Part shown: positions 1 through 39,378 of the stretch, in pieces | How positions within the stretch are numbered: the first letter of the stretch is position 1 | Layout: every line of letters begins with the position of its first letter | IMG/VR virus record: IMGVR_UViG_3300032224_000527 | Span: 1 to 39,378 of that record | DNA length: 39,378 nt | Direction: 5' to 3' (one strand) | From: a virus | Position numbers and translations under genes: made by a program | The notes under the pieces: generated by a model | The model's input: only the letters and a program-made list of their open reading frames with translations | What the model was told of the DNA's origin: nothing | The model's database searches: none

Positions 1-123
1 GTTTCCATTATGCCCTCTGGTGTTTTGTGTGCGTGAGCACAGTTGTAACACTCAATGAGTTGCGTTGTGTCGTCAATGTATGTAGTGAACACCTCAAACT
101 GTTGCATCTGTTCTTCGGCAAGA
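1..123. repeat. Left copy of 123-bp exact terminal repeat
   Basis: Bases 1-123 are identical to 39256-39378. Joining the ends at this repeat restores an uninterrupted reading frame (the amidotransferase-like gene), so the molecule is circular or circularly permuted and the contig is complete. The repeat lies inside a coding frame and has no special structure, which fits an assembler overlap better than a true packaged terminal redundancy. Confidence 0.95.
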
Positions 124-839
124 TACTCAAGTTCGTCATCATAATCAGGAATGATTAGACCGCTGTCTTTCTTATCCCATGATGAAGCGTATGAAGTTTT
201 GCCGTAGCCATAATCCCAGTCGTCATAACCCCAAAGACCGCCACTGGACTTGTATGAAGTGCCAGTGTAAGTCTTGTAAGTGACTTCCTCGTATGAATAG
301 TTAGACCACCACATATCTTTATCCCAGTGACCTGACTTCTCATTGAGAATGTACCAGTCTTGCTTGGCATCATCATTGACCGTGAGGAATACCAACTTAG
401 AACCAGTAGCCCATGCTTCTAGTTTCTTGTAGTAATCATCATCATCAAGTGATGTGATGCCACCAACACCGGGCATGATGTCTTGTGCAAACACTTTTGT
501 GTCCGAACGAGTATCGCCCTTTGGTATGGCAACTGGAAGTATGCCGTTGTGACCAACGACTGATTGGTTGTCTTTGCCCAAGAAAAATGGGTGACAGTTG
601 CTGACAGTTTCGCTACCGTGAGTTGCCCAACGGAAGTGAAAGATGGCAGGACCTTGATGTGTACGACGCAAGTCTGTGAACTTGTTTGCAACCTCATCAA
701 AGTTCATACTGTGACAAGTCACAATACTTTTGCCTGTTGATATTGCGAAACCGAAACCATCTGGATTGGCTTTGGATGCAACTTTGAACCTGTCCATGTC
801 TGGAGAGACATAATCAGGAATGAATGTTAGTAAACACAT
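1..839 (-). CDS. Class II glutamine amidotransferase-like Ntn protein, N-terminal part (gene crosses the circular joint)
   Basis: The ATG at 839 follows a good ribosome site (AAGAAAGGAA). The frame stays open to base 1 and continues at 39255 down to 39087, giving 335 residues. The protein begins Met-Cys, so Met removal exposes the Cys2 nucleophile of N-terminal-nucleophile amidotransferases. Other class II hallmarks follow: R70-W-A-T-H-G75, H97-N-G99 and an Asp near 113. The glutaminase-type domain fills about residues 1-190. A Tyr/Trp/Gly-rich linker (about 190-235) and a Cys-rich C-terminus (eight Cys between 264 and 299, probably metal-binding) follow. The family releases ammonia from glutamine or cleaves related amides, usually for a partner synthetase. 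The next gene upstream is an amidoligase, a likely partner. The substrate is unknown. Confidence 0.85.
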   Translation of the reverse strand, partial: MCLLTFIPDYVSPDMDRFKVASKANPDGFGFAISTGKSIVTCHSMNFDEVANKFTDLRRTHQGPAIFHFRWATHGSETVSNCHPFFLGKDNQSVVGHNGILPVAIPKGDTRSDTKVFAQDIMPGVGGITSLDDDDYYKKLEAWATGSKLVFLTVNDDAKQDWYILNEKSGHWDKDMWWSNYSYEEVTYKTYTGTSYKSSGGLWGYDDWDYGYGKTSYASSWDKKDSGLIIPDYDDELEYLAEEQMQQFEVFTTYIDDTTQLIECYNCAHAHKTPEGIME

Positions 840-887
840 ATTGTGTTCCTTTCTTGTTTGTTTGTTTGTTGATTTGTGATGTTAGGA

Positions 888-909
888 AACTGATACCGCA
901 GTATCAGTT
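888..909. repeat. Palindrome copy 1 (AACTGATAC-CGCA-GTATCAGTT)
   Basis: A perfect 9-bp inverted repeat around a 4-base centre. It contains the TGA stop of the first amidoligase gene (904-906). In the leftward RNA the loop would be C(UGCG)G, a UNCG-type tetraloop. No U-tract follows. First of six copies in the leftward block. Confidence 0.93.
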
Positions 910-1938
910 ATCGCAACGCTCTGCGATGCGATTAGACAGCAAGGCATAACGCTCTTGCGTGGCAACCCATGAACGAAATGAACGAAACGCCAAAGCGTTT
1001 CCAGACATAACTTTCTGAGTGTCGCACTCTGTCTCTGTGTAGTTGAAGACTGCATCACAGAACTGCAAAGCAGCCTGAACAGTCTTAGGGTTGAGTGATG
1101 GCTTGAAGAAACGCAACTCAACGGTGTGACGGTTCTGCAAGTTCACAGCACAGTAACGATTGTCATTGCGACTTTCGTTCTTGGCAAACTTCATCAACGA
1201 GTCGTTGGTGCGAGTGACATAGTTGCCATCAACATCATAGTCATTCCATGCGTTGAGGAAATAGTTCTTGTCAAAGTTAGCCCAACGCTCGCTGTCACGA
1301 CCTGCGAAACGCTTCACATCTGGTGCGTTATCAAGTATCAACTTGAAGAACTTGAACAGATGCTTCTCGTCTTTGAATGCAGAGCGTGACAAGTGAATGT
1401 GTAGACCACAAGTACCTGCGTCCCATGATTTGCAACCACGCTTGATGAGACCACTAACACCGTCCCATGCAAAGTGTTCCATTGCAAAGCCCAATGTCAT
1501 TGGGTGCGAAACAATTTCGAACCCATGTTCCAATGAGCCATCTTCTTTGAGATACACAATGTCGTTGCTTTCCGTGTTGATTGTCTCAAGCACAAACTGT
1601 GCACAATCTCTCGTTGGGAAACGACCTGTTTCCAACTCCAACTCAAAGCCCATGTACAAAGATGTACGGGATGAGTTTGCATCTGGAACAGTTGCGTAGT
1701 ACGACTTGTGACCGTCGTCGTTGAGGAAGATTGCACTCGGCTTATAGGAGTAACTGTGAATGAGATTATGTTCCTCTCGTTCTGCCTCGTACTCTGCTTC
1801 GCAATCACTCTCGTATTCGCTATTGCAATCACAACAACGCAAGTTGTCGTCGTATTCTGTTGCGTACATGTCATCTACATCCATGGTTTCTCCACAGTTG
1901 TAGCAGTCTCTGTACTCTATGTTGTCATTTAGTGGCAT
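904..1938 (-). CDS. COOH-NH2 amidoligase with N-terminal zinc ribbon
   Basis: 344 residues from the ATG at 1938, chosen because AAAGG lies 8 bases upstream; an in-frame start 15 codons earlier lacks such a site. Residues 12-38 hold a putative zinc ribbon (C12-x2-C15, then C35, C36, C38), followed by an acidic stretch. The catalytic region shows the signatures of GCS2-like amidoligases (Pfam Amidoligase_2 type): GFELELE at 97-103, EDGS at 132-135, EIVSHP at 141-146, GLHIHLS at 178-184 and VELRFF at 273-278. These supply the acidic Mg/ATP ligands and the His-x-His motif. The family forms amide bonds between a carboxylate and an amine using ATP. It lies just upstream of the class II amidotransferase and downstream of a second amidoligase. 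The acceptor is unknown. Confidence 0.87.
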   Translation of the reverse strand: MPLNDNIEYRDCYNCGETMDVDDMYATEYDDNLRCCDCNSEYESDCEAEYEAEREEHNLIHSYSYKPSAIFLNDDGHKSYYATVPDANSSRTSLYMGFELELETGRFPTRDCAQFVLETINTESNDIVYLKEDGSLEHGFEIVSHPMTLGFAMEHFAWDGVSGLIKRGCKSWDAGTCGLHIHLSRSAFKDEKHLFKFFKLILDNAPDVKRFAGRDSERWANFDKNYFLNAWNDYDVDGNYVTRTNDSLMKFAKNESRNDNRYCAVNLQNRHTVELRFFKPSLNPKTVQAALQFCDAVFNYTETECDTQKVMSGNALAFRSFRSWVATQERYALLSNRIAERCDN

Positions 1939-1995
1939 GATAGCCCTTTCTGTTTGTTGGTTTATATGTTTGTCCCATAACACAAAGTGTCATGA

Positions 1996-2037
1996 GCGAG
2001 AATGCACCAATGATGGGGGACACTGATGCACTCTCGC
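1996..2037. repeat. Imperfect inverted repeat in amidoligase leader
   Basis: GCGAGAATGCA (1996-2006) faces TGCACTCTCGC (2027-2037): 11-bp arms with one mismatch and a 20-base spacer. It sits between the 53-residue gene and the amidoligase start, next to palindrome copy 2, so the leftward mRNA leader here can fold into two hairpins before an A/C-rich unstructured stretch and the ribosome site. Confidence 0.7.
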
Positions 2038-2042
2038 CCACG

Positions 2043-2068
2043 CAAACTGATACCGAAGTATCAGTTTG
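2043..2068. repeat. Palindrome copy 2 (11-bp arms, CGAA centre)
   Basis: CAAACTGATAC, CGAA, GTATCAGTTTG: perfect 11-bp arms. In the leftward transcript the loop is C(UUCG)G, the most stable natural tetraloop. It starts 13 bases after the stop of the 53-residue gene. No U-tract follows. Confidence 0.94.
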
Positions 2069-2080
2069 TATGAGCGTTGC

Positions 2081-2242
2081 TCACGCAACTTGTTCTGCGT
2101 TCACATCACCTGTCTTTATGAAAGAAAACTTTAGCATCTCACGCAAACGCTCGTTCTCTTGTTGCAATAACTCAATGTCGATGCGAGCATTCTCCAATGT
2201 TGCAGCGATAATGCGTAGTTGTCTCTCTGTTTCTTTATTCAT
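2081..2242 (-). CDS. Small coiled-coil protein, 53 aa
   Basis: Starts with ATG at 2242 behind a strong AAAGGAGA site. The ATG overlaps the TGA of the preceding gene as ATGA, so translation is probably coupled. The protein is charged and helical, with heptad-like spacing (L9, I12, L16, I21, I23, L25 and further Leu), ending around residue 53 with no Cys or membrane segment. No family recognised. It is the last gene of a three-gene coupled set headed by the shorter amidoligase and may be a small accessory or dimerisation subunit; that role is inference from position only. Confidence 0.75.
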   Translation of the reverse strand: MNKETERQLRIIAATLENARIDIELLQQENERLREMLKFSFIKTGDVNAEQVA

Positions 2243-2451
2243 TTCTTTTCTCCTTTGTTTTCTATGAAATACCAGAAGCCAGTTTGTAGCAAGCCACTGA
2301 TTTGGTCAATGATTTCACCATCAGTGAAGTCTTGACCATCTTGTTTGATGATGCGGTCAATTTCTTTGAGCACATCTATTATGTTGCACTGATGGCAACC
2401 ATACTCCAACATTGGGGTGTCATCATCTGACATTTGACCATTCCATTTCAT
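2239..2451 (-). CDS. Small acidic protein, 70 aa
   Basis: ATG at 2451 behind AGGAGA; it overlaps the TGA of the shorter amidoligase as ATGA, and its own TGA overlaps the next ATG. The sequence is acidic with one C-x2-C pair (CHQC, about residues 20-23) followed by a helical region with DVLKEIDRII and a C-terminal aromatic patch (FWYF). No domain recognised. The double overlap places it firmly in one translational unit with the amidoligase. Confidence 0.75.
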   Translation of the reverse strand: MKWNGQMSDDDTPMLEYGCHQCNIIDVLKEIDRIIKQDGQDFTDGEIIDQISGLLQTGFWYFIENKGEKK

Positions 2452-3098
2452 TGCTGTTCTCCTGTTTCTTTCTGTGTTGTTGTTAGATAATCCATGTACC
2501 AAAGAATTGCGTACTTGGAAAGTGTTGGAATGAATGCACGAATTTCTACCGTGTTGCCACGAACATTTACAGTCTTGTACCTACTTGTGTAGTCATTTAC
2601 ATCTGTAACAAACTCTGTTGCGCACCAGGCAGTTGGCTTTACAAACATTTGTCCAACACCAATAGACGATAGTGAAATATGGTCTGATGTAACAGTGTTT
2701 GCAAATTGCACAACATGGTCATCATTGTCAAATGATGAACGGTTCATGTGAATATGCAAACCTTGTTCGCCAATTTCATGGATATTGAACCCTGAGTGTC
2801 TAACCAAATCCATGAAAGACCAATCAAAGTGTTGCCTGTAATAACCAATAGTTGCTGGGTGACTGACAATCTCAAATCCATTACACAAAGAACTTTCTTG
2901 CTTGCAAACAACATCATCATTATGTTGTGTAATGCGTGACGCAAGTCGTCCTTTGCGAATACTATTTGTCCTGTCCTCAACTTCTAACTCAAATCCAAAT
3001 AATGTTTGATTTGGATTTACTTTGAGACTATGAGATTTACTCTCATCATCTCTCCATGAAACAAATGGCTTTGCATGGTATGAAAGTATGTTTGTCAT
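2448..3098 (-). CDS. Second COOH-NH2 amidoligase, short form
   Basis: 216 residues. The same signatures as the longer paralogue appear in the same order: FGFELEVE at 34-41, an acidic/Ser element at 67-70 (QESS in place of EDGS), FEIVSHP at 75-81, GLHIHMN at 113-119 and VEIRAF at 184-189. It lacks the N-terminal zinc ribbon and about 60 C-terminal residues of the paralogue. The Asp-to-Glu change in the second motif may be tolerated or may mark a changed activity. The start at 3098 has only a weak purine-rich ribosome site. Translationally coupled to the two small genes that follow. With the longer paralogue and the amidotransferase it suggests two ligation steps or a heteromeric ligase. Confidence 0.83.
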   Translation of the reverse strand: MTNILSYHAKPFVSWRDDESKSHSLKVNPNQTLFGFELEVEDRTNSIRKGRLASRITQHNDDVVCKQESSLCNGFEIVSHPATIGYYRQHFDWSFMDLVRHSGFNIHEIGEQGLHIHMNRSSFDNDDHVVQFANTVTSDHISLSSIGVGQMFVKPTAWCATEFVTDVNDYTSRYKTVNVRGNTVEIRAFIPTLSKYAILWYMDYLTTTQKETGEQQ

Positions 3099-3139
3099 TT
3101 CTGTTTCTCTTTTCTGTTTGTGTGTTTATGTGTTTATGA

Positions 3140-3161
3140 AACTGATACCGCAGTATCAGTT
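3140..3161. repeat. Palindrome copy 3 (identical core to copy 1)
   Basis: AACTGATAC, CGCA, GTATCAGTT, perfect 9-bp arms. It contains the TGA stop (3156-3158) of the 72-residue membrane protein gene and lies about 40 bases before the start of the shorter amidoligase gene. Confidence 0.93.
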
Positions 3162-3374
3162 CCAGTCCTTGTTTGTTGGGTGATTATTGCGTGAACGAAG
3201 AAACTGTTGTGCCTCTGGACTAGACCAGTTCTTCATTTCCATTGCTTGACGAGCAATCCATTCATCACTCATAGTCCAATCTTTCTCTGCTTTCTCGTAG
3301 CCGTACTCAAATGCAAAGCCCCACACAAGTAGGACAACAATGAGTGCAGTTGTAAATAAGCCGAACCAATTCAT
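3156..3374 (-). CDS. Small single-span membrane protein, 72 aa
   Basis: Start chosen at the ATG at 3374, which overlaps the previous TAA (TAATG) and has GGAG 6 bases upstream; another ATG four codons earlier is possible. Residues 1-23 form one hydrophobic helix (MNWFGLFTTALIVVLLVWGF), followed by a charged, Trp-containing C-terminal part of about 45 residues. The pattern predicts an inner-membrane protein with a short N-terminus. No family recognised. A membrane protein early in this block could be a superinfection or host-takeover factor, but nothing in the sequence shows it. Confidence 0.72.
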   Translation of the reverse strand: MNWFGLFTTALIVVLLVWGFAFEYGYEKAEKDWTMSDEWIARQAMEMKNWSSPEAQQFLRSRNNHPTNKDWN

Positions 3375-3580
3375 TAGATGCTCCATTCTGTTGAGAACTT
3401 AGGTGTAACACCAAGTTCGTCTTTGCTAATTCGTTTTTCTACGGTCACAATATCTGAAAATTGCTGAAGTAACGCAAGCACTTCTGCAAGTTCCTCTTTG
3501 CCTTTCATGATTTGTGCACGCAATTCGTAAGCACGATTATTGAGTGCTTCGAATGACTGGTTATTTTTTCTATTACGCAT
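3374..3580 (-). CDS. Small helical protein, 68 aa
   Basis: The ATG at 3580 follows AAGGAGATAGC, a strong ribosome site, preceded by an A/C-rich leader with repeated CAAACAA units. The protein has a basic N-terminus (MRNRKNN), a central helix rich in Ala, Leu, Glu and Lys (about residues 10-42) likely to form a coiled coil, and a short C-terminus. No family recognised. It overlaps the next gene start by one base. Confidence 0.72.
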   Translation of the reverse strand: MRNRKNNQSFEALNNRAYELRAQIMKGKEELAEVLALLQQFSDIVTVEKRISKDELGVTPKFSTEWSI

Positions 3581-3633
3581 TGCTATCTCCTTGTTTGTTG
3601 TTTGTTTTGTTTTGCTCACTTGTGTGAACATGA

Positions 3634-3686
3634 CGCAACACCATGCAGGGGGTTACATGATGTTGCGGTAACTCACACAGAGTTAC
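3634..3686. repeat. Two inverted repeats in a structured leader
   Basis: CGCAACA (3634-3640) faces TGTTGCG (3661-3667), and GTAACTC (3668-3674) faces GAGTTAC (3680-3686) with a 5-base loop. They lie between palindrome copy 4 and the 68-residue gene. The leftward leader would thus hold three consecutive hairpins, then an unstructured A/C-rich run and the ribosome site, the same layout as at 1939-2080 and 4141-4234. Confidence 0.65.
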
Positions 3687-3688
3687 GA

Positions 3689-3710
3689 AACTGATATCGC
3701 AGTATCAGTT
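3689..3710. repeat. Palindrome copy 4 (one change at the inner pair)
   Basis: AACTGATAT, CGCA, GTATCAGTT. Eight of nine pairs match and the innermost pair is T/G on the + strand. It overlaps the TAA stop of the 143-residue gene (3709-3711). Confidence 0.9.
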
Positions 3711-4140
3711 ATTTTTCCTCAAGCATTTTGAGCAACTGTGCCTTGGTGTACTTGCTTGCTTCACGCTTGGCATCAAATTTCTTGCTCTTGCTCTTTGCAC
3801 GCTGTCCGTCACCAGCAACCAATGTCTTGAGGCTATTCCAAGATGCAGTGGCGTATGTCTTTTCGCAAGCGAAAATTGCATTGTCAATAGTGCCGTACTT
3901 CTTGAGCAATTTCATTCCTGCAGTGACATTCTGACGAATTGTGTTGTTGCTGTGTCGTGCTTCGCCAGCATTGCAAACTGAAAGGCTTGCTTTTGCATAC
4001 TCACTTGCGGACACTTTCAGTTTCATTGCTTCACTGCTTGCGCCGAACCAACCAACAATGATGTCGTATTGACCGCCAAGTATTTTTGGCTCATGCTTAG
4101 TCATGTAATCGGTACGGGTGATTTTCTTTTGTGTTTTCAT
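3709..4140 (-). CDS. Lys/Ala-rich protein of unknown function, 143 aa
   Basis: ATG at 4140 behind AAAGGAAAAAAC. The protein is basic, with a short N-terminal basic segment, a central region containing two Cys (about 56 and 91) and a Lys-rich C-terminal tail (KSKSKKFDAKREASKYTKAQ). The tail resembles a nucleic-acid-binding extension, but no fold is recognised. The gene stands alone between palindromes 4 and 5, each marking a gene boundary, with a structured leader. Confidence 0.72.
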   Translation of the reverse strand: MKTQKKITRTDYMTKHEPKILGGQYDIIVGWFGASSEAMKLKVSASEYAKASLSVCNAGEARHSNNTIRQNVTAGMKLLKKYGTIDNAIFACEKTYATASWNSLKTLVAGDGQRAKSKSKKFDAKREASKYTKAQLLKMLEEK

Positions 4141-4208
4141 TTTGTTTTTTCCTTTTTTGTTTGGAGTTGTTCCGCAACTCACACGGAGTGATTACTCACT
4201 AGACGACA

Positions 4209-4234
4209 CAAACTGATACCGCAATATCAGTTTG
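4209..4234. repeat. Palindrome copy 5 (11-bp arms, one inner change)
   Basis: CAAACTGATAC, CGCA, ATATCAGTTTG. The outer ten pairs match; the innermost is C/A on the + strand and U/G in the leftward RNA. It lies 26 bases after the stop of the 65-residue gene. The arms extend outward by the same C-A as in copy 2. Confidence 0.9.
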
Positions 4235-4260
4235 TATCGGTACTAAGTAATCGCTAACGC

Positions 4261-4458
4261 TTATTGGTTATACACACTCTCAATGAAGCCATTGCAATTC
4301 TCAATGCCATAGCCCTCAAAATACATTCCCGTCTCGAATTGGTAATGCGCATACTCAATGCACTTATCACACACACAAGCCTTACGCTTTACAAGCCACA
4401 TGAGTGTGTCTATTTCTTCTTCACTCATAATGTCTCCATTGGAATAATGCACGCTCAT
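4261..4458 (-). CDS. Small acidic Cys-containing protein, 65 aa
   Basis: Start placed at the ATG at 4458, which follows AAGAGATAGAT; the frame stays open upstream but without a ribosome site. The protein has an acidic N-terminal helix (SEEEIDTLMWLVKRK), then C-x-C-x2-C (CVCDKC) and one further Cys near residue 55, a possible small metal site. No family recognised. It is the first gene after the 251-base gap at 4459-4709 and may head its own transcript. Confidence 0.65.
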   Translation of the reverse strand: MSVHYSNGDIMSEEEIDTLMWLVKRKACVCDKCIEYAHYQFETGMYFEGYGIENCNGFIESVYNQ

Positions 4459-4709
4459 ATCTATCTCTTTTCTTTTGTATGGACTAGCCCTTGTGGCTAT
4501 GCCCTCTACAACTAGAGTGGGGCTCAATTCGTGGAATTGGCTTGTTGCCAAAAGAGCCTGTTTTTGCAGGGTTTTGCGTTCACATCACACAGGGGAGGGT
4601 GGGCCCCCCCGGCACCCAGCGACGAAATGGATGGCAATAACGCAAAGCCGTGCAATCAATTTTCCCAAAAGGGGGTGGGGGATAGAAAAAAAGGGATGCT
4701 ACCCTTGTA
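4459..4709. other. Intergenic gap with G/C-rich runs and short palindromes
   Basis: No convincing gene on either strand. It holds a perfect CAATTC-GTG-GAATTG palindrome (about 4529-4543), a short CCTG-CAGG hairpin, a C7 run flanked by GGGTG and CACCC (about 4599-4620), and GGGGGTGGGGG at about 4673-4683. Open frames on the + strand here show no ribosome site or protein-like composition. The gap probably carries the promoter of the 65-residue gene or a terminator of the operon to its right, but I see no clear -35/-10 pair. Confidence 0.5.
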
Positions 4710-4880
4710 TTATTTGGATTTGCGGGGTTTTTTCTTCTTGTTGGCTTTAGCCTGCTCACTCAAAGCAATGGCAATAGCCTGTTTACGGTTGGTGACTACC
4801 TTGCCACCCTTGCCTGAGTGCAATGTGCCCGTCTTAAACTCGTGCATTACTTTTTGGGTTTTTGTCTTTTTGGTAGCCAT
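4710..4880 (-). CDS. Small basic phage protein (DUF6496-like), 56 aa
   Basis: The ATG at 4880 overlaps the TAA of the previous gene (TAATG). The core reads VMHEFKTGTLHSGKGGKVV and then NRKQAIAIALSEQAKA, which I recognise as the small conserved DUF6496-type protein seen in many environmental phages and some bacteria. A Lys-rich tail follows (NKKKKPRKSK). The function is unknown; size, charge and position suggest a DNA- or virion-associated protein. It was missed by a 60-residue cut-off. Confidence 0.8.
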   Translation of the reverse strand: MATKKTKTQKVMHEFKTGTLHSGKGGKVVTNRKQAIAIALSEQAKANKKKKPRKSK

Positions 4881-5197
4881 TATGAGCCTTTAATCCATTT
4901 CTTGTTTTTTGGTTGTGCGGTTTTAGATGGAGACCATTTTACTTTGTTTGCCCAGTATGCAGCAGACATTGGACCTCTTGCTATGTTGCTGCGGTGTCGG
5001 CTTTTGAAAGCCTCACGCTGTCCAGCAGTTTGATTGGTTTTAACACCCTGTTGACCAAAGCGTATTGTTTTTACTTCACCACCAGATTTAGCCACAACAA
5101 TGTGAGACTTGGTTGGATGACCCGGGGTAGCCTTTGGTCTGTTATATCCAGACACTCCAGCCCTCGCTAAACGAGGGTCTTTTTTACTCGTCGCCAC
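4880..5197 (-). CDS. Conserved basic phage protein (DUF6321-like), 105 aa
   Basis: Start at the GTG at 5197, chosen because GAGGAG lies 7 bases upstream and the product then begins ATSKKDPRLARAG after the start Met, the usual N-terminus of this family as I recall it. Conserved pieces: GVSGYNRPKATPGHPTKSH, VKTIRFGQQGV and a C-terminal RSNIARGPMSAAYWANKVKW. I know this arrangement from many marine and freshwater phages, often beside the Cys-rich gene found here upstream. The function is not established. It overlaps the upstream gene by 14 bases. Confidence 0.8.
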   Translation of the reverse strand: MATSKKDPRLARAGVSGYNRPKATPGHPTKSHIVVAKSGGEVKTIRFGQQGVKTNQTAGQREAFKSRHRSNIARGPMSAAYWANKVKWSPSKTAQPKNKKWIKGS

Positions 5198-5612
5198 TTT
5201 CAGTCTCCTCTGTCTTAGAAGCATTTTTGGTGATTGGACCGCCAGTTACCCAAGCGTCACAGGTTCGGTCTCCTGCGCATTTGAAGTCAAAGATTTCGCA
5301 GTAACCAAGTTGGGCTGTGTTGATAATGTCCCATGCTGATGACATTGGCTCATCGCCAAGTCCTTTCTCGATACATGACAGCATGTCTGGTGAAACAACA
5401 AAAGCGGCACAGTTTTTGCAACGTGCCTTCTTGACTTCTGGAATACTGATATTCCACATCTTGGCTTTCTTGCCCCAAAAACCATTGTTTGGAAGGGCTG
5501 GTGTCAAGGGACCGTAATTGGCATTGTCGATTGCATACTGACGATTCTTAAGGTTGATGGTGATGTCCTGTGTAGCAGGTGGACATCCGTTAATTAGTTT
5601 TTCTTCAGCCAT
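5184..5612 (-). CDS. Conserved Cys-rich phage protein, 142 aa
   Basis: Six conserved-looking Cys (65, 68, 80, 105, 112, 118) lie in the patterns RCKNCAAF, MLSC, GYCEIFDFKC and RTCDAW, preceded by an N-terminal YGPL-PALPN segment. The arrangement recalls a small iron-sulfur (HiPIP-like) or zinc fold found in many aquatic phage genomes, usually beside the DUF6321-like protein; the metal is not shown by the sequence. The start at 5612 has AAGAGAAGG upstream. This is the first leftward gene after the divergent control region and is preceded by the G-run/hairpin leader described at 5630-5717. It may be virion-associated or an early redox protein. Confidence 0.78.
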   Translation of the reverse strand: MAEEKLINGCPPATQDITINLKNRQYAIDNANYGPLTPALPNNGFWGKKAKMWNISIPEVKKARCKNCAAFVVSPDMLSCIEKGLGDEPMSSAWDIINTAQLGYCEIFDFKCAGDRTCDAWVTGGPITKNASKTEETESGDE

Positions 5613-5629
5613 TTTACCTTCTCTTGAAC

Positions 5630-5717
5630 TTGTGACCGTAGCCTACGAGCCAACCTTCGCTCTTAAGGAGCGAGGTTGGACATGTCTTGCCTTCCCCCCT
5701 CCCCTACCCCTCCCCCC
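5630..5717 (-). promoter_or_regulatory. Leader module A: G-run tract, hairpin, CTACGGTCACAA
   Basis: Read leftward: four G runs (G6-A-G4-TA-G4-A-G6, 5717-5694) that match a G-quadruplex pattern; a hairpin CCAACC(T)TCGCTC/GAGCGAGGTTGG with a 5-base loop (5650-5679); then CTACGGTCACAA (5641-5630), 17 bases before the start codon at 5612. The same order and similar spacing recur at 36708-36783. It may be an RNA leader controlling the first leftward gene, or a promoter-proximal terminator. Confidence 0.6.
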
Positions 5718-5718
5718 A

Positions 5719-5771
5719 TTCGTTACATAACTGTCTGCGTTCACAGCAACACTCACAGTGGTCGTAACGAA
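5719..5771. promoter_or_regulatory. Divergent control region with 8-bp inverted repeat
   Basis: TTCGTTAC (5719-5726) faces GTAACGAA (5764-5771) across 37 bases that also contain CACT-CAC-AGTG. The region separates the leftward and rightward blocks and must contain promoters for one or both. The first rightward gene (ATG 5786) has no visible ribosome site, so a leaderless transcript is possible. No clear consensus -35/-10 pair is seen. Confidence 0.5.
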
Positions 5772-5785
5772 ATGTCTTTATAGCA

Positions 5786-6220
5786 ATGAAACAGAACGAA
5801 GAACTGACGCTCACAAGCCAACAGCAGGAATACCTTGACTGGCTCCTCACAGCCCCTAGCGAGCGTGTACCGCCATCCAAAAAACAGATGGCTGTGCACG
5901 TAGGCGTAGATGTCAAGACACTCCGCCGATGGGAAAAGAAAGAAGTGTTCCTCTCTCAGTGGAAAGAGGCGGTGGACGAAGTTCAGGGGTCTCCTGAGCG
6001 CACTCAGAGACTCCTAGACACGTTGTATGCCAAAGCACTGGACGGTGACACTAAATCTGCACAGTTGTATTTGCAGGCGACTAACCGTATGGCTCCGCCT
6101 ACGGTAACGGTTCAGTCTAATAAGAAAGCAGCAGAACTTTCTGATGCTGAGTTGGATTCTTTAATCGCTGCGGTAGCGGAGCGTGAGAAGGCTCAACGTA
6201 CACACTTGAAGGCTTTGTGA
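5786..6220 (+). CDS. terS: Terminase small subunit (HTH DNA-binding)
   Basis: 144 residues. The N-terminal part carries a helix-turn-helix of the phBC6A51 type: SKKQMAVHVGVDVKTLRRWEK at about residues 32-52, then helical segments (VQGSPERTQRLLDTLYAKALDGD) and a C-terminal helix. Small terminase subunits bind the packaging site on phage DNA and load the large ATPase. It opens the late block, four kilobases before the large subunit, which is a wider separation than usual. No ribosome site is visible before the ATG at 5786. The call rests on HTH type, size and position. Confidence 0.75.
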   Translation: MKQNEELTLTSQQQEYLDWLLTAPSERVPPSKKQMAVHVGVDVKTLRRWEKKEVFLSQWKEAVDEVQGSPERTQRLLDTLYAKALDGDTKSAQLYLQATNRMAPPTVTVQSNKKAAELSDAELDSLIAAVAEREKAQRTHLKAL

Positions 6221-6357
6221 CCTTGGTCGAATGTCCTGAGTGTGGCGAGGAGTATCCACCTGTGGCAACACATTGGATTTGTCCAGCGTGCGGAATTGAT
6301 GACAGGGCACAGCCAAAGATGGCTGTGTTTGAGGTAAGGGATTATGGCGACAACTAA
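6217..6357 (+). CDS. Small zinc-ribbon protein, 46 aa
   Basis: GTG start at 6217 overlapping the TGA of the small terminase gene (GTGA), with GAAGG just upstream. The product has two knuckles, C6-P-E-C9-G and C22-P-A-C25-G, forming a complete rubredoxin/zinc-ribbon pattern, then a short tail. It overlaps the next gene by 14 bases. Such tiny zinc ribbons are common near packaging genes; the role is unknown. Below 60 residues and easily missed. Confidence 0.72.
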   Translation: MTLVECPECGEEYPPVATHWICPACGIDDRAQPKMAVFEVRDYGDN

Positions 6358-6655
6358 CGATGCAATGTTTGAGGCTCTCTCAAAGTCATACCCATCTGCT
6401 GGTCAGACCCTTGGAGACCTTTTGTACACTTTTGCACAGGATAAGGGTTTTGATTACCGTGGCACAATTGCTTACGATTGGTTTGTTGGTCAGGGTGCTA
6501 CAGGCACAACTGTTGGCGATTTGGGAAACAACTTTTTTTCGGTTGTTTATGACACCGTAACTTTTGATATTTCTGACCCTGATGAATGGTTGGAGTTGCA
6601 AGTCTTTGACCGTTATGACACGGTTGAACAAGAAGTATTAACTTTAATTTGGTAA
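6344..6655 (+). CDS. Small virion-type protein, 103 aa
   Basis: ATG at 6344 after AAGG. The sequence holds two similar units, TTNDAMFEALSKSYPSAGQT-LGDLL and RGTIAYDWFVGQGATGTT-VGDLG, of a kind seen in small structural proteins near phage tail-fibre genes, then an acidic C-terminus. No enzyme motif. It lies in the rightward string of small genes before the Gly-rich adhesin and is probably virion-associated; that is inferred from position and repeat style. Confidence 0.65.
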   Translation: MATTNDAMFEALSKSYPSAGQTLGDLLYTFAQDKGFDYRGTIAYDWFVGQGATGTTVGDLGNNFFSVVYDTVTFDISDPDEWLELQVFDRYDTVEQEVLTLIW

Positions 6656-6678
6656 TGTAACGATTTAGGAGAACATAT

Positions 6679-7059
6679 ATGGCAACTTTCACAAAAATAG
6701 CATTCAACCCTGCTGGCGGTACTCCTTCTGGAACGGGTTTAGGTATTCCAGTCACAGCAACAACAGTTGGCACCGTAGGAACAGTTATTCATACTGCTTC
6801 AACAACACCTGCAACTATTGACGAAGTGTGGATTTACGCACAGAACTACGACACCACAGACCGCAAACTTACTATTCAGTGGGGTGGTGCAACTGCTGGA
6901 ACAAACGAAATTGAGTACACAGTTAAGGCTGAAAACGGTTTGTATCTAGTTTGTCCGGGTCTCATTATGCAGGGCAACGCTACAGCAAAAGTTATTTCTG
7001 CTATTGCCGCTACTTCTACTGCAATTGTTTTGTACGGGTACGTCAACCGTATTGCCTAA
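6679..7059 (+). CDS. Beta-rich virion protein, 126 aa
   Basis: ATG at 6679 behind TAGGAGAAC. It is rich in Thr, Ala, Val and Gly with alternating hydrophobic residues (VIHTASTTPATIDEVWIYAQ, KLTIQWGG, TAIVLYGYVNRIA), the pattern of a beta-sandwich phage structural protein. It lacks charged clusters, Cys (one only) and catalytic motifs. It is likely a tail-fibre-associated or head-decorating protein. The other candidate decoration protein of this genome, after the capsid gene, has a similar composition. Confidence 0.62.
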   Translation: MATFTKIAFNPAGGTPSGTGLGIPVTATTVGTVGTVIHTASTTPATIDEVWIYAQNYDTTDRKLTIQWGGATAGTNEIEYTVKAENGLYLVCPGLIMQGNATAKVISAIAATSTAIVLYGYVNRIA

Positions 7060-7069
7060 GGGGTACTAA

Positions 7070-8056
7070 GTGCCTTCGTTTCTTAAAAACACATCAGGCG
7101 GTAAGGCGATAAGCGGTGGAGCGTTGGCTCCACGCTCACGCCGTGGTAATAACACTGACCAAGTAGCGTCTTACTGGTCTGGTGGTGGTGCTAGTGTTAC
7201 GCCTACTGTTGAGTTTTTGGTTATTGCTGGTGGTGCTGGTGGAGGTGGAGCCGCTTCGTCTTATTGGTCAGGTGGCGGTGGTGGTGCTGGTGGTTATCGC
7301 ACTTCTGTTGTTGGTGCAACTTCGGGTCGTGGAACATCAGCAGAAGCGGTAGCAGTTATTGCTGCTGGAACTGCGTATACTGTAACTGTTGGTGGTGGTG
7401 GTGCTGGCGGTGGTGGCGGTTCTATGGGTAGTAATGGAAACTCATCAATTTTTTCAACTATCACTTCAATTGGTGGTGGCGGAGGTGGATGGGGTGAATC
7501 AACTGGTTCAACCAACGGAAACTCTGGTGGTTGTGGCGGTGGTGCTAGTCGTGGAAAATCTGGTGGTGCAGGAACAGCAGCACAAGGTTATGACGCACCA
7601 AACTATGTAGGTGGTCAGGGTGGAACTGGCGGTGGTGGTGCTGGAGGTGCAGGTGGAACTGGTCAGGTTGGCGGTGCTGGACTATCTAACTCCATAACTG
7701 GTTCTGCGGTAAGTCGTGGTGGTGGCGGTGGAGGTGGAAACCAAGGCGCAGGAGATTCATCAGCAACTTCGGGTGGTGGTGCTGGATTCAATGTGTTCCA
7801 CGGTCAAGGCACAGCAACATCAGGTACAGCAAACACGGGTGGCGGTGGCGGTGGTTCGTCTGCTTATGGAGCAGCAGGGGCAGGCGGTGCAGGTGGTTCA
7901 GGAATTGTAGTTATTCGTTATCCTGATTCATACCCAAACATTGTTTCTATTGACGCTGGTTTAACAAAAACTGGTGGTGGGTTAACACCAACCACAACAA
8001 CTGGTGGATACAAAATTTATGAGTTTACTGGCGGCGCTGGAACGATTGTATTCTGA
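7070..8056 (+). CDS. Glycine-rich tail adhesin, 328 aa
   Basis: GTG start at 7070 with AAGGGG upstream. From about residue 45 to 285 the protein is dominated by Gly runs separated by short Ala/Ser/Thr stretches, opening with VEFLVIAGGAGGGG and closing with AGGAGGSGIVVIRYP, the usual frame of Gly-rich phage adhesins that fold as packed polyproline-II helices (as in T4-type gp38 tips). A short C-terminal domain follows (about 290-328: a repeated TKTGGGLTPTTTTGGYKIYEF-type beta segment). The likely role is receptor contact at the tail fibre tip. The conserved fibre-associated gene follows directly with a TGATG overlap. Confidence 0.8.
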   Translation: MPSFLKNTSGGKAISGGALAPRSRRGNNTDQVASYWSGGGASVTPTVEFLVIAGGAGGGGAASSYWSGGGGGAGGYRTSVVGATSGRGTSAEAVAVIAAGTAYTVTVGGGGAGGGGGSMGSNGNSSIFSTITSIGGGGGGWGESTGSTNGNSGGCGGGASRGKSGGAGTAAQGYDAPNYVGGQGGTGGGGAGGAGGTGQVGGAGLSNSITGSAVSRGGGGGGGNQGAGDSSATSGGGAGFNVFHGQGTATSGTANTGGGGGGSSAYGAAGAGGAGGSGIVVIRYPDSYPNIVSIDAGLTKTGGGLTPTTTTGGYKIYEFTGGAGTIVF

Positions 8057-8394
8057 TGGCACACTACGCATTTTTGGATGAGAACAACATTGTGACCGAG
8101 GTAATTGTTGGGCGTAATGAAACAGAAGTTGTTAATGGTATTTCTGATTGGGAAGCACATTATGCAAACTTTCGTGGACAGGTTTGCAAACGCACTTCGT
8201 ATAACAACAATATCCGCAAACAATATGCTGGTATCGGTTTTTCGTATGACCCTGTGCGTGACGAGTTTGTAGCACCTAAGCCATATCCTTCATGGTCTTT
8301 GGATGCTAATAATGATTGGCAAGCACCAGTACAGAAACCATCTGAGGACGGTTTGTGGTCTTGGCATGAGGACACACAAGAGTGGAAACGATAA
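8056..8394 (+). CDS. Conserved tail-fibre-associated protein, 112 aa
   Basis: Begins MAHYAFLDENNIVTEVIVG and contains a central RTSYNNNIRKQYAGIGFSYD and PKPYPSWSLD, ending with a Trp-rich DGLWSWHEDTQEWKR. I recognise this as the small protein that follows tail-fibre genes in many cyanophages, pelagiphages and other aquatic phages. Its function is not established; a fibre chaperone or capping role is the usual guess. The start overlaps the adhesin stop (TGATG), supporting a joint role. Confidence 0.85.
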   Translation: MAHYAFLDENNIVTEVIVGRNETEVVNGISDWEAHYANFRGQVCKRTSYNNNIRKQYAGIGFSYDPVRDEFVAPKPYPSWSLDANNDWQAPVQKPSEDGLWSWHEDTQEWKR

Positions 8395-8912
8395 CGCTAG
8401 GTGCATTTGCTCGTTCAGGAAATCATTACTTCCAACACATAGTTGAAACTGCGCTTATAGATGTGCGTTGTGATTGGTTATCGCACAGAATAAGCGATTG
8501 GGATAATCAACCAAACCGTGTAACCATTATTCGCAATCCAGTTGACTCTGTTGCTTCATGGATTTCAACTACTGGAGATGAACGCCTGAATCGTGCTGAA
8601 CAAGTTTTGGAATGGTATATTTCGTATTATGAAAAGGTTAATTCACTAGACAAGATTATTATTTTTCCATTTGAGCAATTAATCAATGATTCTCTTGGTT
8701 CAATAAACCATGTTTGCAATGTATACGGATTAAATAAATCTTTCTTTTCTAACAATGACACACTAAAGGCTGCTTTTGACAATTCAGTTAATTACATTTG
8801 GGCTAATCAAACAGGTATAGATTTATCTCAAATAAAGTATGAAATAAAGAATAATTATCTATTCAAAAATGCAACAAAGATTTACAAAAAACTATGCGTT
8901 CCCGTTGGATAA
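8382..8912 (+). CDS. Sulfotransferase-like P-loop protein, 176 aa
   Basis: GTG start at 8382, overlapping the upstream gene by 13 bases. The 5'-phosphosulfate-binding loop appears as GAFARSGNHYFQ (residues 7-18; R11, S12, G13) and the 3'-phosphate-binding motif as TIIRNPVDSVASW (48-60; R51, S59), separated by only about 35 residues, so this is a compact form. Sulfotransferases move sulfate from PAPS to hydroxyl or amino groups of sugars, lipids or proteins. The gene is more AT-rich than its neighbours and sits between adhesin and surface-protein genes, suggesting modification of a host surface sugar or of the fibre. It could also be an inactive relic fold. Confidence 0.72.
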   Translation: METITLGAFARSGNHYFQHIVETALIDVRCDWLSHRISDWDNQPNRVTIIRNPVDSVASWISTTGDERLNRAEQVLEWYISYYEKVNSLDKIIIFPFEQLINDSLGSINHVCNVYGLNKSFFSNNDTLKAAFDNSVNYIWANQTGIDLSQIKYEIKNNYLFKNATKIYKKLCVPVG

Positions 8913-10216
8913 TCTTCGTGCCAGTTGCAATACTGGCATTATGGTCTACAGTCGCAAAAGCAGATGCACTTGGAGATTGGACTGCATCGCAGTCATGTCT
9001 CAACTCAGGTTCTGTTGAGGTTATTAATAATTCAATTTTAATTAATGGTCCAGATGGTAACGGTTGTTCTGGTAAACCACATTGGACAAAAATTGAGACC
9101 ACAATTCCAAAAGGTGTAAACAGTGTGTCGTTCAATTGGTCTTATTGGACTAATGATGGTGCTTACTATGACCCACCACAATATGCAGTCAATGGTGTTT
9201 ACACACAGTTGACACAACAGAATACAGCCTCTGGTTCATTAACTGTACCTGTGGTTGTTGGAGACATATTTACATTCAGGCAATATTCAATTGACACGTG
9301 CTGTGCACCGGGTCACTTACAGATAAGTAATCTTTCACTATGGGAATTTACAACAACATCCACGACCCCAACAACGACGACAACTACTACTACTGTCCCC
9401 GAAACGACTGTCCTTGCCACCAGCACGACTACTACGACAGTTCCAGAAACCTCAACATCAACATCAACTACGAGTACAACGACGAGCACGACGTCTACTT
9501 CAACTACGTCAACCACGACTACTACAACAACAAGTACAACAACAACTACGGTTCCTCAACCACAACCTGAGCCAGAGCCAACATTGTTTTTGCCCACCAC
9601 AACGGAGCCAGAATCAACAACCACCACAGAGGGGACGCTTCCAGAAGAAACAACCACGACAGTTGAAGAAGTGACCACAACAACTGAGGAAGTGACCACA
9701 ACATCTGAAGCACCTATTGAAACTACCACAACGCTAGAGTCAAATTTGGAGCCAAATTTGGAGCCATTGGCTGAAGAAGAAGTATTGGCTTTGATTGCTG
9801 AAGCAACAACCACGGAAGAACTTATTGCTGTGCTTGAGAACTTGACGCCAGAACAGGTTGAGCAGGTTGTTGACCAAATTCTTGCACAGGAAGAACCACC
9901 CACCCCTGAGCAGGCTGTCGCTTTGGCGACCAGCCCAGAGGTGCTGTCAATTGTGACTCCACAGCAGGCGGTTGAAATCTTTGAGTCTTTGGATGTGGCC
10001 GAACTGAGTACCGAAGAAAAAGATGCGGTCACAGAGGCTGTCCAGTCCGCACCCCTAGAGGTGCGACAGGCGTTTGAAGACACAATTGACATCTTCTCCG
10101 ACGACTTTGGTGACTACGTGCCTTTGGGCTCCACTGTGCCCGTAGATACCCGCCGTACCCTTATTGCCGTAGCGGCTGGTGCTACAACTATTGCTGTGTC
10201 CTCACGCAGACGGTAA
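8894..10216 (+). CDS. Secreted mucin-like surface protein, 440 aa
   Basis: Residues 1-23 form a signal peptide (MRSR, hydrophobic core, AKA cleavage site). Residues 24-150 look like a beta-sandwich, lectin-like domain with Cys at 35, 59 and a CC pair near 139. About 155-285 is almost pure Thr/Ser with Pro/Glu, a typical O-glycosylated stalk. About 290-400 is Glu/Ala-rich and helical, with EELIAVLENLTPEQVEQVV-type repeats. The end has a PLGSTVPV stretch, a weak membrane helix (about 418-434) and Arg-Arg-Arg. The layout mimics actinobacterial cell-surface proteins rather than virion parts. It starts inside the sulfotransferase gene (19-base overlap). Candidate roles are a surface mask, receptor block or lysis spacer; none is shown. 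Confidence 0.8.
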   Translation: MRSRWIIFVPVAILALWSTVAKADALGDWTASQSCLNSGSVEVINNSILINGPDGNGCSGKPHWTKIETTIPKGVNSVSFNWSYWTNDGAYYDPPQYAVNGVYTQLTQQNTASGSLTVPVVVGDIFTFRQYSIDTCCAPGHLQISNLSLWEFTTTSTTPTTTTTTTTVPETTVLATSTTTTTVPETSTSTSTTSTTTSTTSTSTTSTTTTTTTSTTTTTVPQPQPEPEPTLFLPTTTEPESTTTTEGTLPEETTTTVEEVTTTTEEVTTTSEAPIETTTTLESNLEPNLEPLAEEEVLALIAEATTTEELIAVLENLTPEQVEQVVDQILAQEEPPTPEQAVALATSPEVLSIVTPQQAVEIFESLDVAELSTEEKDAVTEAVQSAPLEVRQAFEDTIDIFSDDFGDYVPLGSTVPVDTRRTLIAVAAGATTIAVSSRRR

Positions 10217-10233
10217 CGATTCAGGCTAATAGC

Positions 10234-10401
10234 GTGAAGAAACTCTTATCCGAAATCCATGCTTTGACTTGGACGCTTGCTGGCACCGGTATGGTGCTTA
10301 TCACGCTGTCTGGGCAAACAAAGGTTTTGGGTTGGGGAATCACCGTAATAGCCGTGATAATCCATTTACTCGGCGTAATGTTCAAGGAGAACAATGAATA
10401 A
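10234..10401 (+). CDS. Small membrane protein, putative holin partner, 55 aa
   Basis: GTG start at 10234. Two hydrophobic segments (about residues 11-26 and 31-50) with a short polar turn (SGQTK) predict a hairpin membrane protein with both ends inside; the tail is KENNE. It overlaps the next membrane protein gene by 8 bases. Size and pairing fit a holin/antiholin set. It was below the 60-residue limit. Confidence 0.68.
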   Translation: MKKLLSEIHALTWTLAGTGMVLITLSGQTKVLGWGITVIAVIIHLLGVMFKENNE

Positions 10402-10663
10402 GGCAAAAGATATTGCAGGCAGAATTGTTGCACTTTTCCTCACCAACGCCCTCGGCGTGGTGACTGGTGCTGCCATTATTGCCCCAGACCTAGAAGTATG
10501 GAAGTCGGCTCTTATCGCTGGCGCAGTATCCATTTTCAAGGTTGCAGAACAACTTGCAAAGGCAAGCATTGATGGTGTTCTCACCAAAGATGAAATTGAT
10601 GCAGCATTTGGTGCAAGTCCTAAAAAGATTGCAGCCAAGAAAGTAGCCGCTAAGAAGGCATAA
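10394..10663 (+). CDS. Holin-like protein, 89 aa
   Basis: ATG at 10394 behind AAGGAGAAC. A hydrophobic helix at about 10-30 (IVALFLTNALGVVTGAAIIA) is followed by a second amphipathic or membrane helix (WKSALIAGAVSIFKVAEQLA), then the conserved DGVLTKDEIDAAF and a Lys/Ala tail. The combination resembles actinophage holins of the r1t type. Holins open the membrane at lysis; the M15 endolysin of this genome lies far away at 31044, so the lysis genes are split. Confidence 0.72.
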   Translation: MNKAKDIAGRIVALFLTNALGVVTGAAIIAPDLEVWKSALIAGAVSIFKVAEQLAKASIDGVLTKDEIDAAFGASPKKIAAKKVAAKKA

Positions 10664-12249
10664 TGGAACTCACTGACCTTCTCAATGAGAAGGAGTGGAG
10701 AAAATGCAAAGGTAGTGAGGGTGCAACCACCGAAGAATTGGTGGCTGCATTTTCACACTTTTGTTCAACCCATTGGATGATTCGACACCCTGAGCGGGGT
10801 CGTATCAAGTTCGTTTTGCGTGAAGCACAGGAAGAAACTGTAAGAGTTTGGATTGACTCTCGCTACAGTATTGTTCTGAAGGCACGACAGATTGGGTTCT
10901 CTACTCTGGCTGCTGCATTTACATTCTGGGAGACATTTTTTTGGGCTGACCGCTTTACGGTCATGCTTTCACGTACCGAACGTGAAGCATCTAAGTTGTT
11001 GCAGAAAACCAAGTACGGCTACAAAATGCTTCCTGCGTGGATGCGTGTGCGTGGACCAGACCTACTTTCTGACAACCAGTTGAAGATGGTCTTTGCTAAT
11101 GACTCATCTATTGAGTCCCTACCTTCTGGCAATGACCCTGCTCGTGGTGAATCCGTATATCGAGTAATTATTGACGAAATGGCGTTCTTGCCCAACGCCG
11201 AAGAGGCGTGGGCATCTATTGAACCAATTGCTGACGTTGGTGGTCGTGTCATTTGTTTAAGCACAGCAAACGGTGAAGGCAACATATTTCATCAACTATG
11301 GTCTGGTTCTCAAACTGGAACAAATAGATTTACTGGAATCTTTTTTCCTTGGTCTGCTGGAGACCGTGACCAAGATTGGTATGAAGCAAAAAAGCAAGAC
11401 CTTCCAGATTGGCAGTTGGCACAGGAATATCCGGACAATCCAGAAGAAGCATTTATTCGTTCTGGTCGTCCAGTATTTGACCTTGAGGCATTGCGACAAA
11501 TAAATGTAGTTGACCCAGACTGTGGTTATCTAAAGAACGAATTGGGAAAAAATGTTTACACTTTCATAAAAGACGGTGGAGAGTTATCAATTTGGGATTT
11601 CCCAACTCTCAATGAAAACTATGTGATTGGTGCAGACGTTGCAGAAGGTCTTGGACATGGAGACTATTCATCAGCGCATGTCATTTCTGCGGACACAGGT
11701 TTGGTTGTAGCCCACTGGCATGGTCATGTTGATGCAGACTTGTTTGGAGAAGAAATTCTTAGGGCTTTGGGTTATTACTACAACCATGCCTTGATTGGTG
11801 TTGAATCAAACAACCACGGTTTGACGACAATCAAAGGTTTGCAGCGTGTTGGGTACAGAAACACTTATCGTCAACGAAAGATGAATGCTAGAAACCCAAC
11901 CCCAAGTGAAACTATGGGCTGGAGAACAACTGCAGTTTCCAAGCCGTTGGCAATTGACGAGTTGAATGCCTCAATCCGTGACGAGGCTATTTTGCTTTAC
12001 GATTTTAAGACCATTGCTGAACTTCGTTCATTTGTGCGTGAAGCCAATGGAAAGATGCATGGTTCTCCACATGACGACCGTGTAATGTCTTTAGCCATTG
12101 CTAATCAGATGCTCAAGTATGTCTGGCTTCCGGAATATCGATACGACCCAGCACCACCCAAAAACACTCTAGGTTGGTGGGAGCAGCACATAATCAAAGA
12201 GAAAAAGGAGAAATCACTACCTATTGGTGCATTTAATATCCGAGGGTAA
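10663..12249 (+). CDS. terL: Terminase large subunit
   Basis: 528 residues with both activities visible. ATPase: Walker A-type LKARQIGFST (72-81), Walker B VIIDE (168-172, D171/E172) and coupling motif LSTANGEGN (199-207). RNase H-like nuclease: D325 in VIGADVAEG, E381 in GVESNNHG and D472 in HDDRVMSLA. The protein cuts concatemeric DNA and pumps it into the prohead. The start overlaps the holin stop (TAATG). It precedes the portal with two small genes between. All motifs are intact. Confidence 0.97.
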   Translation: MELTDLLNEKEWRKCKGSEGATTEELVAAFSHFCSTHWMIRHPERGRIKFVLREAQEETVRVWIDSRYSIVLKARQIGFSTLAAAFTFWETFFWADRFTVMLSRTEREASKLLQKTKYGYKMLPAWMRVRGPDLLSDNQLKMVFANDSSIESLPSGNDPARGESVYRVIIDEMAFLPNAEEAWASIEPIADVGGRVICLSTANGEGNIFHQLWSGSQTGTNRFTGIFFPWSAGDRDQDWYEAKKQDLPDWQLAQEYPDNPEEAFIRSGRPVFDLEALRQINVVDPDCGYLKNELGKNVYTFIKDGGELSIWDFPTLNENYVIGADVAEGLGHGDYSSAHVISADTGLVVAHWHGHVDADLFGEEILRALGYYYNHALIGVESNNHGLTTIKGLQRVGYRNTYRQRKMNARNPTPSETMGWRTTAVSKPLAIDELNASIRDEAILLYDFKTIAELRSFVREANGKMHGSPHDDRVMSLAIANQMLKYVWLPEYRYDPAPPKNTLGWWEQHIIKEKKEKSLPIGAFNIRG

Positions 12250-12267
12250 CGATTAAAGCCTATAGTT

Positions 12268-12495
12268 ATGAAAGAATTCCGCTGTTTAGAGTGTTTGTCA
12301 ACCTTTGAGGCAGATGAATTGCCTCGTCGTGGCTCAATTTGCTTCAAATGCCATGTAAAAACAATTCGTCTTGGATTTACTTATGGGCAAGAAGACTTTC
12401 ACGGCCCAACCGTGAAGGAGCGGGCAGATGAACAAGTTCGTGTAGCCAAAGAGGCTGGCATTAATGCCGAGCCAGTAGGTAGTCGTTGGGTTTGA
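12268..12495 (+). CDS. Small zinc-ribbon phage protein, 75 aa
   Basis: Two Cys pairs, FRCLECLSTF (C6, C9) and SICFKCHVKT (C25, C28), form a zinc ribbon; a conserved RLGFTYGQEDFHGPTVKER and a terminal EPVGSRWV follow. I have seen this short protein between terminase and portal genes in aquatic phages. Its position suggests a role in packaging or head assembly, but none is proven. No clear ribosome site precedes ATG 12268. Confidence 0.75.
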   Translation: MKEFRCLECLSTFEADELPRRGSICFKCHVKTIRLGFTYGQEDFHGPTVKERADEQVRVAKEAGINAEPVGSRWV

Positions 12496-12496
12496 G

Positions 12497-12697
12497 ATGG
12501 AGATGGTCTGGGTCCCGATTATTGTCGCAATCATCTCAGGACCACTCGTTGTTGTATTACAAAAACTTAGGAAAGAAAATACCAGCCAACACGCAGAAGG
12601 ACAAATCCTTCTTCGAATGGTTGGGACAAAAGTTGATAAAATTGCCAGCAAACTTGACAACCATATTGGTTGGCACGAAGGACAAGAGGACAAATAA
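12497..12697 (+). CDS. Small membrane-anchored protein, 66 aa
   Basis: ATG at 12497 directly after the upstream TGA. One hydrophobic helix at about 5-21 (WVPIIVAIISGPLVVVL), then a charged helix with heptad-like spacing (VGTKVDKIASKLDNHIGWHE). An N-terminal anchor plus coiled coil is the usual form of small phage spanin- or holin-like proteins, but this one lies between terminase and portal genes. The stop overlaps the portal start (TAATG). Confidence 0.65.
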   Translation: MEMVWVPIIVAIISGPLVVVLQKLRKENTSQHAEGQILLRMVGTKVDKIASKLDNHIGWHEGQEDK

Positions 12698-14532
12698 TGG
12701 CTCGAAAATCTAATTCGGAAATTATTGTAAGTTACAGAAACAAGATTGAACAAACAAAGCGTTGGAGGCGTGAAGAACGCTGTGACGATTTGTGGTCACG
12801 AATGATTGACATGTACCGTGGAAAGCATTTTAAGACAGAAACCGAAGAAGACCGTTTGCTTGTCAACATTGCTTTTGCAACCATCAACGTAATCTCACCT
12901 AGCGTTTCCGTTAACTATCCAAAGATTACTGTTAATGCCCGGAAGTATGAAGATGCTCCTCGTGCTGTTGTGACCGAAGCCGTAGTTAACTACTGGTGGA
13001 GACACTATGAGTGCCAGAAAGAATTCCGTACAGCAGTAAAAGACATGCTCATTATTGGTCATGGTTTCCTAAAGACTGGTTATCGTTTTGTTGAAAAGGA
13101 TGGTTCGGATTACGAAGCATCCGATGAACTGGCTTCAGCAGCACCAGAGTCAATTACTGAGTCTGATTTTATTATTACAGAAGACCGACCATTTGTTGAG
13201 CGCATTTCTCCATTTGATATTTTTGTTGATGCAGATGCAACATCAATGCAAGATATGCGTTGGATTGCACAAAGAGTTCGTCGTCCATTAAAAGATGTTA
13301 AAAAAGACAAGCGTTATAACTCTGCTGCACGAAATGAAGCAGCACCTTCGCATTACTCAAAGTGGGGAATTGACGATTGGCGTGGGTCGGTAAGACCACG
13401 CCGTACTGAAAACGAAGATGATGCTTATGTAGAAATCTGGGAATACTACGACATTGAAACAGGCAAGATGTCTGTGTTCTGTGATGGTGGTGACAAGTTC
13501 CTTGTCAACCCAACAACAATCCCATTCTCATTTGGTCATCCATTTGTGATGTTGCGCAACTACGAAATTCCAGAACACTTCTACCCAATGGGTGAACTGG
13601 AAGCAATTGAACCGTTGCAAATGGAACTTAACCAAACACGTACACAGATGATGAACCATCGTAAACGCTTCTCACGTAAGTGGCTGTACAAGGAATCAGC
13701 ATTCGATGCTGATGGTCGTGCAGCGTTGGAGTCAGATGACGACAACGTAATGGTCCCAGTTATTTCAGAAGAAGGACTTGGTAATGTCATCACGCCAATG
13801 CCAGCAGTTATTAGTCCGCCAGAGTTCTACAACCAATCGAATCTTATTTCTGGAGATATTGACCGTGTATCTGGTGTTTCCGAATATCAGCGTGGTGGTA
13901 TGCCAGAAATTCGTCGTACAGCAACTGAAGCAGCAATTTCACAGGATGCTTCAAATGCTCGCTCTGCGGACAAGTTGGCAATCATTGAGCGTGGTATTGG
14001 TGAATGCGCTCGTCGCTTGGTTATGCTTGCACAGCAATACATGACGGCAGAAGGTGCTGTTCGTGTTGCAGGCAAAGACGCACAACCAATCTGGGTAAAC
14101 TTTGACCGTGACTACATTCAGGGTGATTTTGACTTTGAGGTAGAAGGTGGTTCAACACAGCCAATCAACGAATCATTCCGTCGCCAAATGGCACTACAAG
14201 TTGTTGACGCAATGGCTCCGTTTGCTTCCGCTGGAATTATTGACATGCCAAAGTTGGCTACTTATGTTCTTCAGTATGGTTTTGGTATCAAGAGTGCAGC
14301 CTCGTTTGTGACCGCACCACCACCTCCAATGCCACCAGAAATGGGTGGAGCACCGCAAGGTGCACCGCCTCAGGGCATGCCACCACAGGGACTTCCACCA
14401 GAGGCAATGATGCAAGGAGCGCCACCGCAAGGTGGAGCACCAGCAGGTTTACCACCTGAACTTGCAGGATTGCCACCTGAGTTGTTAATGCAACTCATGC
14501 AAGGTGGAGGTATGCCACCACAAGGCATGTAA
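12697..14532 (+). CDS. Portal protein
   Basis: 611 residues from the ATG at 12697, chosen for GAGGA 7 bases upstream and the TAATG overlap. The N-terminal half has the head-portal pattern: DLWSRMIDMYRGKHF, NIAFATINVISPSVSVNYP, a helix-rich DMLIIGHGFLKTGYRF wing and ERISPFDIFVDADA. A long stem helix follows (EPLQMELNQTRTQMMNHRKR at about 310-330). The last 75 residues are a low-complexity tail of Pro, Gly, Gln and Met repeats (PPQG-type). Portals form the dodecameric DNA channel at one capsid vertex. The tail is unusual in length and may lie inside the head. Confidence 0.92.
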   Translation: MARKSNSEIIVSYRNKIEQTKRWRREERCDDLWSRMIDMYRGKHFKTETEEDRLLVNIAFATINVISPSVSVNYPKITVNARKYEDAPRAVVTEAVVNYWWRHYECQKEFRTAVKDMLIIGHGFLKTGYRFVEKDGSDYEASDELASAAPESITESDFIITEDRPFVERISPFDIFVDADATSMQDMRWIAQRVRRPLKDVKKDKRYNSAARNEAAPSHYSKWGIDDWRGSVRPRRTENEDDAYVEIWEYYDIETGKMSVFCDGGDKFLVNPTTIPFSFGHPFVMLRNYEIPEHFYPMGELEAIEPLQMELNQTRTQMMNHRKRFSRKWLYKESAFDADGRAALESDDDNVMVPVISEEGLGNVITPMPAVISPPEFYNQSNLISGDIDRVSGVSEYQRGGMPEIRRTATEAAISQDASNARSADKLAIIERGIGECARRLVMLAQQYMTAEGAVRVAGKDAQPIWVNFDRDYIQGDFDFEVEGGSTQPINESFRRQMALQVVDAMAPFASAGIIDMPKLATYVLQYGFGIKSAASFVTAPPPPMPPEMGGAPQGAPPQGMPPQGLPPEAMMQGAPPQGGAPAGLPPELAGLPPELLMQLMQGGGMPPQGM

Positions 14533-14578
14533 CGAATAAACCAAACATATAGAGCAACCCGAAAAGGACTCCTAAAAA

Positions 14579-15364
14579 ATGAGCGATATAAATAGCAATG
14601 AAATCACAGCCGATGTGACCCCGGAAGAACTGGGACAATCACAAGAGGTTGCGGATGTAGTTGATGCCTTAACCGAGGAACAAATTGATTTGCTCCCTGT
14701 TGATGAGTTTGGAGACAGATATGTTTCCGTAACCGTTGGCGGTGAGGAAGTTAAAGTGCCACTCAAAGAGGCGCTTTCTGGATACCAGCGTCAAGCGGAC
14801 TATACCCGTAAGACACAGGAACTCAGTGAGCAACGGCGACAAGTGCAATTTGGTGCCGCTTTGCAAGAAGCCTTGCAAAACGACCCACAGGGTACTTTAA
14901 GTCTGCTTTCACAGCATTACGGCGTTGGACAACAAGCCTCTGAAGAAGAGGAATTGTACATGGACCCAGTTGAGAAACAGTACCGACAATTGGAAAATCG
15001 AGTTCAAGCCTTTGAGCAAGAAAAAGCAAGGAATGAACTTGAGCGAACAATACAGTCGCTGCAAACACGATACGGCTCGGACTTCGATGCCAATGAGGTT
15101 GTGTCAAAGGCTTTAGCCATTGGCTCATCTGATTTGGAAGCGGTGTACAAGCAGATTGCGTTTGACAAGGTGTACGAGGATGCATTGACCGTTCGTCAAC
15201 TTCGTGAGAAGAGGGCAAATGAGCAAAAGCAGATTACGGACTCAAAGCGTCAAGCGTCAGTTGCTTCCACTACTTCTTCGGCTGGAAGTGCAGATGTATC
15301 AGCACAACCCATTAAATCATTGCGAGACGCATTTGAAGCCGCAAAACGGCAACTAAGCGTTTAG
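14579..15364 (+). CDS. Capsid scaffolding protein
   Basis: 261 residues, very acidic at the N-terminus (EITADVTPEELGQSQEVADVV), then a conserved-style VEVKVPLKEALSGYQRQADYTRK-like segment (about 57-80), long Gln/Glu/Arg coiled coil (about 80-160 and 185-225) and a short basic C-terminal helix (LRDAFEAAKRQL) that could bind the capsid protein. Place between portal and capsid, composition and size all fit a scaffold that is lost on maturation. No protease motif seen. Confidence 0.88.
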   Translation: MSDINSNEITADVTPEELGQSQEVADVVDALTEEQIDLLPVDEFGDRYVSVTVGGEEVKVPLKEALSGYQRQADYTRKTQELSEQRRQVQFGAALQEALQNDPQGTLSLLSQHYGVGQQASEEEELYMDPVEKQYRQLENRVQAFEQEKARNELERTIQSLQTRYGSDFDANEVVSKALAIGSSDLEAVYKQIAFDKVYEDALTVRQLREKRANEQKQITDSKRQASVASTTSSAGSADVSAQPIKSLRDAFEAAKRQLSV

Positions 15365-15387
15365 CGTTCAATTAAGGAGAAATCAAA

Positions 15388-16332
15388 ATGGCATCAGCCA
15401 ATAGTAACTTTGATAACTTGCTCACAACTACGCTTGCGAACTATCGCAGCCAGTTGACCGACAACGTTTTCACTGCACGTCCACTCACCTACACCCTCAT
15501 GGATAAGGGTCGCATCCGTATGCTTAACGGCGGTACGAAGATTGTTGAACCTCTTATCTACGGCAAGAACTCAACTGTTGCTTCATACAGCGGTTATGAC
15601 TCACTTGCTTTGACCCCACAAGAAGGCATCTCGGCTGCTGAATACGACTGGAAGCAGTACGCTGCATCCATCGCAATCAGCGGTATTGAAGAAGCCAAGA
15701 ACAACGGTGAACAAGAAATCATCAACTTGCTCGAAGCCAAGATTATGCAGGCTGAAGAGTCAATGCGTGAATCTTTCAACCAAATGTTCTTCTCTGATGG
15801 AACTGGTAACAGCAACAAAGACTGGAACGGCCTTGGAAACTTGGTTGAGTCCGGCAACACCGTTGGTGGAATCAACTCGTCAACTACAGGAAACGAGTTC
15901 TGGCGTTCGTATGAGGAAAACACCGCAACTGCGTTGACCCTCGCACAAATGGCAACCGCTTACAACAGCACCTCTGTTGGAAACGACCACCCAGACGTCA
16001 TCTTGTCAACTCAAACCTTGTTTGAGAAGTATGAAGCATTGCTTCAACCAAACCTTCGTTTCACGGACACCAAAACTGCAGATGCTGGATTCCAGAACCT
16101 GTTGTTCAAGGCTGCTCCGATTATGTACGACGTACATTGCACTGCAGGTGTTATGTACTTCCTCAACACGAAGTATCTCACATTGGTCGGTCACAGCAAC
16201 AAGTGGTTTGCACAGACAGACTTTGTTAAGCCAGAAGACACTGATGCTCGCTATGCGCTCATCATGTGCTACGGAAACCTCACCTGTCGCAACCGTGCGA
16301 AGCAGGGCAAACTCACGGCAAAGACCGCCTAA
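15388..16332 (+). CDS. Major capsid protein (HK97-type fold expected)
   Basis: 314 residues behind TAAGGAGAAATCAAA. Sequence style matches podoviral coat proteins: an N-terminal arm (NFDNLLTTTLANYRSQLTDN), a beta-hinge VEPLIYGKNSTVASYSGY, a long spine helix (GEQEIINLLEAKIMQAEESMRESFNQ) and a C-terminal P-domain-like part with VMYFLNTKYLTLV. No separate protease or N-terminal delta domain is visible, so assembly relies on the upstream scaffold. The codon choice is more GC-rich and regular than in neighbouring genes, as expected for a highly expressed coat protein. Confidence 0.9.
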   Translation: MASANSNFDNLLTTTLANYRSQLTDNVFTARPLTYTLMDKGRIRMLNGGTKIVEPLIYGKNSTVASYSGYDSLALTPQEGISAAEYDWKQYAASIAISGIEEAKNNGEQEIINLLEAKIMQAEESMRESFNQMFFSDGTGNSNKDWNGLGNLVESGNTVGGINSSTTGNEFWRSYEENTATALTLAQMATAYNSTSVGNDHPDVILSTQTLFEKYEALLQPNLRFTDTKTADAGFQNLLFKAAPIMYDVHCTAGVMYFLNTKYLTLVGHSNKWFAQTDFVKPEDTDARYALIMCYGNLTCRNRAKQGKLTAKTA

Positions 16333-16360
16333 GTTAACTAACCAATAAGGAGAAATCAAA

Positions 16361-16783
16361 ATGCCACTATTAGCAAATGATACAGCGGGTGCTCTCACTC
16401 GTAAGCGTGTAGAAGAATGGGCAGCAAAAGTAGAAAAGACAACTATTGTCGCCGCTACTGATGCAGCAACAGTAATGTCAGCAGCAACACTTGCTGGAGC
16501 GGGTAGCGTCATTTACACGATGACACCAACTGCAGCACGTACCTTGACCACACCAACTGGTGCGGAATTGGGTGCAGCATTCACGGATGAAGCAGTAGGA
16601 ACCTCGTTCGAGTTCACAGTTGTAAACAATGCGGCAGCAACGTATGCAATCACTGTAACTGCGGGTGCTTCTGGTATCACGCTTGTTGGTCAAGCAGCAA
16701 CTTTTGCGGTTGCAGCAGCATCATCAGCAACATACATTGTTGTTTTCACTTCAACAACTGCGGTTTCAATTTACCGTAAGTAA
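16361..16783 (+). CDS. Putative capsid decoration protein, 140 aa
   Basis: Its ribosome site (TAAGGAGAAATCAAAATG) is identical to that of the capsid gene, suggesting a similar high output. After a charged N-terminal helix (RKRVEEWAAKVEKT) the protein is Ala/Thr/Val-rich and beta-like, with runs such as VIYTMTPTAARTLTTPTG and FEFTVVNNAAATYAITV. The composition fits a head-decorating or spike protein. A strong hairpin terminator follows, so the capsid pair may form its own end point of transcription. Confidence 0.7.
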   Translation: MPLLANDTAGALTRKRVEEWAAKVEKTTIVAATDAATVMSAATLAGAGSVIYTMTPTAARTLTTPTGAELGAAFTDEAVGTSFEFTVVNNAAATYAITVTAGASGITLVGQAATFAVAAASSATYIVVFTSTTAVSIYRK

Positions 16784-16789
16784 TTAATC

Positions 16790-16830
16790 GGGGGAGTGGG
16801 ACACCCTTCATTAGCCCACTCCCCCCTTTT
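16790..16830 (+). terminator. Intrinsic terminator after capsid genes
   Basis: GGGGGAGTGGG (16790-16800) pairs perfectly with CCCACTCCCCC (16815-16825) over a 14-base loop, followed by C then TTTT (16827-16830). An 11-bp, GC-rich stem with a short T-run is a good rightward terminator, although the T-run is short. It would raise capsid mRNA relative to the downstream tail genes. Confidence 0.8.
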
Positions 16831-16851
16831 ACATTGAGTTAGGAGACTTCA

Positions 16852-17280
16852 ATGGCATCAAAAAAAGCAATGAATGCATACGGACTTCGTTTGACCAAAC
16901 AGGCTCAAAAGAAGGTTGCAAACAATAAGCCAAGTCAAGAAAAATCAAAGCCAAACTTTAAGCCGGGTGGAAACTTCTCAACTGGTCGTGCAATTAAGGC
17001 TCAACCTGAAACTCGTGCAAGCAAGAAGCCAAGTGCTTCTTCAGCAAGACAAGCAGGTGGACGTGCCAAAGAAGGTCTTGGCAAGTTTAGCGGCGGAGTT
17101 GGTCGTGTTGGTTCTGGAGAAATGAAGGAACTCAAGGGAACTGGAAAAGGTTCTGGCAAGAGTTACCTCAAAGCAACTCGTGCAGTTGCTTCAAAAGGAC
17201 AGGCAATACGCAAGGCTGATGCAGCAAGTGCTGCAAAGCGTCGTAAGAGCGGAACAACCCGTTCACGAGGTATGTACTAA
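16852..17280 (+). CDS. Highly basic low-complexity protein, 142 aa
   Basis: ATG at 16852 behind TAGGAGACTTC. The protein is rich in Lys, Arg, Ala, Gly and Ser throughout, with almost no hydrophobic core and only scattered aromatic residues, e.g. KPGGNFSTGRAIKAQPETRA and a C-terminal AAKRRKSGTTRSRGMY. It has no recognised domain. Placed just after the capsid genes and flanked by two hairpins, it may be a DNA-condensing internal head protein. Disorder and charge support nucleic-acid binding; the rest is inference. Confidence 0.72.
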   Translation: MASKKAMNAYGLRLTKQAQKKVANNKPSQEKSKPNFKPGGNFSTGRAIKAQPETRASKKPSASSARQAGGRAKEGLGKFSGGVGRVGSGEMKELKGTGKGSGKSYLKATRAVASKGQAIRKADAASAAKRRKSGTTRSRGMY

Positions 17281-17290
17281 ATAAATCTAT

Positions 17291-17330
17291 ATATCCCTCA
17301 TCACGATGCCACACTCGTGATGGGGGATAT
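17291..17330 (+). terminator. Long 16-bp stem-loop, possible terminator or processing site
   Basis: The 16-base arm at 17291-17306 pairs with 17315-17330 with one wobble pair and an 8-base loop (TGCCACAC). No T-run follows (GTAACAAATT), so it is either a weak terminator, a 3'-end stabiliser or an RNase III-type site between the basic protein gene and the adaptor genes. Confidence 0.7.
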
Positions 17331-17353
17331 GTAACAAATTGGGTTAGTTGTAT

Positions 17354-17566
17354 ATGAAAAACGCCGTACAAGCCCAGTCGTATTACGGACAACCAGTATC
17401 TGGTTTCCGCCTAGCCCCAACAGCGGGAGCAAAGATTGCTGCTCCATCTGCGCCATATATAGGTCGCAACCGTTGTATTGCCAATGAGGACACCTGTGAG
17501 GGTCCAAAGGCACGGGGCACGGATTATTGCATCGGACACCTAAGGTCAAAAGGTCAGGCTAAATGA
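17354..17566 (+). CDS. Small Cys/His metal-binding protein, 70 aa
   Basis: The ATG at 17354 is preferred over a TTG two codons earlier; neither has a good ribosome site. The C-terminal half reads RNRCIANEDTCEG then DYCIGHLRSKG: C-x6-C-x9-C-x2-H, a small zinc-knuckle pattern that I recognise from short proteins near head-tail genes of aquatic phages. The N-terminal half is Ala/Pro/Gly-rich. The stop overlaps the adaptor start (ATGA). The role is unknown. Confidence 0.68.
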   Translation: MKNAVQAQSYYGQPVSGFRLAPTAGAKIAAPSAPYIGRNRCIANEDTCEGPKARGTDYCIGHLRSKGQAK

Positions 17567-18258
17567 GCGTAACTCTGGCAACTCTGCGTACACAGGTACG
17601 CAATATGGCTGACTTAGATGAAGTGGATTTGCCAGACTCCATTATTGACCAGTTTGCCCGTGAGGGTTTTCAGCGCATTTATTCGCTTGAACGCAGATGG
17701 CCGTGGTTGCAACAGTCGTATGCATTTAACACAGTTGCAAACCAACGTGAATATACGATTTCCACAATTGGTGACATTCGAGAAATTATTTCTGTAATTG
17801 ATAGTAGTACTTCAGGTGCTCGTCTTACATTGATTCCATATGACAACGCCGAAGAAATTTGGCTTGGGAATACAGATGTTCCAAGCCGACCATACTTCTA
17901 TTCTTTCTGGAATAAAAAATTGCAATTGTGGGCTAAGCCCAATGCGGTTTATCCAATGGTTGTTCGTGCTTATCGCAATCCTGTTTATACTTGGTTGACA
18001 AATACAGCAGAAACAATTGACCTTGATGAATGGTTCCACGCTCTACTTCCGTATTTTGTGCTTGCTCGTGTATACCAGCGTCAAGAAGATGCTCAATTAT
18101 CACAAATGTACATGACATCTTTTGAAGAAGGTATTGGTCTTGCCCGTCGTGACTTGATGAAGGCATCAAGTGCACAACCTGTAATCATGTCTGCTGGTCG
18201 TCAGTACCCAACTATGCGTCGCTGGTTGCAGACGCTTGGGGCGACTCTTGGACAATGA
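17563..18258 (+). CDS. Head-tail adaptor / tail tubular A-like protein
   Basis: 231 residues, beginning MSVTLATLRTQVRNMADLD, a short-tailed phage adaptor N-terminus, with IIDQFAREGFQRIYSLERRWPWLQ and a central beta part (REYTISTIGDIREIISVI). The pattern of a Trp-rich helix followed by a beta element matches P22 gp4 / T7 gp11-type connectors, which sit below the portal. It overlaps both neighbours by 4 bases. With the next gene it marks the virion as short-tailed. Confidence 0.82.
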   Translation: MSVTLATLRTQVRNMADLDEVDLPDSIIDQFAREGFQRIYSLERRWPWLQQSYAFNTVANQREYTISTIGDIREIISVIDSSTSGARLTLIPYDNAEEIWLGNTDVPSRPYFYSFWNKKLQLWAKPNAVYPMVVRAYRNPVYTWLTNTAETIDLDEWFHALLPYFVLARVYQRQEDAQLSQMYMTSFEEGIGLARRDLMKASSAQPVIMSAGRQYPTMRRWLQTLGATLGQ

Positions 18259-19871
18259 GCAATGTATCCGTTGAACGCTACGACGACTTCACTGGTGGTC
18301 TAAACCTTAGGGCTGACCAGTTCCAGTTGGCTCGAAATGAGTCACCTGACATGTTGAATGTTGAAATTGACCCTCGTGGTGGTTTGTTTACTCGTGGTGC
18401 TATGCGTGAGATTAACTCTACGGCTGTGTCTGGCACATGGGCACCGTACAAGTTGCATGCATTTTATGGTGCAACTCCAAGAGTAATGCTGTCAAGTAGT
18501 ACGAATGTGTTTCATTCAAGTGGAACCAACTTTACACAGTTGCAGTATTCTTCTGGTAATAACATTGTCGCAAACAATACACATGGTGCATCATTTGCTA
18601 ACTGGGGTCAAGACCTTTATGTTGCAACTGGAACAGCCGGAACTGCTACATATAGTTGGGCTACTGGAAGCACTTATGCCAGTGCGATTTTAACTATTGC
18701 AACTGCTGGCAACTTTAATGATAACTACAATTCACCATCACGCAATCGCTTTCCACAGGCTGAACACATTACTGTGCATGCAAACAAAATGTTTGCTGCA
18801 GGTGTTAAAACCGCTGGAACCACTTATGTAAATAGACTTCACTGGTCTCATGAGGCAGAACCAAATGACTGGGCTACAAAAGACTATATTGATTTTCTCG
18901 GTGGTGGAGATGGAATCAAGGCACTTGCTGTGTACGCAGGTCAGTTGATTGTTTTCAAACCAAACTCAATTTACATTGTTTACGGCTATGAAACGGCAGA
19001 CTTTGCTGTTGTTGAACTCACGTCACGACTTGGTGTTGATTCGCCAAACAAGGTTGCTGTTGCTGAAAACGGAATCTATTTTTACTCACATCCAAATGGT
19101 TTGTTTTTCTACAATGGTTCAAGCATTGTTGATTTGTCTGACAACTTTAACTCCATTTATCCAAACAACTATGTTAATGATTCTGCAACATCGACGATTT
19201 CTGTTTCGTACATAAATCGTCGTGTATGGCTTTCAATTCCATATTCAAAAACAACATCTGTAAGTAATGCAACAGTGAATTTTATTTACGACCCAAGCAT
19301 TGGTCAACGTGGTGCGTACACATTATTTAGTACTGCTGATAGTTACGGGGTAATTGGTGGGTGTGACTTTACTGCATCAACTGGTATTACTTATGGTCTT
19401 GCAATACATCCGGGTATTCCACGAGTGTTAAAGGTTGATGCCTTTGAGGCTGAAACCGATTTGCTTGCAACAGTTGAAACCAACTTTAGTTCCTATTACA
19501 GAACTGGTTGGGTTGATGGTCGTTCTTATTCAATGAAAAAAATGTGGCGCAGACCAGACATTGTTATTAAGCAGTCAGATACAGCAAGAACCGTGAATGT
19601 CAAGGTATTTCACAACTTTGAGGAAGCAAGTGGAAACGAACGTAAAACGTTTGATATTTCTATTGATTCATCTGCAACTGGAATGCTCTGGGGTGAAGGT
19701 CGTTGGGGTTCTGGAAGATGGGGTATACGGGCCGAAGGTGCACAGGTTGTGCGTGGCTCAAACCTTGGACTAGCACGCTCTGTGCAACTTTTATTCACTG
19801 GTCCAACTGGACTTTCTTGGGGTATTGACAGTATCTCATACAAATTTAATACACGAAAGGTAACTGGATAA
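18255..19871 (+). CDS. Tail nozzle / tubular B-like protein, 538 aa
   Basis: Starts SVERYDDFTGGLNLRADQFQL, the typical opening of podoviral nozzle proteins (FxGGLN..D). The body is beta-rich with repeats of aromatic-containing strands, as in the beta-propellers of P22 gp10 / T7 gp12: NKMFAAGVK, QLIVFKPNSIYIVYG, GIYFYSHPNGLFFYNGSSIVDLS. The C-terminal part has an Arg/Trp/Gly patch (LWGEGRWGSGRWGIR). It closes the tail below the adaptor and releases DNA on infection. No tape-measure, sheath or tube gene exists in the genome. Confidence 0.85.
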   Translation: MSNVSVERYDDFTGGLNLRADQFQLARNESPDMLNVEIDPRGGLFTRGAMREINSTAVSGTWAPYKLHAFYGATPRVMLSSSTNVFHSSGTNFTQLQYSSGNNIVANNTHGASFANWGQDLYVATGTAGTATYSWATGSTYASAILTIATAGNFNDNYNSPSRNRFPQAEHITVHANKMFAAGVKTAGTTYVNRLHWSHEAEPNDWATKDYIDFLGGGDGIKALAVYAGQLIVFKPNSIYIVYGYETADFAVVELTSRLGVDSPNKVAVAENGIYFYSHPNGLFFYNGSSIVDLSDNFNSIYPNNYVNDSATSTISVSYINRRVWLSIPYSKTTSVSNATVNFIYDPSIGQRGAYTLFSTADSYGVIGGCDFTASTGITYGLAIHPGIPRVLKVDAFEAETDLLATVETNFSSYYRTGWVDGRSYSMKKMWRRPDIVIKQSDTARTVNVKVFHNFEEASGNERKTFDISIDSSATGMLWGEGRWGSGRWGIRAEGAQVVRGSNLGLARSVQLLFTGPTGLSWGIDSISYKFNTRKVTG

Positions 19872-20152
19872 TGGCAATTACTATTCCACACTCATTTACA
19901 AGCGGAACTATTGCTGAAGCATCTGAGATGAATGCAAACTTCACAACTGTGGGGTCTTATGTAAACGGTTTGTCAACCGGTGCAAACATTGATGCTGGAG
20001 CAATTGCTGCAACAAATATTGCAGCAAACGCAGTAACAAACTCAAAGATTGCTGATGGCGCAATTAGTTATATAAAATTAGATAGTGCTGACGTTCCAAA
20101 CTCATTGGCAGTAAATGACCAGATTGTGCTCGCAGGACAGGTATTTGGCTGA
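19871..20152 (+). CDS. Small virion protein, 93 aa
   Basis: The start overlaps the nozzle stop (TAATG). The N-terminal half reads PHSFTSGTIAEASEMNANFTTVGSYVNGL, a motif shared with N-terminal segments of tail-fibre or neck proteins in many phages. The rest contains a repeat-like Ala/Asn series (AGAIAATNIAANAVTNSKIADGA) that may form a short beta-helix or triple-strand stalk. It is likely a fibre or tail-attached protein. No receptor-binding domain is seen, so a longer partner is expected. Confidence 0.72.
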   Translation: MAITIPHSFTSGTIAEASEMNANFTTVGSYVNGLSTGANIDAGAIAATNIAANAVTNSKIADGAISYIKLDSADVPNSLAVNDQIVLAGQVFG

Positions 20153-20331
20153 TGGATTCATTTTCGGTTCCAGCATTGACAGCACTCAAGTCAACGGATG
20201 CGACAGCAATCCGTCAGATTGCGTCGTCTTTGATTATGGAGATTGACAAGTTGAATAAGAGGATAGATGACATGGAAGCCAACCGTAAGAAGGCTTACGA
20301 AGATAGAAAGGCTGCAAAATATGGCGTATGA
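20152..20331 (+). CDS. Small coiled-coil virion protein, 59 aa
   Basis: ATG at 20152 overlaps the previous stop (TGATG). The second half is a charged helix with heptad spacing (LIMEIDKLNKRIDDMEANRKKAYED), ending in KYGV. It overlaps the next gene by 11 bases. It is too short for a standard search limit. Role unknown; probably tail-assembly or virion-associated. Confidence 0.72.
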   Translation: MDSFSVPALTALKSTDATAIRQIASSLIMEIDKLNKRIDDMEANRKKAYEDRKAAKYGV

Positions 20332-20752
20332 CGCAAGTGCGTTCGAAGCACGTCGCAGAAACTTAATGGACCAATATGCATCTACTGGTGCATCTAACGC
20401 CTATTCTAATTTTCTTTCACAGCAACGTGGTCAAAGAAATCTTGCCGACATGGCAAAAGGTTATGAGAAGGCTCAACCACAGATTCGTACATCAATGGCA
20501 AAACGTGGAGTCTACACACCAAATGTGCAGTCTGGCATTTTCAAGAAAGCGTTACAAGATTTTGCACAAGAAAGAATCAATCAGACTTCGCAGGCTCAGC
20601 AAGACCTTGCTCAGCAGAATGCAATGTTTGATTTGGGTCAAGCACAACTTGCAGGTAACTACAAAGTTGGCATACAAGATTTGGAAGCAGAAAAAGCAAG
20701 ACAGATTGAGCAGGATGCTCTTGAGTTGATGAGATTAAGGAGTGGTTTCTAA
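20321..20752 (+). CDS. Internal virion protein candidate, 143 aa
   Basis: Start at the ATG at 20321 (MAYDASAFEARRRN), inside the preceding gene. Gln/Ala/Arg-rich and mostly helical: RRRNLMDQYASTGASNAYSN, MAKGYEKAQPQIRTSMAKRG and a coiled-coil second half with TSQAQQDLAQQNAMFDLGQAQL. Such proteins precede the large ejected proteins of T7-like virions. No catalytic motif. Stop and next start overlap by one base. Confidence 0.7.
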   Translation: MAYDASAFEARRRNLMDQYASTGASNAYSNFLSQQRGQRNLADMAKGYEKAQPQIRTSMAKRGVYTPNVQSGIFKKALQDFAQERINQTSQAQQDLAQQNAMFDLGQAQLAGNYKVGIQDLEAEKARQIEQDALELMRLRSGF

Positions 20753-21918
20753 TGGTTAACGAGGCAAATCCAAATGCATACAATAATCCTCGTGTTCGCA
20801 CATGGGGTCCTCCGGGTGGAACTGGTCGCCGTGTTGTAGCAACTGTTCAACCACCAGCACCGACTGGTAGTTATGCTGGTCCATCTTCAAATCAAAATGT
20901 TCAACAGAACATTCGTCAAGCAGAAGCAAACCCAGCACCATATGTTTCAGGTGCAGATTTGGCTAAGCAACAAGAAGAGCAAGCACAACTTATTGCAAAC
21001 ACAGTTCTTGGAACTGAAATGTCGTCTGGTGGACAGAAATACACAACTCCATACCAACAAGCATTAGCCACTATTTATAGCGATGGTAATGGTGGAGGAG
21101 GAAGCGGAGGAATGAAGGCTTCCGACAAACTTGCTTTAGATAAATGGAATGCAGAAAAAGCGCAAAATCAGGCTGTTGCAGAAAAGAATCAACGTACTCT
21201 TCAAGGAATGATTGACCAACTTACGTCAAAGAGTTACCGTGGGAATATTGATGACCTCATTTCTCAAATTGAAGGAATGAATACAACCGGTAAACAAAAC
21301 ATCAATGATGTTTACAATACGGCAATTGGGAATATTGGTGCTGGTTATACAACTGCACAAGATTTGATGAATACTGGTTATGGTGCGTTGCAAGACTATT
21401 TGTCACAAAACCAAAACAATCCATACGCTGGACTTGGTGTGACGATGCCAACGGTTTCCAACCCAATGGAGAACTACTTGAATGCTTATGGTGCAATGTC
21501 TCCTGACATTGCTAACCAGATTCAGGCAGAGCAGATTGCTGGTCAGCAGGGTGCTGGAGCATTCCAGAACCTTATTAACGTACTTGGTGCCAATGCCAAG
21601 TCTAACGACCTCTCACGCCTTGCTGAAGCCAAGATGGCACAAACTATGGGTCTTACTGGTTTGGGTACTCAGAAGGCTGCGTACACATCACAGGCGGCAA
21701 ATGCACAGCAACAGGCTTTGGCTTCGCTTGCACAGCAGATTGCTCAGTCTAAGTTTGAACAAGAACAGGCTGCTGGAAACCGTTACCAGAGCATTTTGGA
21801 TTCAATTATTGGAGCAGGTGGAAGTCTCCCAACAGCACCACCACCGCCTCCACCAACTGGAAAAAATACTAGTTTGAGTCAAGATGTACTCGACCAGTTG
21901 GCTGCACGTACTAGGTAA
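20752..21918 (+). CDS. Internal virion protein candidate, 388 aa
   Basis: The N-terminal 115 residues are Pro/Asn/Gly-rich and probably disordered (TGSYAGPSSNQNVQQN, then GGGGSGGM). Residues 115-350 are helical and rich in Gln, Ala and Asn (e.g. NQIQAEQIAGQQGAGAFQNLINVLGANAKSN), and a PTAPPPPPPTG run precedes a short C-terminal helix. The composition matches ejected or core proteins of short-tailed phages. It lies directly upstream of two more such genes. No lytic or protease motif is seen. Confidence 0.7.
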   Translation: MVNEANPNAYNNPRVRTWGPPGGTGRRVVATVQPPAPTGSYAGPSSNQNVQQNIRQAEANPAPYVSGADLAKQQEEQAQLIANTVLGTEMSSGGQKYTTPYQQALATIYSDGNGGGGSGGMKASDKLALDKWNAEKAQNQAVAEKNQRTLQGMIDQLTSKSYRGNIDDLISQIEGMNTTGKQNINDVYNTAIGNIGAGYTTAQDLMNTGYGALQDYLSQNQNNPYAGLGVTMPTVSNPMENYLNAYGAMSPDIANQIQAEQIAGQQGAGAFQNLINVLGANAKSNDLSRLAEAKMAQTMGLTGLGTQKAAYTSQAANAQQQALASLAQQIAQSKFEQEQAAGNRYQSILDSIIGAGGSLPTAPPPPPPTGKNTSLSQDVLDQLAARTR

Positions 21919-21935
21919 CAAAGGGTTTATACAGT

Positions 21936-23120
21936 ATGAGCATGCAACCCCCTATTGGGCAACCAGATTACAACGCAATGCTTCCTATTCTGGCTACATA
22001 CGCCAACCGCAAAGGCGGTGGCAACTCTGGGGATTTGAGTAACATTCTGAACCCGATGATGGGTTTGTTCTCTAATTCGTACACAGCACCGCAAGTGATG
22101 TCAGATGAGGAAATCCAACGAATCTATGCTCCACAGACTTTGGCTATCCGCAATAGCGATGACCCCATCTCTACGTCAATCCTTGACTATATTGAGCGTG
22201 GCTACCCTGCAATCCAAATCAAAAAGATTCTTAGTGATGGTGTAAATAAGACTGGAACAATCCAGTTGAATGACCCAAGTGAAATCAACATGTACAACAA
22301 GTTGGTTGACGACCTATTTGCTGAAAGCAAATCGGTTGACGAACAACGCTATAAGATTGCAAATGAAGACACCATCTACGAGAAGTATGGTCTGCGTAAT
22401 CCAAACGAAGAGTTTGATGCAAAGAAGTTATTCCCAGAGATATTCACTGGTCTTGAAAATCAAAAACAAACAATCAAGAAAGGTATTGAACCAAAACTTC
22501 AAGCCATTCGTGACAAATTTGCAAAACCAGAAAACAACATGCCACAAGGTCTTCTTAAGTCTGCGACTATTGAAGAGTTCCTAAAAGGAAATGTTGATTT
22601 CAAATTGCCGGGCAATAAGAAACCAACACAACAAGATAAAAACTGGTCAATGGTTCTTGCTAAAAGACTTGATGATTATGTTAAGGGAAATCCAGTACAA
22701 CTTTCAACTACTGGCAAATCGCAGTGGATGGACGATGCTACATTTGCATCAACAGCAAAACAACTTGAAGATGCAACTGGTATTAAAGTCCAACTTCCAA
22801 ATCAGGTTGAAGATATGTCTACCAACAAACAGCGTGGTGTTGGCAAGACAACATCACGTGATGAAGCATTCAAAAAAGCACAAATGAATTATCAGTTGGA
22901 ACTCGCCGGCGCACCTGTGACCGCACACAAAGTTGGAAATACTGGTGGTGCTGTAACTCAAATTCCTGTAGATAATCTTCGTGACCCTGTTCAACAACAG
23001 CAGAAGTTAATTGACCTAGTACAAAAGAAAGTTCAGGAGGGTTTGAAAGCCAGAGGAGAAACGCCATTTAATCAAGACATGCTTAATAGGATTATTCTCA
23101 ACAAAGCAATGGGTGGGTAA
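21936..23120 (+). CDS. Internal virion protein candidate, 394 aa
   Basis: ATG at 21936, with only a weak ribosome site. The sequence is mixed alpha, rich in Lys, Asn, Asp and Gln, with no Cys. It contains EEIQRIYAPQTLAIRNSDDPIS and a C-terminal QQQQKLIDLVQKKVQEGLKARG helix. No enzymatic family recognised. Its stop overlaps the ATG of the giant protein, suggesting both are made together as part of the DNA-ejection apparatus. Confidence 0.7.
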   Translation: MSMQPPIGQPDYNAMLPILATYANRKGGGNSGDLSNILNPMMGLFSNSYTAPQVMSDEEIQRIYAPQTLAIRNSDDPISTSILDYIERGYPAIQIKKILSDGVNKTGTIQLNDPSEINMYNKLVDDLFAESKSVDEQRYKIANEDTIYEKYGLRNPNEEFDAKKLFPEIFTGLENQKQTIKKGIEPKLQAIRDKFAKPENNMPQGLLKSATIEEFLKGNVDFKLPGNKKPTQQDKNWSMVLAKRLDDYVKGNPVQLSTTGKSQWMDDATFASTAKQLEDATGIKVQLPNQVEDMSTNKQRGVGKTTSRDEAFKKAQMNYQLELAGAPVTAHKVGNTGGAVTQIPVDNLRDPVQQQQKLIDLVQKKVQEGLKARGETPFNQDMLNRIILNKAMGG

Positions 23121-26100
23121 TGGCTTCACAGCAAGAACTGCTTTCAGCACTTCAAGGATTAGCACAACAAACTTATGCAACCAAAGCACCGGCACCAGTA
23201 GCCGTTGCTCCAACAACACGCACCGCCTCGCCACCCAAGATGGGTGCGAGTGGTGCTCCAAACCTATTTGACACAATTGTAAAACAGGCGAACACGGTTC
23301 CATTGAGTCCAGTAAGTCAAAAGACTCGTGCTGCTCAGCAGGGTCTAAATACTTATGCACGAAATCAGGGCATGAAGTATCCAAACGTTCTTGATGAAAT
23401 TCAGTCCGCAGCAGCAGGTCAAACAAAACCATCAGGAGCACTTGGTGCTCTTGCACATGTTCTTGATAACCCAATTGCAAAGGTTGTTCTCAAACCGCTT
23501 GAGATTCTTGATACTGGTCGTCGTGCGGTTATCTCAACTGTCCGTGAAGTGGTTGACGTTCTTGACAGTGATGCGAACACAAAGGCAAGTTTGACGGACT
23601 GGTTCAGCCAAACCAAAGACCCAACTTATGGATTTGGTACAGCATTCCCAGTTAAGGGCAACTGGGGTCGTGCTTTAGGTTTGTTTGGTGACTTGGCTCT
23701 TGACCCAATTAACTGGTTGACACTTGGTACATCAATTCCTGAGACACTTGCACTTCGTGCAGGTGAAGGTGCGTTAATGAGAGGTGCTGCACTTGCAGCC
23801 GAAGAAATTGCAGCAATGGGCCCAGAAGCAGTTGCAAAAATGGCGGCAGAAGAAGTTGCACGTAGTGCAGCAAGCAAAGAGGGTGTAAAACTAGCAAAAC
23901 TTCTTGGACAACGACAGAGCGGTCGTGGCTTTGCAACTAACCTTGCCAAACTTGCAGATGGTATGGGTGCATCAGCAGAACTTGTGCAAGACATCGCATT
24001 GCGTGGACGCACTGCTCTTGGTAGAACTGAAGAAGGAATCCAGTTAGCAAAAAGAATTGGATTGCCAGATAGTGGACTTTACGTAATTGGAACAAAGGTT
24101 AAAGTTCCGTTCACAGGACCGGTTGCTGAAATGCTTGAGCGTGGCATTGTGCGTTCACGAATTGGAATAACTGGAAGCCGTGCTGGTGAATGGTTTGCGG
24201 AGAACTTCACCACAAAGGGGACATCTGCTGCACGAAACATGCAACCACTTCGACGTGGTTTGCGTACAGGAAAACTTGTTGTTGATGGCAAGTTGCAGAG
24301 AATGGATGCAGAACTTGCTCGCTATGCAGTACGCATGGAGACAATGGATAATGCGGCTCGTGCATTAGAAAACATTATGATGGATGCATACGCAAAGCGT
24401 GTTGCTCCATTCCTTGAACAAGCAGACGTTAAGGCTGCTGGTCCAGAACTTTACAAGTTCTTGGACACTCCAAAGTTCAAAGAAGATGGAATAACTCTTA
24501 ACTGGGCACGAGAAATGACGCCAACAGAGGAAACTGCGTACAACAAAGTAAAGCAGTTGTTCAAAGACTTCCATACAGAAGTTGAGGCAAAGTATCAATT
24601 GGTTGACCAAGGATTTACCCTCAACGCACACGAAAACTATCTGCCACACATGATGACGGATGAGGCTCGTGATTGGTTGAATAGTCTTACAACTGCTCGT
24701 GCTGAAGAGATTCGTCAGTATTTGAAATTAAATATGACTGACCCTGCATCATCGTTTAAGTCTCGTGGATTGATTGAAGGTGCAAACTTCTTTGGCAAAG
24801 AACTAACAAAAGATGATGTGCTTGGAGGAGTTGAAAGACTCAACCAAATTGCAAACCAAGCAACTGATGGTTTTTCAGGCAAGTTCTTTGAGACAGACAT
24901 TGACAAGATTATGACCAAGTATGGTCAGCATTATGCTCAGCAGTTTGGGACTGCAGAGTTCATGCGTCTTGCTGTTGAGGGTGGAGTGCTTGCTGAAGCA
25001 AAACAAATGGGAACTGTCTCCAAAGAGTGGTTGCGAGAGACTGCTTCTTATGCAAAGAAAGTTGAGCAGGCCATGAAGGCTGCTCACTCGGAGATGCGTA
25101 ATAGTGGTAGTGCTGCGGTCACAGCGTTGCGTGATTACATGACCGTATTGACCAAAGAGGGTGGCTTTGCTGGTGATGAGGTGAAGGCACTTGTTCAAGG
25201 TCTCAGGGAAGTTGGAACACCTGAAGAGATGTTCAAGAAACTTGAGGCTGCACAGAAACTTGTTGCTCGTGCTGCTGAAAAACAGAAGCAAGCATGGTTT
25301 AAGTTTGTGAACGCAAGAGCAGAAAATACAGCAGTTGTTGACATGCTTCAGTCTGTTCTTGACGACCTTGACATTGCTTGGAATGATTTGTCAAAGACTC
25401 TTGATGAGATGGTCATGAACCATCCAAAGATTATTTCTGAATTGGGTGTAACCCTTGACCAACCTGCTGGTCAAGCAATGGTCATGGTTGATGGAAAACT
25501 CAAAACAATTGATAACGCTATCGCAAGTCTTGAACTTAAAGGTCAACGTGCTGCTGAGGCTCTGAAAGAAGCCGAAGACCAGTTTGCAAGAATAACAAGA
25601 CTCGATAACACGCTCAATGGAATTGCTAGTGGACATCTCAGTGTAAATGGTTCTGACGATATTTGGGAAAATATCGTTCAGGCTTTAGCCGAGGAGGATA
25701 TTCACATTCCTCAGTACAAACCAATGACACCAAAAAACATTGGACCTATTTGGACAAAGGAAAGAATTGTCGGAACAGATATGGAAATTGTCAAGGCGAC
25801 AATTGACCCGACCAATAGCATCTCAAACGCTGCTTTGTCACGCCTTACAATTGATGATGTTAGAAACCGTGTAGCGAATGCGGTCACATCAGGAGCATCT
25901 GGCGCAAGTCTGAAAGAACTCCGTGAGGCTGGTGTTTGGTTGATTGTTCGTGATGCAATGAACGACCCAGAGTTTGCTAGGGCTCTTGCCAACGACATCA
26001 AGGGTGCTGGTGCTATGGAAGGTGCAACTCGTTCACGCTATGCAAACTTAGTTGAGTTGCTTCGTCAGGCTGATGCTACAGAAACATTTATGTTCCGTGA

Positions 26101-29100
26101 TTCAGAAAGCAAGTTGGCTAAATCTGTTGCTTCTATAAACGACAACATCTTTAATGCAGAACAAATTATTGCAGATGCTGAAGACACAATCTTAATGAAC
26201 TCTGATGCAGATGGATATTTTGGTTTAGTTCCAATTGAAGCAGTTAATGAACAAATTGATTTGCAAAGAAAGAAAATTGCTGACTGGACTAGAAGGTTGG
26301 AAAAAATAACCAAGGGTCAGAATGAATATGCTGTTGGTGCAATTGAGAATGCAAACAAGATAAACGGTTTCCGTGATGTAGTTGCAGACCTTGGTGCTGG
26401 TATTTCTGAGTACTACTTACACCGTGAGTCGTACAACCAATTGCGCTCATTGCAAGATGCAATGGCGCATGTTGGTCGCATTGTTGACCAGAAGACATAC
26501 AACAAGATTCTTGCTAATGTTGCTAGACCAGAACTTAAAGCAACTATTGAGCATCAAAATGGTTTGATTGAATTACAGGACTTCTTCACAAACCTGCGCA
26601 AGCGTGTTGAGTCAATCCCTGATAGAAAGCCAACCAAACAACAGGTTGAAGCAATCAGGCAAACTCTTCTTGAAGAAGAAGTTTCTTATCCACAACTTAA
26701 AGAATATAAAGTCGGTGAACAAAAAGGTTTTAAGCCAACTGGAAAAATGATTACAGAAAAGGCTGGTGAATGGGGTCCTCGTAAACAAGAATTACTACAA
26801 CGCCAAACAACACGTTCACAGGACATTACTCGTTCAATTACTCTACGTGAAGAATTAGCAAAGATTTTCCGTACACAAAAGGTTGGTAAAGGTTTCCAGA
26901 AAAAGGAAATAACCGATGCTTTGCGTATTCAGGAATTGATACGCAAGCATTTGCCAGAACTTGAAGCAGTTATGTTGCAGGATAAGTTGGGCGATGTTAA
27001 CCGTGTGTTCTATCGCCACCCACAAGCAATGTATCTTGAAGAAGAAGTTCTTAAACTTCTTCGTGAGCGTGGACAAAATCCAGTTTGGGGTAGACCGCTA
27101 ACTCGTCGTGCTCGTGCATTAAAGATGCGTGGTGGAAATGAAATAGATGATTTGACCAGTGGTTTTAGAACAGCATCTGCAAGTTCTGCTGGTCAGTATG
27201 ACAAACTTCGTGGAAACATTGCTGACGCTATTGAACAGTTGAAGAAAGTCGAAGTTCCATATGTTGCGAAGAAGGTAAATCCGGTTCGCAAGAAGATAGA
27301 TGAACTTGAAAAACTTTATAAGCAGATTGTTGCAGAAGTTGAACAAGACCAAAAGATGGCGCTTGATGCAGGTAAGCGTCTCACCGGCAAAGGTGCAATG
27401 AAGGACATCAACAAAGTAATCAATAAATCAATCAGAAATGGTAAAGAGTTTGGTTATTCTGGAATTATTGACTCTGCATTCAATGGCAGTGATAAGCATG
27501 TGACACAACTGTTTGCTGAATTGCTTGGTGGAGATATGTACGAGTACTCAGGTACTCGTGCTGTAAGACAGTATCGAACAATTACTGCTGGTGATTCATA
27601 CTTTGGAACATTGTATGAAAGAAATGCTAGTCGTATTAAGGGTCTGCGTGTATTGACAGAAGAAACCAGTTTGCCGCTTGACAAACTGCTTCAGGGCGTT
27701 GAAGGCCGTTCTGTAAACGGAAGATATATTCCTGGTGCTTGGCTAATGCGCAAGGAGTTGCGTGGCGCAAACTCACTTGCTGACTTCTTAGAAGAATATG
27801 CCAATGAACTGAGTAGGCGTATTGGACTCAAGAAAGACATTAACACGGCTGAGAAAGCATCTCAGCGTGAGTTAATGCGTCTTGAAGGAACAGTTCCAGA
27901 GATTGGACCACCAAAACCAACAAACAAGCCATTCATTTCAACTCTGTCAGAAGATGTTCAAATGGAAATACCAGCGCAGGGCAAGTCAATGCGTACTGTA
28001 ATGCGTGAACAAGTAGAGAATGAAGTAATCAAGACTCAACTTGATGAGTTGGCATCAACTCCAGAATATGGTCGTGCTGCACGTCGTGAAAGCGAGCATC
28101 GATTCTTGAATGTGCTCGCAAAATTTGACGAGGCTACAGCAGAACAGATTGGATTTACTCCAGCAGAGTTTAATGCTTTGTGGAATGACCCACTCAAGCC
28201 TGTTGAAATCAACAGACTTGAATCACAACTCAAGACATTGGAAAAGACGCACACTCGTCTTTCGGCAACAAGAAAGAACTTGTTGGTAAAGCGTGCGGAC
28301 ACAACAGCGATTGACGGTCAGTTGCAAAGGGTTGAAGACCTCTTGCTTGATGTTGAAAAACAAGTTCTTGAGCATCGTTCATCACGTTCTGCTCTTGAAA
28401 AGTTAACTGTAATCCACGACAACTTTGCCGACTTTGCAAGACAGCAAGAGTCTGGTGTTTCTTTTGCATTCAAGTTTAAGACTGGACCTAATGGTCCTGA
28501 GCCTTTGTCGCCAGAAGAAGCATTGCAACAACTTGTTGACCAGTATGGTGTCAAGGCTCTTGAAGAAGATGTAAAAGCACGCACCAACTATTTGCAAAGA
28601 ATACGACTGAAAAGCGATGAATATAAGTTCATGCGTGACTACAAAGAAACTGAAGCAAGACTTAGTGTCAAGATGCAACAGCAATGGGCTAATGAACGCT
28701 CAAACATTGTCAACTTCCAAGACAGAATCCGAATGAAGGTAAGCCAACTCAACGGTCAAAACGTTGAGCAGGCTAAGGCAATATCAGACCTTGAGGCCCA
28801 AATACTTGATGAACTCAATGGAGTAAATATTAAACCTCGTGCCAAGGGTGGTCAGAAACTTGCTGACGAAACATTGCGACTTGCTGAAGATGTTCGTGCA
28901 CGTCCTGCGGATGTCATACCGGGTGAGTTGCTAACTGATGCCCAGATTGAACAGCAACTTGGTGGTCGTGCGCTTGGCAAGGGTGGCAAAGACCAATACT
29001 TTGTTCCTGATACTGGCGCTATTGAGGCTGGTACAACTCCTGCACAACTCGAAATTGCAGGGGAAAAAGCAAAGATTGATGCTATTGCAGAAGAGGTTGC

Positions 29101-31042
29101 AAATCTCAATCTCAAAAAGATTGTGATTGAAAATCGTCAGCAGGAAGTACTTGACTCTCTGAAAAAAATGACAACAGAACAGCGTTCAATCATTGCTCAG
29201 AAGTTGCAAAAATCCCGTGAGTTGGAACAAGCAATGAAGGCTGGAGAAAAACTCCAGACTCAAACTGGACCAAAGACTCTTGCAGGAAAAGCCGCTAAGT
29301 CACGACAGGTTTTGACTGACGCACAAAAGGTAATGAGCGAAGCAGAGGCTGCTTATGACAGCGCAGTCAACTATGCATCATGGGCTCCAGAGGCTCTTGA
29401 AGATGCTCGCAAGGTTGTGAACGACCTCAAGAACATGTCTACAAAGGGAACTCAAGTAAAGAAAACCATTAAGGCTGGAAGCGATGGTTGGATTGCAGAT
29501 GTACAGAATTACATTGAAGAAGCGTCTGCGCTTCTCAATGCAATTGACGGTGAAGATATTCCAAACCACATTCGTGCTGCGGTCACAGACTTCACAACCA
29601 AGCATGCTGAGTACTTAAAGCAAGTACAGCGACTTGGTGATGCGCAGACTGAGAAGTTGTTTGCAGATGGCTTGAAGGGAATGGAATATGCAGGAAGTAT
29701 TGGTAGCAAGATGCCGATTGCTTTGCGTGGTCGTGTTCCAGAATCTGCCTACAACATTGTCCCAATGTTTGATGAGGGCTTTGTTCAGTTGAGCAAGTAC
29801 TTCCCAAACATTGGTGTAAAGAAAGAACTTGAGTCAATTGTTAAGTCCGTTCACAGATTCAACGAACCACAAATTGTTCGTGAGTTTGGAAGATTTACCA
29901 GTAAGTACACAAAGTTCTTTAAGGCTTACGCAACATTGTCGCCGGGCTTCCACGCACGAAACGCAATGTCAAACGCATTCATGATATTTGCAGCAGGTGG
30001 TGAATTGAAGTATATGAATGAAGGTCTTGAGATGAGCAGGTCTTGGCTCAATGCATCGAAGCGTGGACTCAATGTTGAAGAGTGGCTCAAGGAACTTCCA
30101 GTAGAGATGCAAGCAAAAGCAAAGACTGCAATGGATGCATTCATGGCATCTGGTGGTGGTATGTCGTCAGACTTCTTTGACCTTGGTCGTTTGCCTAAGG
30201 GAACAAAGAAATCAAAAGAACTTGGTAAGTGGATTGAAAACCACTCACGCTTTATGCTTGCTTGGGACGGTGTGTCAAAGGGAATGGACATTGATGCAGC
30301 AGCAACTCGTGTTCGTAAGTACTTGATTGACTACGCAGACGTTTCAACTGGAGACCAACTGATGCGTCAGATTGTTCCTTTCTGGATGTGGACAAGTCGC
30401 AACCTTCCGTTGCAACTTGGAAACATGTGGCTCAACCCAAAGGCTTATGCAATCTACAACACAATCAAACGAAACATTCGTGCTGACAAAGAAGGTGATG
30501 TTGTTCCGCAGTGGATGCGTGAAATTGGTGCGTTCAAATTACCATTTGGAAATAATCTTTATGCAACTCCAGACTTTGGATTTAACCGTGTTGGACAACA
30601 GATTCAAGAATTGAGCGACCCACAGCGTCTGCTCTCAAACGTCAACCCATTACTTCGTGTTCCAATCGAGTTGATGGGTGGAAGACAACTTTATAACAAT
30701 CGTCAGTTTTCTAATAAGCCTGTTCAAGTTGGTAATGGTGCTGGAGCAATCTTGCAACCATTCCTTGCAGCAGCAGGTTATGGAGAAACACGAGATGGAA
30801 AACAGTTTGTGAACGACAAAGCATATTATGCAGTTCGCAACTTGATTCCATTCCTTGGAACAGCAGAAAGATTGACTCCATCAATCGATACATATCAGCA
30901 ACGTGGTTATGTAAACCCACTACTTGGATTCCTTGGTGTTCCGGGTCGTCAATTGAAGGAACAAGAAATTCAGTCTGAACTCGCACGACGAAAAGGCGAG
31001 ATAGCAAAAATAACATCACGAGAGAAAGCATTTGGTGAATAA
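23120..31042 (+). CDS. Giant virion / ejection protein, 2640 aa
   Basis: One open frame of 7.9 kb. An N-terminal region (about 95-215) has the style of large polyvalent or ejected phage proteins: VLDNPIAKVVLKPLEILDTGRR-type helix, then KDPTYGFGTAFPVKGNWGRA and GDLALDPINWLTLG. A second landmark, ENYLPHMMTDEARDWL, lies near residue 505. About 650-2200 is mostly long charged helices and coiled coil with many Gln, Lys and Glu. A C-terminal part (about 2270-2560) has LSPGFHARNAMSNAF, PFWMWTSRNLPLQLGN and LLRVPIELMGG, resembling a membrane-associating domain. No lysozyme motif is evident. It is probably ejected with the DNA to form a channel. Confidence in function is moderate, in the gene itself very high. 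Confidence 0.85.
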   Translation: MASQQELLSALQGLAQQTYATKAPAPVAVAPTTRTASPPKMGASGAPNLFDTIVKQANTVPLSPVSQKTRAAQQGLNTYARNQGMKYPNVLDEIQSAAAGQTKPSGALGALAHVLDNPIAKVVLKPLEILDTGRRAVISTVREVVDVLDSDANTKASLTDWFSQTKDPTYGFGTAFPVKGNWGRALGLFGDLALDPINWLTLGTSIPETLALRAGEGALMRGAALAAEEIAAMGPEAVAKMAAEEVARSAASKEGVKLAKLLGQRQSGRGFATNLAKLADGMGASAELVQDIALRGRTALGRTEEGIQLAKRIGLPDSGLYVIGTKVKVPFTGPVAEMLERGIVRSRIGITGSRAGEWFAENFTTKGTSAARNMQPLRRGLRTGKLVVDGKLQRMDAELARYAVRMETMDNAARALENIMMDAYAKRVAPFLEQADVKAAGPELYKFLDTPKFKEDGITLNWAREMTPTEETAYNKVKQLFKDFHTEVEAKYQLVDQGFTLNAHENYLPHMMTDEARDWLNSLTTARAEEIRQYLKLNMTDPASSFKSRGLIEGANFFGKELTKDDVLGGVERLNQIANQATDGFSGKFFETDIDKIMTKYGQHYAQQFGTAEFMRLAVEGGVLAEAKQMGTVSKEWLRETASYAKKVEQAMKAAHSEMRNSGSAAVTALRDYMTVLTKEGGFAGDEVKALVQGLREVGTPEEMFKKLEAAQKLVARAAEKQKQAWFKFVNARAENTAVVDMLQSVLDDLDIAWNDLSKTLDEMVMNHPKIISELGVTLDQPAGQAMVMVDGKLKTIDNAIASLELKGQRAAEALKEAEDQFARITRLDNTLNGIASGHLSVNGSDDIWENIVQALAEEDIHIPQYKPMTPKNIGPIWTKERIVGTDMEIVKATIDPTNSISNAALSRLTIDDVRNRVANAVTSGASGASLKELREAGVWLIVRDAMNDPEFARALANDIKGAGAMEGATRSRYANLVELLRQADATETFMFRDSESKLAKSVASINDNIFNAEQIIADAEDTILMNSDADGYFGLVPIEAVNEQIDLQRKKIADWTRRLEKITKGQNEYAVGAIENANKINGFRDVVADLGAGISEYYLHRESYNQLRSLQDAMAHVGRIVDQKTYNKILANVARPELKATIEHQNGLIELQDFFTNLRKRVESIPDRKPTKQQVEAIRQTLLEEEVSYPQLKEYKVGEQKGFKPTGKMITEKAGEWGPRKQELLQRQTTRSQDITRSITLREELAKIFRTQKVGKGFQKKEITDALRIQELIRKHLPELEAVMLQDKLGDVNRVFYRHPQAMYLEEEVLKLLRERGQNPVWGRPLTRRARALKMRGGNEIDDLTSGFRTASASSAGQYDKLRGNIADAIEQLKKVEVPYVAKKVNPVRKKIDELEKLYKQIVAEVEQDQKMALDAGKRLTGKGAMKDINKVINKSIRNGKEFGYSGIIDSAFNGSDKHVTQLFAELLGGDMYEYSGTRAVRQYRTITAGDSYFGTLYERNASRIKGLRVLTEETSLPLDKLLQGVEGRSVNGRYIPGAWLMRKELRGANSLADFLEEYANELSRRIGLKKDINTAEKASQRELMRLEGTVPEIGPPKPTNKPFISTLSEDVQMEIPAQGKSMRTVMREQVENEVIKTQLDELASTPEYGRAARRESEHRFLNVLAKFDEATAEQIGFTPAEFNALWNDPLKPVEINRLESQLKTLEKTHTRLSATRKNLLVKRADTTAIDGQLQRVEDLLLDVEKQVLEHRSSRSALEKLTVIHDNFADFARQQESGVSFAFKFKTGPNGPEPLSPEEALQQLVDQYGVKALEEDVKARTNYLQRIRLKSDEYKFMRDYKETEARLSVKMQQQWANERSNIVNFQDRIRMKVSQLNGQNVEQAKAISDLEAQILDELNGVNIKPRAKGGQKLADETLRLAEDVRARPADVIPGELLTDAQIEQQLGGRALGKGGKDQYFVPDTGAIEAGTTPAQLEIAGEKAKIDAIAEEVANLNLKKIVIENRQQEVLDSLKKMTTEQRSIIAQKLQKSRELEQAMKAGEKLQTQTGPKTLAGKAAKSRQVLTDAQKVMSEAEAAYDSAVNYASWAPEALEDARKVVNDLKNMSTKGTQVKKTIKAGSDGWIADVQNYIEEASALLNAIDGEDIPNHIRAAVTDFTTKHAEYLKQVQRLGDAQTEKLFADGLKGMEYAGSIGSKMPIALRGRVPESAYNIVPMFDEGFVQLSKYFPNIGVKKELESIVKSVHRFNEPQIVREFGRFTSKYTKFFKAYATLSPGFHARNAMSNAFMIFAAGGELKYMNEGLEMSRSWLNASKRGLNVEEWLKELPVEMQAKAKTAMDAFMASGGGMSSDFFDLGRLPKGTKKSKELGKWIENHSRFMLAWDGVSKGMDIDAAATRVRKYLIDYADVSTGDQLMRQIVPFWMWTSRNLPLQLGNMWLNPKAYAIYNTIKRNIRADKEGDVVPQWMREIGAFKLPFGNNLYATPDFGFNRVGQQIQELSDPQRLLSNVNPLLRVPIELMGGRQLYNNRQFSNKPVQVGNGAGAILQPFLAAAGYGETRDGKQFVNDKAYYAVRNLIPFLGTAERLTPSIDTYQQRGYVNPLLGFLGVPGRQLKEQEIQSELARRKGEIAKITSREKAFGE

Positions 31043-31043
31043 C

Positions 31044-31556
31044 ATGGCAAAGCGCAAATACACAGGCAACAAAGACGGGGAAGCAAAAGGTTTGCGCCCC
31101 GGCATGAAAGTGTTCATTGAGGAAACAATTAAGTTGTCTAATGGTGCGCTCTGGAACAATGGCGACTTCGGTGTACGCCCAATGCGTGGCAAAGAGGCTT
31201 TGTCTGTGCATGCAACAGGTCGTGCAGTTGACTTGTCGTTTAGGCACATGCCACCAAAGAAGGGCATCAAGAACGGTCGCTTAGAAGCAGTAAAGGTGTT
31301 GAAGATTATTGTCGCCAACGCTGATGCGTTGGGCGTAGAAGCAATTTTTGATTACATCGTCAAACCGCACGGACGTGCGTGGATGTGCGACCGTGATGCT
31401 TGGTCAAACTACAAGAAAGAAACTATTCATGGGGGCGGTTCAGGAGACTGGCTCCATTTTGAGATTTCCCCTGAGATGGCGGATAACCCGGCAAAAATGA
31501 AGGAAGCGTTTGCGAATTTGGTGATTCCAGATTTGACTCCTCAGGATTCTGAATAA
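31044..31556 (+). CDS. M15-type (VanY-like) peptidase, likely endolysin, 170 aa
   Basis: Start at ATG 31044, two bases after the giant gene stop. Zinc-site motifs of the M15 / D-Ala-D-Ala peptidase fold are present: S-V-H56-A-T-G-R-A-V-D63 and W-L-H138-F-E140, giving His, Asp, His ligands and a catalytic Glu. The domain fills the whole protein with no signal peptide or wall-binding domain. It would cut peptide cross-bridges of peptidoglycan at lysis, or act in the virion. It ends the rightward block and overlaps the 3' end of an opposed gene by 134 bases. Confidence 0.85.
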   Translation: MAKRKYTGNKDGEAKGLRPGMKVFIEETIKLSNGALWNNGDFGVRPMRGKEALSVHATGRAVDLSFRHMPPKKGIKNGRLEAVKVLKIIVANADALGVEAIFDYIVKPHGRAWMCDRDAWSNYKKETIHGGGSGDWLHFEISPEMADNPAKMKEAFANLVIPDLTPQDSE

Positions 31557-31839
31557 ACACAACTGGTTGTTCCAGTACCTTTGTTTCAATCACCATCCCC
31601 AGAGGGATGTGGATTGGCATGCCAACTGTTTTAGGTTCTTCAACTTCATCTGGAAAGTATGAGTTGACAAGAGTGATGTACCCTTTAAGCACATCAGGGA
31701 TTAGCCAACCTACGGTCACAACCGTTGCTTCTTTGGGGTCATACTTGTCTAGGTCTGTCCAACCGTTCTCTCCATCGAATGCATCCATCCAGTGGATTGC
31801 AACAAGAGCCCATTCCGATTTGACTGGTTTAGTCCTCAT
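31423..31839 (-). CDS. Conserved phage protein of unknown function, 138 aa
   Basis: The N-terminal 90 residues contain WMDAFDGENGWTDLDKYD, TVVTVGWLIPDVLKGYITLVNSYF and a PIHIPLGMVIETKVLEQP end, a layout I have seen in hypothetical proteins of actinophages. The last 45 residues are Pro/Ser/Gln-rich and are encoded opposite the endolysin 3' end, so they may be a recent extension created by overprinting. It starts 11 bases inside the upstream gene. A possible role in early host takeover is only positional. Confidence 0.72.
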   Translation of the reverse strand: MRTKPVKSEWALVAIHWMDAFDGENGWTDLDKYDPKEATVVTVGWLIPDVLKGYITLVNSYFPDEVEEPKTVGMPIHIPLGMVIETKVLEQPVVFIQNPEESNLESPNSQTLPSFLPGYPPSQGKSQNGASLLNRPHE

Positions 31840-32107
31840 AAGGATTTATCCCCTCTTCTTCTAAGTGCAATTCAATAGTTCCAATTATTCCTGAAACAAA
31901 CGAACTAATTCTTATCCAAGCCATTGCATTGCCATGCAATGCTTCTTGCCATGTGCGACACATCTCAACAGCAGATTCGTCGTTGGCACTCATCACGATT
32001 GTTACACCATTTTGTGAACGCTGTTCAATTTGTTCCATGCGTTCATGCATATCGTCTGCTTGGTCTTTTGGAATGATGCTATAAATCCAGTCATTCTGGT
32101 CAGACAT
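31829..32107 (-). CDS. Small protein of unknown function, 92 aa
   Basis: Start at ATG 32107 behind AAAGGAAGAAA; the frame continues upstream but there the overlapping 58-residue gene is the better coding candidate. The product is acidic with a QADDMHERMEQIEQRSQNG helix and a possible membrane-adjacent AWIRISSFVSGIIGTIEL segment. No family recognised. It is part of the leftward operon downstream of the sigma-like gene. Confidence 0.68.
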   Translation of the reverse strand: MSDQNDWIYSIIPKDQADDMHERMEQIEQRSQNGVTIVMSANDESAVEMCRTWQEALHGNAMAWIRISSFVSGIIGTIELHLEEEGINPYED

Positions 32108-32276
32108 TTTTTTTCTTCCTTTTCTTATTAGCAACATATATACTCCCGAAGGGCAAACCATTTTCCTGTATTCCCTCACCCACAACAACGTCGCCATACA
32201 CCGAAGCAAGAAGTGTAGCAATCGCCTTTGGGCTGACCTCAACATCAAAACCCACCGTTATCTGTCGTGTCTTCAA
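32100..32276 (-). CDS. Small protein, 58 aa, TTG start
   Basis: TTG at 32276 with AAAGG 7 bases upstream gives MKTRQITVGFDVEVSPKA, then IATLLASVYGDVVVGEG and a Lys-rich tail (NKKRKKKN). A GTG 7 codons later is an alternative start. It overlaps the sigma-like gene end by 32 bases and the next start by 8. The frame has protein-like hydrophobic spacing, unlike the alternative frame in the same bases. Function unknown. Confidence 0.62.
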   Translation of the reverse strand: MKTRQITVGFDVEVSPKAIATLLASVYGDVVVGEGIQENGLPFGSIYVANKKRKKKNV

Positions 32277-32607
32277 GTCCGAGCCTTTCTCTAATAATTG
32301 GATTCTCTAAGAGGTGCAATCGTAACCGCTCGTAAGCGGCATTGCGTAGTCTCCAAGCATGAGGTTTGGACACGCCAAGCCTTCCCCCAAGTTCTTCAAG
32401 TGAAATCATTTCTGAGTTGATTGCATCAATGATGAAACGGTCTTGTTCACCAAGTTGTTCAATGCATTCTGCTATTGCCTCTCGCAGTGGCTGGAGTTCT
32501 ACAACAGACTCAACAGTTTCTTCACCGCTTGCAGCCATCATCAACGCCTCAATGGGCGTTTCTGGTCTTCTGTTTCCACGAAGGTTTGCTTCGTGGAACG
32601 GAGTCAT
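32245..32607 (-). CDS. Sigma-region-4-like HTH protein, 120 aa
   Basis: Start placed at ATG 32607 (GAGAAG upstream); a TTG at 32628 is also possible. Residues 55-98 read EQDRFIIDAINSEMISLEELGG-type helix followed by RLGVSKPHAWRLRNAAYERLRLH, the helix-turn-helix of sigma-70 region 4 or a related positive regulator. The N-terminal half (PETPIEALMMAASGEE) has no region 2. It lies after a nuclease-like gene in the replication operon. It could redirect host RNA polymerase or act as an anti-sigma decoy; no promoter evidence distinguishes these. Confidence 0.75.
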   Translation of the reverse strand: MTPFHEANLRGNRRPETPIEALMMAASGEETVESVVELQPLREAIAECIEQLGEQDRFIIDAINSEMISLEELGGRLGVSKPHAWRLRNAAYERLRLHLLENPIIRERLGLEDTTDNGGF

Positions 32608-32617
32608 CGATACTTCT

Positions 32618-33043
32618 CTATTCTTCAAGACTTACAATCTTTGTATTCTCAATCGGTATTTCAAAGAATGATTCGCCGTCAGTATAAATAGTGTTCTTTG
32701 TAACTATCTTATTGAATTCTTTCCCATCAACAATAAGAATGTGAGTTCGTTCATGATTGAACATTACGAACTTTACATGCTCATTGCCCTCAAGGAACTT
32801 AAACTTGCGTGAAGCAAAATGCACACTGTCGTAGGGAAAGTTTTCCCCACGCCAGTTGTGTTTAATCTCTACTTCAATTCCAGTATCCTCACCAAACCAG
32901 TTTGAAAGAATGTCAATGCCATACTTATCTGGATTTATATGTGCTTCATACCCATTGGCATGAAGCCAATCCAAAAGAATTTCTTTCACTGAATCATCTG
33001 CGTCGTACAGATTTCTATCAAACGGTTTGGATATTGGTTTCAT
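32618..33043 (-). CDS. PD-(D/E)XK nuclease-like protein, 141 aa
   Basis: A possible PD-(D/E)XK core is visible: an N-terminal helix (DSVKEILLDWLHANGYEA), D44 in YGIDILSNW and E59-I-K61 in GIEVEIKHNWRG. Aromatic and charged residues with alternating strands follow (VHFASRKFKFLEG, HVKFVMFNHERTHILIVDG). The pattern and size fit small endonucleases such as resolvase- or Vsr-type proteins. The start overlaps a 20-codon ORF by 4 bases. It lies next to RusA, so both may process recombination intermediates. Confidence 0.7.
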   Translation of the reverse strand: MKPISKPFDRNLYDADDSVKEILLDWLHANGYEAHINPDKYGIDILSNWFGEDTGIEVEIKHNWRGENFPYDSVHFASRKFKFLEGNEHVKFVMFNHERTHILIVDGKEFNKIVTKNTIYTDGESFFEIPIENTKIVSLEE

Positions 33044-33102
33044 GAAAAGAATATGACTGCAAGTACAGCCACTCCTATTGTAAACATTCCCACAGTAATC
33101 AT
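33040..33102 (-). CDS. 20-residue hydrophobic micro-ORF
   Basis: ATG at 33102 overlaps the TGA of the RusA gene, and its own TGA overlaps the ATG at 33043, both as ATGA. GGAGAAGGC lies directly upstream as ribosome site. The product MITVGMFTIGVAVLAVIFFS is one membrane-length hydrophobic helix with no charge. Two exact coupling overlaps make translation likely; the peptide may be functional or only carry ribosomes between the two larger genes. Confidence 0.6.
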   Translation of the reverse strand: MITVGMFTIGVAVLAVIFFS

Positions 33103-33455
33103 GCCTTCTCCAAATACAGACAAACGATTTGTTTATCGTCTGTGTACGCTACGCCATTCAAGGCATCAAGTACAGCCTTCGCATAGTTGTCAATGTCTCC
33201 TGTAAGTTTTCCCTTGGGTTGGTCTACGTTCACATTCAACTGAACAGGTTCGATGAATATCTCTGTTCCCGCTGTTGTGAACGCAAGTTTTACTGACAGT
33301 AGTTCGCTCTCGTAAAGAGGACCTTCATACAGTTCCGCAAAGTCTTGTTCATACTTTTTGGTTTCCTTTGGTGTAAACGCATGACCAGTCTTGGTCACTC
33401 GTGGTCTACCCTTCGCTCTTGGGCGAAGAGCAATTATCTGATGAAATGGCTTCAT
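33099..33455 (-). CDS. rusA: RusA-type Holliday junction resolvase
   Basis: 118 residues. The C-terminal half has the RusA core: GDIDNYAKAVLDALNGVAYTD, with D87, D89 and K93 in the positions of the catalytic D70, D72 and K76 of the E. coli enzyme, followed by DDKQIV. The N-terminal RPRAKGRPRVT is the usual basic DNA-contact strand. RusA dimers cut four-way junctions formed during replication or recombination, clearing branches before packaging. It sits between primase and the nuclease-like gene with 4-base overlaps. Confidence 0.93.
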   Translation of the reverse strand: MKPFHQIIALRPRAKGRPRVTKTGHAFTPKETKKYEQDFAELYEGPLYESELLSVKLAFTTAGTEIFIEPVQLNVNVDQPKGKLTGDIDNYAKAVLDALNGVAYTDDKQIVCLYLEKA

Positions 33456-34348
33456 GGTCTAAATGCTCCAGTCGTATCTACTCCATAAACGTCTTCAACT
33501 ATCTTCACTAAATGTTCAACCGCATCTGTGCGTAAATGGAACTTACCCCAACGCTTATCTGCATCTGCGAGTATCACATATGCATGATTGATTGGAGTTC
33601 CAAGATTGTGCATTTTGTGTACTAATCTCACCAGCGTTGTTGACCTATCGCTTCCATCAAGAGGACCGTGCCTCCAGATAGTTGCGACATATCCATCAAC
33701 ATGGTCAAGCGCTTCCTGAACGGAAGCACCGACTGGAAGATTGTCAAGTTGTGCTTTGCTTTTTGGTCTGTGCATCTCTGCCAATGGCAACAGCGTCTTT
33801 GCAGAAACCCTGCTTATCAAAGCAGAGTTTAGAAAAGTACTGAGCGTCATCGGAACATCATCTGAATCAAAAAGAATATAACGATTCTCTGGAATTACAT
33901 GCATACCGTTTGGATACGGTAAGCGAACATAGTTCCCAAGTCCGGTTGTTTCTTCTTGCTTTGGATTGACTTCCTTTGGCGGTAAACCAATGGCTTCGTG
34001 TGCCGACAGAAATGCTCTACGCATTACTGCTGCAGATATCCAGTCGCTGGCAAACACCCACACATGAAAACCCTTGCGGGTTTTCTCAACGAATGACGGT
34101 ATGCCTTTGACCATGAGTGCTGTTTGTAGGTTGCGTGCAGAGTCAATGTCATCAACATCAATATCTGAACACCCCCACTTGACTGTGTTGCCAAGTGTGA
34201 GCGGGTAGATACCAATGAGTTCTTTGCCGTTCAGATGATTGGCAAATGTTTCTGCGGTCACAACTGACCTAACAGCACCACCTTCCCAAGTCCCGTAAGC
34301 ATCTGTACGACCTTCAAACAGTGTCTTGAACATCTCTACTTCAGTCAT
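33452..34348 (-). CDS. Archaeo-eukaryotic primase (AEP)-type protein, 298 aa
   Basis: The first half shows AEP hallmarks: the catalytic D62-I-D64 in KWGCSDIDVDD, the His motif R91-K-G-F-H95 in TRKGFHVWVF and a conserved-style GNYVRLPYPNG. The C-terminal half is helical and lacks a helicase domain, which is supplied by the neighbouring DnaB-like gene. AEPs make primers and in some phages also extend them; this could be a PrimPol. It overlaps RusA by 4 bases and the helicase by 8. No separate DNA polymerase gene is present. Confidence 0.82.
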   Translation of the reverse strand: MTEVEMFKTLFEGRTDAYGTWEGGAVRSVVTAETFANHLNGKELIGIYPLTLGNTVKWGCSDIDVDDIDSARNLQTALMVKGIPSFVEKTRKGFHVWVFASDWISAAVMRRAFLSAHEAIGLPPKEVNPKQEETTGLGNYVRLPYPNGMHVIPENRYILFDSDDVPMTLSTFLNSALISRVSAKTLLPLAEMHRPKSKAQLDNLPVGASVQEALDHVDGYVATIWRHGPLDGSDRSTTLVRLVHKMHNLGTPINHAYVILADADKRWGKFHLRTDAVEHLVKIVEDVYGVDTTGAFRP

Positions 34349-35369
34349 AAATCATTCCCAACTGTAGATATTGGGCTGGCAGTTCACCGTCTAGTTCACG
34401 AAGGCGACCTGTTGCTGGGTCTAATTCAAAGTCAATGTCATCAACAAGTTGTCCTGCTGGTCGTTTGTTCTTCAACAAACTGACAGTGACAGTATGTTCA
34501 TGCACTCTTTGTTCATGGCGTAGAAATTCGAGTCTGTCTTGTGCTCGCTCTGAATGTGAACGGTCAAGTTTCTCAATCAGTTCGTTCATCTCGTGCGCAA
34601 TCTGATACTTCTTGCGACGGACACCAATGATTGATGTTGCTTGTTGTTCACCACCGAATGAACCAGATGACATGGTGAGTTTCGCCCCATCAGCGCCAGC
34701 ATGGCGTGATGTTTGATGCAACACAAGAATTGGTACATCGTGACGCCGACCGAAACCTTTGAGGAAGGTTGCTTTGTCAGGAACTGTTTCACCTGCTTCA
34801 ACCAAGTCAAGGTAGTCAACCACAACTAGTTCAGGTACTTGTCCCCACACATCACAAACTTCACCGTAGGCACGTTCCATGTCGGAACTTGTCAGTGGCT
34901 GGTCAAACACAGCGAGGTTTGGAAAATCCTCTTCTGCTGTACGGCGTAGCAATTCAATGGCTTCTTGGTCATCGGCTGCTACTCGTGCTTCCAGTTCTCG
35001 TGCATCAATTCCATGATGCATACAGGTGAGTTTTGTCAATACGAGTTGGCGTGGCTCGTCAGGTATGAACATTGCAATGTGTTTGTCACGGTTGTTGCGA
35101 AGTGCATGAAGCAGTAAGAGTGTCTTACCGCCGTGTGCAAATCCCAACATCATGGCAATTTCGCCCGGTGCAATGCCTCGTAGTTCTTTATCAATGCGAC
35201 TGATACCGAGATGTACTCGCTCTTGCGGTGACTGTGCCCAACGCACAAATGAGTCAGCCGCTTCTGAGAGTGGTGAATACATTCGATATTCGGAAAGTGA
35301 GGCGACCGTCGGATTCGGTCGCCCCACATTTTCCCAGCCAGCAGAGATTTCTTCTGCTGACAGTCTCAT
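34341..35369 (-). CDS. DnaB/RecA-like replicative helicase, 342 aa
   Basis: RecA-type ATPase core: Walker A variant G76-F-A-H-G-G-K82-T, Walker B VVVDYLD (about 183-188, D185) and a motif 3-like ILVLHQTSRH. The N-terminal 50 residues are short and lack a DnaB N-terminal domain, so this is a single-domain form. A C-terminal arginine-containing part (LLKNKRPAG) can act in trans across subunits. It overlaps the gene upstream by one base and the primase gene by 8, giving a helicase-primase pair for replication. Confidence 0.87.
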   Translation of the reverse strand: MRLSAEEISAGWENVGRPNPTVASLSEYRMYSPLSEAADSFVRWAQSPQERVHLGISRIDKELRGIAPGEIAMMLGFAHGGKTLLLLHALRNNRDKHIAMFIPDEPRQLVLTKLTCMHHGIDARELEARVAADDQEAIELLRRTAEEDFPNLAVFDQPLTSSDMERAYGEVCDVWGQVPELVVVDYLDLVEAGETVPDKATFLKGFGRRHDVPILVLHQTSRHAGADGAKLTMSSGSFGGEQQATSIIGVRRKKYQIAHEMNELIEKLDRSHSERAQDRLEFLRHEQRVHEHTVTVSLLKNKRPAGQLVDDIDFELDPATGRLRELDGELPAQYLQLGMIYD

Positions 35370-35815
35370 TACTTAGCCCGTGGTGGCCAGTAAGCCTTCT
35401 CCGCATCAACTGCACGGAATGAAGGGCGCTTCGGATTTGCGGCAAGTCCATCTCGGTTGTCGTACACAACGGTTACACCGTCACGCTTGCAAGCCTTGAT
35501 GAGCCAGTCTGGGAGTGGACCGTGTTGCTGTCCTTTTACGGTCACAGTTCCGGATGATGAGGATGATGAAATTGTTTGTGTCTGAACTTCTTCAGCACCC
35601 AACTCTTGTTTCAACATGTTGATTACAGCGGTGTTCTGCTGTGATGCTTGTGTTGCGGTTGTGCCACCATAAATGGTGTCCATCATGATTTCATTGATTG
35701 AAGAAAACAGATTTGCAAACTCGCCCAATCGGGTGTCTACATCTGTTGACTTGTCGGTAAGGTCTGCTGCAATTTTTGCAGAGACTTGTGTGATGATTGC
35801 TCTATCTTTATCCAT
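35369..35815 (-). CDS. Conserved replication-module protein, 148 aa
   Basis: Start at ATG 35815, overlapping the nuclease TAA (TAATG) with GAGGAGG upstream. The N-terminal half is helical and acidic (TQVSAKIAADLTDKSTDVDTR), the middle is Ser-rich (SSSSSSGTVTV), and the C-terminal half carries QHGPLPDWLIKACKRDGVTV and NPKRPSFRAVDAEKAYWPP, which I have seen in phage genes near replication loci. The position suggests a DNA-binding or helicase-loading accessory. No established function. Confidence 0.68.
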   Translation of the reverse strand: MDKDRAIITQVSAKIAADLTDKSTDVDTRLGEFANLFSSINEIMMDTIYGGTTATQASQQNTAVINMLKQELGAEEVQTQTISSSSSSGTVTVKGQQHGPLPDWLIKACKRDGVTVVYDNRDGLAANPKRPSFRAVDAEKAYWPPRAK

Positions 35816-36684
35816 TAGTTTGCCTCCTCGGCATTTGTTGTTTCGCTCGTGATGTACGAGCCTTTGCACATTGACCATACAGGACACCAACGCTGTGAGC
35901 AGAGGTGGTGCTGGTCATTTACTATCCATCGTGTTGATGGCATTTTCGCTTGAACCGTCAACAGGTTGTTGACGAGTGCGATTGTTTGGTCAATTATCCA
36001 TTGACCGTGTTCTGGTGTTCGTGTAATAGAAACGATTTGTCCTGTTGACGATGCGTTCCTAATCATGACGCCGAAGTTGAATTCAACCGGGTAATCAATC
36101 ATGCCCATTGCATGAGATGCTTCTGCGTACACAGATGACTGAACATTCTGTGTTTGCTTCTCCGCTTGATAATACTTTCGAGCCGCTGTCTTCCAGTCCC
36201 AAATACCTTGTGGGTGGAAGTAATCCATTGTGCCTTCAAACCAGAGTTCATACTCAAATAGTTCGTTGTCCACATGAGCAACTTTAGTCTCAAACTTGTA
36301 CTCACACTCGCCACCTTCAGGAACGCTGGGCATGATGTCTCGTGCCCACGCTTCTGCCATTGATGCAATGTGTTTGTCCCAGTTCTTTGGGTCGGTGTTG
36401 GTGATGTTGATTGACTTGCCTTCAGCCTTGAGATGCGCTTCCTTAGTGCGGAATGCGTACACAGAGCGTTCGGCAATGTCTCGTATGTCAATTTCTCCAC
36501 GCAAATAATTCTCAATTCCTGCGTGCACAGCCGTGCCCATCATTGCTGAGTCGTTTTCTTTGCGTGTCTCAGGGTGTAACGCCGTGAGCCTTGCTCGTTC
36601 GGGACACATCAAAGCATCACCAAGCCATGACTGGCGGATGAAAACTTTGGTTACGTCGTAGCCATTGTTGTTATCTAATCTCAT
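35815..36684 (-). CDS. RecB/Cas4-like Fe-S PD-(D/E)XK nuclease, 289 aa
   Basis: Start at ATG 36684 behind AAAGGAAAAAC. Nuclease motifs: GTAVHAGIENY (H54), D154 in EGTMDYFH, D163-W-K165 in IWDWKTAA and a Gln/Tyr helix (QNVQSSVYAEA). One Cys before the core (C27 in MCPER) and three after it (C262, C267, C273) match the iron-sulfur staple of RecB/AddB/Cas4 nucleases. It likely acts on DNA ends in recombination or host DNA degradation. Leader module B precedes it. It starts the coupled run that continues to the primase and RusA. Confidence 0.87.
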   Translation of the reverse strand: MRLDNNNGYDVTKVFIRQSWLGDALMCPERARLTALHPETRKENDSAMMGTAVHAGIENYLRGEIDIRDIAERSVYAFRTKEAHLKAEGKSINITNTDPKNWDKHIASMAEAWARDIMPSVPEGGECEYKFETKVAHVDNELFEYELWFEGTMDYFHPQGIWDWKTAARKYYQAEKQTQNVQSSVYAEASHAMGMIDYPVEFNFGVMIRNASSTGQIVSITRTPEHGQWIIDQTIALVNNLLTVQAKMPSTRWIVNDQHHLCSQRWCPVWSMCKGSYITSETTNAEEAN

Positions 36685-36707
36685 GTTTTTCCTTTGTTTG
36701 TGTGTTT

Positions 36708-36783
36708 TTGTGACCGTAGTTCTGTGCGCCGTTGCCTTAGCAACGGTCGCACTGTTACTGGCTAGACCCCCCCTTTCCCCCCC
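36708..36783 (-). promoter_or_regulatory. Leader module B: G-run tract, hairpin, CTACGGTCACAA
   Basis: Leftward: G7-AAA-G7 (36783-36767), hairpin CCGTTGC-CTTA-GCAACGG (36729-36746), then CTACGGTCACAA (36719-36708), 23 bases before the start codon at 36684. Order and spacing match module A at 5630-5717: 8-9 bases from motif to hairpin, 14-20 from hairpin to G tract. The two differ in hairpin sequence but keep its fold. Confidence 0.6.
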
Positions 36784-36799
36784 ATTGTGACACACAATG
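36783..36799. promoter_or_regulatory. 17-bp palindrome CATTGTG-ACA-CACAATG
   Basis: Perfect 7-bp arms around ACA, immediately upstream of the G tract of module B in the leftward sense. The size and symmetry are typical of a repressor or activator operator. Not found elsewhere in the window by eye. Confidence 0.6.
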
Positions 36800-36822
36800 A
36801 GAGGGAAATCTTGGGTGGTCAG

Positions 36823-36844
36823 AACTGATATTGCAGTATCAGTT
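36823..36844. repeat. Palindrome copy 6 (one change at the inner pair)
   Basis: AACTGATAT, TGCA, GTATCAGTT. Eight of nine pairs match; inner pair T/G on the + strand. It lies 4 bases after the TAG stop of the lysozyme-like gene and upstream of leader module B. The only copy outside 888-4234. Confidence 0.9.
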
Positions 36845-36847
36845 TTT

Positions 36848-37267
36848 CTACAGACCCCACGGTCCAAAACCGTTGTCATACCGTGCGTCTGCGTAGTTGT
36901 AAATAGCAAGTGCTGCTCTCAGGTTGCGGTAAGGACCAAACAGCCCCTCAGAACGCTTCACAATGCCTCTGGAAGCCAACCATGAGGTCCACGAGCCATT
37001 GATTTGCACCAACCCTCGTGAACCACCGTTCGGGTCTTCTGTGTTGTGCTCTGTTGGGTCACATCGGCTCTCTCTCCACATCAGATAATCAAGCGTTGGT
37101 AAAAGCGACTGTCTCCACCCTGCATCAACAGCGGTTTGCCACCACTGAGGGCACAGAGCAGAAGCAGAAATATCCACCGGCTCAGGATTATCGTGCTTAG
37201 AAATAGAGGTGGGGGGCACGAAGCCCCCCACGGTCAATGAAACTGAGATGAGTATTTTTGCTATCAA
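36848..37267 (-). CDS. Secreted lysozyme-like protein, 139 aa
   Basis: TTG start at 37267, chosen because AAGGGGG lies 6 bases upstream and gives a signal-like N-terminus (MIAKILISVSLTVGGFVPP). The mature part reads LDYLMWRESRCDPTEHN with E66 as probable catalytic acid, then GSRGLVQINGSW and LRAALAIYNYADARYDNGFGPWG, the order found in lysozyme/transglycosylase (SLT-type) folds with two Cys (39, 69). It would cut peptidoglycan outside the membrane. Being in the early block and exported, it may act in wall remodelling rather than final lysis. A strong hairpin lies in its signal-peptide codons. Confidence 0.82.
   Translation of the reverse strand: MIAKILISVSLTVGGFVPPTSISKHDNPEPVDISASALCPQWWQTAVDAGWRQSLLPTLDYLMWRESRCDPTEHNTEDPNGGSRGLVQINGSWTSWLASRGIVKRSEGLFGPYRNLRAALAIYNYADARYDNGFGPWGL
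37209..37231 (-). promoter_or_regulatory. GC hairpin inside the signal-peptide codons
   Basis: GTGGGGGGC (37209-37217) pairs perfectly with GCCCCCCAC (37223-37231) over a 5-base loop. In the leftward mRNA it occupies bases 37-59 of the lysozyme-like gene, codons 13-20. A 9-bp stem of nearly all G-C pairs this close to a TTG start could slow translation. It may also simply reflect the residues VGGFVPP. Confidence 0.65.
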
Positions 37268-37270
37268 GTA

Positions 37271-37492
37271 TTACCCCCTTAGTGCTTCCAATAGGACTTC
37301 TTCCATCTCTTGTTTTGCAGACAGAAGTTCTTCCAACTCAGCATGAGTTGAGTCGGCTCTACGACCATCACCGAGACGCTGGGTTTTTTTAGCCAGTTGG
37401 TCTACGCCGATAGCGAGAGACTTGACGACAGCACGTAACTCAGAGAGAGTCAGTGTGACATCAAGCGTTGGTTCATCTTTGCGATTACTCAC
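37271..37492 (-). CDS. Small helical protein, 73 aa
   Basis: The ATG at 37492 overlaps the TGA of the previous gene (ATGA). The protein is acidic to neutral, with a TLTLSELRAVVKSLAIGVDQL helix and a second Glu/Leu-rich helix (AELEELLSAKQEMEEVLLEAL), probably a two-helix coiled coil. No family recognised. It precedes the lysozyme-like gene by 4 bases in the same operon. Confidence 0.72.
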   Translation of the reverse strand: MSNRKDEPTLDVTLTLSELRAVVKSLAIGVDQLAKKTQRLGDGRRADSTHAELEELLSAKQEMEEVLLEALRG

Positions 37493-38007
37493 GGTAGTTG
37501 CCTTTCATTCTGAATAGATGCTGATTTCAGCGCACGAACGACATCGTACATATCCTGCATGGCACTTGCTAATGAGCCCATTGCGTTACCTTCGTCGTAT
37601 GTAACGGCTTTGTCACCCGTAAATCGGATAGACGAACCCATTTTTCCGTTGTGGCACATTGTCATGAGACGACAACGCTTACGCTCAGGGTGCTTTGATG
37701 GTTCAATCTCATTGTTCTCATCATTTTCTTTGTCAATAGGTGCAGCCCAACCCGTAGTAACAACAGCAAAGCCGTTGTAACCAGAGTCAAACAACAAGAC
37801 AGCGTTGAATGTATCGTCAAGCATGGCGTAAATGTCGCTGTCTTCTGCAACTTGTCTGACTGCAGGGACTTCACCTCTGACATAATCAACAGCAAACAAT
37901 CTTGATGTTGGTAGTTCAAATGTGTTGCCAATCTTTTCTGCTATTGCTTGGTCAATCTCTTTGAGAGTTTGCTCAAACTTTTCTGTGTATGTGATTGATG
38001 TTTTCAT
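37489..38007 (-). CDS. Conserved hypothetical protein, 172 aa
   Basis: Mixed alpha/beta: an N-terminal helix (YTEKFEQTLKEIDQAIAEKIG), a beta core with DDTFNAVLLFDSGYNGFAVVTTGWAAPI, a Cys/His-containing RCRLMTMCHNGKMGSSIRF strand and a C-terminal helix. The GFAVVTTGWAAPI stretch resembles hypothetical proteins of actinobacteria and their phages that I recall, but no function is known. It overlaps the WhiB-like gene and the next gene by 4 bases each, so it is cotranscribed with WhiB. Confidence 0.72.
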   Translation of the reverse strand: MKTSITYTEKFEQTLKEIDQAIAEKIGNTFELPTSRLFAVDYVRGEVPAVRQVAEDSDIYAMLDDTFNAVLLFDSGYNGFAVVTTGWAAPIDKENDENNEIEPSKHPERKRCRLMTMCHNGKMGSSIRFTGDKAVTYDEGNAMGSLASAMQDMYDVVRALKSASIQNERQLP

Positions 38008-38255
38008 TTCTTTTTATTCTTTCTGTAGTCGGCTTTGCCGTTGGTTAGTGTTACTCCACCCCAAATGCCCCATGAGTTGGTTGCTTTGCCGTAAGCAAGG
38101 CACTCAACTTTCATGGAACACTCAGAGCAAATTGCTTTTGCTTGCTTCCATTCTTTCATTTTCTGTTTAGTTGGTGGCCATTCTGGAAACCACCAAATAG
38201 TTGGTTGAGATTTGCACTTTGCCTTAGCAAAGTCTATCTCGATAGGACTAAACAT
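38004..38255 (-). CDS. whiB: WhiB-family iron-sulfur transcription factor, 83 aa
   Basis: All four cluster-binding Cys are present: C14, then C43-x2-C46-x5-C52, followed by the family turn G63-I-W-G-G67 and a basic tail (ADYRKNKKK) for DNA contact. WhiB-like proteins occur only in actinobacteria and their phages, bind sigma factor region 4 and DNA, and respond to redox or nitric oxide. A phage copy can redirect host transcription or block the host WhiB. It overlaps both neighbours. This gene gives the main evidence for the host group. Confidence 0.94.
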   Translation of the reverse strand: MFSPIEIDFAKAKCKSQPTIWWFPEWPPTKQKMKEWKQAKAICSECSMKVECLAYGKATNSWGIWGGVTLTNGKADYRKNKKK

Positions 38256-38781
38256 CTGAACCTGCTGTCAGTCGGTTCTGAATAACCCTGAGCACTTTCT
38301 CTGCAATCTCGTTAGAAAGATTGCTAGTCACTGACTCAACCTTTTCATCAACAATTTCTTTGATGTATGTTGTGTTGAGTGTTCCAGAAACAAGTGAACT
38401 GCATTGTGTGTTCACCAAGTTTCTGAAACGGTTGTTGTTCATGAGATGACGCAAGAACGATTCATCTTCCCACAATGGTGCAGTCAGGTCTATGAGTTCC
38501 TGATAGTCAAGGTTGTCACGAACCTCGCTGACAATCTGTGAGTAGTCAATGCTTTCAAGAACCCAGTTACGCACCTTGCGTGTGTATTCCCGGCTCTCCA
38601 TCATCACTGATGAAACCGACTCAACAACACTGTCATGAGTTGGTATGCGACCGTTTACTTGTCGCCCCACTTCCTCGATGATTTGTGTTTCCAATGATTG
38701 ACTGAATAGTGATGGCATTGATGCGCTGTCTAAAGACACATCGAATTCCATTACTGATGGGATTAGTTTGATTGTTGTCAT
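38248..38781 (-). CDS. Helical protein of unknown function, 177 aa
   Basis: ATG at 38781 with AAGGAGATG inside the previous gene as ribosome site. The sequence is acidic and helix-rich, with repeated V/L/E stretches (VESVSSVMMESREYTRKVRNWVLES, LDYQELIDLTAPLWEDESFL, IVDEKVESVTSNLSNEIAEKV). One Cys. The pattern suggests an elongated or oligomeric scaffold-like protein. No family recognised. It overlaps the WhiB start by 8 bases. Confidence 0.72.
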   Translation of the reverse strand: MTTIKLIPSVMEFDVSLDSASMPSLFSQSLETQIIEEVGRQVNGRIPTHDSVVESVSSVMMESREYTRKVRNWVLESIDYSQIVSEVRDNLDYQELIDLTAPLWEDESFLRHLMNNNRFRNLVNTQCSSLVSGTLNTTYIKEIVDEKVESVTSNLSNEIAEKVLRVIQNRLTAGSDV

Positions 38782-38783
38782 GA

Positions 38784-38936
38784 TTAGTTCATCTCCTTGT
38801 AGTTGTCATTCTTGGTTTCTTTGAGGTTGGTGTAGATAATGACTTGACCGTCGTTGTCTACATCCATGCTGTAATCAGGTATGAGTTTTGCCAACTCTGT
38901 GCGAAACTTATAACCGTCAATGACTTTCTTTTTCAT
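38784..38936 (-). CDS. Small protein, 50 aa
   Basis: ATG at 38936 behind AGGAGAACAG, overlapping the previous TGA (ATGA). The product (MKKKVIDGYKFRTELAKLIP, then VDNDGQVIIYTN) is short and probably a beta-hairpin with a helix. No family recognised. Its end contains the ribosome site of the 177-residue gene. Below 60 residues. Confidence 0.75.
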   Translation of the reverse strand: MKKKVIDGYKFRTELAKLIPDYSMDVDNDGQVIIYTNLKETKNDNYKEMN

Positions 38937-39079
38937 TTCTGTTCTCCTGTTTCTGTTTCTGTTTTTAGTGAATCGGGAATGAGGTCATCAAATGTGACTT
39001 CATTCAGTCGGATATTGTTTTGTGCAAACCCTCGCTGAAATGCAGCGAGGTAGTATGCGTACCGCTCTTCTTGGTTCAT
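38933..39079 (-). CDS. Small protein, 48 aa
   Basis: ATG at 39079 behind TAGGAGAAAC, where the TAG is the stop of the amidotransferase gene. The product (MNQEERYAYYLAAFQRGFAQ, then NEVTFDDLIPDSL) is acidic, Tyr-rich in its first helix. No family recognised. It follows the amidotransferase gene by 7 bases, in the same leftward unit. Confidence 0.72.
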   Translation of the reverse strand: MNQEERYAYYLAAFQRGFAQNNIRLNEVTFDDLIPDSLKTETETGEQK

Positions 39080-39086
39080 GTTTCTC

Positions 39087-39378
39087 CTAGTTGTAACTTG
39101 GGTGTGTTGTTGTTTGAGTTGGGACAACTACGGCATTGGCTTCGTAGATATCCTCATTGAATGCTTCCAAATCATAGATTTGGTAGATGGCAGACCAACA
39201 AGCACATGGATACTGAGCACCACAGAAGTGACATGCACCGCACTCATCACAATGAGTTTCCATTATGCCCTCTGGTGTTTTGTGTGCGTGAGCACAGTTG
39301 TAACACTCAATGAGTTGCGTTGTGTCGTCAATGTATGTAGTGAACACCTCAAACTGTTGCATCTGTTCTTCGGCAAGA
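39087..39378 (-). CDS. Class II glutamine amidotransferase-like protein, C-terminal part
   Basis: Continuation of the gene at 1-839 across the joint, in the same frame. It includes residues 245-335: VFTTYIDDTTQLIECYNCAH, then Cys at 282, 285, 288, 291, 297 and 299 in CDECGACHFCG and CAC patterns, probably two metal sites. A Thr/Pro tail ends the protein. Its ECYNC knuckle resembles the DCYNC knuckle of the long amidoligase; a shared binding partner is possible. Confidence 0.85.
   Translation of the reverse strand, partial: LAEEQMQQFEVFTTYIDDTTQLIECYNCAHAHKTPEGIMETHCDECGACHFCGAQYPCACWSAIYQIYDLEAFNEDIYEANAVVVPTQTTTHPSYN
39256..39378. repeat. Right copy of 123-bp exact terminal repeat
   Basis: Identical to bases 1-123. 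It shows that the contig closes on itself. Confidence 0.95.

Follow-up and report, generated by a model that had tools for sequence, protein, structure and literature searches.

In our study, an amidoligase (AL1) and a class II glutamine amidotransferase (GATase) were found to form a near-obligate module in an uncultured virus, accompanied by a second, optional amidoligase-like protein (AL2). The DNA analysed (the window) is 39,378 nucleotides long and covers positions 1 to 39,378 of the IMG/VR record IMGVR_UViG_3300032224_000527. The original prediction had taken the GATase and two amidoligases as one coupled unit. As a fixed unit this was rejected, because AL2 was present in only 4 of the 11 close relatives in which the region was visible; it is dispensable, being missing from the other seven while AL1 and the GATase remained. 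On the minus strand the reading order was AL2, two small ORFs, AL1 and the GATase, the last near the window start. The features were as follows.

1 to 839, minus strand: GATase, class II glutamine amidotransferase, residues 1-279 (ATG at 839; the gene runs on past the window end)
39087 to 39378, minus strand: remainder of the GATase with its C-terminal Cys-rich tail (stop at 39087; assigned through the terminal overlap)
889 to 908, no strand assigned: 20-bp palindrome between AL1 and the GATase, including the AL1 stop codon
904 to 1983, minus strand: AL1, Amidoligase_2 (GS-like) with an N-terminal Cys-rich (Zn-ribbon-like) domain (from PF12224, phrogs, alignment and tree; likely ATG at 1938)
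2046 to 2065, no strand assigned: 20-bp palindrome between the 53-aa ORF and AL1 (palindrome search, folding)
2081 to 2242, minus strand: 53-aa ORF, conserved among close relatives and overlapping the 87-aa ORF at an ATGA
2239 to 2502, minus strand: 87-aa ORF overlapping the 3' end of AL2 (likely ATG near 2454)
2448 to 3098, minus strand: AL2, second predicted GS-fold amidoligase, without the Zn ribbon, optional (from phrog_16683, model, GS fold and tree)
3141 to 3160, no strand assigned: 20-bp palindrome between the 76-aa ORF and AL2 (palindrome search, folding)
3156 to 3386, minus strand: 76-aa ORF, the upstream border of the variable slot of AL2 (ORF list, relatives)

When the window ends were compared, positions 39256-39378 were found to repeat positions 1-123 exactly, which makes a complete map, either a 39,255-bp circle or a terminally redundant genome, the most likely interpretation. 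Because this exact 123-bp overlap joins both parts of the GATase gene, a truncation of the gene at the window edge was rejected; the gene runs from 839 to 1 and then on to 39087, and the full protein is 335 aa long with the Cys-rich tail at its end. The proteins of the genome included a terminase, a P22/SU10-type portal, a major head protein, a DnaB-like helicase and an archaeo-eukaryotic-type primase, followed by a PD-(D/E)XK nuclease, an SLT lysozyme-like protein and a WhiB regulator. WhiB is typical of Actinomycetota and their phages, and the host is therefore probably an actinobacterium. Many of the 72 neighbourhoods compared encoded, immediately downstream of the cassette, a family of short proteins of WhiB-like appearance. 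The G+C content was about 43-47%. No tRNA genes were found in the genome, and no gene supporting DNA hypermodification was recognised among the window proteins scanned.

The GATase contained the Cys2, RWATHG and HNG motifs, on which an Ntn amidotransferase had been proposed, and an SDT motif. The residues Cys2, His68, Arg70, Thr73, Gly75, Asn98, Gly99 and Asp113 were invariant in all 80 GATase relatives, and from the order of the motifs we take them to be the catalytic and glutamine-binding positions of GlmS. The tail residues Cys 264, 267, 285 and 288 were invariant in 27 relatives. The window protein scored 20 bits against Pfam GATase_4, under the cut-off of 23, yet this family was matched by all 27 relatives in the alignment. 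An AlphaFold2 model was built on a close relative (locus L012), 94% identical to the full window protein, and its confident core covered approximately residues 1-186. Foldseek matched this model to human GFAT-1 (6e-7) and GlmS (1.7e-6); the best structural matches were the glutaminase domain of GlmS (Z 13.8 over 171 residues), EgtC (12.9) and PurF (12.3). The model confirmed a class II (Ntn) glutaminase fold for the protein. In the sequence search GlmS was matched at 5e-5, and EgtC was not among the matches listed.

AL1 matched PF12224 at 9e-8 with 32.7 bits, over the cut-off of 22. Its N-terminal Cys-rich domain was found in 57 of the 63 AL1-type relatives. When the amidoligase alignment was searched by sequence against solved structures, the only matches were weak ones between LIM-type zinc domains and this Cys-rich N-terminus.

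The linkage of the two genes was examined in locus sets biased towards relatives of the window proteins, with some redundancy among the loci. Of 79 new viral loci, 78 had an amidoligase as the same-strand gene immediately upstream of the GATase, as did locus L016 (79 of 80 loci in all); the sole exception begins at a contig end. When the loci were grouped at 80% identity, this arrangement was present in 38 of 39 groups. In a wider set of 72 loci, the GATase was immediately preceded by an amidoligase in 63 of 67, and from the amidoligase side a GATase lay within 6 kb in 74 of 78 loci, two of the four exceptions being contig ends. The pair was also present in the phages Marvin, MEP402 and ctgrD200, and in chromosome contigs of Nocardia (twice in tandem), Labedaea and Mycolicibacterium. 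AL1 and the GATase are thus a near-obligate module, in agreement with their proposed link, and the pair is widespread: one scan of viral contigs gave 397 GATase relatives. The coupling proposed for the small genes was borne out for AL2, the 87-aa ORF and the 53-aa ORF, whose reading frames share a few bases at their junctions. Here 64 bp and a hairpin separate AL1 from the GATase, but among 38 relatives, each representing one 80%-identity group, 25 had a gap of 10 bp or less or an overlap. The cassette neighbours were WhiB, a DnaB-like helicase, a primase, a nuclease and unknowns. Among the neighbours examined no substrate gene was linked to the pair, and the SLT lysozyme-like gene, several genes away, was the only cell-wall enzyme seen.

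AL2 gave no Pfam match at E 1, so the PF12224 cut-off that AL1 passed was not reached, and for this reason AL2 was classed only as a putative GS-fold amidoligase-like protein. It was matched by phrog_16683 at 1e-15, and phrog_16683 and phrog_22302 were common to AL1 and AL2. The model of AL2 (pLDDT 85, pTM 0.86) showed the glutamine-synthetase catalytic fold (Z 12.2 over 174 residues to 4bax), and the 50 structural matches listed were glutamine synthetases and their close kin. The ExE, E, HxH and ExR motifs were invariant across the alignment of AL1 and AL2, which suggests that AL2 is probably an active ligase. The predicted folds of the GATase and AL2, together with the Pfam match of AL1 and the intact motifs of AL2, uphold the original prediction of an Ntn protein and two distinct GCS2-like amidoligases.

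A direct search with the single AL2 sequence found nothing, and alignment-based searches were needed. The search from AL2-clade proteins gave seven AL2 contigs, all with AL1 and the GATase downstream; AL2 was never seen without the pair in these contigs. In relatives without AL2, the slot between the 76-aa ORF and the 53-aa ORF was empty or filled by unrelated small ORFs, and this slot was hypervariable among close relatives. Since AL2 was patchy in close relatives and all AL2 contigs carried AL1 and the GATase, AL2 looks like an add-on to the module and not part of its core. As regards independent occurrence in relatives, AL1 and the GATase thus stay together as predicted, whereas AL2 comes and goes while the pair is present.

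In the tree, the AL2 proteins formed their own clade with a support of 100/98, far from the window AL1, on long branches that call for caution. A recent tandem duplication of AL1 was rejected on this separate clade, with the same caution about its branches, and AL2 is regarded as an old, separate and fast-changing lineage. It is quite improbable that AL2 is a decaying or non-enzymatic paralogue without a biochemical role. Its long branch (1.6 changes per site), shortened N-terminus, presence or absence in close relatives and failure to match Pfam would suit such a paralogue, but the GS-type catalytic motifs were invariant inside the AL2 clade as well as with AL1, the reading frame was intact in six further contigs, and the model was confident. 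A more speculative view, which we consider unlikely, is that AL2 founded a distinct, fast-evolving amidoligase lineage that works only with AL1 and the GATase and makes the module produce two modifications instead of one; by swapping AL2 in and out of the variable slot, actinophages would then alter host-surface or anti-defence chemistry.

The 87-aa ORF had no match in the close relatives compared, and the 76-aa ORF contained a hydrophobic N-terminal stretch, read from its sequence as a possible membrane segment. Six 20-bp palindromes were observed against 0.11 expected by chance. They were located at or near gene 3' ends of the early region, with AL1 flanked on either side, and several overlapped a stop codon. 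Their predicted RNA forms are hairpins with UNCG-like loops, and four of the six folded clearly better than shuffled sequences. The palindromes recurred in some close relatives and were absent from others, and they may be terminators, processing sites or operators.

We tentatively favour, with somewhat less than even confidence, a reading in which AL1 and the GATase are a glutamine-dependent amide synthetase acting on a host carboxylate, most likely of peptidoglycan, with AL2 as an optional second ligation. The two proteins would be subunits or tightly paired steps of this synthetase. The Ntn GATase would split glutamine with its N-terminal Cys (residue 2 before Met removal) and hand over the ammonia, and the GS-like AL1 would activate the carboxylate with ATP as an acyl phosphate and then amidate it. 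AL2, where present, would add a further amide bond in the same pathway as a second GS-fold ligase. The folds, the catalytic residues, the near-obligate linkage of AL1 and the GATase and the optional AL2 were computed; from these we infer the glutaminase activity, the ammonia transfer and the amidoligase activity. Glutamine-dependent amide synthetases, such as AsnB and MurT-GatD (with a class I GATase), usually combine a glutaminase with an ATP-dependent carboxylate-amine ligase, and since the near-obligate pairing follows this design, ammonia transfer from the GATase to AL1 is favoured. The target would be a host molecule that carries free carboxylates, with the peptidoglycan stem peptide (D-Glu/mDAP) as the first candidate, early in infection. 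This choice of substrate is a guess from the literature and host biology: it draws on what has been proposed in print for these genes and on carboxylates being plainly available in peptidoglycan.

Against an amide synthetase, a gamma-glutamyl hydrolase such as EgtC would equally retain the glutamine-site residues. A GCS2-family ligase and an Ntn hydrolase form the EgtA-EgtC pair of ergothioneine synthesis, and with EgtC nearly equal to GlmS as a structural match (12.9 against 13.8) and the same gamma-glutamyl-binding residues in both, a pathway of this kind is a real rival, although less probable than the synthetase. In it the GCS2-like AL1 would tag an amine with glutamate or another acid, for later removal by the Ntn protein. 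The phage C75C1 contains an amidoligase and a protein with a GATase-like N-terminus annotated as gamma-glutamyl cyclotransferase, and the authors of PSA-HP1 placed the GATase under degradation (PMC5498523). However, the RWATHG and HNG motifs are closer by sequence to GlmS, no Egt-type methyltransferase or sulfoxide synthase was recognised among the neighbours examined, and genes that are almost always adjacent and often overlap fit a complex, without proving one. The target may instead be a host protein, a small metabolite or a signal, for instance a defence effector or a nucleotide-derived alarm molecule, recognised by the Cys-rich domains of AL1 and the GATase; this is rather unlikely, a little more so than the hydrolase pathway. 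Conserved Cys-rich parts in both proteins are unusual for small-molecule enzymes, and the pair lies among early genes beside replication genes, with no other cell-wall gene closely linked. Yet no target gene or defence marker was linked to the pair, the Cys-rich parts could merely hold both subunits together, and they are missing in the GATases of MEP402 and ctgrD200.

The preferred synthetase reading can be set beside known systems. The GATase shares the Ntn class II fold and the glutamine-site motifs with the GlmS glutaminase domain and EgtC, but it is a stand-alone protein with a Cys-rich tail in place of the sugar-isomerase domain, and the identity is only 17%. A seven-gene peptidoglycan-modification cassette of PSA-HP1 contains a gamma-glutamyl amidoligase, a second amidoligase, an ATP-grasp enzyme, a cyclotransferase and a GATase, and is common to phiEco32, LUZ24, PaP3, tf and RIO-1 (PMC5498523); LUZ24-like phages contain an amidoligase, a GATase and a COOH-NH2 ligase (PMC3890496). 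Both papers credit the cassette to Iyer et al. and to Hardies et al. (2013). The amidoligase and GATase lie side by side here as in this cassette, and in RIO-1, PSA-HP1, LUZ24 and phiEco32 an amidoligase, a GATase and a further amidoligase likewise occur together among early genes. Those phages also carry ATP-grasp and gamma-glutamyl cyclotransferase genes, whereas in our genome no match was found to PF14243, the ATP-grasp family looked for individually, or to PF06094 (GGACT), the one cyclotransferase family searched.

The OM43 phages MEP401/402 contain an adjacent, overlapping amidoligase (PF12224) and GATase (PF13522), as in the pair here, but differ in their proteobacterial host, a longer amidoligase and a GATase without the Cys-rich tail; their genes were described as auxiliary metabolic genes, with superinfection and secondary-metabolite proposals cited for phiEco32 and Marvin (PMC10580990). 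A peptidoglycan or superinfection role for the pair has thus already been proposed (PMC5498523, PMC10580990), and the novelty suggested for two amidoligases is weak, as published papers describe the pair as well as cassettes that contain a second amidoligase (PMC5498523, PMC10580990, PMC3890496). The AL2 lineage and the quantified linkage are modest additions. The near-obligate module occurs in cultivable Mycobacterium smegmatis phages such as Marvin, which makes the superinfection/peptidoglycan proposal directly testable. In the Marvin-type gp105/gp106 (19 Mycobacterium phage records, e.g. JF704100), no AL2 was seen beside the pair and the genome is much larger (65 kb), but an amidoligase with an N-terminal Cys-rich domain is directly followed by a GATase with a Cys-rich tail, as here, with 33% identity to AL1 and 40-42% to the GATase.

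In the minus-strand early region of the window, six near-identical palindromes of 20 bp were found, with the pattern ACTGATAY-NNNN-RTATCAGT.

889-908, palindrome
2046-2065, palindrome
3141-3160, palindrome
3690-3709, palindrome
4212-4231, palindrome
36824-36843, palindrome

All six were placed at or near the 3' ends of genes, and several overlapped the stop codon of the preceding gene. Folding of their RNA form gave predicted hairpins with UNCG-like loops, the outer stem pairs of which differed from locus to locus. Among the close relatives, the palindromes were retained in some and missing from others.

The genome map was probably complete, because positions 1-123 and 39256-39378 formed an exact terminal repeat of 123 bp. 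One fifth of the genome was occupied by a single ORF, which had no PHROG match and possibly encodes a large internal virion protein.

23120-31042, plus strand, ORF of 2640 aa

The structural genes included a weak sulfotransferase-like protein (8382-8912, plus strand; Sulfotransfer_1, below cut-off).

Downstream of the amidoligase-GATase pair, at a distance of a few genes, there was a WhiB-like regulator.

38004-38255, minus strand, WhiB-like regulator

In many relatives, the corresponding region encoded short WhiB-like proteins belonging to one family. The contig of Nocardia sp. CDC159 (L176:5998-10058) contained two amidoligase-GATase pairs in tandem.
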